This document shows positions 1 to 56,132 of a stretch of 56,132 nt of DNA, one piece after another. The stretch comes from Candidatus Kryptoniota bacterium (lineage in GTDB: Bacteria > Bacteroidota > Ignavibacteria > Kryptoniales > JAKASW01). Position 1 is the stretch's first letter, and each line of letters begins with the position of its first letter. Below the pieces are notes generated by a model. That model had not been told where the DNA came from. It saw only the letters and a program-made list of their open reading frames with translations, and did not search any database. The stretch is taken from contig JAHECO010000022.1 in NCBI GenBank assembly GCA_024641705.1, positions 1 to 56,132 of the forward strand, given 5' to 3'. The position numbers were made by a program, and so were the translations under genes.

Positions 1-711
1 GACGAGGAGTTGGAACCCGCCGACTCCTTTGAGCGCCACGATCTTCCCCGCGCGAACCGCTTCCGCCGCCTGCACCAGGGCCGCGCCGTCTTCTTCCGCG
101 ATATTTCCGGTCCAGTCCCACAACTCTAGATGGGGACCGCACTTCGGACACGCGTTCGGCTGGGCATGGAAGCGCCTGTCGGCCGGATCATTATACTCGG
201 CGGCGCACTCTTCACACATCTTGAACCCGGCCATCGTGGTGTTCGGCCTGTCGTACGGCAAAGCCCGTATGATGCTGAAGCGCGGACCGCAGTTTGTGCA
301 ATTCGTAAACGGGTATAGATACCTCCGGTTGGCAGTATCAAAGATATCACAGAGACAGTCCGGGCAGGTTGCGACGTCCGGCAGTACCAGCGCAGTTTTC
401 TCGCCGGCCCGGTCGCTTTCCCTTATCTTGAAGTCGTCAAACCCAACCGGGTCAAGGTAAGAGGTCTCCATCCCCTGGATGTACGCGCGCGGGGGGGTTT
501 CATTCTTGAGTCGAAATGCGAAAGCGTCAAGTGTCGGTCGTTCGCCCTCGACTTCAATGAATACTCCCTGAGATGAATTGACTACCCATCCCTTCAACCC
601 CATCTCGACAGCGAGCCTGTAGACGAACGGTCTGAACCCGACCCCCTGTACCGCGCCATGCAGGGAGACGTGCAGACGAAGAAACCTTGTTATCTCGGGC
701 TCCTTTGTCAA
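1..711 (-). CDS. hypF: Carbamoyltransferase HypF, N-terminal part (runs off left edge)
   Basis: HypF makes the carbamoyl-derived cyanide ligands of the [NiFe] centre, working with HypE. The 237 codons present begin with an acylphosphatase domain (motif VQGVGFRPFVYRLA near residue 25). Two HypF-type zinc fingers follow (CPDC..CTNCG and CEEC..CPKCG), then the start of the YrdC-like domain (GKIVALKGVGGFQLLV) at the window edge. The catalytic C-terminal part is outside the window. The likely start is TTG at 711, which overlaps the hypB stop as TTGA; no ATG lies between it and the conserved domain. This tight coupling puts it in the hyp operon, and hypD and hypE are probably further left (inference). 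Confidence 0.95.
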   Translation of the reverse strand, partial: MTKEPEITRFLRLHVSLHGAVQGVGFRPFVYRLAVEMGLKGWVVNSSQGVFIEVEGERPTLDAFAFRLKNETPPRAYIQGMETSYLDPVGFDDFKIRESDRAGEKTALVLPDVATCPDCLCDIFDTANRRYLYPFTNCTNCGPRFSIIRALPYDRPNTTMAGFKMCEECAAEYNDPADRRFHAQPNACPKCGPHLELWDWTGNIAEEDGAALVQAAEAVRAGKIVALKGVGGFQLLV

Positions 712-1361
712 GTTCTTTTCGTCTTGCCTCGGAGCCATTCCGACCATTCCGGTATTCCTGCACCTGTAGTGCACGAAGTCTCGAAGACCCTGAGGTTGGC
801 ATTTATCTGAAGGGCGTTCTTCTTCAACTCACCAAGGTTGCAATTGACGTAGGGAACCAGGTCTGTTTTGTTTATGATTAATACCGATGCGTTGCGGAAC
901 ATGGCCGGATACTTCAGAGGCTTGTCATCCCCCTCAGTAGTGCTCGCGATTACGACCTTCATTGACTCTCCAAGATCATACCCGGCCGGGCAGACCAGGT
1001 TACCGACGTTCTCGATGACCAACAGATCAACATTAGCCACATCGATATTCGACAGCGCATCCTGAACGAGCTTCGCCTCGAGATGGCAACCGCCGTTGGT
1101 AACGATCTGCACGACGGGCACCCCTAACTTTGCGACCCGCTGTGCATCGAGGTCGGTCTGCACATCACCCTCGACAACGGCAATCCTTACCTTGCCCTTC
1201 AAATGCTCCAACGTTCGTTCCAGCAGACTCGTCTTCCCCGAGCCGGGAGAGCTGACAAGATTGATGACGAAGATTCCATTCTTCTGAAACAACTCCCGGT
1301 TCTGCTGAGCGATTTCGTCGTTCTTCTGAAGCACCTTTCGTTCAATCGTTACGACAGCCAT
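708..1361 (-). CDS. hypB: Hydrogenase nickel incorporation GTPase HypB
   Basis: HypB is a SIMIBI-class GTPase that, with HypA, delivers nickel to the hydrogenase large subunit precursor. The 217-residue protein has a P-loop SSPGSGKTS (37-45), a switch region EGDVQTDLDAQR, the G-domain metal ligands C92/H93 and C124 (NVGNLVCPAG), and NKTD (164-167). It lacks both the N-terminal CxxCGC high-affinity nickel site and a His-rich stretch, so it is the short form. An in-frame extension reaches 1502, but ATG 1361 (MAVVTIERK) is where family similarity begins. It lies between hypA and hypF, 133 bases downstream of hypA, and that gap carries an inverted repeat. Confidence 0.95.
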   Translation of the reverse strand: MAVVTIERKVLQKNDEIAQQNRELFQKNGIFVINLVSSPGSGKTSLLERTLEHLKGKVRIAVVEGDVQTDLDAQRVAKLGVPVVQIVTNGGCHLEAKLVQDALSNIDVANVDLLVIENVGNLVCPAGYDLGESMKVVIASTTEGDDKPLKYPAMFRNASVLIINKTDLVPYVNCNLGELKKNALQINANLRVFETSCTTGAGIPEWSEWLRGKTKRT

Positions 1362-1414
1362 TTTTATCCTCTTATCGCCAATTGGCATAATGATTACAAA
1401 GAAGGGACGAAGGT

Positions 1415-1471
1415 GCAAAGGCACAAAGGCACAGGGGGATGGAAGTACAATCTGTAACGCCGTGCCTTTGC
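1415..1471. repeat. Inverted repeat in the hypA-hypB gap
   Basis: A perfect 10-base inverted repeat, GCAAAGGCAC (1415-1424) and GTGCCTTTGC (1462-1471), encloses a 37-base loop. The left arm sits in a stretch of repeated GGCACAAA units. It is the only sizeable gap within the hyp genes. A hairpin in the transcript could modulate hypB/hypF expression or stability, or this may just be another copy of a dispersed intergenic repeat. No T-run follows it, so it is not a typical terminator. Confidence 0.55.
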
Positions 1472-1494
1472 CATTTTGCCACTCAGCACCTGCA

Positions 1495-1839
1495 TCATTC
1501 ATCCAATTCTATCTCAACGACCTGCAATTCATTCCCGGAAATTACCTTTATGTTAGCACCTCCGCATTTCGGGCATCTGAAAACAAGACCTTCGACGCTC
1601 GATTCCTTCCCACAATCGTCACACAGTGCGACGATGTGCGTCTTTTCAATCTCAAGTGTGGATCCATCGAGAGAAGTGCCGGCGGTGATTGCCTTGAAAC
1701 AGAAATCGACGGATTCGGGGACAACGCCTGAAAGCTCACCTATCCTCACCTTCACGCTCCTGACCCGTCCGCCTCCGTTTCGGGCAAGGCTATCGCCGAT
1801 TATATCTACGATGCTTTCCGCTATAGAGAGTTCGTGCAT
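1495..1839 (-). CDS. hypA: Hydrogenase nickel chaperone HypA
   Basis: HypA is the zinc-containing metallochaperone that hands Ni2+ to the hydrogenase precursor together with HypB. The 114-residue protein starts MHELS, placing His2 as the nickel ligand, and has the structural zinc site C73-x2-C76...C89-x2-C92 (CDDC..CPKCGG). Length and layout match the family. It lies 58 bases downstream of hypC in the same direction. Confidence 0.96.
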   Translation of the reverse strand: MHELSIAESIVDIIGDSLARNGGGRVRSVKVRIGELSGVVPESVDFCFKAITAGTSLDGSTLEIEKTHIVALCDDCGKESSVEGLVFRCPKCGGANIKVISGNELQVVEIELDE

Positions 1840-1897
1840 GTTCGTCTATTTCAAAAAGGTCGGCAGCTCCGATCGTCGTGAGGGAGAGGATTGGACG

Positions 1898-2155
1898 TCA
1901 GGAAGGCTGCAGCTTGTCGAGGTCTCCGAGATCGCCGATCTGTTTCAGATATTCAAAAACAGATTTTGCCTCCTCTTCATCCACTATGCTGATGGCAAAG
2001 CCGACATGCACGATAACGTAGTCCCCCACTTTCACTGCGGGCACGTAGGCGAGACAGACATCTTTGGATATCCCTCCGAAGCTGACCTTACCCATCGTCA
2101 TTCCGAGGGGGTTCTCGTCAATTCGGACTACTTTTCCCGGAACACCTAAGCACAT
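1898..2155 (-). CDS. hypC: Hydrogenase assembly chaperone HypC/HupF family
   Basis: HypC shuttles the Fe(CN)2CO unit with HypD and keeps the large subunit open until nickel is inserted. The 85-residue protein begins MCLGVPGKV with the essential Cys2, followed by the family signature FGGISKDVCLAYVPAVKVGDYVIVHVGFA in overlapping form and an acidic C-terminal helix. It sits between the maturation protease and hypA; 118 bases of spacer precede it, so a separate promoter is possible. Confidence 0.95.
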   Translation of the reverse strand: MCLGVPGKVVRIDENPLGMTMGKVSFGGISKDVCLAYVPAVKVGDYVIVHVGFAISIVDEEEAKSVFEYLKQIGDLGDLDKLQPS

Positions 2156-2273
2156 ATCATCTCCAAAAATATTGCATCCATCACTTCCACCGGGGCTCGT
2201 CGCATGACCGGATCCCGAAAGCAGAATTTAAACAGAATGGCACTGGATTCAAAACAAGGCGACCGGCCCTGTC

Positions 2274-2834
2274 TCAGCGGTGACTCCCGGACTCCGTTAA
2301 CCGGGATTCGCGCGAGGAAATCTTTTCGAGGATGGCGCGCACCAGTCGAGGAAGATTCTCGACCGCCCGCTCCACTTCAGGGGAAAGCTCCAATTCCATG
2401 CTCTTCACCGAATTTATCGAAACGGTGACGAGGGTAATATCGGTCAGACCGCCGAGGAGCGCCGCCGACTCGACCAGATCTCTCAATCCAATGTCGTGAG
2501 CGGCAAGCGTTTTCGGAAAGTCGGAGGAAAAGCGCGGCCGCAATACGCAGATCGTTCCGGCCGGGCTCCCGTCCATCGTCGCATCGATTAGTATGATATT
2601 GGAATATTCCTGCAGATAGGAAAGGAGGTGAAAACCTCCCGTACCGCCGTCAAGCAAGTCGACGTGGTCCGGCAGGTTCTCCTTCTCCAATCTTCTGATC
2701 GCGTGAACGCCCATGCCTTCATCGCCCATCAGAAGATTGCCGACCCCCATTACCAAACATCTTGGGATCGCTCCGGGTTTCACTAGTTTGTCCGTTTCCG
2801 ACCCCGTCACGGGATAAGGATCGGCTGAATTCAT
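2274..2834 (-). CDS. hyaD: [NiFe] hydrogenase maturation endopeptidase (HyaD/HybD family)
   Basis: This protease removes the C-terminal tail of the hydrogenase large subunit after nickel insertion. The 186-residue product has the fold-defining motif VMGVGNLLMGDEGMGVH (metal ligand Glu in GDEG), the second ligand Asp in LLDGGTGG, and a third His in AAHDIGL. Start ATG 2834 lies 4 bases past the cytochrome b stop. The frame is open further upstream, inside the cytochrome gene, but that part does not resemble the family. Its substrate is almost certainly the HyaB-like protein of the same operon, which still has a cleavable 19-residue tail. Confidence 0.93.
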   Translation of the reverse strand: MNSADPYPVTGSETDKLVKPGAIPRCLVMGVGNLLMGDEGMGVHAIRRLEKENLPDHVDLLDGGTGGFHLLSYLQEYSNIILIDATMDGSPAGTICVLRPRFSSDFPKTLAAHDIGLRDLVESAALLGGLTDITLVTVSINSVKSMELELSPEVERAVENLPRLVRAILEKISSRESRLTESGSHR

Positions 2835-2838
2835 CTTG

Positions 2839-3516
2839 TCAGCCGCGGTCGTCCTCCTCGATGAATTTCCATCCTCCAGCCATGGATGAAATAATCCCCC
2901 TTCCCTCGACGTAGTCGTGGTAGAACACGAGGTAGACGTGTACCATTGCAAATATCACGAAGAACCAGAGCATGATGTGATGCCACTGCCTCACCGACTC
3001 GTCTCCGCCCATGAACGGGACAACCCATGCGAACCATTTTGTGAAAAACCATCCGCTCATCTTTGAATACATAGCCAGCCCGGTAAGAGCCTGGAAGACG
3101 AATATCAGGAAACAGATGAAGTAGCTCAACCCTGCCAGCGCGTTGTGGCCGATCGACTTCAGCGGTTTACCCTTTCTCTGGAGGACATCGATTTTTATAA
3201 CGTCCGCCATTTCTTTCAGCTGCTCTCTGGTGTGCGGTATGAAATTGCGCCAGTTGGCGTATTTGCTCCCTGCGAATCCCCAGTATATCCTGAAGATGAA
3301 ATTGAAGATGAAGATGAACGCGGCCGCAAAGTGAACGAACCGGACGGTGCCAAACCAGTAGTTAGCATAAGCCTCGCTGCTGCTCTGGATTGCGAGCGGA
3401 TTACCGATCAAATAACCGGTCACCGCAAGAACCCCGAGCGCCACGAAGTTTACCCAGTGGTAGATCCTGACGGGGATATCCCACACGTATATCCTTCGGA
3501 TAGTCACAGTGCTCAT
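2839..3516 (-). CDS. hyaC: Ni/Fe-hydrogenase b-type cytochrome subunit
   Basis: This integral membrane dihaem cytochrome b anchors the hydrogenase and passes electrons from the small subunit to the quinone pool. The 225-residue protein shows about four hydrophobic helices with candidate haem-ligand histidines in RIYHWVNF, VRFVHFAAAF, QWHHIMLW and MVHVYLVFYHD, matching the HyaC/HupC pattern. Its ATG overlaps the large-subunit stop (ATGA), implying translational coupling. Menaquinone is the likely acceptor, since mqnC is present in this window (inference). Confidence 0.95.
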   Translation of the reverse strand: MSTVTIRRIYVWDIPVRIYHWVNFVALGVLAVTGYLIGNPLAIQSSSEAYANYWFGTVRFVHFAAAFIFIFNFIFRIYWGFAGSKYANWRNFIPHTREQLKEMADVIKIDVLQRKGKPLKSIGHNALAGLSYFICFLIFVFQALTGLAMYSKMSGWFFTKWFAWVVPFMGGDESVRQWHHIMLWFFVIFAMVHVYLVFYHDYVEGRGIISSMAGGWKFIEEDDRG

Positions 3517-5243
3517 AATATGCTCCCGAAAGTACTTACCTGATGGACGTACGATCCCTTTTCGTCATAAAGATGAACCGCGCAGGCAATGCACGGGTCG
3601 AAGGAATGGACGGTTCTGAGTATCTCGAGAGGCTTCTCAGGATCCTTCAGCGGCGTGCCGATGAGGGCAGATTCATACGAAGACATCTTCCCTTCCGCAT
3701 CGCGCGGTGACGCATTCCATGTCGACGGGACCACAAGCTGGTAATTGTCGATCTTCCGGTCCTTGATGACGATCCAGTGAGCAAGTGCCCCGCGCGGAGC
3801 TTCGGTCATGCCGACCCCTTTGGCTTCCGCGGGCCACGTCGAAGGATCCCACTTCTCATTGTTGAATGTCCGCGAGTCTCCGTTCTTCAGGTTCGTGAGG
3901 AGCTGCTGGTAGAACTCTTTGGCCCAGCCGGCGACGAGTTTGGTTTCAAGTCCTCTGGCTGCCGTTCTGCCGAGAGTCGAGAATAGTGCGGCGACAGGAG
4001 CCTTAAGTCTCTTGAGGGTGTCGTTCACGAGCTCCTGAACCTCCTTACTCCCCGAAGCGTACGCGACGATCATGCGGGCGAGAGGACCTACCTCCATCGG
4101 CTGTCCTCTCCAGCGAGGAGTCTTCAGCCAGCTATACTTGCTCTCCACGTTGAGCTGATCGTATGGCGGGTTTGGACCTGTGTAGTTAAGCTTGGTTTCC
4201 CCGACCCATGGATGCTTTCCTGCTCCGTCTCCGTCGGAGTAGTCGTACCATGAGTGAGACACGAACTCCTTGATCTGGTCGACGTCCTTGCCGCTTACTT
4301 CGTGGACTTCGTTCAGGTTCCTGTTCAGTACGACCCCCCGCGGGAACTTGAAGCTCGAAACGTCGCTGTAGCCGTTCGTGGGAAGGTCGCCATATGCCAT
4401 GTAGTTCGTCAGTCCGCCGCCTATGCCGGCCCAGTCGAGGTAGTAGGGAGCCACGGCGAGGAGGTCGGGAATGTAGACCTGATCGATGAAAGTCTGCGCC
4501 TGATCGAGAAGGGTTCCGACGTAGGCGAGTCTTTCAGGATTGATCGAGTTCTCTTCGTTAATGTTTATCGAAGTCGGTGCACCCCCGACGGCATAATTCG
4601 GATGCGGATTCTTCCCGCCGAATATCGTATGGACCTTCACGATCTCTTTCTGCCACTCCAGGGCCTCGAGATAATGGGCTACGCCGATCAGGTTGACTTC
4701 CGGCGGGAGCTTGTACGCCGGGTGTCCCCAGTAGCCGTTGGCAAATATCCCCAGCTGTCCACTGTTTACGAAGGCGACGAGCCTCTTCTGGAGATCCGAA
4801 AAATATCCGGGCGAACTCTTCGGATAGTCAGATATGCTTTGAGCTATCTGCGATGTCCGCTTCGGGTCGGCTTTCAATGCACTCACAACGTCCACCCAGT
4901 CGAGGGCGTGGAGATGATAGAAGTGAACGACATGGTCCTGCATGTATTGTGCACAGAACATGAGATTGCGGATCAGGTCGGCATCGGGAGGCACCTGGAT
5001 TCCCAGCGCATCCTCGACGGTCCTGACCGAGGCGAGTGCGTGGACGGTAGTACAAACGCCGCATGCCCTTTCTGTGAACGCCCACGCGTCCCTCGGGTCT
5101 CTTCCTTTGAGAATTATCTCAAATCCCCTGACCATAGTCCCGGAGCTGTAAGCATCGGTGACCTTCCCGTTCTTCACCTCGACCTCGATGCGCAAATGCC
5201 CTTCGATTCTGGTTATCGGATCGACAACGATTCTCTTGGTCAT
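3513..5243 (-). CDS. hyaB: [NiFe] hydrogenase large (catalytic) subunit, group 1
   Basis: This subunit holds the NiFe(CN)2CO site that oxidises H2. The 576-residue protein has the L1 motif RACGVC (C61, C64) and the L2 motif DPCIACAVH (C551, C554, H557). The 19 residues after His557 are the tail expected to be cut by the adjacent protease. ATG 5243 was chosen because a GGAGGGAG ribosome-binding site sits at suitable spacing. A TTG nine bases upstream would add three residues but is too close to that site. It is one base downstream of the small-subunit stop. Confidence 0.97.
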   Translation of the reverse strand: MTKRIVVDPITRIEGHLRIEVEVKNGKVTDAYSSGTMVRGFEIILKGRDPRDAWAFTERACGVCTTVHALASVRTVEDALGIQVPPDADLIRNLMFCAQYMQDHVVHFYHLHALDWVDVVSALKADPKRTSQIAQSISDYPKSSPGYFSDLQKRLVAFVNSGQLGIFANGYWGHPAYKLPPEVNLIGVAHYLEALEWQKEIVKVHTIFGGKNPHPNYAVGGAPTSININEENSINPERLAYVGTLLDQAQTFIDQVYIPDLLAVAPYYLDWAGIGGGLTNYMAYGDLPTNGYSDVSSFKFPRGVVLNRNLNEVHEVSGKDVDQIKEFVSHSWYDYSDGDGAGKHPWVGETKLNYTGPNPPYDQLNVESKYSWLKTPRWRGQPMEVGPLARMIVAYASGSKEVQELVNDTLKRLKAPVAALFSTLGRTAARGLETKLVAGWAKEFYQQLLTNLKNGDSRTFNNEKWDPSTWPAEAKGVGMTEAPRGALAHWIVIKDRKIDNYQLVVPSTWNASPRDAEGKMSSYESALIGTPLKDPEKPLEILRTVHSFDPCIACAVHLYDEKGSYVHQVSTFGSIL

Positions 5244-5244
5244 T

Positions 5245-6363
5245 TTACTCAACTCCCTCCTGCTTGTTGGGCATTTCGGTTAGGGGCTTCGAATTCGGAT
5301 GAAGCTTGTTCTTTCTTATGTTCGTCACCACGGAGTGGGCTACAATGCCCGCCGCCGTGACGCCGGCAGCTATCTTCCCGACCGTGTCGGCAGTGTCTTC
5401 AATTCCGAAACCGGGGAACGAGGCGAGATGCTGGTAGAAAGGACCGTTGTCCCAGAAACCCTCCCCGCTGCATCCTATGCACGGATGGCCGGATTGAATC
5501 GGGTAGCTTACACCGTCGTTCCACTTCGTGACGGCGCATGCATTGTACGTCACTGGTCCCCTGCATCCCATCTTGTAGAGGCAGTAACCCTTTCTCGCAT
5601 TCTCATCGTCGAATGCTTCCACAAATAGCCCCGCGTCGTAGTTCGGTCTGCGGTAGCAGGTATCGTGCACCCTTCTCGAATAGAAGGCCTTCGGACGGCC
5701 GGTCGAATCGAGCTCCGGCAGCCTGTCGAACGTCAGGAGATAAACTATCGTACCGGCCATTACTTCCCCGATAGGAGGACATCCGGGCACCTTAATGATC
5801 GGCTTGTCTTTGATAATCTTGTGTATCGGCGTGGCACTTGTCGGGTTCGGCTTTGAGGACTGGATGCAGCCGTTGGAGGCGCAACTCCCCCACGCGATGA
5901 TCGCCTTCGCGCCGCTTGCGGCTTCTTTCACGATATCGAGCGCCGTGCGGCCCGCTATGCAGCAATACACGCCGTTGTCAGCGGTCGGCACAGACCCTTC
6001 CACTAGCATCAGGTACTCGCCTTTATAATTCTGCATCGTCTGATGAAGTGCTTCTTCTGCCTGGTATCCTGCCGCGGCCTGCAGAGTCTCGGTGTAATCC
6101 AGTGATATCTTGTCGAGCAGAATGTCGGCAACGATCGGATGCGACGAGCGGATGAACGACTCGCTGCAGCAAGTGCACTCCTGGAAATGGAACCACACCA
6201 CAGGAATCCGGCGCTTCACCTCCATCGCTTTCACTATCCTGCCGACACCGCTCGCTTCGATCCCCATAAGGGCGCCGAGCCAGGTGCACATCTTGATGAA
6301 ATCTCTTCTCGAGTATCCCTTCATCATTGCATGTTCATAAACGGTAATCGGGTCGCTTCCCAT
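5245..6363 (-). CDS. hyaA: [NiFe] hydrogenase small subunit, oxygen-tolerant type, Tat-exported
   Basis: This Fe-S subunit carries electrons from the NiFe site to cytochrome b. Residues 1-46 form a twin-arginine signal (YSRRDFIKMC), so the HyaAB dimer is moved across the membrane. The proximal-cluster region has six cysteines: C63, C65 and C66 (QECTCCSES), C161 and C166 (GSCASNGC) and C195 (PGCPP). After subtracting 46 these equal positions 17, 19, 20, 115, 120 and 149 of E. coli HyaA. The extra pair 19/120 defines the [4Fe-3S] cluster of O2-tolerant enzymes. The distal and medial clusters use H-D-T-C, CLYKMGC and HPCIGC motifs. A hydrophobic C-terminal helix is the membrane anchor. Confidence 0.97.
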   Translation of the reverse strand: MGSDPITVYEHAMMKGYSRRDFIKMCTWLGALMGIEASGVGRIVKAMEVKRRIPVVWFHFQECTCCSESFIRSSHPIVADILLDKISLDYTETLQAAAGYQAEEALHQTMQNYKGEYLMLVEGSVPTADNGVYCCIAGRTALDIVKEAASGAKAIIAWGSCASNGCIQSSKPNPTSATPIHKIIKDKPIIKVPGCPPIGEVMAGTIVYLLTFDRLPELDSTGRPKAFYSRRVHDTCYRRPNYDAGLFVEAFDDENARKGYCLYKMGCRGPVTYNACAVTKWNDGVSYPIQSGHPCIGCSGEGFWDNGPFYQHLASFPGFGIEDTADTVGKIAAGVTAAGIVAHSVVTNIRKNKLHPNSKPLTEMPNKQEGVE

Positions 6364-6365
6364 TC

Positions 6366-6617
6366 TTACCTCCTGTAGTTATTCTCGTTGTCGTTAGGAA
6401 AATCCGCAAACTGTATCTCCACGCCGCTGAATGACGCCTTCGAGGCGACCTGAACCCTGTCGCCCAGGTGTACCTCGCGTTCTTCGGAGATCGGAATCTT
6501 CAGTTGACCTGATTTGATGTAAATCTTTACCACGCTCAGATCACCTGTTTCGTACGTCTCGGCGACTTCACCCTCAATGAGGAGTTCTCCGTCCACGGGT
6601 AATAGAATATCCGTCAT
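6366..6617 (-). CDS. Small protein of unknown function heading the hydrogenase operon
   Basis: This 83-residue protein (MTDILLPVDGELLIEGEV at the start) is not one I recognise. It appears beta-strand rich with alternating hydrophobic residues and contains VHLGDRVQVASK, which loosely recalls the small beta-barrel fold of HypC, but it has no N-terminal Cys, no metal motif, no signal peptide and no membrane helix. It ends 2 bases before the hyaA start, so it is almost certainly co-translated with the hydrogenase. The frame is open up to 6698, but no better start is visible. An assembly or protective role is inferred only from position. Confidence 0.7.
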   Translation of the reverse strand: MTDILLPVDGELLIEGEVAETYETGDLSVVKIYIKSGQLKIPISEEREVHLGDRVQVASKASFSGVEIQFADFPNDNENNYRR

Positions 6618-6740
6618 CGAAGACGTTAAAGGACAACTCCTATGCCGGCGAAAAGGGTTGAGATTGAGGCGGGAAGCAGCGACTACACGGATGGACACAC
6701 GGTAATCCGCAAACAGGTTACGGGAATCCGTGAACTCAGA

Positions 6741-7721
6741 CTACTGGATGAAGGAATACTTCTTTAGTTTGTCGCGAAAAGTGGATAGACTGAGACGCAG
6801 GCTTTTTGCCGCCTTGCTCTGATTACCCCCCGACTTCTCCAGTGCTGTCGTTATCAGATTGTGCTCCAGACACGAGAGCACCTGTTCGAAATTCATCGAC
6901 TCGTCCACGAAGCATTTGTAACATGCTTTCACCAGCATCTGGACCGAGCCGTCGGTGCTGATCTTCACCTCGAGCGGGAGGTCGTCCGGCATGACCTCAT
7001 GACCCGCAAAGAGAACGACTCGCTGGATCACATTCCTCAGCTCTCTAACGTTCCCCGGCCATGAGTAGTCGAACAATGCCTTCATCGCTTCGGGGGAGAA
7101 TGTCACCTCCCTATCCGGCTGGAAAGTGCGCGCGAAGTGATGGACGAGAAATGGTACGTCGTCTTTCCTCTCACGAAGGGGCGGGATCGAAAATGGCACG
7201 ACGTTCAGACGATAAAACAGGTCCGCACGGAAGATATTGCGATTGACCAATTCCTTCAGATCGATCTTCGACGCCGTAATGAACCGTACGTCGATCGGCT
7301 TCGAGGTGGTTCCTCCTACATGCATTAATTCACGCGACTCGATAAACCTGAGGAGCTTGCTCTGAACCTGGATCGGCACGTCGTCGATGTCGTCGAGAAA
7401 TATCGTTCCGCCATCTGCCATTTCAAACAGTCCCTTCTTCTCCTCCGTCGCGTTCGTGTATGCGCCGCGATCGTGACCGAAGAGTTCGCTCTCCAGCAGC
7501 TCGGCAGGGATCGAGGAAAGGCTCACTTTCACGAGCGGCTCCATAGCTCTCCGACTGACGCGATGGATGTACTTCGCGAGCAATTCCTTGCCGACCCCAG
7601 TCTCGCCAATCAGCAGAACCGAAGCCTCCGATTCGGCGACGCGATCGATGTTCCTCAGAATCGATCTCATCGACTGGTTCTGAGTGATGAGAGATAAGGA
7701 TTGTATCTCTGTCGTGTCCAT
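6741..7721 (-). CDS. Sigma-54-type AAA+ transcriptional activator
   Basis: This 326-residue enhancer-binding protein lies directly upstream of, and in the same direction as, the hydrogenase operon, which it probably controls. It has Walker A GETGVGKE (39-46), a sigma-54 contact loop reading GAYTNA (86-91) where GAFTGA is usual, Walker B GGTIFLDD (104-111), the R-finger region RADLFYRLN and a C-terminal Fis-type helix-turn-helix (NQSKAAKSLRLSLSTFRDKL). There is no N-terminal receiver, GAF or PAS domain, so signal input must come through expression or a partner. The start ATG 7721 has a clear GGAGG seven bases upstream. I found no convincing -24/-12 promoter before 6617. Confidence 0.9.
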   Translation of the reverse strand: MDTTEIQSLSLITQNQSMRSILRNIDRVAESEASVLLIGETGVGKELLAKYIHRVSRRAMEPLVKVSLSSIPAELLESELFGHDRGAYTNATEEKKGLFEMADGGTIFLDDIDDVPIQVQSKLLRFIESRELMHVGGTTSKPIDVRFITASKIDLKELVNRNIFRADLFYRLNVVPFSIPPLRERKDDVPFLVHHFARTFQPDREVTFSPEAMKALFDYSWPGNVRELRNVIQRVVLFAGHEVMPDDLPLEVKISTDGSVQMLVKACYKCFVDESMNFEQVLSCLEHNLITTALEKSGGNQSKAAKSLRLSLSTFRDKLKKYSFIQ

Positions 7722-8199
7722 CGTCTACCTCCAGATTCTCAATCGCCCGCCGATGCGGGCAGTCCGATCCAACGATCCACACAGTCGTACGGTTCCTTTG
7801 ACTTCTCCGGTCTCCAAGAAAACGGTTCGGATCTCGGGAGTCAGCGCAGCCGCGTGACAGTCTTCTAACTTCGGAAGCCGTTCAGACTTCCGCGGCCATG
7901 AGAGGCATCAGAACAAGGGTAGCTGAATCCGCTTCAAGGCCATCCGACACCGTGAACAAACTTGCTCTCTCGGGTGTTGCACACTAGTTTCACTTGAGAA
8001 AACTTGACTCTTGATAGACAGAATTTGCATCGTCGAAGTGAGGATTGGACCGAATGACCCCTTCGTGATGGCGGGTGTTGGAGACAGATCGTCGTTGAGT
8101 TCTTCGTCAATCACAAGCACCACTCGTTATTGGACTAAAGGTTTCCAGGCAAAAAAAGTTCAGTCTGGGCAAATAACCTGTAAATCGTAATGATAGACG
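7722..8199 (-). other. Long untranslated leader of the activator gene
   Basis: About 480 bases separate a strong sigma-70-like promoter from the activator start. The stretch holds small hairpins (for example GCCCGC with GCGGGC near 7747-7760) but no convincing gene. A 71-codon frame from a GTG at 8123 to 7908 has no clear ribosome-binding site and no recognisable features. A structured leader acting on the regulator is possible; no known riboswitch class was recognised. Confidence 0.4.
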
Positions 8200-8228
8200 A
8201 ATATATCAACATAGCTTTAGCTTGTCAA
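8200..8228 (-). promoter_or_regulatory. Sigma-70-like promoter upstream of the hydrogenase regulator
   Basis: On the minus strand, TTGACA (8223-8228), a 17-base spacer and TATATT (8200-8205) form a near-consensus promoter in a locally AT-rich stretch, reading towards the sigma-54 activator. Confidence 0.6.
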
Positions 8229-8376
8229 GGATACACCCGCGACGCCACATTTTCAGAAAAAGCCCCTGACAAAGGGTAATTTCGCCACGCTGGCCCCTTC
8301 TGGATTCAGAAGTCGGCTGCCCCGCCTTCCGCAACCAAATCATCGTGAAGAAACTGCCCGGCGGAGGTAGGCTCAG

Positions 8377-9198
8377 TCAGATGTCCTTCTTCCCGCGCTG
8401 TCTCCTCGATTCATATAATATCACCCCTACCGAGCTCGCAACGTTCATCGAATCAACTTCGTTCAGCATCGGCACCCTGACGGCAATGTCGCATGCATCG
8501 ACCACTGCTGGAGAGATCCCCTCGCCTTCACTGCCGAACACAATGCAGACATCTCCGGAGAGATCCGCATCTGACACCCGCACCGATTTTTCCCGGGGAT
8601 GCGCTGCAACGAGCTTCACGCCATGTCGCAAGCGCATATCTTCCAAGATATCGGCCAGGTTATCCGAATAAACTATCGGTAGCTCAAAGATTGTCCCCAT
8701 TGAATTCCTGACGGCCCTTCGCAGGTACGGATCGCAGGACGTTCCTCCGACGATCAGCGCGTGGACTCCGAACGCCGCGCAGTTCCGGACGATCACCCCC
8801 ATGTTCTCGGAATTTGCTATTCCGTCTGCGGCCACGAGGAGGTGCGATTCACCGGGGGGCAATTTCATATCAAAGATGTCTACAGGATCCGGCACCCTGC
8901 CGATCGCCATGATTCCCTGATGCAGTCGGTAGCCGACAATTTCTTCGAGGAGCTTCTTCTCCGCAACGTAGATCCCATCCTCGATTTCCCTCTTCTCCAA
9001 AAGGCTTGAGTACTTGTCGGACCAGTCGTCTGTCAGGAGAATCGACACAATCTTCAGCCTGCTTTGCACGAGGCGCCTGACGACTTTCTCCCCTTCAGCC
9101 ACGAAGATGCCCTTCTCGCGATGCTCAGCCGGGCGCCGCATCGTCCGGTAAGGTTCAAGCTCCGTCAATGAAAGGGAATCGATCCTCAGCAGTTTCAT
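8377..9198 (-). CDS. SpoU/TrmH-family RNA 2'-O-methyltransferase
   Basis: This SPOUT-fold enzyme transfers a methyl group from SAM to a ribose 2'-OH of tRNA or rRNA. The 273-residue protein has an N-terminal substrate-binding domain (FVAEGEKVVRRL, as in RlmB/TrmH relatives) and the C-terminal knot: motif 1 ADGIANSENMGVIVRNCAAFGV, split here as two adjacent parts, motif 2 IVFGSEGEGISP and motif 3 VPMLNEVDSMNVASSVGVILYE, all intact. The exact substrate cannot be assigned. ATG 9198 is preferred to the TTG at 9210. It follows pepT by about 115 bases and may be read with it. Confidence 0.88.
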   Translation of the reverse strand: MKLLRIDSLSLTELEPYRTMRRPAEHREKGIFVAEGEKVVRRLVQSRLKIVSILLTDDWSDKYSSLLEKREIEDGIYVAEKKLLEEIVGYRLHQGIMAIGRVPDPVDIFDMKLPPGESHLLVAADGIANSENMGVIVRNCAAFGVHALIVGGTSCDPYLRRAVRNSMGTIFELPIVYSDNLADILEDMRLRHGVKLVAAHPREKSVRVSDADLSGDVCIVFGSEGEGISPAVVDACDIAVRVPMLNEVDSMNVASSVGVILYESRRQRGKKDI

Positions 9199-9313
9199 GG
9201 TGTTCTGCAATTAAATGGATCGCCGGTGACGCAATGCAGAAAGACGCTTCCGACCGAATCGGGGAAGAATCCGAAAGTGTCCGTTCCTTGCGTATCGTCC
9301 GTGTTCCGTTCTC

Positions 9314-10645
9314 CTATTCCTCCGCACCCTTCTCGGCCCAAATCTTCGAGATGTTCACTATCGTCTCGACCGATTTGACCATCGACATGGCCGGTATCCA
9401 CTCCAGTTTGCCGTGGGGGTTGGACTCGCCTGCGAAGATGTTGGCAGTCGGCATTCCCATGAAAGTCAGCTGCGAACCGTCGGTGCCGCCGCGTACCGGC
9501 AGCCTGACGGGCTTCACACCGGCACACTCCATCGCCTCCTCGGCGAACGCGACCACATCCGGATACTTGCTCAGTACGGAGTTCATATTCCGGTAGGTAT
9601 CGGTAATCACAAGATCTATGTTCACGCCGGGGAATTCTTTCAGTGTCTGCTCCTTCATATCCCCCAGGATCTTCCCTTTCTCTTCCATGCCGCCGATGTC
9701 GAAATCCCGGATCAGGACTTTCAGCCTCGTTCGTTCCTCGTTTCCGGTAAGATCGTAAGGATGCAGGTATCCCTGCCTTCCCTCCGTCGTCTCGGGTCTC
9801 ATGTCCTCGGGGAAAAGCGATATGAAGTGTGCGGCGGCATAGAGGGAATTCACCATGATCCCTTTCGCGTAACCCGGATGCGTATTCTTCCCGTGGAAGG
9901 TAACGACGGCGGTCTGCGCGTTGAACGTCTCGTCGCTCAGCTCGCCCAACTGGCCGCCGTCAATTGTGTACGCGTACTTCGCACCCCAGCCCTTGATGTC
10001 GAAATACCTGGGGCCGTGCCCCACTTCCTCGTCGGGAGTGAATGCGATCTTGATCGTTCCGTGCTTTATCTCCGGATGCTTGAGCATATACTCAACCGCA
10101 GTCATTATCTCCGCAATCCCGGCCTTGTCATCTGCGGCCAACAGGGTCGTGCCGTCGGTAGTAATGATGTCGTCTCCGATGCTCTTGAGCAGGTTCGGGT
10201 CCTTTCCGACGGTGATGACGCGCGTCGTGTCGTTCGGCAGCACGATATCGCCGCCCTGGTAATTCTTGTGGATGATCGGGTTCACGTTCGCGTCCGACAC
10301 GGACGACGAAGCGTCGACATGCGCTATGAATCCGATGACAGGAACCTTTTCGGTCTTTCCTGCCGGCAGATTGGAGGGAAGAGTCGCGTAAACATAGCAG
10401 TGCTGTTCATCGAGGCGCGCGTCAGCCAGTCCGAGCTGCTGCAATTCTCTCAACAGGATCCTCGCCAGGTCGAACTGTTTCCGTGTACTCGGTACTTCTT
10501 CGACGTCCTCTTTGGACTGTGTGTCTATCTTGACGTACTTGATCAGCCGGTCAACCGCCGCCTGCTTGACCCAATTCCCCTGCAGTTGTCCCCACGATAC
10601 TTCCGCCAGGAACAATGTCGATAGCAGAACCAGAAATGTTTTCAC
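9314..10645 (-). CDS. pepT: Peptidase T-like tripeptidase (M20B) with a signal peptide
   Basis: PepT is a dizinc aminotripeptidase. The 443-residue protein keeps the family motifs GFIAHVDAS (metal His), LLAADDKAGIAEIM, FTPDEEVGHG (catalytic and metal Glu) and the C-terminal RGGTDGSQLTFMGMPT. Unlike the usual cytosolic enzyme it starts with a typical secretory signal (KTFLVLLSTLFLAEVSWG), so it should act in the periplasm or on the surface. GTG 10645 is chosen because AGGAGG sits six bases before it and the signal peptide begins there; an ATG at 10690 would add 15 residues ahead of the signal. Confidence 0.9.
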   Translation of the reverse strand: MKTFLVLLSTLFLAEVSWGQLQGNWVKQAAVDRLIKYVKIDTQSKEDVEEVPSTRKQFDLARILLRELQQLGLADARLDEQHCYVYATLPSNLPAGKTEKVPVIGFIAHVDASSSVSDANVNPIIHKNYQGGDIVLPNDTTRVITVGKDPNLLKSIGDDIITTDGTTLLAADDKAGIAEIMTAVEYMLKHPEIKHGTIKIAFTPDEEVGHGPRYFDIKGWGAKYAYTIDGGQLGELSDETFNAQTAVVTFHGKNTHPGYAKGIMVNSLYAAAHFISLFPEDMRPETTEGRQGYLHPYDLTGNEERTRLKVLIRDFDIGGMEEKGKILGDMKEQTLKEFPGVNIDLVITDTYRNMNSVLSKYPDVVAFAEEAMECAGVKPVRLPVRGGTDGSQLTFMGMPTANIFAGESNPHGKLEWIPAMSMVKSVETIVNISKIWAEKGAEE

Positions 10646-10712
10646 GCCGAGCCTCCTGACATGTTTGACATGAATTGTCCTATTTTCCAACGAAAGACCT
10701 ACATCCTTGTCT

Positions 10713-10749
10713 GAAAAAGAAAGGGCTGTCCGGCATACTCGGGCAGCCC
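10713..10749 (-). terminator. Rho-independent terminator after ahcY
   Basis: On the minus strand, GGGCTG...CAGCCC (10723-10749) is followed by TTTCTTTTT. It ends the metK-ahcY transcript before pepT. Confidence 0.8.
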
Positions 10750-10792
10750 CGTCAATCCTTTATGGTCGTAACCCTGTCAAGGTAGATCTGTC

Positions 10793-12073
10793 TTACGTCC
10801 CGGAGCTGTAATCCGTCTGATACTTCACCTGTTCGGGGGTGAGCTTGTCGATTTTGACGCCCATCGTTTTGAGCTTAAGCATCGCGATTTCCTGATCCTG
10901 CTCGGGAGAAATATCGTGCACCTTGTTCTCGAGCCTCTTTCCCTTCTTGTGAAGGTCGACGATTCTCAGCTGCGCCATAAACTGGTTGGCAAACGACATG
11001 TCCATCACCTCGGACGGATGTCCTTCGGCGGCGGCCAGGTTGACGAGCCTTCCCTGCGCGAGGACGTAGATGTGGCGGCCGTCTTTTGTCGTGTAGTCTT
11101 CGTTGTTCGGCCGGATCTCGCGAACTTTCCCGGTCATCTTCTTGAGATCGTTCAGGTTGAGTTCGCAGTCGTAGTGACCGGTGTTGCACACGATCGCGCC
11201 ATCCTTCATCTTCGCGAAATGTCTCTCGACGACTATGTCTTTCACGCCAGTGGCGGTGACGAATACGTCGCCGATCTTCGCGGCCTCGTCCATGGTCATC
11301 ACTCTCATCCCTTCAAGCGTGGCCTTCAGGGCGGCGGTACCTTTCACCTCGGTGACGATGACATTCGCGCCGAGTCCCTTCGCGCGCATCGCCACTCCCT
11401 TGCCGCAATGGCCATAGCCGGCAACGACCACGTTCTTCCCGGCGAGAAGGACGCTGGTCGCCCTTATTATGCCGTCCAGAGTCGACTGACCTGTACCGTA
11501 AACGTTGTCGAAGTCCCATTTCGTTTCGGCGTCGTTTACCGCGATAACCGGATATTTCAGGGCACCGTCGCTTGCCATCGCGCGAAGCCTGTGTACTCCC
11601 GTCGTGGTCTCTTCCGTGCCGCCGAGTATTGTACTGTTCGCGAGCTCGGGATATTTGTTGTGAACTGTGAATATCAGATCGGCGCCGTCATCGAGCGTCA
11701 GGTTTGGTTTCATCTTTATCGTTTCATCGATGGCCCAGTAAAACTCCTTCACCGACATTCCGTGCCATGCGAAGATTGAGATGTCTTCCGAAGCGAGCGC
11801 GGCCGCCACGGAATCGTTCGTCGAAAGCGGATTACAGCCGCTCCAGCTTACCTCCGCACCGCAGGCGGCAAAAGTCTTGACCAGCACGGCGGTTTCCTTC
11901 GTGACGTGAAGACAGCCCGCTATTTTGTATCCCTTGAACGGCTTGGCCGCGCTGTATTTCTCTTTAAGTGCCATCAGGACCGGCATTCTCGATTCCGCCC
12001 AGGCGATCCTTTTCTTTCCCTCTTCTGCGAGAGACATGTCGCGTACTTTGTATAGTCCTTTAACTTCGTTCAT
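10793..12073 (-). CDS. ahcY: Adenosylhomocysteinase
   Basis: AhcY splits S-adenosylhomocysteine into adenosine and homocysteine using tightly bound NAD+, clearing the product of SAM-dependent methylation. The 426-residue protein shows GCLHVTKETAVL near the start, ETTTGVHRL, the NAD-binding GYGHCGKGVAMRAKGLGA stretch, catalytic Lys/Asp in VNDAETKWDFDN, and the C-terminal NAD-contact KLKTMGVKIDKLTPEQ...Y. It lies 42 bases before metK's stop in the same direction; together with the CBS and CGL genes at 15.7-18.2 kb it feeds homocysteine to cysteine. Confidence 0.97.
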   Translation of the reverse strand: MNEVKGLYKVRDMSLAEEGKKRIAWAESRMPVLMALKEKYSAAKPFKGYKIAGCLHVTKETAVLVKTFAACGAEVSWSGCNPLSTNDSVAAALASEDISIFAWHGMSVKEFYWAIDETIKMKPNLTLDDGADLIFTVHNKYPELANSTILGGTEETTTGVHRLRAMASDGALKYPVIAVNDAETKWDFDNVYGTGQSTLDGIIRATSVLLAGKNVVVAGYGHCGKGVAMRAKGLGANVIVTEVKGTAALKATLEGMRVMTMDEAAKIGDVFVTATGVKDIVVERHFAKMKDGAIVCNTGHYDCELNLNDLKKMTGKVREIRPNNEDYTTKDGRHIYVLAQGRLVNLAAAEGHPSEVMDMSFANQFMAQLRIVDLHKKGKRLENKVHDISPEQDQEIAMLKLKTMGVKIDKLTPEQVKYQTDYSSGT

Positions 12074-12115
12074 CTGGCAATTTCTCCAAACTTTGATTTC
12101 ATTTTAATGTGTCAA

Positions 12116-13297
12116 CTACTTCACTGCGGCACGCATCGAATCCACGAGGTCGATCTTCTCCCAGGTGAATTCCTTCTCCGACCTGCCGAAATGCCCGTAG
12201 GCAGCCGTCTTCTCGAATATCGGCCGGCGGAGATCAAGGTGCTTGGTGATGCCCAGAGGGGTTAGGTCCATTACCTCTCCGATTATTCTTCCGAGCTCCG
12301 TGTCGGATACGCCTTCAGCCGTGCCTTTGGTGTCGACGAGAACAGATACCGGTTCCGCAACGCCTATGGCATACGCTAACTGTATCATGCACTCTTTCGC
12401 GAGTCCGGCCGCGACTATGTTCTTCGCCAGGTAACGCGCCGCGTAGGCCGCACTTCTGTCAACCTTCGACGGATCCTTGCCGGAAAAAGCACCTCCTCCG
12501 TGGGGCGCATATCCTCCGTAAGTGTCTACTATTATCTTCCTTCCCGTCAGTCCGGTATCACCGTGAGGCCCGCCGATCTCGAACCTCCCCGTGGGGTTGA
12601 TATGATAGTCGGTATTCTTCGTCAAATACTTCTCCGGTATGACGTTACCGATAATGTGTTTCTTCACATCGTCGGCGATCTTCTTCTGCCATTTCGACTC
12701 TGACATGCCCTTTGGTTCGGGGTCATGCTGTGTGGAGACTACCACCGTATCGACACTGATCCTGCCCCCTTCGTGGTACGCGATGGTGACCTGGCTCTTG
12801 CCGTCGGGACGGAGATACTTCATCGGTGATTTTTCCTTCATCTTTCTGACTTCGGCCAAACGGCGCGTGATCCTGTGAGCAAGTGCGATCGGCAGGGGCA
12901 TAAGCTCCTCCGTCTGATCGCAGGCATAACCGAACATCATTCCCTGGTCACCCGCTCCGCCCCGTTCGACGCCGCGGCTGATATCCATCGACTGGGAATG
13001 CATTACGTTGATCACCCCGCACGATTCAGCATCGAATTTGTAACGGATGTCGTTGTATCCGATCCTGCTGATTACCCCGCGGGCGATGTCGGCAACATCC
13101 ACCTTCGACTTTACCTCTTCAGTGGTCGTCACCTCGCCGCCAATCACAACGAGACCGGTCGTCACATAAGTCTCGCAGGCGACCCTGGAGTTCGGCTCTA
13201 TCGCCAGGTGTGCATCCAACACCGCATCGGAAATCTGATCGCATATCTTGTCAGGATGCCCTTCAGTGACTGATTCCGATGTGAACAGTTTGTACAT
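12116..13297 (-). CDS. metK: S-adenosylmethionine synthetase
   Basis: MetK makes SAM from methionine and ATP. The 393-residue protein starts [21 protein letters not shown]-type, with the ATP-binding [27 protein letters not shown], and the phosphate-binding loop [19 protein letters not shown], all as in the family. It is 18 bases downstream of the sugar nucleotidyltransferase stop's neighbour and upstream of ahcY, forming a SAM-cycle transcript. No SAM riboswitch is seen before it. Confidence 0.98.
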
Positions 13298-13315
13298 TTC
13301 GTCTCCGATAGTTTG

Positions 13316-14296
13316 TTATAAGAAATCTATCTCTGTTGAGTCGCCGGCATTGACCCGTTTGAAACTCCCCTTGAGCTGCGCGTTCTGGCCGACAATCGAT
13401 CCTTCAAGGAGCGAGTTCTGTATCGACGCGCCCGAACCGATGATAGAGTCGCGGATAAGCGAATCCACTATTTCAACATCGGAATCGATGGTGGCGTTGG
13501 GACCGATCACGGAGTTAGAGATCCTTGCCGAATCCGCTATATAGACGGGGGGAATAATAACGACATTGTCGCGTTTCTTGAAGTGGCGGGTCTTCTTTAA
13601 CAGGTGGCGGTTTGTCGAAAGAAGCGTTTCGGGCTTCCCGCAGTCGTACCATCCTTCGACCTCGAAAAACTTTATCTTCTCTCCCCTGTCAAGCATTATC
13701 TGCAAGGCGTCCGTCAGCTGGTACTCGTTTTTTGTCTTGATGTCTTTGTCGATAGTCTCCCGGATCGCCGCATCGAGCGCAAGCGGCGACTTTATGAAGT
13801 AAAGCCCTACCACTGCCAGGTTTGAAGTGGGCTTGTCGGGTTTCTCTATCAGCCTGGTCACACTGTCCCCATCTGTCTCGGCGACGCCGAACCTGCGCGG
13901 ATCTTCGACGCGTTTCACCCCGATGCTCGAGTACTGGCTCTTCAGCAACGGCGAGAGGTCGACGTCGAATACAGTGTCGCCGAGGATAATAATCAACGGC
14001 TCATCGCTCGGATCACCCGAGAGAGCGACATGTGTCGCGTGACCGAGACCAAGTCTCTCTTCCTGGTAGACGAATCTGAAATTCGTCTTTTTGTAGTTCG
14101 CGCGCAGGTACTCTTCAACCATGTCGCCCATGTATCCGACTACGACAGAGATGTCCTTGATGCCGATATTCGTGAGATGGTCGACGATATGGCCGACAAT
14201 CGGTTTCCCGCCGACATTGAGCAGCACTTTGGGCAGCGAGTATGTGTGTGGACGCAGACGTGTTCCCACCCCTGCGACGGGGATTATTGCTCTCAT
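13316..14296 (-). CDS. Sugar-phosphate nucleotidyltransferase (RmlA/GlmU-like)
   Basis: This 326-residue enzyme activates a sugar 1-phosphate with an NTP. The N-terminal Rossmann-like domain has the signature MRAIIPVAGVGTRLRPHT and SLPKVLLNVGGKPIV, then GLGHATHVAL and LGDTVFDVD (metal Asp). A C-terminal left-handed beta-helix of hexapeptide-like repeats (ARISNSVIGPNATIDSDVEI, SIIGSGASIQNS) is typical of regulatory or second-function domains. The sugar and nucleotide cannot be told apart from sequence. ATG 14296 is chosen over an in-frame start at 14392 because the conserved domain begins exactly there. Confidence 0.88.
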   Translation of the reverse strand: MRAIIPVAGVGTRLRPHTYSLPKVLLNVGGKPIVGHIVDHLTNIGIKDISVVVGYMGDMVEEYLRANYKKTNFRFVYQEERLGLGHATHVALSGDPSDEPLIIILGDTVFDVDLSPLLKSQYSSIGVKRVEDPRRFGVAETDGDSVTRLIEKPDKPTSNLAVVGLYFIKSPLALDAAIRETIDKDIKTKNEYQLTDALQIMLDRGEKIKFFEVEGWYDCGKPETLLSTNRHLLKKTRHFKKRDNVVIIPPVYIADSARISNSVIGPNATIDSDVEIVDSLIRDSIIGSGASIQNSLLEGSIVGQNAQLKGSFKRVNAGDSTEIDFL

Positions 14297-14516
14297 AGGC
14301 TCAAAAATTTTTTGTGCGTGAAATTTAACATCCGGCGGCGGAACTTGCAATGAAGGAGGGTTATCCCCAGGACGTGGACGCGGTGGTAACAAGCTTGAAC
14401 TACCGAGCCCATGTACTTGTTAATGAGTCTAACGGCCATTCCGCCGTTTGCCCGGTAAAGGCCGTTCATTGTTTCTTTAGCCCGTTTTTGCGATTTTTAT
14501 TGAAAGAACTGACAGC

Positions 14517-15581
14517 ATGTTAAAGCACATCTTCGACAAAGTAAGGGAAGGCGAACGCCTCACTTTCGACGACGGGATGGAATTGTTCAACTCGAACGAT
14601 CTCCTGACCATCGGCATGATGGCAGACCACGTCAGGAGGAAGAAGCACCCCGAACCCGTCGTTACATACATCATAGACAGGAACATAAACTACACGAACG
14701 TTTGCGTGACCGAGTGCACCTTCTGCGCCTTCTACGCCAAGGTTGGCGACGAAAAGAAAAGCTATACGCTGACCAACGATGAGCTCGGGAGGAAGATACA
14801 GGAGACGATCGACCTCGGAGGATCGAGGATACTCCTCCAGGGCGGACTTAACCCGGAACTCGGGATAGAATATTACGAGGATACTTTCCGGTTCATAAAG
14901 AACAACTACAAGATCTGGCTCCATGCCCTCTCCCCGGAAGAGATCGTATACATAGCGGACCAGAGCGGCTTGAAGACGAGGGACGTCATCAAAAGGCTGG
15001 TCGATGCGGGGCTCGATTCGATACCCGGCGGCGGCGCCGAAATTCTGGTCGACGAAGTGCGCGACAAAATTGCCCCGAAGAAATGCACCTCCGACGAATG
15101 GCTCGGCGTCATGAATGAAGCTCACAAAATCGGGCTCAAAACAACGGCGACCATGATGTTCGGACATGTCGAGGGCCCGGAAGACCGGCTGCAACATATG
15201 ATTGTCGTGCGCGAGTTGCAGGACAGGACAGGCGGCTTCACCGCATTCATTCCCTGGACCTTCCAGCCGAGAAACACAGAACTTGCCGAGAATCACGACA
15301 ACCTGCGCGAGAAATCATCGGCGTTCGATTACCTGAAGACACTCGCAATTTCCAGACTGATGGTAGACAATGTCGACTCGATCCAGGTAAGCTGGGTGAC
15401 ACAGGGGTTGAAAATCGCCCAGATCGCCCTCACCTTCGGAGCCGACGACTTCGGCAGCCTGATGATCGAGGAGAACGTGGTCAGCGCAGCGGGTACCAAA
15501 CATTTCTCGGGATTCAGCCTCAACCATATCACGCGCGCTATAAAGAACGCAGGCTTTGAACCGGTACAGCGTTTCGTATAA
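14517..15581 (+). CDS. mqnC: Cyclic dehypoxanthinyl futalosine synthase
   Basis: MqnC is a radical SAM enzyme that cyclises dehypoxanthinyl futalosine in the futalosine route to menaquinone. The 354-residue protein has the cluster motif CVTECTFCAF (CxxxCxxC) in YTNVCVTECTFCAFYAKVG, LQGGLNPELGIEYYEDTFR, and IPGGGAEILVDEVR, all MqnC-like. It is divergent from the nucleotidyltransferase with a 220-base shared upstream region. No other mqn genes are in the window. Menaquinone is the expected electron acceptor for the hydrogenase of this organism. Confidence 0.94.
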   Translation: MLKHIFDKVREGERLTFDDGMELFNSNDLLTIGMMADHVRRKKHPEPVVTYIIDRNINYTNVCVTECTFCAFYAKVGDEKKSYTLTNDELGRKIQETIDLGGSRILLQGGLNPELGIEYYEDTFRFIKNNYKIWLHALSPEEIVYIADQSGLKTRDVIKRLVDAGLDSIPGGGAEILVDEVRDKIAPKKCTSDEWLGVMNEAHKIGLKTTATMMFGHVEGPEDRLQHMIVVRELQDRTGGFTAFIPWTFQPRNTELAENHDNLREKSSAFDYLKTLAISRLMVDNVDSIQVSWVTQGLKIAQIALTFGADDFGSLMIEENVVSAAGTKHFSGFSLNHITRAIKNAGFEPVQRFV

Positions 15582-15639
15582 GTCAGAATTCAAGAGTCGA
15601 AGTTCAAAACCAACAAAGACACGTTCAGTAAGTAACGCT

Positions 15640-15679
15640 GTTTTCTTTTGACTTTTGATTTTTGACCTTTGACTTTTCA
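15640..15679. repeat. Heptad-like TTTTGAC intergenic repeat tract
   Basis: Units related to TTTTGAC/TTTTGAT/CTTTGAC follow each other without a break between mqnC and the CBS gene. Closely related tracts occur at 34799-34903 and in the 3' end of nfnB (24225-24260), so this is a dispersed repeat family in the genome. Confidence 0.6.
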
Positions 15680-15715
15680 TATCATCCACCTTTAACGCCA
15701 ATCACAGGGCACGGA

Positions 15716-17101
15716 ATGTGGCATAATTCAATCCTTGAAGTAATCGGTAACACCCCGATGCTGCGGCTCACCCGGATCGCGCCGGGCATCAAACCCACCC
15801 TTCTAGCCAAGCTCGAGTATCTCAACCCGGGAGGCTCTGTCAAAGACAGGATCGGGATAACGATGATAGAAGACGCGGAGAGGCGCGGACTTCTGAGGCC
15901 GGGAGGAACGATCATCGAAGGCACATCCGGGAATACCGGCATGGGCCTCGCTCTAGTGGCCGCGATGAAAGGCTACAAGTGCGTCTTCACGATGCCCGAC
16001 AAAATGAGCCAGGAGAAGATCGACCTCCTCCGAGCGTTCGGAGCCGAGGTGATAGTGACTCCGACGGCAGTCGAGCCCGAAGACCCGCGCAGCTACCACT
16101 CTGTCGCGGTGCGGCTAAGCAAGGAGATCCCAAATTCATATTTCCCCAACCAATACGACAACCCGAGCAACCCCGAGGCCCACTACCAATCCACCGGTCC
16201 GGAGATATGGGAACAGACCGAGGGAAAAATAACCCACTTCGTCTGCGGGATCGGCACAGGCGGAACGATCGTCGGCGCGGCTAAATATCTCAAAGAGAAG
16301 AACCCGAAAATCAAGGTCATCGGCGTCGATCCCGAAGGGAGCATCTACGCGGAACTCTTCAAGAACGGAAAAATGCCTGAGAGCCACCCTTACAAAGTCG
16401 AGGGGATTGGCCAGGACTCTCTGCCGAAAATCATGGAGTTCGATAATATAGATGAAGTGATCGCGGTGTCCGATAAAGAATCCTTCCTGGCCACAAGACT
16501 GCTGGCGCGGAAAGAGGGGATTTTTGCGGGAGGCTCGGCCGGCTCTGCGATCCATGTCGCATTGAAAGTGGCGCCCTCACTCGGCAAGGACGACATTATG
16601 GTCGTGATAATCCCGGATCACGGATCCAGGTATCTTTCCAAACTGTATAACGACAATTGGATGAAGGACAACCAGTATCTGGAGGCAGGGCTCAAGTTGT
16701 CCGCGGGCGACGTAAGCCATTCGAAGAGAGGCAAGCGCCGTCTCATCAGTGTCGGACCCGATGCCACACTGACGCAAGCGATCAGTCTCATGCAGAAGAA
16801 CGACATATCGCAGCTCCCTGTAACGGAAGGGGGAAGATTCATCGGCAGTCTAACCGAGACAAGGGTCCTCTCGACACTCGTATCGAACCCCTCTTTGAGG
16901 GAGCATATTGTCCGGGAATTCATCGACAAGCCCTTCCCTGTGGTCGACGAGAAGATTTCGGTGGAAAAGCTCTACAAAATGCTCGACAGCGAAGCCTCGG
17001 CAGTCATAGTGCGACGCGATGACGATTCCTTCGACATAATCACCAAGTCCGACCTTATTCTTGCGATAACCGAGAACTCTGCACAAATCACGGAGCGATA
17101 A
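15716..17101 (+). CDS. cbs: Cystathionine beta-synthase
   Basis: This PLP enzyme joins homocysteine and serine into cystathionine. The 461-residue protein has the PLP lysine in NPGGSVKDRIG, the phosphate-binding loop GTGGTIVGAAKYL, EGTSGNTGMGLALVA, and a C-terminal pair of CBS domains (about 340-395 and 400-455) that could sense adenosyl compounds. No N-terminal haem domain is present. An upstream in-frame start at 15662 falls in repeat DNA; ATG 15716 is where similarity begins. Its TAA overlaps the next ATG (TAATG). Confidence 0.93.
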   Translation: MWHNSILEVIGNTPMLRLTRIAPGIKPTLLAKLEYLNPGGSVKDRIGITMIEDAERRGLLRPGGTIIEGTSGNTGMGLALVAAMKGYKCVFTMPDKMSQEKIDLLRAFGAEVIVTPTAVEPEDPRSYHSVAVRLSKEIPNSYFPNQYDNPSNPEAHYQSTGPEIWEQTEGKITHFVCGIGTGGTIVGAAKYLKEKNPKIKVIGVDPEGSIYAELFKNGKMPESHPYKVEGIGQDSLPKIMEFDNIDEVIAVSDKESFLATRLLARKEGIFAGGSAGSAIHVALKVAPSLGKDDIMVVIIPDHGSRYLSKLYNDNWMKDNQYLEAGLKLSAGDVSHSKRGKRRLISVGPDATLTQAISLMQKNDISQLPVTEGGRFIGSLTETRVLSTLVSNPSLREHIVREFIDKPFPVVDEKISVEKLYKMLDSEASAVIVRRDDDSFDIITKSDLILAITENSAQITER

Positions 17102-18246
17102 TGAAGTTTGGAACCACGGCAATCCACGCCGGGCAGGAGCCCGACAGCGCGACCGGCGCCATAATGACACCTATTTATCAGACATCTACCTATGTGCAGT
17201 CGGCGCCGGCAGTACATAAAGGGTTCGATTATTCCCGGGCGGACAACCCGACGCGTAAGGCCCTGGAGAAGAACCTCGCGGCGCTCGAAGGGGCGAAATA
17301 CTGCGCGGCCTTTTCCTCAGGGATGGGCGCCATCGATGCCGTGATAAAGTTGTTAAAGACAGGCGACCACGTGCTGGCAGGCAACGACCTCTACGGCGGC
17401 ACTTACCGGATCTTCGTGAAAGTGTTCGAGCAGTTCGGTCTTCGCTTTGACTTCATCGACATGAGCCACAAGGATGACGTGAAGAAAGCCATCACGCCGG
17501 ACACAAAGATGATCTGGGTCGAGACCCCGACGAATCCCCTGTTGAGGATTGTGGACATCGAGGGGGTGGCGGCATTAGCGAAGGAAGCGGGCGCCCTGAC
17601 CGTGGTCGACAATACTTTCGCAACTCCCTTCCTCCAGAGGCCCATATCACTCGGTGCCGACATCGTCGTCCACAGCGCGACCAAGTACCTCGGCGGTCAT
17701 TCCGATGTTATCCTCGGAGCCGCGATCACGGACGACGACAAACTCGCCGAGCGACTCCACTTCATCCAGAAATCCAGCGGGGCGGTTCCAGGCCCGTTCG
17801 ACTGCTTCCTTGCCCTGCGCGGAACGAAGACGCTCCACGTCAGGATGGAAAGACACTGCCAAAACGCCAAGGCGGTGGCCGAATTCCTCGCCGTGCATCT
17901 GAAAGTGCAGCATGTAAACTATCCGGGTTTCAAATTCCACCCTAACTACGCCATTGCCGAAAGACAAATGAGCGGCTTCGGCGGAATGGTCTCGTTTACC
18001 CTCAAGAACGATGACATCAGAGCCGCCAAGAAGCTCACGACGTACACTAAGGTATTCACTCTTGCCGAAAGTCTTGGCGGTGTGGAATCGCTGATCGAAC
18101 ATCCCGCATCGATGACTCATTCTTCTCTGCCGCGCAAAGTCCGGCTGCAGTCGGGCCTTGAAGACACGCTGATCAGGCTTTCGGTCGGTATCGAAGATGC
18201 CGACGACCTCGTGGAGGATCTGGGGCAGGCGCTTGAAAGGATCTGA
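17101..18246 (+). CDS. Cystathionine gamma-lyase / gamma-synthase family PLP enzyme
   Basis: This 381-residue enzyme belongs to the Cys/Met metabolism PLP family. It shows FGTTAIHAGQEPD at the start, SSGMGAIDAV, the PLP-binding Asp in VVDNTFATP, the Schiff-base lysine in HSATKYLGGHSD, and LGGVESLIEHPASMTH near the end. Translational coupling to CBS strongly favours the gamma-lyase role, splitting cystathionine to cysteine, although gamma-synthase or homocysteine-lyase activity cannot be ruled out from sequence. Confidence 0.93.
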   Translation: MKFGTTAIHAGQEPDSATGAIMTPIYQTSTYVQSAPAVHKGFDYSRADNPTRKALEKNLAALEGAKYCAAFSSGMGAIDAVIKLLKTGDHVLAGNDLYGGTYRIFVKVFEQFGLRFDFIDMSHKDDVKKAITPDTKMIWVETPTNPLLRIVDIEGVAALAKEAGALTVVDNTFATPFLQRPISLGADIVVHSATKYLGGHSDVILGAAITDDDKLAERLHFIQKSSGAVPGPFDCFLALRGTKTLHVRMERHCQNAKAVAEFLAVHLKVQHVNYPGFKFHPNYAIAERQMSGFGGMVSFTLKNDDIRAAKKLTTYTKVFTLAESLGGVESLIEHPASMTHSSLPRKVRLQSGLEDTLIRLSVGIEDADDLVEDLGQALERI

Positions 18247-18353
18247 ACCGCGACGGACCGGAGTCACCTCCTCCCCTTACTGCGCCTGTGGAACTATTTG
18301 CGGTTTTTTAGCGTCTCATATTGTGATATGGTAATCGAGGCCTGCTGAACCCG

Positions 18354-18689
18354 GTGTCACAGAGAAGACGACGATACGTTGCGAGGGGGGTACTCCTCCT
18401 TTACGTGTTCATTTCCGCGACGTTCAGCTTCGCGCACAGAGACTACGTTCCCTGCGAATGCAAGCGAGTCATCACCTCTTCCGACACTGTCAGCCATAAC
18501 CTCGATCAGAATGGGAGCGACTTCGTATGCCCGGCTCATAATTTCGCCCAGTCCACAGCCGGCATCGATCCCTTCCAGAAGAATTTCTCCTCCCTTCGTT
18601 CAATCTCATTTATCAGGGTTACAGAATCCCCACGGTATCTGGCAAGGCCCCAGCTGAGTGCCTCGAGCCGGGCTCCTCCCGCGGCGTAA
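18354..18689 (+). CDS. Small exported Cys/His protein preceding a TonB receptor
   Basis: This 111-residue protein starts at a GTG and has an arginine-rich N-terminus followed by a hydrophobic signal (GVLLLYVFISATFSFA). The mature part carries HRDYVPCECKRV and FVCPAHNFAQST, three cysteines and two histidines that could bind metal, and ends in SSRAPPAA. Small secreted proteins with CPxCH-like motifs and an RAPP-type tail often precede metal-related TonB receptors in this phylum (from memory of the families). It precedes the receptor by 60 bases. Function is unproven; metal delivery is an inference. Confidence 0.6.
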   Translation: MSQRRRRYVARGVLLLYVFISATFSFAHRDYVPCECKRVITSSDTVSHNLDQNGSDFVCPAHNFAQSTAGIDPFQKNFSSLRSISFIRVTESPRYLARPQLSASSRAPPAA

Positions 18690-18749
18690 GCCGGCTTCTT
18701 CTTTTCCCACAATCCGAAATTCCAGAAGATCCTTCAAGGAGGAGTTATT

Positions 18750-21008
18750 ATGTTAATAAGTTTTATCATAAGCACAGTTGTATTCAGCATCATGGCGGGA
18801 ACGAGCATCGCACAGGCACCCCCCGCAGCGTCAGATAGGGCAACGCTTTATGGAAAAATCACTGAGAAGGCCGACGGGCACCCGCTTGCTTATGCGGAAG
18901 TCGCGGTGATGCGCGGAAGCGACGTGGTGACGGGTACCATCGCCGACGAACTCGGGAACTACCGGATAAAAAACATCTATCCGGGTCATTATACGATCGT
19001 GGCATATATAGTAGGCTTCAGGAAATCACAGACTGAGAGAGAGCTTGCAGGGGGCCAGAACGAGATGGACTTCGCACTCGAGGCTGCGGACATTTCACTC
19101 GAGGGAGTGACCGTGACCGCCGATTCGAAGAGCAACCAGGAGACTACTCAGAAACTGAGCATCGTCACGAACGCTCCGGTGTTCCAGACCAGCACATATC
19201 ACGGCTCGCCTACAAGCCTCCCATCGGCCATCATTCAGCAGAGCCTTCCCGGTGCTGTGCAGGCCCCCACGGGCGAAGTGCACATACGCGGTCAACATGC
19301 CGAGTATTCCTACAACGTCGACGGACTCCCGATCCCCGAAACACAAAGCGAGGGGATGACCGAACTCTTTGATCCGAGAGTCATCGACAGGATATCTTTT
19401 CTGGTGGGCGACCTTTCTGCCGAGTACTCGGATGCCCTGGCAATTATAGATGTGAGAACGAAGATCCCTGCCACGCCATTCAACGCGAGTGCGTCCGGCT
19501 ACATGGGGAGCTTCAATTCCTCGGGCCAATCACTGTCGCTTGCGAGCCATACCGGCAACTTCGCTTTCTTCCTCGCCGGTTCGAGAAAGGTGACGGACAG
19601 GCGGATCGACACTCCCCTCCCCGATGTCTTCCACGACCACGGTCAGGACCTCTTCGGCCTCGGCAAGATCCAGTATATACTCTCGCCGAACGACATAATC
19701 GCGCTCGATCTCGACCAGAGCAGCTCGAATTTCCAGATACCGTACGACTCGACGGGCGGGATCAGTCTCGACGACAACCAGAAAGGGACCGATGCATTTC
19801 AGAATCTCCTCTACCGCCACGCCTTCGGCAGCGATGGGAGTACAGGCGAGTTCTTCTTCGCTCTCACTCACAGGCAGGGGACACTCAATTACACACCAGG
19901 CGTGAACGACATCCCGTCATTCTATTTCGCAGGCGATACGACGAGCGCCTATAACATAAAGGAAGACAGGCGGTTCGATGTGTATGGGGCAAAGACCGAC
20001 ATCAGCATGCCTGAGGGTGAGGACGTCGCGGTAAAGGCGGGCGCCTCATATTACTACACAAAGGGGAACGAGAACTTCGCCGCGTTCAACGGTGCCATCC
20101 TGGGCCCTCAGTCCATTCAGGACCTGCAGGGATACGACCTCGGCGCGTACGCGCAAACCACTTATCAGCCGTTGCCCGTCTTCCAGGTGGATGCAGGGAT
20201 CAGGTATGACCAACATTACGCAAAGGGAATAGGGACGGAATCTCAGGTCTCGCCAAAACTGAAACTCACATACATTCCCGACCTTGCATCCACGGTGTAC
20301 GCATACTACGGGCGCCTGTTCGTACCGGTTTTTGTCGAACAGCTTCGTCAGATAACCGGAGGAAATGGAACGATTTCGCAACCAACTAGAGCTGTCCGCG
20401 GAAATTACTTCGAGGTCGGCATGACGGAATCATTCGGCAATTCCCTCTCCGCAAAACTGCTGGGGTACTACACCGAAGAGAATCCCGGCATGGACGACAA
20501 CACGATACCGGGTACGAATATTCAGACGGCAGTAAACATCCAGAAGATATTTGTCCGCGGTGCAGAACTTGGATTGGATTATCACCCGGAGGGACCTTTC
20601 ACCGGCTACTTCAACCTAGCGATCAGCCACGCACAGGGTGTCGGGACAACTGCAGGAGGGTTCCTTCCCGCACTTCCCCCGACCACCACATTCGATCTGG
20701 ATCACGACCAGCACATCACGTATTCACTCGGTCTGAACTATGACGAGAGCGGATACTTTGCCGGCTTGATCGGAAGCTACGGGAGCGGCCTGACAAACGG
20801 CGAAACGAACGGCCACGTCAACCCGCATCTCATATTCGACGGTTCTCTTGGGAAGACTTTCCGCCTCGGTTCATTAAGCGTGAAGCCGGAGCTCTTCGTC
20901 AATAACATCCTGGATCACCGGTATCTTTTGAAGGGTTCGTTTTTCAGCGGTGCATCGTGGGGGATGCCGAGAAGTTTCATGCTGAAAGTAGCGGTGAGCA
21001 TCGATTGA
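18750..21008 (+). CDS. TonB-dependent outer-membrane receptor
   Basis: The 752-residue protein has a signal peptide (about 1-22), an N-terminal carboxypeptidase-regulatory-like domain (TLYGKITEKADGHPLAYAEV to about 110), a plug with VHIRGQHAEYSYNVDGLPI (about 175-195), and a long beta-barrel ending in RSFMLKVAVSID. No SusC signature is present and the barrel is short, resembling siderophore or metal receptors more than SusC glycan porins. The start has an excellent AAGGAGG site. The substrate is unknown; the small Cys protein before it hints at a metal. Confidence 0.9.
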   Translation: MLISFIISTVVFSIMAGTSIAQAPPAASDRATLYGKITEKADGHPLAYAEVAVMRGSDVVTGTIADELGNYRIKNIYPGHYTIVAYIVGFRKSQTERELAGGQNEMDFALEAADISLEGVTVTADSKSNQETTQKLSIVTNAPVFQTSTYHGSPTSLPSAIIQQSLPGAVQAPTGEVHIRGQHAEYSYNVDGLPIPETQSEGMTELFDPRVIDRISFLVGDLSAEYSDALAIIDVRTKIPATPFNASASGYMGSFNSSGQSLSLASHTGNFAFFLAGSRKVTDRRIDTPLPDVFHDHGQDLFGLGKIQYILSPNDIIALDLDQSSSNFQIPYDSTGGISLDDNQKGTDAFQNLLYRHAFGSDGSTGEFFFALTHRQGTLNYTPGVNDIPSFYFAGDTTSAYNIKEDRRFDVYGAKTDISMPEGEDVAVKAGASYYYTKGNENFAAFNGAILGPQSIQDLQGYDLGAYAQTTYQPLPVFQVDAGIRYDQHYAKGIGTESQVSPKLKLTYIPDLASTVYAYYGRLFVPVFVEQLRQITGGNGTISQPTRAVRGNYFEVGMTESFGNSLSAKLLGYYTEENPGMDDNTIPGTNIQTAVNIQKIFVRGAELGLDYHPEGPFTGYFNLAISHAQGVGTTAGGFLPALPPTTTFDLDHDQHITYSLGLNYDESGYFAGLIGSYGSGLTNGETNGHVNPHLIFDGSLGKTFRLGSLSVKPELFVNNILDHRYLLKGSFFSGASWGMPRSFMLKVAVSID

Positions 21009-21089
21009 GCCCGCGCAGGGCTCCAGCGAGGGCCTTGCGGAGAGAATGTTTAGCCCCCGGCATTCCAGGACAGCGCCAGGCCTTTTGCT

Positions 21090-21521
21090 TTACTTGGAAA
21101 AGACTAGTTCCGTCAGGAGGACTTTCATGTTCTCACAATGCGTCACGCTCCTGTAGACGACACACGTCCTGCAGTCGGCCGTGAAGCAATCGAACTTCGT
21201 CCCGTTGAGCAGCCAACAAGGCGTGGAATCGTCGGTGTAAGCGGGACATTTCATGCGATCTTCCATCGGGCACTTGCGCATCTCCCAACAAGGGACGATC
21301 GCGACCATCCTTTTGATGGCTTCGAGTGTCATCCCCTTGTGCGTGATCATGTCCCGAATGCAGCCAAGCCAGAAAAGGTCGTCCTCCGAAAAGAGCCTGT
21401 GCTTGCCGATAGTCCGCACAGGGAGGACGACACCCGCCGCCTCGTATTTACGTACCGTGGAGACGGCAACCCCAAGTTTCTTTGCCACGTCTCCGATCTT
21501 CATCAGCTTACCTGTAGTCAT
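21090..21521 (-). CDS. MerR-family regulator with a Cys-rich C-terminal domain
   Basis: The 143-residue protein has an N-terminal MerR winged helix (MKIGDVAKKLGVAVSTVRKYE, about 7-75). Its C-terminus is not a usual MerR effector domain but a compact cysteine-rich module, CWEMRKC...KCPAY...PCWLL...FDCFTADCRTCVVY, with nine cysteines counting CVTHC-like SVTHCE. The paired Cys-Trp units suggest a zinc or Fe-S site that senses metal or redox state. It is convergent with the TonB receptor. A GGAGG site supports ATG 21521. Targets are unknown. Confidence 0.85.
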   Translation of the reverse strand: MTTGKLMKIGDVAKKLGVAVSTVRKYEAAGVVLPVRTIGKHRLFSEDDLFWLGCIRDMITHKGMTLEAIKRMVAIVPCWEMRKCPMEDRMKCPAYTDDSTPCWLLNGTKFDCFTADCRTCVVYRSVTHCENMKVLLTELVFSK

Positions 21522-21570
21522 ACAAGCCTCCAGCGCGACAAACCTTTAGTAGAACAAATCCTAAGCTCGA

Positions 21571-21683
21571 AATTCGAAATCCTGAACAATTCCGGAATAC
21601 AAAAACATAAATTGAAGATGCAGGCAATTCGTTTTTTGATATTTTTGATTTTGGACATTGTTTAGAGTTCAGGATTTAGAATT
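21571..21683. repeat. Palindromic intergenic repeat element
   Basis: Two 17-base arms, AATTCGAAATCCTGAAC (21571-21587) and its inverse GTTCAGGATTTAGAATT (21667-21683), differ at one base and flank about 80 AT-rich bases. It lies between the MerR gene and the CoA-transferase stop and is probably a non-coding miniature repeat. Confidence 0.55.
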
Positions 21684-21693
21684 CCCTTTGACG

Positions 21694-23007
21694 TCATATC
21701 CAGCATCGCTTCTTCGCAAAAGCGGTTAGTTCATCCCGAAATTTCAGATGAGAGATGCTTATCAGCAGTTTTACCCTTTCGCTGATCGCCTTGCCGTGCA
21801 GATTGACGACTCCGTACTCCGTGGCGACATAGTGGACATCTCCGCGGGATGTCGTCACACCGGAGCCCTCGGCAAGATGGGTAGCTATGCGCGACACGCT
21901 CCCCCCTCTCGCGGTCGATGGAAGCGCGAGGATCGGTTTTCCTCCCTCGGACCTTGCGGCGCCCCTAATGAAATCCACCTGCCCACCGAACCCGCTGTAG
22001 AAATTGTATCCTATCGAATCCGCGCACACCTGGCCGGTGAGGTCTATCTGGAGTGCGGAGTTTATCGCGATCATCTTTTTATTCTGGCTGATCACGAAAG
22101 GATCGTTGACGTATTGGGATGGGTGGAACTCGGCGATAGGGTTGTTGTGTATAAAATCGAACAGCTTCCTGCTCCCTAGCACGAAGCTTGCCACCATCTT
22201 GCCGGGGTGCAACGTCTTCTTCTCGTTCGTTATCACGCCGGTTTCGACAAGCTTTATCACGCCGTCCGAAAACATTTCCGAGTGAACCCCGAGGTCTTTC
22301 TTGCCTTCGAGGGACATCAGGACCGCGTCGGGAATCCTGCCGATGCCAAGTTGAAGCGTGGAGCCGTTCTCGATCAGCTCCGAAATGTTCTGACCTATCT
22401 TCCTGAATATCTGCAGCTCCTCTTCTGTCGTATCAGGCTCAACCTGGGGAAGCTCCATTATCGGCACGTCGATCTCGACAACCTTCTGTATCTTGCTTAT
22501 GTGGATGAAGCTGTCGCCCAGGGTCCGCGGCATATTGGGGTTAACTTGCGCGATTACGGTTCTGGCCACCTCCGTAGCCGCCTTCGTCGTCTCGATCCCG
22601 ACGCCGAAACTGCAGAACCCGTGCTCGTCGGGAGGCGACACGTGGATAAGCGCTACATCTATCTTCATCTCCCCCGATTTGAAGAGACCGGGGATATCCG
22701 AGAGAAACACCGGGACGAAATCGGCCTGTCCGTTGTTCACGGCTTCACGAGTGTTCTTGCCTATGAAGAGGGCGGTATGGTGAAAGTGCTTCGACATCCC
22801 CGGTTGGACGTAGGCCGCCTTCCCAAGGGAGAGGATGTGGAGGACTTCGCAGTTTTCGAGTTCGTCAGAGCGCCTGACCATTGCGTCCACAAGAACTTCG
22901 GGAACCGCGCAACCTGGGTGGATGTATATCCTGTCACCGGATTGGATGGCCTTCACCGCCTCGTCGGCGGAGACTACTTTGCTTCTGTAGGTCTCAGTCC
23001 AGGCCAT
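21694..23007 (-). CDS. Acetyl-CoA hydrolase/4-hydroxybutyrate CoA-transferase family
   Basis: This 437-residue family I CoA-transferase has the N-terminal MAWTETYRSKVVSADEAVKAI, IHPGCAVPEVLV, LQLGIGRIPDAV and GLGVHSEMFSDGV-like (DLGVHSEMFSDGV) with the catalytic Glu, and the C-terminal GGKPILALPSTA. It probably moves CoA between acetyl-CoA and a short acid such as propionate, succinate or 4-hydroxybutyrate; the exact acid is not readable. It starts 2 bases after the alanine dehydrogenase stop, so it belongs to the redox operon. The frame is open to 23076, inside the neighbour. Confidence 0.9.
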   Translation of the reverse strand: MAWTETYRSKVVSADEAVKAIQSGDRIYIHPGCAVPEVLVDAMVRRSDELENCEVLHILSLGKAAYVQPGMSKHFHHTALFIGKNTREAVNNGQADFVPVFLSDIPGLFKSGEMKIDVALIHVSPPDEHGFCSFGVGIETTKAATEVARTVIAQVNPNMPRTLGDSFIHISKIQKVVEIDVPIMELPQVEPDTTEEELQIFRKIGQNISELIENGSTLQLGIGRIPDAVLMSLEGKKDLGVHSEMFSDGVIKLVETGVITNEKKTLHPGKMVASFVLGSRKLFDFIHNNPIAEFHPSQYVNDPFVISQNKKMIAINSALQIDLTGQVCADSIGYNFYSGFGGQVDFIRGAARSEGGKPILALPSTARGGSVSRIATHLAEGSGVTTSRGDVHYVATEYGVVNLHGKAISERVKLLISISHLKFRDELTAFAKKRCWI

Positions 23008-23009
23008 CT

Positions 23010-24125
23010 TTACAGAAGCCTTTCTATCGGCGTGAACTCCTTGCCGAAGATAGTCTTCGCCATCTCCTGCGTGCAATGACCGTCGTAGCTGCAGACTCCT
23101 TTGGCGAGCCCTTTGTCCTCTTTGAACGCCCGGGGAGCACCCTTTCCGGCTACCTCGGTTACAAACGGGAGAATCGTGTTCGTGAGGGCATACGTAGCGG
23201 TCCTTGCCACGGTAGCGGTTATGTTCGGGACGCAGTAATGAATCACGTCGTGGTACACGAACGACGGGTTCTTGAGCGTCGTCGGGCGGCTCGTTTCAAC
23301 ACACCCTCCCTGGTCGATCGAAATATCTATTATCACCGCCCCGGGCTTCATGGACCTGACCATCTCCTCGGTCACCACATGCGGTGCGCGTTCCCCCCTA
23401 ATGAACACCGCGCCTATCAGGACGTCGGCATATGCCGTGCTCTTCCTGATATTCACCGGTGTTGCAAGTGCCGTCGTGACGCGTTTGAGGAGAAGCCTGT
23501 CGATGTTTCTAAGACGGCGCAGGTCGTTATCGAGTACGATCACCTGCGCGCCGAGCCCGGCCGCAGTTCGGGCAGCCTCGGTGCCGACGACGCCTGCTCC
23601 AATGACCACCACCGCCGCGGGAGCAACGCCGGCAATCCCGCTGAGGATGATTCCCCGGCCATGATCACCGGTCTCAAGATGCTGTGCAGCTATGAATATC
23701 GAAATCTGACCGGCGATTTCACTCATCGAATGAATTACCGGACGGTCGCCATCCTCAGTCTCGACAAGCTCATACCCTACCGTCGATATCTTCCTGCGCG
23801 TGATTTCCTCTACGAACTGTCGCCTCGCCACCGGAAGGTTCAGGAAGCTGAACGAAGTCTGTCCCGCCTCCATCATCCCAATCTCCTCGGCTGTCGGCGG
23901 TTCGACCGCGCATATCAGCTCACACCGCCGGTAGACCTCCTCTTTTGAGTATACTACGGTCGCGCCTGCGTTCCTGTACGACTCGTCGGAGAACCGCGTC
24001 GCCCACCCGGCTTGCGATTCGACGAAGAGCGAGTGTCCCAGATTGACCAGGGTCGCCACCGCCGAAGGGGTCAGCGAGACCCTGTTCTCATTCTTCAGGG
24101 ATTCATTCGGGATACCGATGTTCAT
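23010..24125 (-). CDS. ald: Alanine dehydrogenase
   Basis: Ald interconverts alanine and pyruvate plus ammonia with NAD(H). The 371-residue protein begins MNIGIPNESLKNENRVSLTP with the conserved substrate residues, has the catalytic His in FIAAQHLE, the NAD fold VVVIGAGVVGTEAARTAAGLGA in adjoining parts, and the DISIDQGGCVETSRPTT signature. The Ald/transhydrogenase alpha family is related, but this length and signature favour Ald. It is fourth in the ferredoxin-nfn operon. Confidence 0.93.
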   Translation of the reverse strand: MNIGIPNESLKNENRVSLTPSAVATLVNLGHSLFVESQAGWATRFSDESYRNAGATVVYSKEEVYRRCELICAVEPPTAEEIGMMEAGQTSFSFLNLPVARRQFVEEITRRKISTVGYELVETEDGDRPVIHSMSEIAGQISIFIAAQHLETGDHGRGIILSGIAGVAPAAVVVIGAGVVGTEAARTAAGLGAQVIVLDNDLRRLRNIDRLLLKRVTTALATPVNIRKSTAYADVLIGAVFIRGERAPHVVTEEMVRSMKPGAVIIDISIDQGGCVETSRPTTLKNPSFVYHDVIHYCVPNITATVARTATYALTNTILPFVTEVAGKGAPRAFKEDKGLAKGVCSYDGHCTQEMAKTIFGKEFTPIERLL

Positions 24126-24141
24126 TTCGCCACCTCAAAAA

Positions 24142-24168
24142 TCAAACCTGTCCTGAAACCAGTTCAGG
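24142..24168 (+). repeat. Dispersed 27-base repeat with TCCTGAA palindrome, copy 1
   Basis: The 27 bases starting TCAAACCTGTCCTGAAAC match the minus strand at 34911-34937 with a single mismatch. The core TCCTGAA/TTCAGGA is an inverted repeat. A second hairpin, CCTGTCCTGACGACAGG, follows at 24170-24186. Confidence 0.75.
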
Positions 24169-24208
24169 ACCTGTCCTGACGACAGGTCAGGAATTCAAAT
24201 GTCAAAAG

Positions 24209-25663
24209 CTAAGCCTCTTTGCTGAGCTCTTTGACCTTCGCTTTTTCACCTTTGACTTTCAGATACTCATGTATCGCCGCGGCCGAATGCTGACCGTCTT
24301 CCATGGCCAGGATGACAGTCGCTCCGCCGCGTGACAGATCGCCGCCTGCAAAGACGCCTTCGCGGCTCGTCTGACAGTTTTCGTCTACGACTACCGTCCC
24401 GCGCTTCGACATGTTAAGCCCAGGCGTCGTAGCCTGAAGTATCGGGTTGGGACGCTGGCCGATCGCGAGGATAACCGTGTCGACATCCATGATATAGTTC
24501 GAGTCGGGTATGACGACCGGTTTCCTTCTTCCCGATTCGTCGGGGTCGCCGAGCTTCATCTTGACGCACTCCATCGCCTTCACCCACTTGTTCTCGCCTG
24601 CAATGATGCGGATGGGGTTGGTGAGGACGTGGAACTCGACGCCTTCTTCTTCCGCGTGAAGGACTTCCTCTTCACGCGCGGGCATCTCTTCCCTGCCGCG
24701 CCTGTACACGAGATATGCCTTCTCGGTCCCGAGGCGGTTTGCAGTGCGGACCGCATCCATCGCCGTATTGCCGCCGCCTATCACGGCTATTCTCCTCCCG
24801 ATCTTGACTGGAGTGTCGAATTCCGGGAACTTGTACCCGCTCATGAAATTGACGCGTGTCAGAAATTCACTTGCCGAGAAGACGCCCGGGAAATTCTCGC
24901 CGGGGATACCGAGGAAGTTCGGCGTCCCGGCACCAGTTCCGAGAAATACCGCATCGAAGCCCATATTATCGAGAAGCTCATCGACCGTCGCCGTTCGACC
25001 GATTACGAAATTAGTTATGATTTCGACGCCGAGATGCTTCACATTCTCGATTTCAGCGTCAAGTATCGCCTTAGGGAGCCTGAATTCCGGAATGCCGTAT
25101 CTCAGCACGCCGCCGGCGGCATGCAGTGCCTCGAACATCGTAACGTTGTAACCGAGCTTCGCCAGTTCTGCCGCGCACGTCAGTCCGGCCGGGCCGGTCC
25201 CGACAATTGCCACCTTCTCTTTTCTCTTCTGCTCGACGGCGAAGCCGTTGAAAGCGCTGTGCAGTCTTTCGAAGTCCGCCACGAAACGCTCGAGCTTGCC
25301 TATGGCCACCGGCTGATGCTTTTTACCGATCGGACAGACGGCCTCGCATTGTGTTTCCTGCGGGCAGACCCTGCCGGTAATTGCGGGGAGGTAATTCTTC
25401 TCCTTGATTTTCTTCGCCGCACCGAGATAATCCTTCTCGACAATGAGCTTGATGAAGCCCGGTATGTCGATTCCAACGGGACAGCCATCTACACACAGCG
25501 GCTCCTTGCAATCGATGCACCGGAGCATCTCCTGTGAAACGAGGCTCTCGTCGAAGCCGAAAGAGACTTCTTCGAAGTTGTGCCTGCGGACTTCCGCGTC
25601 CTGTTCGATCGGGTGCTGTCTCGGTATCTTCAGTCGTTCGGAGGGTTTCAGGTTATTAGGCAT
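24209..25663 (-). CDS. nfnB: NfnB/SudA-type flavin subunit (glutamate synthase small-chain-like)
   Basis: This 484-residue Fe-S flavoprotein pairs with NfnA. It has two N-terminal cysteine clusters (MLRCIDCKEPLCVDGCPV and GRVCPQETQCEAVC), an FAD-binding IVGTGPAGLTCAAELAKLG, a second nucleotide fold AVIGGGNTAMDAVRTANR and the C-terminal FAD motif GVFAGGDLSRGGATVI. The overlap with the nfnA-type gene indicates NfnAB, which bifurcates electrons from NADPH to NAD+ and ferredoxin, rather than true glutamate synthase. Its last 17 codons run into a repeat tract (KVKGEKAKVKELS). ATG 25663 overlaps nfnA by 8 bases. Confidence 0.9.
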   Translation of the reverse strand: MPNNLKPSERLKIPRQHPIEQDAEVRRHNFEEVSFGFDESLVSQEMLRCIDCKEPLCVDGCPVGIDIPGFIKLIVEKDYLGAAKKIKEKNYLPAITGRVCPQETQCEAVCPIGKKHQPVAIGKLERFVADFERLHSAFNGFAVEQKRKEKVAIVGTGPAGLTCAAELAKLGYNVTMFEALHAAGGVLRYGIPEFRLPKAILDAEIENVKHLGVEIITNFVIGRTATVDELLDNMGFDAVFLGTGAGTPNFLGIPGENFPGVFSASEFLTRVNFMSGYKFPEFDTPVKIGRRIAVIGGGNTAMDAVRTANRLGTEKAYLVYRRGREEMPAREEEVLHAEEEGVEFHVLTNPIRIIAGENKWVKAMECVKMKLGDPDESGRRKPVVIPDSNYIMDVDTVILAIGQRPNPILQATTPGLNMSKRGTVVVDENCQTSREGVFAGGDLSRGGATVILAMEDGQHSAAAIHEYLKVKGEKAKVKELSKEA

Positions 25664-26528
25664 TGGCCACCTCCTTCTTGCCCGCCTTGCACTCATGTCC
25701 GGCCAACTCCTTGTTGAATCGCTCAAGGGAGACTTTTTCGAGATCCATATACGATCTGTTTCTCGTCATCAGCTCCTCGAAATCAACGTCGTGCCCGTCG
25801 AACTCCGGACCGTCGACGCACGCAAACTTTGTCTCGCCGCCGATAGATACCCGGCATGCGCCGCACATTCCCGTTCCATCCATCATGATCGGGTTAAGGC
25901 TTACAAATGTTTTGAGACCGACAGGTTTGGTGAACTCGGACACTGCCTTCATCATGATGATCGGGCCGATGGCATATACCGCCTTCACGGTTGTGTCCTT
26001 CTTCAGGTATTGGCCCAGTGCATGGGTCACCAGCCCCTTCATCCCGTACGAACCATCGTCGGTCGTAATCATGAACTCGTCCGAGATCTTTTTCAGCTCA
26101 TCCTCGAGGATGACCAGCTCTTTGGTCCTCGCACCGACGATCGTGACGAGTTTGTTCCCCGCGTTCTTCAGGGCAGTGGCGATCGGGTATACTTCCGCCG
26201 TGCCCACACCGCCTCCGATGCAGACCACGGTGCCGTAGTTGTGAATAGGGGTAGGATTGCCGAGCGGCCCCGCGACGTCGAGGAGCGAATCGCCGGCCTT
26301 CTGCAGGCTGAGAAGTTTTGTCGTCTTCCCTATCGTCTGGACAATTATCGTGATCGTGCCCTCTGCGGGATCCGAATCTACTATCGTCAGCGGGATCCTT
26401 TCACCGTGATCGTTCACCCGGAGGATGACGAAGTTGCCGGCCTTATGCTTCTTGGCAACGAAGGGGGCGCGTATTACAAATTTCGTTATGGACTGAGCAA
26501 GTGTATCCTTGCTTAGAATCTCGAACAT
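25656..26528 (-). CDS. nfnA: NfnA/SudB-type ferredoxin-NADP reductase subunit
   Basis: This 290-residue FNR-like protein has an FAD-binding barrel (RVNDHGERIPLTIVD), an NAD domain (VVCIGGGVGTAEVYPIATAL), and a C-terminal [2Fe-2S] site (GMCGACRVSIGGETKFACVDGPEFDGHDVDF, in consecutive parts). These features and the downstream nfnB partner define the electron-bifurcating NADH-dependent ferredoxin:NADP+ oxidoreductase. DHOD electron-transfer subunits are related, but no pyrD is near. It begins 15 bases after the ferredoxin stop. Confidence 0.92.
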   Translation of the reverse strand: MFEILSKDTLAQSITKFVIRAPFVAKKHKAGNFVILRVNDHGERIPLTIVDSDPAEGTITIIVQTIGKTTKLLSLQKAGDSLLDVAGPLGNPTPIHNYGTVVCIGGGVGTAEVYPIATALKNAGNKLVTIVGARTKELVILEDELKKISDEFMITTDDGSYGMKGLVTHALGQYLKKDTTVKAVYAIGPIIMMKAVSEFTKPVGLKTFVSLNPIMMDGTGMCGACRVSIGGETKFACVDGPEFDGHDVDFEELMTRNRSYMDLEKVSLERFNKELAGHECKAGKKEVANA

Positions 26529-26543
26529 TAGAAAGTCCTTTCA

Positions 26544-26780
26544 TCAACTGGTTTTGGCAGTCTCACGGATCGCATCGACAGTACACACAGCCGCGGCGTC
26601 TCTCAAGAGAAGAACCTCCGGCTCGTTCGCCGGTTGGCGGGTCAGAAAGTAGGAGTAGGCATATTCCACGCAGTCAAAGAAATCGGGGGCGATGTTCTTG
26701 CATAATCCGCATCCGTTACAATCCTCCGTGACGTAAAACTCGACGAAGGCTTCGTCTTTCCTGGTCGATACTTGCGGCAT
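26544..26780 (-). CDS. Small ferredoxin, single [4Fe-4S]/[3Fe-4S] cluster
   Basis: This 78-residue protein has C21-x2-C24-x2-C27 (EDCNGCGLCKNIAPDFF) and C66, with a fifth cysteine C37. It resembles monocluster ferredoxins. It heads the redox operon and is the obvious low-potential partner of NfnAB. The AAGGAGG site ten bases before ATG 26780 rejects the longer frame that begins at 26978. Confidence 0.9.
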   Translation of the reverse strand: MPQVSTRKDEAFVEFYVTEDCNGCGLCKNIAPDFFDCVEYAYSYFLTRQPANEPEVLLLRDAAAVCTVDAIRETAKTS

Positions 26781-27060
26781 GGCTAATTTCCTCCTTGAGC
26801 GAGGCTTGTGATCGGACGGCTTCGTGAAGCACGCCCTGGTTCTCAGACTTCGACCGTGACTTTCACAGTATTCTGAGGGCGCTTTTGGCAGCCCACGCGG
26901 CAAGTAAGGGCAACGTCCGTGCCACGAAAACCGCCCAGAATCTATCATTCTCAAGTGTAGTTTCACCGAGCAGGTCATTTTTCCGCAGAATTGGTGGCAT
27001 GATGCCGTAGGGTTCTATTAACTGCACCCAGGTGGGGGTTAGCCGAAGAGGTGAGATTTC

Positions 27061-27087
27061 TTAGCACTCCCATGCGTGGAGTGCTTG
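27061..27087. promoter_or_regulatory. CIRCE operator 1 (HrcA site)
   Basis: TTAGCACTC, 9 bases, GAGTGCTTG: CIRCE with two mismatches in the right arm. It lies 107 bases before groES. HrcA itself is not in the window. Confidence 0.85.
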
Positions 27088-27113
27088 ATTTTTCCCCTCC
27101 GGGTTAATAAATT
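27085..27113 (+). promoter_or_regulatory. Candidate groESL promoter
   Basis: TTGATT (27085-27090), 17 bases, TAAATT (27108-27113). The -10 touches the second CIRCE, so HrcA binding would block it. The -35 overlaps the first CIRCE. Confidence 0.4.
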
Positions 27114-27138
27114 AGCACTCGCTTAAACAAAGTGCTAA
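27112..27138. promoter_or_regulatory. CIRCE operator 2 (HrcA site)
   Basis: TTAGCACTC, 9 bases, AAGTGCTAA: one mismatch from the CIRCE consensus. It is 51 bases downstream of the first copy. Confidence 0.92.
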
Positions 27139-27193
27139 TCGGCAACAACCTTACAGAACTCGCTCAAAAAGCATAAAAAGGAGGACTTGCAAA

Positions 27194-29124
<1,931 letters not shown>

Positions 29125-29171
29125 TCGGATATCTCCCGCTTGCAAAGCGGGAAACACCTGCTACTTCCCAG

Positions 29172-29205
29172 GAGTCCCGTCCCCGTACGGGACTCTTTCT
29201 TTTCT
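29172..29205 (+). terminator. Rho-independent terminator after groEL
   Basis: GAGTCCCGT (29172-29180), loop, ACGGGACTC (29187-29195), then TTTCTTTTCT. A smaller CCCGCTT/AAGCGGG hairpin sits just before it. Confidence 0.85.
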
Positions 29206-29578
29206 ACCGAAACCAAGACGCCCCACCTGAATGTCCGCCCGATGCCCTCAATACACCAGGGAGACCTCTGCGACGATCGGCAGCTTTTTACTAAACAAAT
29301 GCAGATTACAACTAAATATCCGTCTAGAATTAACAGCCTATATTTCGCATAAAAATGAGCAGTCTTGAATCTAAAAGTGTATACAGTAAACACCTGTTTC
29401 TATACCTGCGATTTTAGCCATACGGGCAATATAAGCATAAAAAGACTAACCTTATAAGTAGTGAAAATCCAGGATAACTAAACAGACAATGAGGTGGGAT
29501 GTACAAAATGAACTGCACACTGATCCGCGCTACCAGGGATGACGAAAAGTAGGCTAAAAATGTTTAGTGAAAAAACGA
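29206..29578. other. Intergenic stretch without a recognisable gene
   Basis: About 370 AT-rich bases lie between the groEL terminator and the convergent otsB stop. No frame here has a ribosome-binding site with protein-like content, and no clear repeat or RNA was recognised. Confidence 0.5.
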
Positions 29579-30358
29579 TCAGTCGTCCTCGAAGAGGAAC
29601 TCGGCAAGTTCCCCCACGAGAGCTGCTGGCGATTCTATCATGTACTTCGCGGCGGTCTCTCTCTCAAGGTCCCCTACGAAGACACTTACACCGCCGAGCT
29701 CGTTCACTTTCCGAAAGCCATACTCGTCGGTCATGTCGTCTCCAAAGAAGAACACTCTGCCATGCTTCCCCGCCTTCTGCAGTATCTTCTCCACGGCACG
29801 TCCCTTGTCCCACTCGACGGGTGCCTTGATTTCGACTACCTTCTTGCCGAGCTGAAGTCTGATCTTCCCCGCCCGAACCGGTGCGAGGGTGATCGCCTCC
29901 AGATCGTCGAGAAGTCGGCGGACCAGCCGCGCCTCTACGGTCCTGTAATGCACGGCGATCGAGTACTTCTTGTGCTGTATGAGTGTCCCGTACGGCTTCA
30001 GTTTCCTTCTTAACCGCGGGACCAGGGAGTCTATGAATTTCACCGACCTCGCAGAGTTCGGTTCGACAAACCTGAGCCCCGGCCCCTCGATTTCGACGCC
30101 GTGGTTGCCGGAGTAGAAGATGCCCCTGATCCCGACAAGCTTTTTTATTTCCGGCAGTGCGCGGCCGGAAATGACGCCGACCGTATAATTCCCTGAAAGT
30201 TCCTCCACTACGAACCGCGCGACCGGTCTGAACCTGACCTTGTCAGGAGTCTCCTCTATCCGCGTCAGAGTCCCGTCGAAGTCGAAGAAGAACACCGGGC
30301 GGTTGTCCTTCTCAACGATGAAGAGTCGGCTTTTCAGTCTGGAAGGTGCGTTGGCCAA
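29579..30358 (-). CDS. otsB: Trehalose-6-phosphate phosphatase
   Basis: This HAD-fold enzyme removes phosphate from trehalose 6-phosphate. The 259-residue protein has motif I FFDFDGTLTRIEETPD, ISGRALPEI, GNHGVEIEGPG, and the late motif FFGDDMTDEYGFRKVN. It starts with TTG one base after the treT stop, so it is coupled to that gene; no ATG precedes motif I. It is last in the trehalose operon. Confidence 0.93.
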   Translation of the reverse strand: MANAPSRLKSRLFIVEKDNRPVFFFDFDGTLTRIEETPDKVRFRPVARFVVEELSGNYTVGVISGRALPEIKKLVGIRGIFYSGNHGVEIEGPGLRFVEPNSARSVKFIDSLVPRLRRKLKPYGTLIQHKKYSIAVHYRTVEARLVRRLLDDLEAITLAPVRAGKIRLQLGKKVVEIKAPVEWDKGRAVEKILQKAGKHGRVFFFGDDMTDEYGFRKVNELGGVSVFVGDLERETAAKYMIESPAALVGELAEFLFEDD

Positions 30359-30359
30359 T

Positions 30360-31580
30360 TTACAGGTAAACTATGTCTTTATCGTGGTACAGTGAAAGGG
30401 ACAAAAGTAGGTAATCGCGCAGGTGGCGGGTTATGAGGAAACTCTGCCTGACATGCTCCTTGCCGTTTCTCCCCAGCTCGCGGGCGAAGACCGGCTCGTT
30501 TATCAGCTGCTTCATCCAGTAGGCAGTCCCCTCGATGCTGTGCGTGAGTATCCCGCTGTATTTGTGTTTGATCTGCAGCGGGATGCCGCCGACGGCCGAC
30601 GCGATCACGGGCTTCCCCTTCCACAATGCCTCCGCCACCGTCAGTCCGAAGCCCTCCCTCAACGACTTCTGCAGGACCACCGTAGATCCTTTCTGCAGCG
30701 CGTTGATTTCCAGATCGCTGGACGGCGGGAGGAGCAGCACGAAGATATCCTTGTCGCCTTCCGCAGCTTCCTTGACTTCCGCAAGCACCTTCTCGCCTTC
30801 CGGATCGTCCGTCGCGCCGCCTCCCGCCAGGACGAGCTGGCAGTCGATGTACCTCTTCACAAGTTTATAAGCCTTGATTACGCCGACCGGGTCCTTGAGG
30901 TAATCGAACCGGGAAATCTGCGTGATGATCGGCCGCTTGAGGTCGATTTTGAATCTGTTGAACACACTCTGTACATACTCCTCCTCCAGATCCCTGTTCT
31001 TGTCGCTGAGGGGATCTATGGACGGTGCAATGAGAAATTGCCTTGTGCTGAGAGGGCGACTGAAGGCGGGCGCCGAGAAGACGGCGCCGTCGAAGCGCTC
31101 GATGAAATCTTTGAGGAACAACCATACGTTTTCCCGCGGCTCCGAGAAATCGATATGGCATCTCCACACCCATTTGTTGTCGAGATGAGTCCTCTCCTCG
31201 ACGAGGCCGATCGGCTGCGGGTCGTGTATGAAGACTACGTCGTTTTCGAAATTCATGGCCCGGGCGTTTTCGCGGTCCACCTCGACGAAGTGAGCCCACT
31301 CGTCGTCGGTAAATGTCTCCGCGACGCCGTGCAGGGCGTTGTGGACTTTCTTCGTGATCGAGAAGAACTTCTCTCCCCCTTTTATCACGTCCCACCTCGT
31401 CTGCACGCCGAGTTCGTTCATCATCGGGACGAGGCGCGTGAGTATCTCGGCCACGCCGCCCCCCACCGCTGTCGAATTCACATGCTGGATCTTCATCGAT
31501 CCGGCCTTCTCGCCTATCGCAAAGAGTTCGTCTATGACAGACTTGCTTACAATTTCCGTGTAATCCTTTACCTGTGCCAT
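30360..31580 (-). CDS. treT: Trehalose glycosyltransferring synthase TreT (GT4)
   Basis: TreT makes trehalose directly from a nucleoside diphosphate glucose and glucose. The 406-residue GT4 protein has the family mark HVNSTAVGGGVAEIL near residue 33, FIHDPQPIGL, SRFDYLKDPVGVIKAY, and the C-terminal KSLREGFGLTVAEALWKGKP. Its presence beside OtsA/OtsB gives two separate routes to trehalose in one operon. It follows the DUF5752-like gene by 10 bases. Confidence 0.92.
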   Translation of the reverse strand: MAQVKDYTEIVSKSVIDELFAIGEKAGSMKIQHVNSTAVGGGVAEILTRLVPMMNELGVQTRWDVIKGGEKFFSITKKVHNALHGVAETFTDDEWAHFVEVDRENARAMNFENDVVFIHDPQPIGLVEERTHLDNKWVWRCHIDFSEPRENVWLFLKDFIERFDGAVFSAPAFSRPLSTRQFLIAPSIDPLSDKNRDLEEEYVQSVFNRFKIDLKRPIITQISRFDYLKDPVGVIKAYKLVKRYIDCQLVLAGGGATDDPEGEKVLAEVKEAAEGDKDIFVLLLPPSSDLEINALQKGSTVVLQKSLREGFGLTVAEALWKGKPVIASAVGGIPLQIKHKYSGILTHSIEGTAYWMKQLINEPVFARELGRNGKEHVRQSFLITRHLRDYLLLSLSLYHDKDIVYL

Positions 31581-31590
31581 TCAATAGATC

Positions 31591-32235
31591 CTACGAGTTG
31601 GGTACTATCTTGAGGAGTCGTTCCCTGAGCCCCTCGAGCGTGAAGGTGTAAGGGTCGAGACGCGAAATCTGCTCCGCTTCCTTTTCCTTGCCCGCCGACC
31701 TGAGCCATATAGAGAAGTCGTTATCTCCCTTTTCCAGGCGGAGTTTCGCTTCGAACATGTGGAAGTAGATCGCGTGTATGCTAATCGTCTTCAGTATCTC
31801 CTTGAACTCCTCCACGGTTCCCGCGACCCTTCCGGTCGAAACAACGAAAATCCGGGAGCTCATGAAATGAAACTCCTCGCCTTCAGGACACCTTCCGCCG
31901 ACCTTATGCTTCGCCCCTTTCAGATAACCTTCCAGCAGCTCGAGAAACCGCATCCTGAGGTCGGACAGCCTCACGAACTGCATGATGTCGATGCTCGCGA
32001 GCATCTCGCCAGCAACTTCCTCATTGAGCATGTTCGTCACCCAGTACGCGAAATCGTTCGGCGGCTCCGGCGAAAGGAAATGGTGTTGCTGGAGGAACCT
32101 GTGGGTATGGTGATAGATCGAGGAGAGGGGCACGGTCCTGATCTCGTCAGTCAACTCGGGCAGCGTCGCCGCTCTCTTCCCGAGCATCTCCGTCAAAATC
32201 AGCCGCGACTTAAATTCGAAAGGGGTGAATTCCAA
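31591..32235 (-). CDS. DUF5752-like protein of the trehalose operon
   Basis: This 214-residue soluble protein begins MEFTPFEFKSRLILTEMLGK-like and has TVPLSSIYHHTHRFLQQHHFL and PNDFAYWVTNMLNEEVAGE, matching the DUF5752 family as I remember it, a family often found beside treT/otsA. It has no signal or membrane segment. Its biochemical role is unknown; a regulatory or accessory role in trehalose or osmotic control is inferred from position. It starts one base after the end of mscS. Confidence 0.75.
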   Translation of the reverse strand: MEFTPFEFKSRLILTEMLGKRAATLPELTDEIRTVPLSSIYHHTHRFLQQHHFLSPEPPNDFAYWVTNMLNEEVAGEMLASIDIMQFVRLSDLRMRFLELLEGYLKGAKHKVGGRCPEGEEFHFMSSRIFVVSTGRVAGTVEEFKEILKTISIHAIYFHMFEAKLRLEKGDNDFSIWLRSAGKEKEAEQISRLDPYTFTLEGLRERLLKIVPNS

Positions 32236-32236
32236 T

Positions 32237-33277
32237 TTACTCCGTCTCTTTATTCATGTAAACGGTACGAATCGGGAACGGTATCGTTATCCCCTCCTTA
32301 TCGTACCTCTCTTTCAGTCGTTTGATAAACTCGTGCTTGATAAGATACTGATCGACAAAGGTAGACCCCCGAAGAATCACCGAGAAATTTATCGAAGAAT
32401 CTCCGAACTGGTTGTACCGGATGAACGGGTCGAAATCCCGCTTTGCGCCCTCCACTGTCTTCTGCACATCGCGGGCTACATCGATCGTGACCTCCTCGAC
32501 CTTCCGGAGATCGCTGGAGTAGTCCACTCCGAGATTAAAAACGATGGACATATCCGGATGCGGGCGCTCGTAATTCGTGACGATCAGGTTCGCGATGTTC
32601 TTGTTCGGGATTATGACGTGGTTGCCGGGGAGCGTCCTTATTACCGTCGCCCGCCAATTCAAGTCCTCGACGAAGCCTTCGTCGCCGCTGCTGAGCCTGA
32701 TGTAGTTCCCTACCTGGATCTGTCTAGCGGCAAGTATTTGCAGTCCCGAAAAGAAATTAGACAGCGTTTCCTGCAGCCCGAGGCCGATGGCCAGACCGCC
32801 GACACCGAGCGCCGTCAGCAGCGGCGCTATCGATATGTGCAGGTCGTCCAGGATTATCAGTATCCCGATCGAGTAAACTGTAACCCTTATGATATTCTTC
32901 AGAAGGCTCGTAGCGGAGGCAAGTCCCGTGATCACCGACTTGTAATACTCGATGGTCTCCGTTCCGATGTTCGATACCACGATCGTCACAGAGAAGATGA
33001 CGAGGACCCCCAACGCCTTCGAAGAGAAAGCAGTGATCCCCTTAGAAAGACCCTGCGTCTGGAGAATCACGTAAAGGCCGAGCACGAGGAACCACAGGAC
33101 CACGGAGCCCCGGACAGAGGATATCACGACGTCATCGAACCGCCACTTGGTGTGTGAAGCGAGCCTGGCAAGGTAACCGATCACAACCTTCTTAAAGAAC
33201 AGACCCAGAAGAAGCGCGCCGACGAGTATCGCAACGGGTGCGATCAGCTGCTCAAGTATCGACAACTTCAGTATCAT
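32237..33277 (-). CDS. mscS: MscS-family mechanosensitive channel
   Basis: The 346-residue protein has about four N-terminal membrane helices, the pore-lining helix ALGVGGLAIGLGLQETLSNFFSG (split in two parts) with the Gly/Ala packing of MscS TM3, and a C-terminal beta domain with GNYIRLSSGDEGFVEDLNWRAT-type sequence. It releases solutes when the membrane is stretched by hypo-osmotic shock. Sited inside the trehalose operon, it pairs solute synthesis with release. ATG 33277 overlaps otsA by 26 bases; a TTG at 33292 is the alternative. Confidence 0.92.
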   Translation of the reverse strand: MILKLSILEQLIAPVAILVGALLLGLFFKKVVIGYLARLASHTKWRFDDVVISSVRGSVVLWFLVLGLYVILQTQGLSKGITAFSSKALGVLVIFSVTIVVSNIGTETIEYYKSVITGLASATSLLKNIIRVTVYSIGILIILDDLHISIAPLLTALGVGGLAIGLGLQETLSNFFSGLQILAARQIQVGNYIRLSSGDEGFVEDLNWRATVIRTLPGNHVIIPNKNIANLIVTNYERPHPDMSIVFNLGVDYSSDLRKVEEVTIDVARDVQKTVEGAKRDFDPFIRYNQFGDSSINFSVILRGSTFVDQYLIKHEFIKRLKERYDKEGITIPFPIRTVYMNKETE

Positions 33278-34751
33278 ACTCGACAAACTCAAAATTGAAG
33301 ATCTCGCTCAGTATCTTGGCCGCCCACCTGTAGACGTTCTGCTGGCTGATGGCCTCGCGCATCCTGGTCATGCGCCGCTGCTGTTCCTCCAGCGGCATTT
33401 CGATTGCGGTCTTGATCGCGTCGGCGAGCCCGTCGATAAAGTACGGGTTTATCTGAACGGAGTCGACCAGCTCCCTCGCAGCGCCGGTAAACTCGCTGAG
33501 CACCAGGACACCGGACAGGTCGTTCCTCGAGGCGACGAATTCCTTCGCTACGAGGTTCATTCCGTCGTGCAGAGACGTAACCAGAGAAACGTTCCCTATC
33601 CCGTTCCACGCGACGACCGATTCCTTGGAATGGTTCGCCCGGGCGAAGATTATCGGCTTCCAGCCGAGAGACTGGTATTTCTCGTTGATGCTGACCATCA
33701 TGTCGTTAAGCGAATCGTTCAGCTCCCTGTACGCAGGTATCTGCATCCTGCTGAGAGCGCCGAGCTGGACGTACACGAACTTTCCGACGTATTGCGGGTT
33801 CTTCTCCAGAAAACGGTCCACAGCCCTGAACCGCTCTATAATCCCCTTCGTGTAGTCGATCCTGTCGACGCCGACGGCGACGATTTTATCTTTGAGCCTG
33901 TACTTCTTTATCAGCTCCTGTCGCATGTTCATAATGGGTGCGCTTGCCGAGAGACGGGACACGTGCTCGAAATCGATGCTGATGGGGAACGCGCGGAGGA
34001 GCGTCGTACGTCCGCCCCTGTTGATGCGGGAGACATCGTACTCGACGCGGGACTCGATGTACCGGTTAACCGTATCGAGGAAATTCATGACATGGTATTG
34101 TACCTGGAAGGCAAGCAGGTCGTTGTACAGGAGGTTATCGAGCAGCTCTTCCTTGAACGGCAGGATGCGTACGACCTCGCTGTTCGGCCAAGGGATGTGC
34201 CAGAACTGAGCGGTGACGACGTTGCGCACCTTTTCTTTCAGTATACGGGCCAGGTTGGCAAAGTGGTAGTCCTGGATGAAAACGAAGGCGGGGCGGTCGC
34301 CGACTATCTCCGCGATCGCGTCTGCGTACTTTTCCTGGACCGCCTTATACATCTGGTAGTCCGCTGCCTCAAACCTCGGACGGATGAATGCGACGTGGCA
34401 CAGCGGCCACATGCCGCCGTTTGCAAAGTTGTAGTAGAAACCGGTGATCTCTTCTTTCGAAAGGAAGACTCTTCTTAGCGTGAAGTTCGGGTTCTCCGGA
34501 GGACATCCGATCTCGTTCCGCTCGTCGACCACAAGATTGTCCGCTTCCCCCGACGCCTGAGCTACCCAGTAGCCTCCGCTCGCTTCCATTATCGGTTCGA
34601 GCGCGGTTACAAGGCCTCCGGGCGGGACGTAGTACTTCACGTCATCGCCGTCGAAAACGTGAACATACGGCTCACGGTTCGAGACGACCACGAGAAGCCT
34701 GTCGCCAAGCTTTGATTTGATGAGTTCAGATAGTTTTTCCCTGGTCCACAT
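33252..34751 (-). CDS. otsA: Trehalose-6-phosphate synthase (GT20)
   Basis: OtsA joins UDP- or ADP/GDP-glucose and glucose 6-phosphate into trehalose 6-phosphate. The 499-residue protein shows LVVVSNREPYVH, PPGGLVTALEPIM, IQDYHFANLARIL, WHIPWPNSEVVRILPF, VGVDRIDYTKGI and SLHDGMNLVAKEFVA with FTGAARELVDSVQINPY, the full family set. It is first in the five-gene trehalose operon. Confidence 0.95.
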   Translation of the reverse strand: MWTREKLSELIKSKLGDRLLVVVSNREPYVHVFDGDDVKYYVPPGGLVTALEPIMEASGGYWVAQASGEADNLVVDERNEIGCPPENPNFTLRRVFLSKEEITGFYYNFANGGMWPLCHVAFIRPRFEAADYQMYKAVQEKYADAIAEIVGDRPAFVFIQDYHFANLARILKEKVRNVVTAQFWHIPWPNSEVVRILPFKEELLDNLLYNDLLAFQVQYHVMNFLDTVNRYIESRVEYDVSRINRGGRTTLLRAFPISIDFEHVSRLSASAPIMNMRQELIKKYRLKDKIVAVGVDRIDYTKGIIERFRAVDRFLEKNPQYVGKFVYVQLGALSRMQIPAYRELNDSLNDMMVSINEKYQSLGWKPIIFARANHSKESVVAWNGIGNVSLVTSLHDGMNLVAKEFVASRNDLSGVLVLSEFTGAARELVDSVQINPYFIDGLADAIKTAIEMPLEEQQRRMTRMREAISQQNVYRWAAKILSEIFNFEFVEYDTEVVDT

Positions 34752-34798
34752 ACTGTTTCAATATAGGGTTTTAGGCGAGAATACCAAGGATGGGAACA

Positions 34799-34940
34799 AG
34801 TCAAAACTCAAGACTCAAACGTCAAAACCACATCTCAAAAGTCAAAAGAGAGCTGTCAAACGATTTGATTTTTGACTTTTACCTTTGAATTTTGACTTTT
34901 GAGCTCCTGGCCTGAACTCGTTTCAGGACAGGTTTGACCT
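34799..34940. repeat. Heptad tract plus 27-base palindromic repeat, copy 2
   Basis: AAGTCAAAA/CTCAAAA-type heptads (34799-34856) face TTTTGACTTTTACCTTTG-type heptads (34866-34903), making a large imperfect inverted repeat. It ends in the 27-base unit at 34911-34937 that matches 24142-24168 inverted with one mismatch. It separates otsA from ssrA. Confidence 0.7.
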
Positions 34941-34948
34941 GGTTTTAG

Positions 34949-35308
34949 TGGAGATGCGGGGACTCGAACCCCGGTCCGAAGATAGGACTCCATGAGCCTC
35001 TACGTGTATAGCTTCGGCCAAGAATTTCACTGAACACTGCTCGCGAAGCAGAGTTGTGATCAGCAATCCCGGCATAATATTTCCAGCGGCCCACCGGGCG
35101 CTGGCCGACGAAAAGCCTGCCTGGGCGACGCCCATTCCGGTGCCGACAGACAGAACCTCCGGATGGACGGGTTACCTTTTTTTAATTAGGCAGCCAATGC
35201 GTAGTTGTTATTCGCATTTACTTTTTACCGATTATTTAACGCGGGACCGGCGACCGCGACACGCATCTCATAGCTTCCCAAATCCCCGTCGATTCCAATG
35301 TCATCCCC
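34949..35308 (-). ncRNA. ssrA: Transfer-messenger RNA (tmRNA)
   Basis: This 360-base tmRNA rescues stalled ribosomes with SmpB. The 5' end GGGGATGACATTGGAATCGA (35308 downwards) pairs with the 3' end CATCTCC, and the T-arm GGGGTTCGAGTCCCC lies at the 3' side. The tag frame at 35211-35182 reads approximately (A)VNANNNYALAA-stop. CCA is not encoded. Pseudoknot-like GC-rich segments follow the tag. Boundaries come from acceptor-stem pairing and may be off by a base or two. Confidence 0.93.
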
Positions 35309-35376
35309 ATTTTCCTGAAAAAATCCGACCCAAAGAATTCTGACATCGTTCGGGACGAGAAACTGTCCTCAAATTA

Positions 35377-35643
35377 TCAAAGAACTATTAAATCGGATAT
35401 TCTCTTGACGAGCCCTTCGGTATATTCCAGGCTCCTCTTGCTCGCCGAATCTTCGATCTCGGCCGCGACGCTCGAAATCTCCGGATAACCGAACGACTTC
35501 GCCGTCCCTTTTATCTGGTGCGAGATCGAACTCACTTCGTTCCACTCTGCAGCTCTCAGCGCAACCTCGAGAGCCCGGATCTTCTCCGAGAGGTCGGCTG
35601 CGAACAGAGTCCTGAGCTTTTCAAAACCGTCGTCTCTGTTCAA
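35377..35643 (-). CDS. Hpt-domain phosphotransfer protein
   Basis: This 88-residue helical protein has the Hpt motif SHQIKGTAKSFG with phospho-acceptor His42. It starts at a TTG whose last bases overlap the stop of the receiver gene (TTGA), so the two are coupled. It presumably exchanges phosphate with the receiver or a hybrid kinase elsewhere; no kinase gene is near. Confidence 0.85.
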   Translation of the reverse strand: MNRDDGFEKLRTLFAADLSEKIRALEVALRAAEWNEVSSISHQIKGTAKSFGYPEISSVAAEIEDSASKRSLEYTEGLVKRISDLIVL

Positions 35644-36005
35644 GAATTGTAAATTTCCAAAATCTGGTTCGCAAATGTCTTCGGCTCGATCGGTTTCGGC
35701 AGGTAACCGTCGAAACCGGCGGCTTCGAACTTTTCTTTGTCACCGCGCATCGTGTAGGCGGTAAGCGCAATCACTTTGATGGCTTTCGTCAACGAATCCG
35801 CGCGTATCTTCCTGAGTATCTCGACACCGTCCATCTCCGGGAGCTGGATATCGAGGAGAATCACATCGGGCATCTTCCCTTTCAGGAATTCAAACGCCTG
35901 CTTTCCCGATTCCGCCTCGTAGACGTTATATCCCCCCTTTTTCAGGAGGTATACCGCCAGCTGCCTGTTGATCGCATTGTCGTCTACAACGAGAATATCG
36001 CGCAT
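35640..36005 (-). CDS. Single-domain response regulator (CheY-like receiver)
   Basis: The 121-residue protein is a lone receiver domain: acidic pair VVDDN (7-11), phospho-Asp52 in VILLDIQLPEMDG, Thr81 in ALTAYT and Lys103 in LPKPI. There is no output domain. With the coupled Hpt gene it forms the relay end of a hybrid phosphorelay. What it controls is not visible. Confidence 0.9.
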   Translation of the reverse strand: MRDILVVDDNAINRQLAVYLLKKGGYNVYEAESGKQAFEFLKGKMPDVILLDIQLPEMDGVEILRKIRADSLTKAIKVIALTAYTMRGDKEKFEAAGFDGYLPKPIEPKTFANQILEIYNS

Positions 36006-36069
36006 AGGTCTCTCTCACAAAAATATACTAATGACCGCCCCGAAAGGCAACCAACCTTCCGGCACCCAA

Positions 36070-38322
36070 CTACCTGTTGAGATTGAGGTTGTCACAGTTG
36101 CCCCTGAGGTAAAGGTTGAGATACTGCGTGTAAACCCGGTAAAGAAGTACCCTGCTCGCGTCGTTGTACACGGCTCCGTGCGCGCCGGGCGGATAAATAC
36201 GCAGGTCGGCATCCTTCCCAGCGTTCGTCAATGCCGTCAGAAGATGCATCGTGTTTATGGGATGCACGTTATCGTCCATCTCGGAATGAATCAGGAGCAA
36301 CTTTCCTCTCAGGCTGTCGGCATATGTCATGCACGAGCTCTTCACGTAACCGGAATCATTGTCCGGGATCAAACCCATGTACCGTTCGGTGTAGATGTCG
36401 TCGTAGAGCCGCCAGTCTGTAACGGGTGAATTCGCCATGCCTACCTTGAATGCACCGGGGTGAGTCAGCATCGTGTACACGGTGCTGTATCCGCCATAGC
36501 TGGTTCCCATGATCGCCATCCGGTCCGAGTCGACGTACGGGAGGGTTGCCAGGTAGCGGGCCGTTTCGACGAAATCGTGGCTCTCCCAGTAGCCGAGTTT
36601 TTTGTAGACTATCTTCATGAACGCGCTTCCGTAGTCGGCGTTGCCGCGGTTGTTGACGTTCACGACGATGTATCCCTGCTGGGCCAGCCATTCTTCCCAT
36701 CCCGACGTTTCGAAAGAATTGTAGACCGAATGCGACTCCGGCCCGCCGTAGATCGCCAACACTACCGGATACTTCTTCGCCGGATCGAAACTAAACGGCT
36801 TGATCATGTAACAGTCGAGTTTGACCGAATCGGAGGTCGTGAAGCTGAAGAGCTCTTTAGGCGAGTAATAATGAGTCGCAATGAACTTTCCCACGGCGGC
36901 GTTGTTCTCCAGCTTCTTCACGAGTTTCCCGTCCGTGTTCCAGAGTTCTACCTGCTTCGGCTCCGAGACGTTAGAGTAAGTATCGACGTAGTACCGGCAA
37001 TTCGGAGACATATCGAACTGGTGATAACCGGGCGCCTTTGACAGGCGTTCCTCATGTGTCCCGTCGAAACGTATCGAGTACAGCTGATCCTCGAGCGGAG
37101 AAGCCTCGGTGGAAGTGTAGTAAATGATCTGCTTCTCCGGATTGATTCCCATGACCTTGATGACGTCCCAGTTTCCATCCGTGACTCTTTTGACAAGCTT
37201 GCCCTGGTAGTCGTAGCGGTATATCTGGTAGTAGCCGCTGCGGTCAGACACCCAGAAGAACTCGTGGATTTTCTCCGGGAAGAAAATCATATCGTTCACG
37301 TTTGTATAGAAGTTGAATATCGCCACCCACGTGTCGTTCTTTTCCTCCATCACCAGCCTGCGCGCGCCCGTAGTGACGTTGAAGAAGAAGAGCTTCATGT
37401 CGTTCTGCGCGCGGTTCAGGACCATCATCGCCAGCGTATTCGGCTCGCTTGTCCAGTATATTCTCGGGATGTAGTAGTCGCCTGTTTCGCCCGTGTGAAG
37501 GTAGATTTGCCTGCCTGTCTTGATGTCGATAACACCTATTTTGACGAGAGGATTGGGATCGCCAACCTGGGGTATCGGGATTTGTTCCCACCTATTGTGA
37601 AGACCTTCGTAATTGGTTATCTGGATTATGGGCACGGGGCTTTCATCGAAGTGCCAGTATGCGATGTACTTGCTGTCCGGCGACCAGTTCCACGCCTGTG
37701 CCTGACCGAACTCCTCTTCGTAGACCCAGTCGTAATGCCCGTTGAAGATCTCTTTAGTTGCATCGTTCGTCAGTTGTGTCTCGCCCTTCGTCGCGAAGTT
37801 GTAGACGAACATGTTTCCTTCCCTCTCGTACCCGACCATGGAACCGTCCGGTGAGAGCTCGGCGGTCCTCGCGTTCTTTGCGGCGACCTTCAGCGTTTTG
37901 TCGGCGAGCGAGTATATGTAGTAATCCGAAAGCCCGGACCTCCTGTAAATCTTTCTAAAATTCGATTCGAAGACTATATGTTTCGAGTCGTGAGCCCACT
38001 GGAACGACCGGTAGGTGAAAGCCGCTGTCGTGTCGGGGAACGTCATGCCTTTGCCGTCGAATATGAGATCGTCTTTCCCCGTTCCGGGATCGAATGAGCG
38101 AATCTCCTCGCGCCCTGTCGAGTCCGACGTAATATAGGAGTACCTGTTTCCGCCGTCGATCCAGTTAAGGCTTCGCGGCCCCGGCTTGCCCGTCAGCTTC
38201 GAGGTCGCGGCAACCGCATCACGAACATCGCTGTAGTATGATTTCTCCTGCGCATAGACTAGTCCTGTGAGAATGACGGAAGCCAGCGCGATCGTCCCCG
38301 TCCACTTTTTCATAATCTTCAT
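36070..38322 (-). CDS. Exported dipeptidyl peptidase IV (S9B)
   Basis: This 750-residue serine peptidase removes X-Pro dipeptides. It has a signal peptide (MKIMKKWTGTIALASVILTG to about 24), an N-terminal beta-propeller with the double-Glu motif DWVYEEEFGQAQAW, and a C-terminal alpha/beta hydrolase with GTSYGGYST (catalytic Ser), MDDNVHPINT (Asp) and PGAHGAVYND (His). The Bacteroidota-type enzyme acts in the periplasm. It is divergent from the SIMPL gene; about 190 bases between them hold both promoters. Confidence 0.95.
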   Translation of the reverse strand: MKIMKKWTGTIALASVILTGLVYAQEKSYYSDVRDAVAATSKLTGKPGPRSLNWIDGGNRYSYITSDSTGREEIRSFDPGTGKDDLIFDGKGMTFPDTTAAFTYRSFQWAHDSKHIVFESNFRKIYRRSGLSDYYIYSLADKTLKVAAKNARTAELSPDGSMVGYEREGNMFVYNFATKGETQLTNDATKEIFNGHYDWVYEEEFGQAQAWNWSPDSKYIAYWHFDESPVPIIQITNYEGLHNRWEQIPIPQVGDPNPLVKIGVIDIKTGRQIYLHTGETGDYYIPRIYWTSEPNTLAMMVLNRAQNDMKLFFFNVTTGARRLVMEEKNDTWVAIFNFYTNVNDMIFFPEKIHEFFWVSDRSGYYQIYRYDYQGKLVKRVTDGNWDVIKVMGINPEKQIIYYTSTEASPLEDQLYSIRFDGTHEERLSKAPGYHQFDMSPNCRYYVDTYSNVSEPKQVELWNTDGKLVKKLENNAAVGKFIATHYYSPKELFSFTTSDSVKLDCYMIKPFSFDPAKKYPVVLAIYGGPESHSVYNSFETSGWEEWLAQQGYIVVNVNNRGNADYGSAFMKIVYKKLGYWESHDFVETARYLATLPYVDSDRMAIMGTSYGGYSTVYTMLTHPGAFKVGMANSPVTDWRLYDDIYTERYMGLIPDNDSGYVKSSCMTYADSLRGKLLLIHSEMDDNVHPINTMHLLTALTNAGKDADLRIYPPGAHGAVYNDASRVLLYRVYTQYLNLYLRGNCDNLNLNR

Positions 38323-38517
38323 GTTCAGTACCTCAGTTGGTAGGTTTTGTGTTCCAGGAGTTTATTTCGGTTGGAATGTTCTGCGGCATCGTCGGAATAC
38401 ATTTCTTTGCTGGAAAAAGTTACCTCTTTCGGCGTGAATACTCAAGGAATGGCGGTGCCACGATATGATTTGAATTTTCCGGCGCCGTTTGATAAATAGT
38501 TAAAAATGGAGGAGAAA

Positions 38518-39207
38518 ATGCGGCGTGTCGCTCTTATGATAGTCTCGCTGGCACTGCTCTCGACCGCGCGGGCGCAGTCGACCGATAAGGCTCTTTCGGA
38601 GATCTCGGTCTCCGCGAACGCAAGCGTAACGGCCGAACCCGATGTCGCGGAGTTCCGCGTCAGCATAGTCACCAGGCAGGAACAGGCCACGGCGGCATTC
38701 AAGGCATATCTCGGCACGTACGACGCGCTTCAGAGATCTCTTAGAGGCATCGTCGATACGACGAAGTTGTATACCGACAACCTCTCAGTGACTCCGCACT
38801 TCAATTACAAGAAGCCGGAGCAGGTAACTCCCGACTACTACCAGGTGACGGCGGCAATGTCGCTGTCCGTTCCGATCTCGGATCTAAACAAGGTGCTGGG
38901 CAGAATAACGTCCGTGGACGGCGTGACGATCAACGGAATCGAGTTTCAGTCAAAGGAGCAAGACGAGTTGGAAATAAAGGCGCTCAAGCTCGCGACCGAG
39001 AAGGCGCGTGACAAGGCCGAGGCGATCGCGAAACTGGAAGGGCTGTCCGATCTCAAGGTCAAGTCGATGACGACTTCCACTACCCGCCCTCCCATAATGC
39101 CCATGTACCGCACGATGGCTGCTGAGGCAGTTGGCCCATCGGTCAATCCGTCATCCATTTCTGTATCGGCCTCGATAAGCGCCACATACACCGCGGTCCC
39201 GAAGTGA
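38518..39207 (+). CDS. SIMPL (DUF541) domain protein, exported
   Basis: The 229-residue protein has a signal peptide (MRRVALMIVSLALLSTARAQ) and a SIMPL domain (ISVSANASVTAEPDVAEF, about 27-225) with the repeating strands and lysine-rich helices typical of the family. Its biochemical role is not settled; family members are envelope proteins linked to oxidative stress or cell-surface interactions. ATG 38518 has GGAGGA right upstream, favouring it over ATG 38506. Its TGA overlaps the hutI GTG start, so it is coupled to histidine-degradation genes. Confidence 0.88.
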   Translation: MRRVALMIVSLALLSTARAQSTDKALSEISVSANASVTAEPDVAEFRVSIVTRQEQATAAFKAYLGTYDALQRSLRGIVDTTKLYTDNLSVTPHFNYKKPEQVTPDYYQVTAAMSLSVPISDLNKVLGRITSVDGVTINGIEFQSKEQDELEIKALKLATEKARDKAEAIAKLEGLSDLKVKSMTTSTTRPPIMPMYRTMAAEAVGPSVNPSSISVSASISATYTAVPK

Positions 39208-40436
39208 GGCTGATCCTCAAGAACCCGGTCGGGATAGCGACATGCTCTGCAAACGGGAAGCTCTCCAAGAAGGGGAGCGAAATGAGCGACGTCGGGATGG
39301 TGACCGGTGCGGACATATACATCGAGAACGGAATAATCAGGGAGATCGGGAAGGTTGAAGTGCCCCCCGACTGCGAGATACTTGACGTGTCTGGCAAAAC
39401 CATCGTCCCCGGTTTCGTGGACCCGCACACGCACGCAATATTCGGTGGCACGAGGGAACGCGAGTTCGCGATGCGCGCCAGGGGGATGACCTATTCACAG
39501 ATCGCCGCCGCGGGGGGCGGCATACTCGACACCGTCTCGAAGACGCGCGAGACTCCAAAATCCAAATTGAGATCCCAGGCGGCGAAGCGCATCGACAGGA
39601 TGCTCAGCTGGGGGACGACTGCATTGGAAATAAAGAGCGGGTACGGTCTGGATTTTAAGAACGAGATCAAATTGCTGGAGGCCGCCAACGAACTCAGAGA
39701 GGAGTCGATACCCGATATCGTCGTCACTTTTCTCGGCGCACATGCGATACCACCCGAACACAAGAACGACAGAGAAACTTACATAAAGATTCTGACGGAT
39801 GAGCTCCTCCCCTACATACAGAAGAAAAGCCTGGCACAGTTCTGCGACGTATTCTGCGACGAGGGATTCTTTACTGTTGATGAGGCGAGAAGGATCCTGG
39901 CCGCTTCGCGCGTTGCCGGACTGAAGGTCAAGATGCATGCCGACGAACTCTCCTCCAACGGAGGAGTGAATCTTGCCGTCGAGCTGGAGGCAGTCTCCGT
40001 TGATCATCTCGAAAACATTTCTGCCGAAGAGATAAAGGCTCTTGGCGGGAGTGATACCGTAGCGGTCATCCTCCCTGCGGTCGCCGCATACCTACGCGGC
40101 CGGCCCGCGCCTGCCAGAGAGTTGATCGACGGCGGTTGCGCCGTGGCGCTCGCCAGCGACCTAAACCCGGGGACTTCGATGGTTGACAACATGCAGACCG
40201 TCATGTTCCTGGCAGTAAGTCTGAACAGGATGACGGTTGAAGAGTCGCTCAACGCCGCCACCATCAATGCCGCCGCGGCGCTCGGACTTTCGGACAGACT
40301 CGGGAGCATCGAAGTCGGGAAGCAAGCGGACATGCTGATAGTCGACGCGGATGACTTCAGCTACCTTCCCTACCATTTCACGGAGAACAGGATCACAAAC
40401 GTGGTGAAGAATGGAACAGTTCTGGAATTTTCTTGA
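39204..40436 (+). CDS. hutI: Imidazolonepropionase
   Basis: HutI opens the imidazolone ring in histidine degradation to give N-formimidoylglutamate. The 410-residue amidohydrolase has the metal motif PGFVDPHTHAIFGGTRE, LEIKSGYGLD, VTFLGAHAIPPE, KMHADELSSNGG and SDLNPGTS (metal Asp). It starts at GTG overlapping the SIMPL stop (GTGA). Its end overlaps hutG by 26 bases. Confidence 0.95.
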   Translation: MRLILKNPVGIATCSANGKLSKKGSEMSDVGMVTGADIYIENGIIREIGKVEVPPDCEILDVSGKTIVPGFVDPHTHAIFGGTREREFAMRARGMTYSQIAAAGGGILDTVSKTRETPKSKLRSQAAKRIDRMLSWGTTALEIKSGYGLDFKNEIKLLEAANELREESIPDIVVTFLGAHAIPPEHKNDRETYIKILTDELLPYIQKKSLAQFCDVFCDEGFFTVDEARRILAASRVAGLKVKMHADELSSNGGVNLAVELEAVSVDHLENISAEEIKALGGSDTVAVILPAVAAYLRGRPAPARELIDGGCAVALASDLNPGTSMVDNMQTVMFLAVSLNRMTVEESLNAATINAAAALGLSDRLGSIEVGKQADMLIVDADDFSYLPYHFTENRITNVVKNGTVLEFS

Positions 40437-41379
40437 CGAGCCCGACCCTTCGCTCGTTTACAAACGCAGCGATCCGGGCGACTCAAGATTCGGCGAGGGA
40501 GTGGAAACAAAACGGGACAAGCTGGGCGAGAATTTCAAAGTGGTGTTGTTAGGCTTCCCTTACGATGAAGGGACCGTTCGGAACAAAGGACGGGCCGGGA
40601 GCGCATCCGGACCCGACGAGATAAGGAAAGCGTTGTACAAACTGACGCCCACTAAGTCGGCTGCGATGTCGGATGCGGGGCCGAGGATTTTCGACGCCGG
40701 CAACATAAAGAAGAAGATAAAGCTCGAAGACGCACTGACGAAGCTTGAGGGAGTCGTCACGTCACTCCTGAAATACGGACATACACCGATAGTCCTGGGA
40801 GGGAGCAACGACATGAGCTATGCCGATTTCCGAGCGTGTGAGACAGTCAGGGGGAGATGCGGCGCCATCAACATCGACTCGCATCTCGACGTGCGCGACT
40901 TCTCCAAGGGGATAAACAGCGGCACGCCTTACAGAATGCTGCTCGAAGAAAAGGCCCTTCGCGGAACCGATTTTGCGGAATACGGCATACAGGAATTCGT
41001 GAACGCTCGCGAGCACCTGACGTACGTGCGCACGGCGAAGGCGCAGGTCCTCACGCTGACGCAGATCCGCGCGCAGCGCAACTCCGAGGCATTCATGGAA
41101 GCTTATCGCGGTGTAAGCAGGGAGCCGGAGAGCGTCTACGTGAGTTTCGACATCGACAGTGTGCGCAGTTCCGACGCGCCAGGGGTCAGCGCGCCGACAC
41201 CGACGGGCCTTACCGCGGAAGAGATACTCGAGTGCGCCTATCTCACGGGCAGCGAAACGAAGACGGCGATGATAGACGTTTGCGAGTTCAACCCGAAGTA
41301 CGACGTCGACGGACACACTGCGAAGCTGGCAGCCATGATAGTGGCCAACTTCCTGGCTGGCCTGGCCAACCGGTACTAG
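40411..41379 (+). CDS. hutG: Formimidoylglutamase-like ureohydrolase (arginase fold)
   Basis: This 322-residue protein is placed as HutG, which releases formamide from formimidoylglutamate. It has the arginase-fold metal sites DSHLDVR (156-162, usual DxHxD) and SFDIDSVRSSDAPGVSAPTPTG (usual SxDxDxxDPxxxPG). The first metal motif is GGSND (130-134), where most arginase-fold enzymes have a His (GGGH/GGDH). Overlap with hutI supports the role. Whether one Mn site is altered or lost is an open question, described in the findings. Confidence 0.85.
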   Translation: MEQFWNFLDEPDPSLVYKRSDPGDSRFGEGVETKRDKLGENFKVVLLGFPYDEGTVRNKGRAGSASGPDEIRKALYKLTPTKSAAMSDAGPRIFDAGNIKKKIKLEDALTKLEGVVTSLLKYGHTPIVLGGSNDMSYADFRACETVRGRCGAINIDSHLDVRDFSKGINSGTPYRMLLEEKALRGTDFAEYGIQEFVNAREHLTYVRTAKAQVLTLTQIRAQRNSEAFMEAYRGVSREPESVYVSFDIDSVRSSDAPGVSAPTPTGLTAEEILECAYLTGSETKTAMIDVCEFNPKYDVDGHTAKLAAMIVANFLAGLANRY

Positions 41380-41539
41380 GCTTTGTTTTGACCGCCGAGA
41401 CACCGATGAGTTCTTTGCCCCCTTCTATGGGAAGTATCTTCTTCTTAGCGTCCTAATGTCTCCTCTGGTAAATCCAGGGAGCGCTCCCGCCAAATTATCC
41501 GTCATCGCGAGGAGTGAGGTTGTCCCAAAACAAGGAAAA

Positions 41540-41621
41540 TGTCATTCTGAAGGAGCGGAGCGACTGAAGAATCCACTTATTCGTTCTGAAAAATGGATGC
41601 TTCACTTCGTTCAGCATGACA
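41540..41621. repeat. Palindromic intergenic repeat (GTCATTCTGAAGGAGCG type)
   Basis: TGTCATTCTGAAGGAGCGGA (41540 onwards) and the inverted GATGCTTCACTTCGTTCAGCATGACA family arm ending at 41621 form an imperfect long hairpin. A partial copy (CATCGCGAGGAGTGAG) precedes it at 41503. This type of repeat recurs between genes in many bacteria; it is non-coding. Confidence 0.7.
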
Positions 41622-41788
41622 GACAAGACTTTCTGGACAGCCTCCACGAGGTTGTTCACTTTCTTTTGTCACGCAAAAGTCCCGCGTCAGGAAACCAATT
41701 GCAAATCGCTGAGCGACACAGGGCGGGATCCCGCTTTTTCTATCGTGTGAACGGAGCGGGAAAAGTGAACCGAAAGAAAACGTGCCCC

Positions 41789-41943
41789 GCGAAAATGGGA
41801 ATTGCGATGTAGTGTCCCCTCCCCTGCGAAGAGAGGCGATTTCAATACACGGTGATTCGTTCAGATGTTAAGAAATTCCGGAAATCGCCTCTTGATAAGT
41901 CGACAGATAATGCGTGGAAGAGGGGACGGGACGCCATTTTCGC
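41789..41943. repeat. MITE-like 155-base imperfect inverted repeat
   Basis: Outer arms GCGAAAATGG (41789) and CCATTTTCGC (41934-41943), middle blocks GTCCCCTC and GAGGGGAC, and inner arms AGAGGCGATTTC and GAAATCGCCTCT are all inverted copies in matching order. It lies in the 650-base gap between hutG and the LD-carboxypeptidase. A mobile miniature element or a structured RNA is possible. No transposase gene is present. Confidence 0.6.
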
Positions 41944-42027
41944 AAGGGAGCTTTTGGAATCAGCGTTTACCGGCCTCGGTATACCAACGCGGCGAGATCT
42001 CATCGGGTCACCCCTGCGGTAAAGACC

Positions 42028-42972
42028 TTAGCTAACCACCGGTTCGTCGATGGAAAACCGGCGTTTGACCGGGTCTATCGAAGCCATTGCGCCGATGGGA
42101 AGTGTCATCTTTACAGGGAGATGACCGTAAGGAAGATTAGAGACCGAAGCTTTCCTCATCGAGAAGAGGTCTTCCCTGAGTATTTGTTCGAGTGTACGGT
42201 GGGGCCGGTCGGGTTCCTCGGGGGTACAGTTGGTGAACTGTCCCAAAGCGAATGCCGAGACCTTGTCGAGTATCCCCGCGAGCCTCAGCTGCGTCAGCAT
42301 CCTGTCGATCGAATACGGCTCTTCAGAGACCTCCTCTATTAGGAGCACGCTCCGGGCAAAATCGGGGATGTACTTCGTGCCGAGCAGTGAAGTTATCAGC
42401 GACAGGTTTCCGCCCATGATCCTGCCGCGCGCGATTGCCCGTCCATGATATGCCGGTTTGTAATCCCTGTGCGTCTTCAGCCGGCCGGGCGCCTTCGCGC
42501 TGGTCAGCATGTCGAAGAACATCGCCTCGCTGTACGCGTCGATACTGTTGCCGAATTCCATGGCGACCATCGGGCCGGTGAAAGTAATAAGGCCCGTCTT
42601 CCTAAAAATTGCGAGGTTGAGCGCAGTAATGTCAGAATACCCCACGAGTATCTTCGGGTTCCGTCTGATTGCCGCATAGTCGAGTCTGTCGAGAATTCTC
42701 GGCGAGCCGTAGCCGCCGCGCGAGCAGATTATCGCCTTGACATTCTTGTCCCTGAAGGCTTCGTTAAGATCTTTCGCGCGCTCCTCGTCGGTACCGGCAA
42801 GATACCCCTCGACGTTGAACGCATTCTCCCCTATTGTCACCCGGTAGCCGAGCTTTTCGAAGTACCTGGCGCCGGCATGGAGTTTCGAGGCATCTTTCGG
42901 CGAGCTTGCGGGTGAGACGATAGAAATGAGGTCGCCCTTCTTCAGGCGCGGAGGTTTGAGGACATCCATCAT
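42028..42972 (-). CDS. Muramoyltetrapeptide LD-carboxypeptidase (S66)
   Basis: The 314-residue cytosolic enzyme trims the terminal D-Ala from murein tetrapeptides in cell-wall recycling. It has LKKGDLISIVSPASSP near the start, ICSRGGYGSPRIL, the nucleophile Ser in LVGYSDITALNL, the catalytic Glu in LLIEEVSEEPY, and the His in LPYGHLPVK. Two adjacent ATGs at 42972/42969 are possible starts; upstream sequence is a repeat. It is convergent with the hut genes. Confidence 0.9.
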   Translation of the reverse strand: MMDVLKPPRLKKGDLISIVSPASSPKDASKLHAGARYFEKLGYRVTIGENAFNVEGYLAGTDEERAKDLNEAFRDKNVKAIICSRGGYGSPRILDRLDYAAIRRNPKILVGYSDITALNLAIFRKTGLITFTGPMVAMEFGNSIDAYSEAMFFDMLTSAKAPGRLKTHRDYKPAYHGRAIARGRIMGGNLSLITSLLGTKYIPDFARSVLLIEEVSEEPYSIDRMLTQLRLAGILDKVSAFALGQFTNCTPEEPDRPHRTLEQILREDLFSMRKASVSNLPYGHLPVKMTLPIGAMASIDPVKRRFSIDEPVVS

Positions 42973-43027
42973 GATTGTTTTTATGAAAATAGCTAAGCCC
43001 ACCTCGTAGTTGCAAGCGGGCAACGTT

Positions 43028-43151
43028 TTAACCGCTAAGACGCCAAGACGCAAAGAAGAAAGAAGTAGTATTGCAATGGGAAAACCTTTCTTTGCACCAT
43101 TGGGAACAGAACATAATCCACTTCGCGACTTAGCGCCTTCGCGGTGAAAAC
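43028..43151. repeat. Imperfect inverted repeat (ACCGCTAAGACGC type)
   Basis: TTAACCGCTAAGACGCCAAG (43028 onwards) faces CTTAGCGCCTTCGCGGTGAA (ending near 43150). The arms frame about 65 bases. It sits between the LD-carboxypeptidase start and tRNA-Phe. Related repeats are common in bacterial intergenic DNA. Confidence 0.65.
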
Positions 43152-43213
43152 CCAACGGCAAGAAAAATCTTGAAGAATTAGGCGGCTGGGGCTATATTAT
43201 TACTCGCAATCCC

Positions 43214-43275
<62 letters not shown>

Positions 43276-43286
<11 letters not shown>

Positions 43287-43365
43287 CATAAACTCCCCTC
43301 CCTAAGTCCTTCTCTCAGCAACTTCGATGGAGTTTACCCCGCCGTAGGCGGGGCCCCTGTCCACA
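43276..43365. repeat. Direct repeat of the tRNA-Phe 3' end (att-like)
   Basis: GCCCCTGTCCACA occurs at 43276-43288 (tRNA 3' end) and at 43353-43365, just before the AT-richer island. Such duplications mark integrase attachment sites or tRNA 3'-end remnants. A CCCCGCC/GGCGGGG hairpin precedes the second copy. No integrase gene is visible in the window. Confidence 0.5.
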
Positions 43366-43659
43366 GAAACCTTTTCGAACGCCCGTTTTCCTCTCCGTTG
43401 TTCTCAAGAAATTGAATGCAAGGCAGGATTGTACTGAACGTTTTACTGAACGTTTTGGGAATTGTTCCGGTGGGGTTGTTAGGTGGGAAAAAAGGAAAAG
43501 CCCAAGCGATGAAACTCTCAGGCCGTGCATGCCGTGGAAGCCCGCTCAGGCTTATCGGAAAACTTTCTTCTGAATTTGGCACGTTCGAGGGTTTCATGGT
43601 ACTTCAATGTACTGTCGCAACATGCCCGTGTCAACAACAAAAAAAGCATCCAGTGAGAC
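43366..43659. other. Non-coding stretch beside tRNA-Phe
   Basis: No convincing gene. The only structure is a tandem pair of ACTGAACGTTTT at 43432-43455. An 88-codon plus-strand frame from 43416 lacks coding character and a ribosome-binding site. Confidence 0.4.
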
Positions 43660-44880
43660 TTAACGGTCAAATCTCTCATTAGTCATTTTAACAAACTCCT
43701 CCCAGTCATCAGGATAGAGTGCTCGCAGTATCGGAATGAAATGCTCCCTGAACGCTATCTCGTGTCTTTGGTCTACTTCGGAAACTTCTGTACGCAGGTC
43801 CTTTCGTTCAACAAAGTAGAGAATACCCCTCTCACGCTCGGCAAACACCGGAGAATGCGAAGTGATGAACAATTGACTAAGACCTCCCTGACCATTGCCT
43901 GCAAATTGCTTTAGCATTTCAAATACGGTATGTTGTGCCTCAGGAGACAAATTTTGTTCCAACTCTTCTATGCCGACCATTTTCCCTCGTGAGTTGACAA
44001 CGCTTGCCACAATGTAAATTATTTGCTGCAATCCTGAACCAAGTCTGTCGATAGGGAGTCTCAACCCATCCTTCTTTACCATTATCTCAAGCTCTTCGTT
44101 CATTGTCGCAAAACTAATCTCTCCAAACGAAAAAGGATCAGAATTGAATATCTGCTTGATCCGTTCATAAACAGGGTAGCGATCGCGGTCAAGGGAGAGA
44201 AAGTGAAGCCAACTCTTAAAAGTTGCAGGGGAGAGTTTCACGGTTGACGCTGTGGAATACTTTTCTTCGACTATTCCTCTGCCGCACGATATTACCTTGA
44301 AGCAATCATTCAATGGCTCCAGCAATTGCTCAAAAAGAGCAACTGCCTCAGCCTGATTCAAACCTTTTATTGACGGGAAATAAGATATCTTCCCTGCTTT
44401 GTTTTCAACATAAACGACCCTTTTATTTAATGTCACAGACGATAGGTGCATCAGGCTAATTTGGTCGTCCAGATGTTCGATCCTTCCACTTATCCCAAGA
44501 CTTCCACCTTTTGCATATCCTTTCCGGTCGAGTCGCTTCAGACCCTCCGAAGCAGCTTTGATCTCGTCAGAGTTTAGGATGATCTCCACCGAGAAGTTTA
44601 TGTCTTTCTTATTATTCCCAAATGTGTTATCAACAAACGGTTCCAGTTTACCTGTCCAGAAGTTGCGAGGCTTAAGCACGGGGATCTCTTTTCTGCTTTC
44701 CTGCGACGTTTCTATTACCTCGTGTGGCACCTTCCTCTGAAAAATGCTTTCTAAGATGGCAAGTATGTTTGACTTGCCGGAGTTATTCAGACCATAGAAT
44801 AGAACTGTTGTCCCCAATTTAGGTAAGGTCACATTGACCAGACTGCGGTAATTACTCACATTGAACTTTATCAGTCGCAT
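43660..44880 (-). CDS. OLD/RecF-like AAA ATPase of the putative defence operon
   Basis: The 406-residue protein is an ABC-type ATPase with an internal coiled or lid region. It has MRLIKFNVSNYRSL, Walker A GLNNSGKSN (30-38), signature-like RLGSGLQQI, Walker B MVGIEELEQNLSPE and the switch His ITSHSP. It resembles the ATPase half of OLD/GajA/PtuA proteins but stops soon after the switch, with no TOPRIM nuclease. Such ATPases are frequent in phage defence. It begins 14 bases after the GHKL gene with GGGAG upstream, and is last in the operon. Locally AT-rich. Confidence 0.82.
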   Translation of the reverse strand: MRLIKFNVSNYRSLVNVTLPKLGTTVLFYGLNNSGKSNILAILESIFQRKVPHEVIETSQESRKEIPVLKPRNFWTGKLEPFVDNTFGNNKKDINFSVEIILNSDEIKAASEGLKRLDRKGYAKGGSLGISGRIEHLDDQISLMHLSSVTLNKRVVYVENKAGKISYFPSIKGLNQAEAVALFEQLLEPLNDCFKVISCGRGIVEEKYSTASTVKLSPATFKSWLHFLSLDRDRYPVYERIKQIFNSDPFSFGEISFATMNEELEIMVKKDGLRLPIDRLGSGLQQIIYIVASVVNSRGKMVGIEELEQNLSPEAQHTVFEMLKQFAGNGQGGLSQLFITSHSPVFAERERGILYFVERKDLRTEVSEVDQRHEIAFREHFIPILRALYPDDWEEFVKMTNERFDR

Positions 44881-44894
44881 TGGGATCTCCCTGC

Positions 44895-46451
44895 TTAGGT
44901 AAAATCTTGAAAGTCTTTGTCAATGTACATACTAATGTATCGGTACATCTCTTCAACGGTCTCGCATTCTTCCCTTGCGAGAGCCATGAGGATAAGGATT
45001 TTCTTGAATAGCTCCCCGTACCTCTTTGATTGAAATAGCGGATAGTCCTGATTAATCTCTATGATGCCTGATTTGCGGACTTTACAGGCAGCGTTTTCAC
45101 CACTCTTTGGTTTCCAACTGGAAAAGACAACCTCTCTTTTCTTACCAGCAATAGTAATACTGTCCTCAAGGTCTGGGTGGTCGGCAGAGAAGTGAATAAT
45201 TTTCCTCTCTCTGTCAATCTCTATCGGCTTATTACCACCGATTACCGGGTTTTCAACTCTAAAGCCCCTCGCTTCAAGTTTCTTCATCTCTCGGAGAACG
45301 ACTTCTCTCCTCGAAGCCACCTTGATTTGTTTGCCAGATGCAAGCTGCTGTCTCATTTCCTTGAACGATTCCTCAGTCGCATCCAAATAGGTAGATTGTT
45401 TAGCCAACAACTTGGCAAGTCTCTCTTCCATATCTTGGTATTGCATGCTCCAAATGAAGTCGTCCCGACTCAAAGTGACGGATTCATCCAACCCTTCCAG
45501 TATATGCACTTCGCCAGTCAACCAGTGCAAGTGTGCATACCCTTTTGCCCGCTTAAGATTGAAATCTCTTCTTTCACCGACCCCAACATTGTTCAACCTG
45601 AGCTTGAGTCCTCTCGCTTCTTCAGGACTTACGCCCTTGAAGTCAGTAGCAATGTAGTACTGGAATCTTATTCCGCTAACCTCTTCGGTGCCACTCTCAA
45701 GCACGGTAGTAGCCCCGACGTTTCTAAACAACTTCTTACCATTAAGATTAACTTCCAATGGAAGCGGCTGGTCATATTTCATCATCCCGTTGAGTGGTGA
45801 CTCTGGTGGGTACTCGATCGGTAAATCTTCCTCCAACTCCCACTTAAAGCGGTCCATCGGCTTCCAAGATCGTATGGTATTCCGCTTGGAAGTTTTATCT
45901 GGGTTCGCAAAATACTTTGACACCAGGTCCGTTGGCCTCACGAGTTTCACGCGAGTGAAATGCCTTGTAATCATTTTCGGATCGTGCTGAATTAACCCAG
46001 TGACAGGAATCTGTTCAACGGTCTCAAGCTTCTCCGCCTCCGAGAAGAAACGAGTGGCTGGGATGTTCGCTCTGAAAACGATGTCGGAATTTTCCACTGT
46101 GGAGGTAATCTCAAGGGTCTGACAGAATGGAAAAATTGCCAGAAATCCTACACCAAGCTGTCCGATCCGCCTCCGTCCATATTTCGAAGTATTTCTCTTT
46201 CCCCTCTTTTGGCCAGCTATGGTGAGGTAAAATTTAAACTCCTCAATACTCATCCCGTTGCCGTCATCCTCAACAACGATCTCCGCAGTATCCAAGTTAA
46301 CATCTATCCTGACTGATGTAGCATCGGCATCGTAAGCATTGCTGACCAACTCACGCACCGCGTACGGGAAGCTCCTTTGGTAGGTTGATTTACTGAGCAG
46401 TGGGACGATCCTCTTGTCGACAGTGAGAGAGGTTGTAAATGTCTCAGCCAT
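44895..46451 (-). CDS. GHKL (HSP90/MORC-like) ATPase of the putative defence operon
   Basis: The 518-residue protein has the N-terminal Bergerat ATP fold: N-box RELVSNAYDADA (E34, N38), DDGNGM (62-67) and GQLGVGF (97-103). A middle transducer-like region and a C-terminal part with EINQDYPLFQSKR resemble HSP90/MORC-like ATPases found in restriction and defence loci. No histidine-kinase H-box is present, so it is not a sensor kinase. It overlaps the methyltransferase stop by 8 bases. Its role (ATP-driven clamp or sensor) is inference. Confidence 0.82.
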   Translation of the reverse strand: MAETFTTSLTVDKRIVPLLSKSTYQRSFPYAVRELVSNAYDADATSVRIDVNLDTAEIVVEDDGNGMSIEEFKFYLTIAGQKRGKRNTSKYGRRRIGQLGVGFLAIFPFCQTLEITSTVENSDIVFRANIPATRFFSEAEKLETVEQIPVTGLIQHDPKMITRHFTRVKLVRPTDLVSKYFANPDKTSKRNTIRSWKPMDRFKWELEEDLPIEYPPESPLNGMMKYDQPLPLEVNLNGKKLFRNVGATTVLESGTEEVSGIRFQYYIATDFKGVSPEEARGLKLRLNNVGVGERRDFNLKRAKGYAHLHWLTGEVHILEGLDESVTLSRDDFIWSMQYQDMEERLAKLLAKQSTYLDATEESFKEMRQQLASGKQIKVASRREVVLREMKKLEARGFRVENPVIGGNKPIEIDRERKIIHFSADHPDLEDSITIAGKKREVVFSSWKPKSGENAACKVRKSGIIEINQDYPLFQSKRYGELFKKILILMALAREECETVEEMYRYISMYIDKDFQDFT

Positions 46452-47577
46452 TCTGAGTTCCCTTATAACTAACTCCTCTTTTTACCGCTCTCGGATGACT
46501 AATGATTAAAACTTCTCGATTTCTTAGAGCCTGTCCATTCTGGTGATTCAGAGCATAGCTGTATCGCCGACTGTGCATCTCCGTCTCTCTGCCGTGTCGT
46601 TTGAGAATATCCTTCAAGCCTTCTATCGATGGGTGTCCGAATCTTTTATACGAAATAACGATTATGCTTTGGGGGAAGTTGTCTACAAGTATATCAAGTG
46701 CCTCCTTGTTTCTCTGGGGATCAATCCAAGGGTTCGGATGAGTCGATCTGAACCTTAGATTAGGCGTCTCATAGTCGATCTCTTGTTCCCACAGATCATA
46801 TCTGCTGAGCCCTTCCAAAAAATGATAGCATCTTCTATAGTCTGCAGTCTCGTTTGCGCTATTCCTCGTTAGGTACGGTGGATCCAAATAAACCAGATCG
46901 TATTCCCCAGCCAATTCCAAGGCGTTGTGATTCTTCGCATTGCACTTGTTCGCCCCTTTGAAAACCAGATCATTGGTTTCAGCCACAAAATGTCTAAAAT
47001 AATAACTGAACGAACGATCCCAAGTGCGCTTATTTCCGAATTGTCTCGAGACATTCGCCTCTCTGATGTAGAGGTTTCTCCGATGAAAAAGGTTGAAAGG
47101 ACGCTTTACCAATGCACTCTGAAACAGCGAATAGTAGGCTACGGCCTGCTTATATTTGCCGCTTTTTGTCTCACTGTTCATGTTTGATATGCGAGTTACA
47201 GTCCTATCAAGCCAGGTATTTTCGCGGTTTTTGTAGTATATGTTCCTAAAAGTCTTCTGTATGAATCTCTCTCCAGATGGGCTTTCTCCCCCAAGTATAT
47301 CAGCAATCTCGTCGTTAGACAACGTAACCTCGTTATTCTCAATGATGGCAAGTCCGATCAAGTAATTGAAGTGTAGATAGTCGTTGTAGGTAACAGCCTT
47401 TCCCATCTTCTTCATCAAGTAACTCACCGAACCGGTACCGCCAAAGGCATCCAACGCTGTATGGAACTCAAGGTTTCTCAAGTGTTCATAAATCCAAGGC
47501 AATATCTTTCTCTTGCTGCCTTGATACCGTGTAGAGGGGAAGTCGGTCAGATCTACAGTATCTGCGGGAATACTCAT
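46444..47577 (-). CDS. D12-class adenine-N6 DNA methyltransferase
   Basis: The 377-residue enzyme methylates adenine in DNA. Motif I FGGTGS (45-50) binds SAM, and motif IV is DPPY (232-235) in YDLVYLDPPYLT. SRYQGSKRKILPWI-like TRYQGSKRKILPWI at the N-terminus is typical of the Dam/DpnM group. Recognition sequence is unknown. ATG 47577 is used; a GTG at 47601 would add eight residues. It is the first intact gene of the three-gene operon, preceded at 54 bases by a truncated frame. Confidence 0.9.
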   Translation of the reverse strand: MSIPADTVDLTDFPSTRYQGSKRKILPWIYEHLRNLEFHTALDAFGGTGSVSYLMKKMGKAVTYNDYLHFNYLIGLAIIENNEVTLSNDEIADILGGESPSGERFIQKTFRNIYYKNRENTWLDRTVTRISNMNSETKSGKYKQAVAYYSLFQSALVKRPFNLFHRRNLYIREANVSRQFGNKRTWDRSFSYYFRHFVAETNDLVFKGANKCNAKNHNALELAGEYDLVYLDPPYLTRNSANETADYRRCYHFLEGLSRYDLWEQEIDYETPNLRFRSTHPNPWIDPQRNKEALDILVDNFPQSIIVISYKRFGHPSIEGLKDILKRHGRETEMHSRRYSYALNHQNGQALRNREVLIISHPRAVKRGVSYKGTQNG

Positions 47578-47631
47578 GGTCGGGCCGGCAATTCTACTCA
47601 CCTGAATTGCTTCTACTATTGGGTTATTTCT

Positions 47632-47859
47632 TCAGAATGAGGGGTGAGACACCACGACCTTCGATGATCTTCCAATTGAATTTCGGGTCCTCCTGTCATA
47701 GCTAAGAGCTCGGTGCAGTTTTTCATAAAGATAGCCCACATATCTCTTCCTTACAACAGGACGGTGCAACCCACCTACACATAGGAGAATCGCATTGCTA
47801 AAGAACTCCTTAGTAATCCGATGCTCTTGGATAAGGTTTGCGAGCGTTTCCCCATTCGT
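47632..47859 (-). pseudogene. Possible 5'-truncated gene ahead of the methyltransferase
   Basis: An open frame of 75 codons with no start, reading towards the methyltransferase, encodes LIQEHRITKEFF...HRPVVRKRYVGYLYEKLHRALSYDRR. It ends 54 bases before the methyltransferase. The composition (basic, with regular hydrophobic spacing) looks protein-like. Its upstream end abuts the IS3-type orfA, which may have displaced the 5' part. I do not recognise the family and it could be chance. Confidence 0.35.
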
Positions 47860-47867
47860 TTATTCCA

Positions 47868-48227
47868 TTATAATGGAGCGTTCAAAATCTTTATTCCGAC
47901 TGCCTTTAGCACCCGATTCTTAAGCGACAGCTCGGCCACCAACTGCTTCAGTTGGTCGTTTTCTTTCTTCAAATCAACGACTTCAGTGCTGGTTGCCTCC
48001 CGTTCCGTGTCACCCTGCAGTCTCTTCTTTCCAGCTTCAAGAAAGTCTCTGCTCCACTTGTAGCACACATTCGGGTTTATCCTTTCCCGTCGGCAGAGAT
48101 CTGCTATCCCCGTCTCTCCCTTCAGTCCTTCCAGCACTATCCGGATCTTCTCTTCACTCGAGTATTTCTTCCGGGTCTTTCTCTTGATATCACGTACTAT
48201 ACTTCCAGCGTCTTCTTTCTCTCCCAT
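47868..48227 (-). mobile_element. IS3-family OrfA (transposase HTH subunit), orphan
   Basis: The 119-residue protein has the OrfA pattern: KKYSSEEKIRIVLEGLKGE, a helix-turn-helix (IADLCRRERINPNVCYKWSR) and a C-terminal leucine-zipper-like coil (VVDLKKENDQLKQLVAELSLK). In IS3 elements it binds terminal repeats and is fused to OrfB by frameshifting. No OrfB integrase follows: 47859 downwards encodes something else. So this is a decayed IS or stand-alone remnant. GAAAGGAGAAGG supports ATG 48227. Confidence 0.88.
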
Positions 48228-48318
48228 GGTCCTTCTCCTTTCTCGCCTAATCCACTCAATTCCATCTCCTATTTTTATTCCCTTTTCTGTATGGCAGGCT
48301 TTGAAGTCTAACATCGAC

Positions 48319-48353
48319 AAAAAAAGTCCCGCCACGATCGCTCATGACGGGAC
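48319..48353 (-). terminator. Strong minus-strand hairpin terminator, no obvious gene before it
   Basis: On the minus strand GTCCCGTCATGA, tetraloop GCGA, TCGTGGCGGGAC form a 12-pair stem (with G-U pairs) followed by TTTTTTT. No convincing minus-strand gene lies above it (48360-48898), so it may end a small RNA or a lost gene. Confidence 0.65.
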
Positions 48354-48898
48354 GCAATTTGAAGAGGATTGGCTCTTCTACTTCATCAAAATCATCTTTC
48401 TTCCAGAAGCATGACCTGCTTCCCGTATTATGTCCAGATGCTGAGTTAGTTATCAGGTCAGGCATTCACAACTCCACGACACATCTCCAGAGAACTGTCC
48501 CGGATCCGCTGCACCATCCGGCTTGGTTCGGGCACTAGGTAGCGATATCGCGAAGAAGCTGATAAAGGAAAGGTCCCGCTAGATTGTACATCACGGGACC
48601 AGGATACTCGCAGGTCAATTACCAATACTGCAATTGAACATGCGCGGGGTCGGATAAGGCTTTGGCGGAAGCGTTGCACATTCAAGGTTTCATCTCTAAA
48701 TTTGTAGGGTGAAGTTTGCACGGTTTGTTCTTTGGCAGAAAATGGAAACATCGCAAAGTCCTCGGTTTCTGACAAAAAACTAGCAGTACTGGACCCAACA
48801 AACAGTTGGGGTCCGGAACATACAGCCACAACCTGCCGCTCAAGCAGAGGTGGTTCTGTGGCAGATCCAAACTTTCCAAAAAGAAGGGAGTACGATCA
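48354..48898. other. Non-coding stretch upstream of gdhA
   Basis: About 540 bases without a convincing gene, holding a second hairpin (48572-48600) and the gdhA leader. Frames here (for example 48829-48458 minus) have no ribosome-binding site or family features. Confidence 0.4.
48572..48600 (-). terminator. Second GGTCCCG...CGGGACC hairpin
   Basis: Minus-strand GGTCCCG, loop, CGGGACC, then TTTCCTTT. It shares its arms with the hairpin at 48319-48353; the two may be copies of one element. Confidence 0.45.
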
Positions 48899-50173
48899 AT
48901 GGAAACCGTTGCTAAGGGTGCAGCCGTTCAGACAAATCCATATGAAGCTGCTTTGATGAACTTCGATATGGCATCTGAACAGCTCGAGTTGGATCCGGAC
49001 ATTCGCACGATGATTCGGAACCCAGAACGTGTGCTGACCGTCGATATTCCGGTCAGAATGGACAGCGGACGGATTGAATCGTTCACTGGGCACCGCGTTC
49101 AATACAGCACGGCACGCGGTCCAGCAAAGGGAGGAATTCGATTTCACCCAAATGTCACACTTGATGAGGTGAAGGCGCTCGCATGCTGGATGACATGGAA
49201 GTGCGCTATAGTCAACATACCCTTCGGCGGTGCGAAGGGCGGGGTAACCTGCAATCCGAAGAAACTATCGAATCAGGAGCTTGAGCATATCACGCGCAGG
49301 TACACCGCGGGCATCTTGCCGATGATTGGCCCTGAGATGGACATTCCTGCGCCTGACGTATATACGAACTCACAGACTATGGCGTGGATCATGGATACGT
49401 ACAGCATGATGAAAGGTTATTCGGTCCCCGGTGTGGTTACTGGTAAACCTTTGAGCCTTGGCGGTTCGCAAGGAAGGAACGAAGCTACTGGTCGCGGAGT
49501 CTTTTATACAATTCAGAGCGCCTGTGACTTTCTCAACATTCCTATGAAAGGTGCCAAAGTGGTAGTGCAAGGATTTGGGAATGCAGGTTCTGTTGCGGCG
49601 CACCTCCTTGATAGCGGGGCAAGCTACGTTATTGCGGTGAGCGATTCCTCCGGCTGCATCTACAACAAAAACGGCCTCGATATACCGAAATTGATTTTGC
49701 ACAAGACGCGCACCGGCAGCGTCTTGGATTTCCCAGGGTCGGAAAAAATAACCGTTGATGAATTATTCTCGCTGCAATGCGATATTTTCATTCCCGCTGC
49801 CCTCGAGAATGCAATCACTGGAGAGAATGCCCATAGACTCGACACGAGAATTGTTGCGGAAGCGGCCAACGGTCCGATTACTCCAGACGGTGACTCCGTC
49901 CTATTTGACAAGGGTATTTTCATAATTCCGGATATTCTCTGCAATGCGGGCGGTGTAACTGTTTCCTATTTTGAATGGGCACAGGATGAGTCGCATATTT
50001 TTTGGGACGAGTCGGAAGTCTATTCACGGCTTGAAAAAATCATGAAATCAAGTTTCATCGAAGTCATGAAAATCCATCATGACCGGAAGGTCAATACTCG
50101 GATCGCGGCAAACATGCTGGGAATCGGAAGAGTAGCTGAAGCAACACGCCTGCGTGGGTTATACCCGCAGTAA
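48899..50173 (+). CDS. gdhA: Glutamate dehydrogenase (Glu/Leu/Phe/Val family)
   Basis: This enzyme interconverts glutamate and 2-oxoglutarate plus ammonia. The 424-residue protein has the substrate motif GPAKGGIRFHPNV, the catalytic lysine in PFGGAKGGVTCNP, DIPAPDVYTNSQTMAWIMD, and the NAD(P) fold VVVQGFGNAGSVAAHLL. Its length is that of the small hexameric catabolic type. A 5' extension of the frame to 48806 lacks similarity; AAGGGAG supports ATG 48899. Beside the defence-like genes it is ordinary metabolism. Alanine dehydrogenase is a second ammonia-handling enzyme in this window. Confidence 0.95.
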   Translation: METVAKGAAVQTNPYEAALMNFDMASEQLELDPDIRTMIRNPERVLTVDIPVRMDSGRIESFTGHRVQYSTARGPAKGGIRFHPNVTLDEVKALACWMTWKCAIVNIPFGGAKGGVTCNPKKLSNQELEHITRRYTAGILPMIGPEMDIPAPDVYTNSQTMAWIMDTYSMMKGYSVPGVVTGKPLSLGGSQGRNEATGRGVFYTIQSACDFLNIPMKGAKVVVQGFGNAGSVAAHLLDSGASYVIAVSDSSGCIYNKNGLDIPKLILHKTRTGSVLDFPGSEKITVDELFSLQCDIFIPAALENAITGENAHRLDTRIVAEAANGPITPDGDSVLFDKGIFIIPDILCNAGGVTVSYFEWAQDESHIFWDESEVYSRLEKIMKSSFIEVMKIHHDRKVNTRIAANMLGIGRVAEATRLRGLYPQ

Positions 50174-50183
50174 TACTATTGAT

Positions 50184-50210
50184 CGGGACATCCTTGTTCG
50201 GGATGTTCCG
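50184..50210 (+). terminator. Hairpin after gdhA
   Basis: CGGGACATCC, 7-base loop, GGATGTTCCG (one G-U pair). The following T-run is poor. Confidence 0.5.
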
Positions 50211-50289
50211 TGGTTATTTCATGTGAACAACTGACCCTGAGAGTTCCCTCTCTGGCCTCCCGCCAGGGTGTCGGAAAGGAGTGGTGGTC

Positions 50290-50511
50290 ATGAAGCAGCG
50301 CGGAGTACGCTTGGTTCATGAGGTGCTCCGTTTTGAATTTGAGACATCATTGGCACTCCAGTCACCAGAAGATGTTCCCAACACATTTATTCCGGGGATC
50401 AAATCGTGCGCATGGCGAAAGCACGACTTCATTTCATACGTATTAGACCCGCAAGGAACTGAAGGCCGCTTCTCTACCTCTCTCCTCTCCTTCGACCCGT
50501 CGCGGTCTTAG
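50290..50511 (+). CDS. Doubtful small ORF after gdhA
   Basis: A 73-codon frame with GGAAAGGAG at suitable spacing before its ATG. The product (MKQRGVRLVHEVLRFEFE at the start) has no recognisable domain, signal or repeats. It may be a decayed gene or chance. The rest of the gap to 50711 (about 200 bases) shows nothing. Confidence 0.2.
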   Translation: MKQRGVRLVHEVLRFEFETSLALQSPEDVPNTFIPGIKSCAWRKHDFISYVLDPQGTEGRFSTSLLSFDPSRS

Positions 50512-50711
50512 TTTCTTGGATTACGGCGGATCGTTTCGTAGAGTATCTCACTTCTCAAGTTAGCGTCCGTTCGCCTTTTCGTTTAACACTCGGCGGGTCA
50601 CGCCACAGCAGTCGCAACGTACAATCGGCACGAAGAAACTTACAACACGGTCAATCAACCGACGGTGGATCCGCAATACATCATGCTAAAACCGCACGGT
50701 CAAGCCAGCTT

Positions 50712-52709
50712 CTACTTCATCAGCACGATCTTCTTCGTCATCACATGACTGCCGGAGATAAGCCTGTCAAAGTATACCCCGCTTGCTAGCCGGGAGCCGT
50801 CGAACGTGACCATGTACTGTCCCGGCGCCCGTACTTCATTAACCAGAGTCGCCACCTGCCTCCCCAGCACGTCATATATCTTCAGGGTTACCATCCCGCG
50901 CTCCGGGACCGCATAGCAGATGACAGTTGTTGGGTTGAAGGGATTCGGATAGTTTTGTGCAAGAAGGAATTCCGAAGGCGTCCCCCGAGCAGCCGGATTT
51001 ACGCCAGTGCTTGCCCCGGCAATTCTCAGGTGTAATAGCAGATCCGCTTCAAAGACAGGCGCGCTGATCGTCAGTGTATCACTAACGCTCGTTCCTGTTG
51101 ATCCTGCAACTGAATCTCCCGTGGCCGGATCAAGCCAGATTGCTTCCCAAGTCTTTCCGGTAATTCCAGAAAGACTTAGGGAAAGGGAAAACCCTGTCAC
51201 CGGGGTCGTATCACCCGTAAAGGCACGCAGGTAAACGACAACGTCAGAGTCACCTTTCATCGTGTATGCACGGACATCCTGAGGCATATTAGTCAGAGTG
51301 GCATAGTTTGCCGGACGCAAGGTTGGGAGAGCTCTCAGAGATGAGAAGAGCTTCACGGCTGTGGTCACCATATCGAGCTCGGACTGATTAAACGCATACC
51401 CCGCGGGAGTAAAATCGCCGCACCACCAAAAGATCGGATAACTTCCACCGGTGAAGGCGGCCCAGTAGCCTGCACGTAAGAATACTAGCCATGCGGGGCT
51501 GTAAAGGGCATCACCGCTCCCAAACTCTCCAAACATTACCGGCTTCTTATATTGCAAATAGCGCGAAACGCTCTGGGCATTCGCGGCTGAGTCAACATTG
51601 AATTCCGTCCAATCGTTTGAAGCGTAAAGGTGATCGTCCGTTATGTTGACACCGGCTAAGGTATCTACGGGGCTTGTGCTGCTATAAGAGTAATTCCAAA
51701 ACGAGACGGAATGCGGATGTCCATACGGATCATTGGCATCGATAACACTGTCTACCATGGCAATCCAAGGCGGCATGCTGTAGTACCCGTACTCGTTGTC
51801 ATATTCCCACGCAAACAGATTCCGGTAGGCTCCCCACCTGCTCACTATGTACGTGTAGTAATCTCTCTCGAGCTGTGCCCCCACCCCGCTTGCCGACGCA
51901 TAAGGGGCATTGCTATCCGTGAATGGTCCGCCGTTTGACGATGCCCATGGTGATGTATTGAATGGGTATGCAGTCACGTCAAAAAGGACGAACATGTTCA
52001 AATAAATATTGATGTTGTGGGCAAGGGCCTGCTGGAACCAACGGTCCATCAATTTACCGACACGAAGATCGTACATATCCAGGCTGTCGGTGTGGTAGAC
52101 CAGATTTGCCATCCCTTCATCGGTGTTCCACGAAAACGAGTCCGCAAATGCTTCCTGGTTGAACATGAATAGTCTGTAAGTATTCACTCCATGAGCTTCC
52201 AGCGAATCCCACATCACGGGGACCTGCTGAGGTCCCGCCGGTATTCCCAGATACGCGGCGGTGACGGCAGGCGTATGACCATTCACACCTATCGGGAAAT
52301 GACTGGTCCCGTCAGTGTACGAGAACATGTTGGGATTGGAAGGGTTGACACGAATAAATCCGTGACTTACTGCGCTGCTCACCATGAACGATCCGTCAAA
52401 GACCGTCGTGTCCTGTGCTCGCATATAGGTAACCGAGAAACTCCACTGCCCAGGCTCGGTGGGGGCAAAGCGAGCTTCCCAGGCATAAGCGTCATAGTAG
52501 AAGCCGCGAATCCTGTATGCGGTACCACCGGGCGAGGTAAAGACGGCGTAAATGGTTACATCCCAAAATGGATTCTGGTATGAAGTGGAATCCTGGAAAG
52601 TCAGTTCATAGACTTCCCACTGCGTACCTGTCGTGGGCGGCGGTTGCATTACGGGGCTTGCTGCGTGAAGAGAGGTCGCTAGAAGTAGCACCAACAATAT
52701 TGGTCTCAT
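50712..52709 (-). CDS. Type IX-secreted glycoside hydrolase-like protein (DUF5060 N-terminus)
   Basis: The 665-residue protein has a signal peptide (MRPILLVLLLATSLHA), a DUF5060-like beta domain (QWEVYELTF...NPFWDVTIYAVFTSPGG, about 30-120), a TIM-barrel glycosidase with acid/base Glu in WEYDNEYG and nucleophile Glu in MFGEFGSG, a beta region, and a C-terminal sorting domain (FLLAQNYPNPFNPTT to MTKKIVLMK, last 85 residues). It should be sent through the type IX system to the surface or medium. The substrate is a polysaccharide of unknown type. Confidence 0.9.
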   Translation of the reverse strand: MRPILLVLLLATSLHAASPVMQPPPTTGTQWEVYELTFQDSTSYQNPFWDVTIYAVFTSPGGTAYRIRGFYYDAYAWEARFAPTEPGQWSFSVTYMRAQDTTVFDGSFMVSSAVSHGFIRVNPSNPNMFSYTDGTSHFPIGVNGHTPAVTAAYLGIPAGPQQVPVMWDSLEAHGVNTYRLFMFNQEAFADSFSWNTDEGMANLVYHTDSLDMYDLRVGKLMDRWFQQALAHNINIYLNMFVLFDVTAYPFNTSPWASSNGGPFTDSNAPYASASGVGAQLERDYYTYIVSRWGAYRNLFAWEYDNEYGYYSMPPWIAMVDSVIDANDPYGHPHSVSFWNYSYSSTSPVDTLAGVNITDDHLYASNDWTEFNVDSAANAQSVSRYLQYKKPVMFGEFGSGDALYSPAWLVFLRAGYWAAFTGGSYPIFWWCGDFTPAGYAFNQSELDMVTTAVKLFSSLRALPTLRPANYATLTNMPQDVRAYTMKGDSDVVVYLRAFTGDTTPVTGFSLSLSLSGITGKTWEAIWLDPATGDSVAGSTGTSVSDTLTISAPVFEADLLLHLRIAGASTGVNPAARGTPSEFLLAQNYPNPFNPTTVICYAVPERGMVTLKIYDVLGRQVATLVNEVRAPGQYMVTFDGSRLASGVYFDRLISGSHVMTKKIVLMK

Positions 52710-52952
52710 TTTGAATCACCATGATGGTTGGAATCTGACTGACTTGGAGCTGCACACGGAATATCCATTGGACTTTTCAAGATAGCCTAAGTCTTCAACG
52801 GAATCCAAATGAATTGATCCAACGTTGGAGGAGGAGTGCGGAGCCGTCATAGTCGGGACCGCTGTCCGTGCTCACTCACCAATCCATCCGTTAATCCATT
52901 ATTCCAATACTCTCCCTTCCGCCTTTCATGAGCCCACCTTCCTCCTTCCCGC

Positions 52953-53110
52953 TCACCGCGGCCCGTAGACATAGAAATCTCCGCCAGCGGTCATAACGAA
53001 TGCGAACGGAATCGCTGCCGTAAACGGTTTGGGAACACTGTCCTCAATCAAGGGTGAGAAATGCCATTTCATAACAGCATCTATCGCAGGCTTGTTGAAT
53101 ATCGGATGAC
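52953..53110 (-). pseudogene. TonB C-terminal domain fragment
   Basis: In the frame one base off the HsdM piece, the sequence reads HPIFNKPAIDAVMKWHFSP, LIEDSVPKPFTAAIPFAFVM and ends FYVYGPR-stop. This matches the TonB C-terminal fold (xPALDAAxxWRFxPAxxxGxPV). No start or N-terminal membrane anchor exists upstream; instead an HsdM N-terminus abuts near 53100. It is a remnant of a TonB-like protein. The rest of the 52710-53080 gap shows no gene. Confidence 0.7.
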
Positions 53111-53482
53111 CGCTATGGCCCGCAGATAAGTAGTGAGTTCTTGTCCAAGCTTCTCCAAGTACTTGTCTTCCGGTTTGCGTTTCACGTCATTGCCCGTTCG
53201 AATCACCGACCATATTGAGTCTTCGGGGTTATTGGGTTCAAAGGGCATAAAGAACCGGACGAGTTTCTTATCCCGTTTCGCTAGCTTGAATGCTTTGGCG
53301 CGCCCACCGACTTCTTTGGCTATTCGGTTGATCTCATCATCGAACACATCGCACAAGCGCTTGGTGAACACTAATGGCAGGATGAAGTCCTTGTACTTAC
53401 CTGCTTCCTTCGCGCCCCTGATAGAGCACGCCGCGTCCCAGAGCCATTGCTCAAGGGATTTATCTCCATTGCCGTTTTTCAT
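53081..53482 (-). pseudogene. Truncated type I restriction methylase HsdM, N-terminal domain only
   Basis: The 133-codon frame encodes the HsdM N-terminal helical domain: SLEQWLWDAACSIRGAKEAG, YKDFILPLVFTKRLCDVFDD. About 120 residues match the family, then it departs at KLGQELTTYLRA and ends at IRYSTSLR. Full HsdM is over 450 residues, with its methylase motifs further on, so this is a dead fragment joined to the TonB remnant. No HsdR or HsdS is in the window. Confidence 0.85.
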
Positions 53483-53922
53483 TTGACCCTTTTGAAGTTG
53501 GATAATTAATCGAAGTCTATCAGAAGAGGGCGGCTTTTTCAAGTTTGGATAGTGAATGCGCACAAGCAGGTCTATACATTCCCCTGTGCAAGCCAAATAT
53601 TATCGGGTGGAAATACGGTAGGAACGAGAAAAGCCTTCTGCCAGATGAACAGGAGAGCCGGTAAAAAGAGATGTCGGCAGCCCCCACCCCCTGCCAATGG
53701 GCCATCTTCGTTTCAGGATTATGAGGACTCTCTATCTAGAATAGGCCGGCAAAAGACAGACGGTGTACAGAGCGATTGTAAACCAACTCTCTGTGCCATG
53801 AGAGGCTGAAAGTCACCGGATAAAGAATCAGGACGCCTTTGTTGCGGAGCCTTCGCGGGAGTTGATCTATGGAAGTAAAACAGCATGCCTTTCCCTCCCT
53901 GGGTTCCCCCTTCCGATTATGG
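53483..53922. other. Non-coding stretch between the HsdM fragment and the Fic repeats
   Basis: About 440 bases with no convincing gene; frames on either strand lack domains and ribosome-binding sites. Confidence 0.4.
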
Positions 53923-54139
53923 TGGAAAATTTTCGGAAATATCGGCCTTTTGGTGGAAAGAATCTTTGGTTCTCCTCTAAATCCGCGCCTATCCTGGAAA
54001 ATTCTCCGGCAGATAGACGTGACAGGCAAACCCCCACCCAAGACGACCCAAGTATAGTAGAAAATATTTTGACAATTTGCCTTTATCGTGGAAAATCTTT
54101 ATAATTTAGCCAACAAACATCAACTATTGTGGAAAAAAT
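53923..54139 (+). promoter_or_regulatory. Six helically phased TGGAAAAT direct repeats before the Fic gene
   Basis: Copies of TnGTGGAAAATnTT-like sites start at 53923, 53954, 53995, 54058 (TAGAAAAT), 54089 and 54130 (TGGAAAAAAT). The distances are 31, 41, 63, 31 and 41 bases, near 3, 4, 6, 3 and 4 turns of B-DNA, so all face one side. The last copy ends 5 bases before the Fic ATG, covering the ribosome-binding region. This looks like an operator array, probably for the AbiEi-like N-terminus of the Fic protein. Confidence 0.65.
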
Positions 54140-54144
54140 TCAGA

Positions 54145-55599
54145 ATGAGCGAATTGATCTTCGCATCGTCGGATTCTCGTGAGGCATATAGAATATCCAA
54201 GATGCTCAAAGAGAAGAAAATCCGAAAAATAGCATCACGGATATATTCTACCAACTTCGAAGAAGCTCCGAAGGAAATCATAAGTAGGAACATTCTGGAG
54301 ATTCTTGGACGACTCTACCCTGGCGCGGTCCTAAGTCATCGTTCCGCATTCGAATTCAAGCCAACCTCGACCAATCAGATCTTTGTGACGCACTCCTACA
54401 CGAGGAAAATAAAGCTGCCAGGCCTCACCATAAACTTTCTAAGGGGCAAGGGACCCGTTCAAGGCGACAACAAGATGTTCGGTGAGCTCTACGTCTCGAG
54501 CAGAGAAAGAGCATTCCTCGAGAATTTGCAGATAACAAAAAAAGCCGGACCAAACTCAAAGGCGCTGAGTCTTCCTGAGATCGAAGAAAAATTGGACGAC
54601 ATAGCCAGAGTCCATGGTGAGGAAGGCCTGAATCGGTTGCGAGACTCGGCGAGAAAGCTGTCGAGGACCCTGGGGATGAAAGCGGAATTCGAACGGCTCA
54701 ATAAAATCACTGGCGCGTTACTTTCGACGAAACCGTCCAACATCTTAAAATCACCCCTGGCAATCTCTCGTGCCACCGGACTTCCGTTCGACAGACATCG
54801 GATCGAAGTTTTCGAGATTCTTTTCAACTACCTCCACAACAAAGAATTCCCAACGATCCCGGAGAATAACCTTTCGCTCAAGTCCTTTAGAAATTTTGCA
54901 TTCTTCGAAGCGTATTTTTCCAACTACATAGAAGGAACCATCTTCGAAGTATCTGAAGCGAAACAGATTGTGGATACCGGGCAACCACTTGAGGCTCGTG
55001 GAGAAGACTCTCATGACATCCTTGGCACCTATCAGATCGTCTCGGATAGGACCGAGATGAGCAAAATCCCATCGAACGCCGACGAGTTCATGAATCTTCT
55101 CGGATCGCGACATGCGGTTCTGCTGTCGGCACGTACATCTAAACTTCCTGGGCAGTTCAAGGAGAAGAATAACCGCGCGGGTAATACCCTATTCGTTGAT
55201 TACAAGCTCGTGCGAGGGACATTGAAGCGCGGATTTGAGTATTACAGTGTGCTGAAGAGTCCGTTTACCCGAGCCGCCTATATGAAGTTCATGATCAGTG
55301 AAGTGCATCCATTCACTGACGGCAACGGGAGGATGGCACGAGTGATGATGAATGCCGAGCTTGTCAACTCAAAAGAGACCAAGATAATCATCCCGACTGT
55401 ATTCAGGGACGACTACTTGCTGACGCTGAAGAAACTTACGAACCAGAAAGACCCTGCGCCCTATGTCGAAATGCTGTCCAAAACACGGCAGTTCAGCGCT
55501 AGGCTCCACTTCGAAGCGTACGAAGACCTTTATAAATATCTCGAAAGCCATAACGCCTTCCGCGAAGCCGACGAAGGCCGGCACCTGATAGTAGATTAG
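54145..55599 (+). CDS. Fic-domain protein with N-terminal AbiEi-like DNA-binding region
   Basis: The 484-residue protein has an N-terminal AbiEi-like region (about 1-130: winged-helix-like YRISKMLKEKKIRKIASRIY, then SHRSAFEFKPTSTNQIFV), a middle DUF4172-type segment, the inhibitory motif SNYIEG (S259-G264, S/T-x3-E-G), and the Fic core HPFTDGNGRMAR (388-399) with catalytic His388. Fic enzymes transfer AMP or related groups to target proteins. Combining an antitoxin-type DNA binder and a self-inhibited Fic in one chain suggests a one-gene toxin-antitoxin or defence unit. ATG 54145 is preferred to GTG 54088, which lies within the repeat array. Confidence 0.88.
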   Translation: MSELIFASSDSREAYRISKMLKEKKIRKIASRIYSTNFEEAPKEIISRNILEILGRLYPGAVLSHRSAFEFKPTSTNQIFVTHSYTRKIKLPGLTINFLRGKGPVQGDNKMFGELYVSSRERAFLENLQITKKAGPNSKALSLPEIEEKLDDIARVHGEEGLNRLRDSARKLSRTLGMKAEFERLNKITGALLSTKPSNILKSPLAISRATGLPFDRHRIEVFEILFNYLHNKEFPTIPENNLSLKSFRNFAFFEAYFSNYIEGTIFEVSEAKQIVDTGQPLEARGEDSHDILGTYQIVSDRTEMSKIPSNADEFMNLLGSRHAVLLSARTSKLPGQFKEKNNRAGNTLFVDYKLVRGTLKRGFEYYSVLKSPFTRAAYMKFMISEVHPFTDGNGRMARVMMNAELVNSKETKIIIPTVFRDDYLLTLKKLTNQKDPAPYVEMLSKTRQFSARLHFEAYEDLYKYLESHNAFREADEGRHLIVD

Positions 55600-55723
55600 C
55601 CTACGGCAAATTATGCCTATTGACAACCACCGATCGATGTGGTGGGATACCTGGTGAGCTGCCCCCGATTGATGCACCGATGCTAAGTCAGAGCTTGGAG
55701 CAAGCACTGGTTGTACAATTTGG

Positions 55724-55915
55724 TTACGCGAGTATTGAAGAGCATAGAGTGGCACCCGCTGTCGTATTTGACCTGCCCCCAATTGATGTCCTGCCGTCTC
55801 TTGTCTGCACGATTTGTGAAATAGTACCGTAAGGGGTCTTCGCGGTCTTGACAGCTCCAACAGCCGTCATCGGAGCGATAGTCCAAGACACGAACATACC
55901 TAAGGTGATCACCAT
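55724..55915 (-). CDS. Doubtful small exported protein
   Basis: A 63-residue product starts MVITLGMFVSWTIAPMTAVGA, which looks like a signal peptide, followed by TAKTPYGTISQIVQTRDG and a Ser/Thr-rich end. A GGAGGG lies 29 bases before the ATG, too far for ideal use, and the frame continues upstream without a start. It could be a truncated gene. The rest of 55600-56123 shows nothing else. Confidence 0.3.
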   Translation of the reverse strand: MVITLGMFVSWTIAPMTAVGAVKTAKTPYGTISQIVQTRDGRTSIGGRSNTTAGATLCSSILA

Positions 55916-56068
55916 TACTCCCGTGACTATCCGATTCTTCGTTTTTGTTCCCTCCTTTGTTGCAAATGGCAGATAACCGCCAGAAAGAAGTCGTGGTGCG
56001 TGTCGCATCCTGCGCCATCTTCGACCTCGCGCAATGAAGACCTTATGTTCAAAAGACCTCCGGGTCGA

Positions 56069-56090
56069 TTATGTTGTACAATGTACATAA
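56069..56090. promoter_or_regulatory. Possible operator palindrome
   Basis: TTATGT...ACATAA with an inner TGTACA pair forms an imperfect palindrome 33 bases before the ATG at the window edge. Confidence 0.3.
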
Positions 56091-56123
56091 CTGACTCTCT
56101 TTACAAAATCATAAGGTGCTGCC

Positions 56124-56132
56124 ATGAAAACA
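56124..56132 (+). CDS. Start of a gene cut by the window edge
   Basis: ATGAAAACA at 56124 is preceded by AAGGTG at suitable spacing and a palindrome. Only three codons are visible, so the product is unknown. Confidence 0.35.

Follow-up and report, generated by a model that had tools for sequence, protein, structure and literature searches.

A conserved cassette of a D12 methyltransferase, a GHKL ATPase and an AriA/OLD-like ABC ATPase with no recognisable nuclease in a Candidatus Kryptoniota bacterium

The operon and its tRNA-Phe site

The window, the whole 56,132-nucleotide stretch of Candidatus Kryptoniota DNA analysed here, encodes three adjoining genes on its minus strand (47601-43660): a D12 adenine methyltransferase (MT), a GHKL/S5 ATPase and an AriA/OLD-like ABC ATPase (Table 1). 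The MT and GHKL genes overlap by 8 bases and a gap of 14 bases separates the GHKL gene from that of the ABC ATPase. An earlier sequence-only reading had named the same genes, overlap and gap, and the ORF coordinates and Pfam matches bear it out. Its claim that they are AT-richer than their flanks also holds, with a GC content of 44.8% in the operon, whereas 215 overlapping windows of equal length average 54.1%, with an sd of 1.4% and a minimum of 49.0%. Scans for promoters and terminators gave matches at chance level only.

Table 1. Features of the operon and its surroundings in the window.
Feature	Position	Strand	Match or remark
tRNA-Phe (gaa)	43214..43287	+	Adjoins S66 peptidase gene genus-wide; variable DNA beyond
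tRNA 3'-end direct repeat	43276-43293 / 43353-43370	+	18 nt, 17/18 identical, 77 bases apart
AriA/OLD-type ABC ATPase, 406 aa	43660..44880	-	AAA_15 3.5e-22, AAA_21 3.8e-19
GHKL/S5 ATPase, paraMORC type, 518 aa	44895..46451	-	HATPase_c_3 3.2e-19
GHKL C-terminal domain, residues 380-518	44895..45314	-	No significant Pfam match or recognised family
D12-class N6-adenine DNA methyltransferase (MT)	46444..47601	-	Pfam MethyltransfD12 6.8e-20
IS3-type orfA, insertion-sequence remnant upstream of operon	47868..48335	-	HTH_Tnp_1 7.4e-13

The catalytic motifs of the MT and of both ATPases are intact. Translated from the GTG at 47601, the MT has 385 residues; from the ATG at 47577, the boundary used earlier, it has 377. 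Motif I reads ALDAFGGTG and DPPY occupies residues 240-243. A type II restriction-modification system requires a methyltransferase with intact catalytic motifs, and the D12 match, DPPY and FGGTG of this enzyme provide one. The MT profile had no match among PDB sequences.

The GHKL protein carries an N-box (E34/N38), a G1 motif (DDGNGM) and a G2 motif (GQLGVG), followed by an S5-like transducer domain (residues ~150-330), a long helix (336-371) and a C-terminal domain (398-518). The N-terminal GHKL domain with ATP motifs and the S5-like domain are those expected of a protein from a MORC/paraMORC operon. In the predicted model, of moderate confidence (pLDDT 76), residues 10-365 match MORC3 and MORC2 with Z scores of 19-20; for MORC3, Z is 20.1 over 297 residues with an rmsd of 4.2. 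The GhXhhpXXRhl motif of the MORC S5 domain is absent in its literal form from all 13 GHKL proteins scanned.

In the ABC ATPase we found a Walker A (GLNNSGKS), a signature (GSGLQQ), a Walker B (VGIEELE) and an H-loop (SHS). Only ~60 residues follow the H-loop and the protein has no Toprim match. Its predicted model, also of moderate confidence (pLDDT 75), matches SMC3, Rad50 and PtuA with Z scores of 17-19.

The sequence-only reading had tied the genes to a tRNA with a duplicated 3' end. The tRNA-Phe and its duplication are present, 372 bases from the 3' end of the operon, and the trio genes are oriented toward it. The duplication fails to bracket the operon, both copies lying on the tRNA side. 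A 13-mer of the repeat has two matches against 0.03 expected, and the repeat is possibly an att scar. As it is confined to the tRNA side it gives no evidence for element boundaries, and boundaries drawn from it were rejected. Comparison across the genus, with variable DNA after the tRNA-Phe, identifies the site as a genus-wide integration hotspot. No clean empty site was found among the relatives, where the glutamate dehydrogenase gene of the right flank does not lie beside the tRNA-Phe. As for the IS3-type remnant, no orfB ORF lies between its orfA and the MT gene, and a 299-base copy (78% identical) is found elsewhere in the genome.

Conservation of the trio and exchange of its methyltransferase

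To find these genes never co-located in other genomes had been named beforehand as grounds for refuting the operon. Instead they form a conserved cassette. Six further loci, from Bacteroidota, Verrucomicrobia and Chloroflexota, repeat the whole trio with its gene order, at 25-60% identity (46-57% for the MT and its trio orthologues). With identical gene order at six other loci, the co-location is far beyond chance. Spacing between the genes ranges from -8 to +34 bases, and the order is kept in six complete loci and in one frameshifted locus. The Chloroflexi OLB14 copy has frameshifts in both its MT and ABC genes. The surroundings of the trio loci are unrelated, there is no constant fourth gene, and no defence island is evident around most of the relatives.

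Within the class, 391 genomes contained between them four full-length GHKL orthologues, each in a trio, and five strong ABC orthologues, four in a trio and the fifth at a contig start. In sampled relatives of the hits from other groups (301 for Chloroflexi, 289 for Verrucomicrobiia and 279 for Woesearchaeota), matches at the strong threshold are essentially limited to the query genomes. The distribution of the trio is rare and patchy. Viral contigs held no close relative of the GHKL protein or the MT and no ABC-profile relative; the three MT relatives that they do encode are without the ATPases. Phage and plasmid records contained only the GHKL domain, or MTs adjoining type II endonucleases or genes of unknown function, and the ABC ATPase had no match among the plasmid records.

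The GHKL and ABC trees accept each other (AU p 0.24 and 0.31) and the distances of the one protein correlate with those of the other (Mantel r 0.87, 2/720). The GHKL and the ABC data each reject the MT tree, and the MT data reject both ATPase trees (AU at most 1.4e-6); the tests rest on six rows, a small sample, though the rejection is strong. As the ATPases share one phylogeny with which the MT tree conflicts, the two are a co-evolving module whose MT has been exchanged.

That the genes are unrelated neighbours, or the decayed remnant of a system, is highly improbable. The frameshifted OLB14 copy and the IS remnant upstream of the operon fit such an origin, but gene order is the same in six intact loci, the motifs are intact and the ATPase trees are congruent.

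The search for a nuclease and comparison with known systems

No nuclease domain was found in the trio with Pfam, NCBIfam or PADLOC, and the fold-library listing contained no nuclease-specific match for the GHKL or the ABC model. E465 is the sole invariant charged residue of the GHKL C-terminal domain across seven trio loci, whereas a conserved PD-(D/E)xK, HNH or Toprim site would need more than one. The GHKL protein has no DUF4263 match and, across the seven loci, no conserved nuclease triad. The loci and neighbours scanned have no AriB/Toprim gene, and neither the operon nor the neighbouring genes scanned include an HNH gene. Neither a helicase nor a nuclease accompanies the trio as a constant fourth gene; the ABC ATPase stands in that position. 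A DUF559 nuclease gene near locus L075 was rejected as a component, as another gene intervenes and it is absent at the other loci. The trio appears to lack a recognisable nuclease, as anticipated from the sequence alone, though a divergent active site may escape notice in a comparison of six or seven loci. Fold prediction, proposed earlier as a way to reveal a hidden nuclease domain, gave no such library match for either ATPase when each was modelled as a whole.

It is possible, though unlikely, that such a site exists and that the trio works by conventional restriction-modification, with the GHKL protein, most likely through its C-terminal domain, or the ABC protein cutting unmethylated target sites. 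GHKL proteins appear in databases as type II restriction enzymes: the BbrUII/HgiDII family matches ours (1.5e-21), as does REase_II of PADLOC. The paraMORC3 proteins and VcSduA have a C-terminal nuclease of the REase fold (PMC2292703, PMC12137116), and relatives of the MT are found alongside type II endonucleases. However, the BbrUII match covers only residues 29-131 and ends at the GHKL domain, to which the REase_II match is also limited, and the C-terminal domain beyond has no significant Pfam match and only the one invariant charged residue.

No model of PADLOC-DB 2023 fits the trio; gene by gene, the ABC ATPase matches AriA, the MT a generic type II MT model, and the GHKL protein REase_II in the GHKL domain only. 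The sequence-only reading could name no such defence system, which stands for PADLOC, but relatives of the paraMORC type exist (PMC2292703). GHKL ATPases beside DNA methylases were described in 2008 in the restriction-modification-like MORC/paraMORC operons, for which DNA looping was proposed as a role (PMC2292703), and OLD-type ABC ATPases are known from similar settings (PMC12839542). Like those operons, the trio pairs a GHKL and S5 ATPase with a DNA methylase, in the window as at the six further loci, and the operons also show a patchy, horizontal spread (PMC2292703). Most of them also encode an SFII helicase, a nuclease (REase, HNH, Vsr) or both, and have cytosine methylases (PMC2292703). 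The trio instead has an OLD/AriA-type ABC ATPase and a D12 adenine methylase, with no helicase or nuclease and no MORC S5 motif. From its sequence it is best classed as a variant of the paraMORC restriction-modification-like operons, absent from PADLOC 2023, in which the combination and the missing nuclease would be new.

In PADLOC the ABC ATPase scores best against AriA of PARIS (9e-26, residues 1-346 against 1-372 of the 373-position model), which the ABC ATPase of locus L077 matches at 1.3e-29. This whole-length similarity would fit abortive infection like that of PARIS, with the ABC ATPase sensing an anti-restriction protein or infection and triggering a toxic step, and the GHKL protein as effector or scaffold. 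We consider this improbable: the AriB Toprim nuclease is absent from the loci examined, PARIS needs neither the methylase nor the GHKL partner that the trio has in addition, and AAA_15 similarity is common to mad3, AbiLi, GajA, Old and others.

Septu (PtuAB), Gabija (GajAB) and the OLD nucleases share the SMC/Rad50-like ABC ATPase fold, but their ATPases partner HNH or Toprim nucleases, none of which were found in the trio. The earlier view that Gabija, Septu and PARIS differ from the trio is upheld. MADS (mad1-mad8) is also associated with methylation and its mad3 resembles the ABC ATPase (3.9e-18). However, the latter scores 28.6 bits against an NCBIfam MAD3 cut-off of 420, the MT matches mad2 weakly over 57 residues, and the remaining mad genes are absent. 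VcSduA, of the Shedu type with a GHKL domain, uses an N-terminal GHKL ATPase in phage defence; unlike the trio, it ends in a DUF4263 nuclease of the PD-(D/E)xK kind and works with no methylase (PMC12137116).

Related GHKL proteins are encoded in DCM-GHKL-X operons (L084, L085 and L086, the first also having a Vsr-like gene) and in archaeal GHKL-X-Y-D12 operons (L080, L082 and L083). Their GHKL proteins are homologous to that of the trio over residues 3-353 (hhalign 4e-46) and the archaeal loci keep the same D12 family, but in place of the ABC ATPase these operons have an uncharacterised protein, X. Archaeal and bacterial X are related (E 1.4e-7). An assignment of X to Response_reg_2 (PMC8011034) was dropped, X having no Pfam match, and archaeal Y was not accepted as a HEPN RNase, its DUF5677 match being sub-threshold (0.024).

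A proposed methylation-guarded exclusion module

We think it reasonably probable that the trio is a mobile, methylation-guarded DNA-exclusion module of a restriction-like kind, its defence role suggested by the context of its families. The MT would place N6-methyladenine on host copies of a target sequence. Members of its family are elsewhere paired with type II endonucleases (AlwI- and DpnII-type), which suggests that the ATPase pair takes the place of the restriction enzyme. The GHKL ATPase, as an ATP-driven clamp of the MORC/MutL kind, and the ABC ATPase, closest to AriA/OLD and resembling an SMC/Rad50 head, would form one restriction complex acting on DNA that lacks the methyl mark. The match of the GHKL domain to the BbrUII/HgiDII restriction-enzyme family, the related GHKL proteins beside DCM methylases, in keeping with paraMORC operons (PMC2292703), the patchy distribution, the hotspot and the low GC content speak for such a module; the lack of an evident defence island around most relatives speaks against it.

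Since no nuclease is recognisable in the ATPases or among constant neighbours, the process would most likely end with ATP-driven clamping, looping or compaction of the unmodified DNA, blocking its replication or transcription. A host nuclease might complete the destruction after clamping. We infer complex formation, self-marking and a non-nucleolytic last step alike; supposing the module to be restriction-like, a last step free of a nuclease has somewhat less than an even chance. Restriction wholly free of a nuclease, in which a MORC-like clamp and an SMC-head-like ATPase sense absent N6-methyladenine and then immobilise or silence the invading DNA by ATP-driven clamping, is less likely than not and is put forward tentatively.

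MORC and SMC folds belong to engines that organise DNA, which, with the lack of a nuclease and the hotspot location, could also point to a methylation-linked regulatory or chromosome-organising operon that silences integrated foreign DNA, or stabilises a mobile island by addiction, rather than to anti-phage defence. This is rather unlikely, as sporadic spread across phyla without a core-genome context suits defence or selfish modules better, and exchange of the MT is the expected outcome of a restriction-type arms race.

Should the trio keep out unmethylated DNA while leaving it uncut, this would represent restriction by mechanical silencing. Nuclease-free restriction of this kind, if true, would mirror in bacteria the methylation-guided silencing by MORC proteins known from eukaryotes, and the three genes would offer a simple model for the action of MORC-type ATPases on DNA. 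Even with a hidden nuclease, the trio would join a MORC-like clamp and an SMC-like ATPase in a co-evolving module with an exchangeable MT, uncatalogued in PADLOC 2023.

The operon and its tRNA-Phe setting

The genes for the D12 adenine methyltransferase (MT), the GHKL ATPase and the AriA/OLD-like ABC ATPase are as tightly packed as a sequence-only reading had described, with an 8-base overlap between MT and GHKL and a 14-base gap before the ABC gene. The AT-richness it noted is also borne out (44.8% GC versus 54.1±1.4% in equal windows elsewhere). Its MT boundary, 47577, is a real ATG, but a GTG is present 24 bases upstream. The catalytic motifs are intact in the MT (FGGTG, DPPY), the GHKL ATPase (N-box, DDGNGM, GQLGVG) and the ABC ATPase (Walker A, GSGLQQ, VGIEELE, H-loop).

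Coordinates of the trio operon, related operons and neighboring features
Feature	Locus	Coordinates	Strand	Gene order or content
Trio operon	window	47601 to 43660	minus	MT, GHKL ATPase, ABC ATPase
HsdM-like ORF	window	53081-53596	minus	only HsdM N-terminal domain (8.7e-12)
Fic/DOC protein	window	54088-55599	plus	503 aa, domain at C-terminus (1.5e-11)
Tyrosine recombinase 3' of tRNA-Phe	L211	3147-4202		Phage_integrase (Pfam)
Tyrosine recombinase 3' of tRNA-Phe	L210	9053-10288		Phage_integrase (Pfam)
Bacterial operon	L084	2437-6834		cytosine methylase, GHKL, X
Bacterial operon	L085	563-5056		cytosine methylase, GHKL, X
Bacterial operon	L086	6077-10471		cytosine methylase, GHKL, X
Thorarchaeota operon	L080	2135-3615		GHKL, X, Y, D12 methylase
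Aenigmatarchaeota operon	L082	7562-9068		GHKL, X, Y, D12 methylase
Woesearchaeota operon	L083	9659-11179		GHKL, X, Y, D12 methylase
Rhizobium plasmid operon	L038	5944-10356		MT relative and two further genes
Rhizobium plasmid operon	L039	5926-10323		MT relative and two further genes

The duplicated tRNA end reported beside the operon is an 18-nt repeat with copies 77 bases apart; however, the trio genes are transcribed towards the tRNA-Phe and both copies are found on its tRNA side, so that they do not bracket it. An S66 peptidase gene and tRNA-Phe are kept together in all nine other genus genomes readable on that side, while the DNA beyond varies among most of them. A tyrosine recombinase lies directly 3' of tRNA-Phe in two genomes, G252 and G256, and a third (G253) has a similar ORF at this position. 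Given this variation and the adjoining recombinases, the tRNA-Phe site is an integration hotspot. The remains of an IS3-type orfA are found upstream of the MT. The genus comparison yielded no empty site for the operon because the right flank is unconserved. On the right, the HsdM-like ORF probably encodes a truncated subunit for type I modification and, with the Fic/DOC protein close to the contig end, suggests a defence- or toxin-rich stretch.

Distribution of the trio

Full-length GHKL orthologues are encoded in three other genomes of the class (G345, G257 and G424) and, in the genome collection, in one Verrucomicrobiia, one Chloroflexi and one Dehalococcoidia genome. The co-location on which the sequence-only reading depended recurs at all six loci, with the same three genes in the window's order. 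In Chloroflexi OLB14 the MT and ABC genes are frameshifted or truncated, and a Flavobacteriaceae contig encodes an MT followed by a GHKL gene broken off by the contig end. Among 391 genomes of the class, four of four full-length GHKL orthologues and four of five strong ABC orthologues fall within a trio, the fifth being at a contig start. No full-length match beyond the query genome was found in sampled relatives of the Chloroflexi (301), Verrucomicrobiia (289) and Woesearchaeota (279) hits. The distribution of the trio is rare and patchy. Flanking genes differ at every locus, and no fourth gene recurs across the neighborhoods scanned. The second trio within the genus, in G257, has a different context and 34-46% identity, so the genus copies look like independent acquisitions.

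Domains, folds and related operons

In line with the sequence-only reading, which saw no nuclease step, Pfam, NCBIfam and PADLOC (a defence-system model database) revealed no nuclease domain in the three proteins. The main rival explanation places a nuclease in the GHKL C-terminal domain, but searched alone this domain has no significant match, and E465 is its sole invariant charged residue across seven trio loci. Invariant charged residues of the ABC protein are those of the ATPase motifs plus R12, R201, K222 and E265, with none beyond the H-loop; only ~60 residues follow, a tail too short for Toprim. A divergent active site in the trio proteins could possibly have escaped detection.

Residues 10-365 of the GHKL model (pLDDT 76) align with MORC3 and MORC2 at Z 19-20 and rmsd 4.2-4.8; Hsp90, MutL and Topo VI score lower (Z 16-18). 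Lacking the MORC-specific S5 motif, the GHKL protein is by sequence best termed 'paraMORC-type', not MORC. The ABC model (pLDDT 75) matches SMC3, Rad50 and PtuA (Z 17-19). Proteins with these folds carry out ATP-driven DNA clamping, though likeness of fold is no proof of function.

In PADLOC, the proteins taken singly match best to AriA (9e-26), to generic type II MTs and to the GHKL portion of type II restriction enzymes. Bacterial and archaeal operons encode relatives of the GHKL protein (hhalign 4e-46) beside an uncharacterised protein X and, in the archaeal ones, a second one, Y. X is homologous between the two groups (E 1.4e-7) and has no Pfam match in the bacterial three; the archaeal D12 MT is of the trio MT family. 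The L084 operon has an additional gene, Vsr-like as judged by sequence. In archaeal Y an LS-x3-H stretch is invariant, and DUF5677 matches below threshold. GHKL proteins of this kind were described alongside helicases and nucleases in restriction-modification-like operons, and DNA looping was proposed for them (Iyer et al. 2008, PMC2292703). In RM-like and BREX settings, OLD-type ABC ATPases are described as partners of various nucleases (PMC12839542). Possibly, the trio gene set is already listed in earlier literature. On plasmids the trio MT family adjoins AlwI- and DpnII-type endonucleases; in the trio, the GHKL-ABC pair thus occupies the restriction enzyme's usual place. The methylase neighborhood in two Rhizobium plasmid operons is odd, with a beta-RFAP synthase-like protein and an annotated non-canonical purine NTP pyrophosphatase.

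Exchange of the methylase and a possible mechanism

Across the six intact loci (six rows), the identity matrix of GHKL is correlated with that of ABC (r 0.87, 2/720 permutations), versus r 0.40 (47/720) for MT and GHKL. The ABC tree is acceptable to the GHKL data (AU, the tree-test p value, 0.24) and the GHKL tree to the ABC data (AU 0.31). The MT data reject both (AU <=1.4e-6), and both ATPase data sets reject the MT tree. The two ATPases therefore travel as a pair, and the MT is swapped. Two readings remain. All trio MTs may share a common target, as their central block 146-210 (KRPFNLFHR..FGNK) averages 59% identity. Or the MT may give the ATPase pair its specificity, by analogy with type III or BREX-like logic; MT segments 91-145 and 273-310 vary (24-32%), so a switch of target is possible. 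Most likely, the system combines self-marking with exclusion of unmarked DNA: the MT would mark self DNA, the GHKL-ABC pair would engage DNA without the mark, and ATP-driven clamping or compaction would stop that DNA from being used, whether or not a host nuclease takes part.
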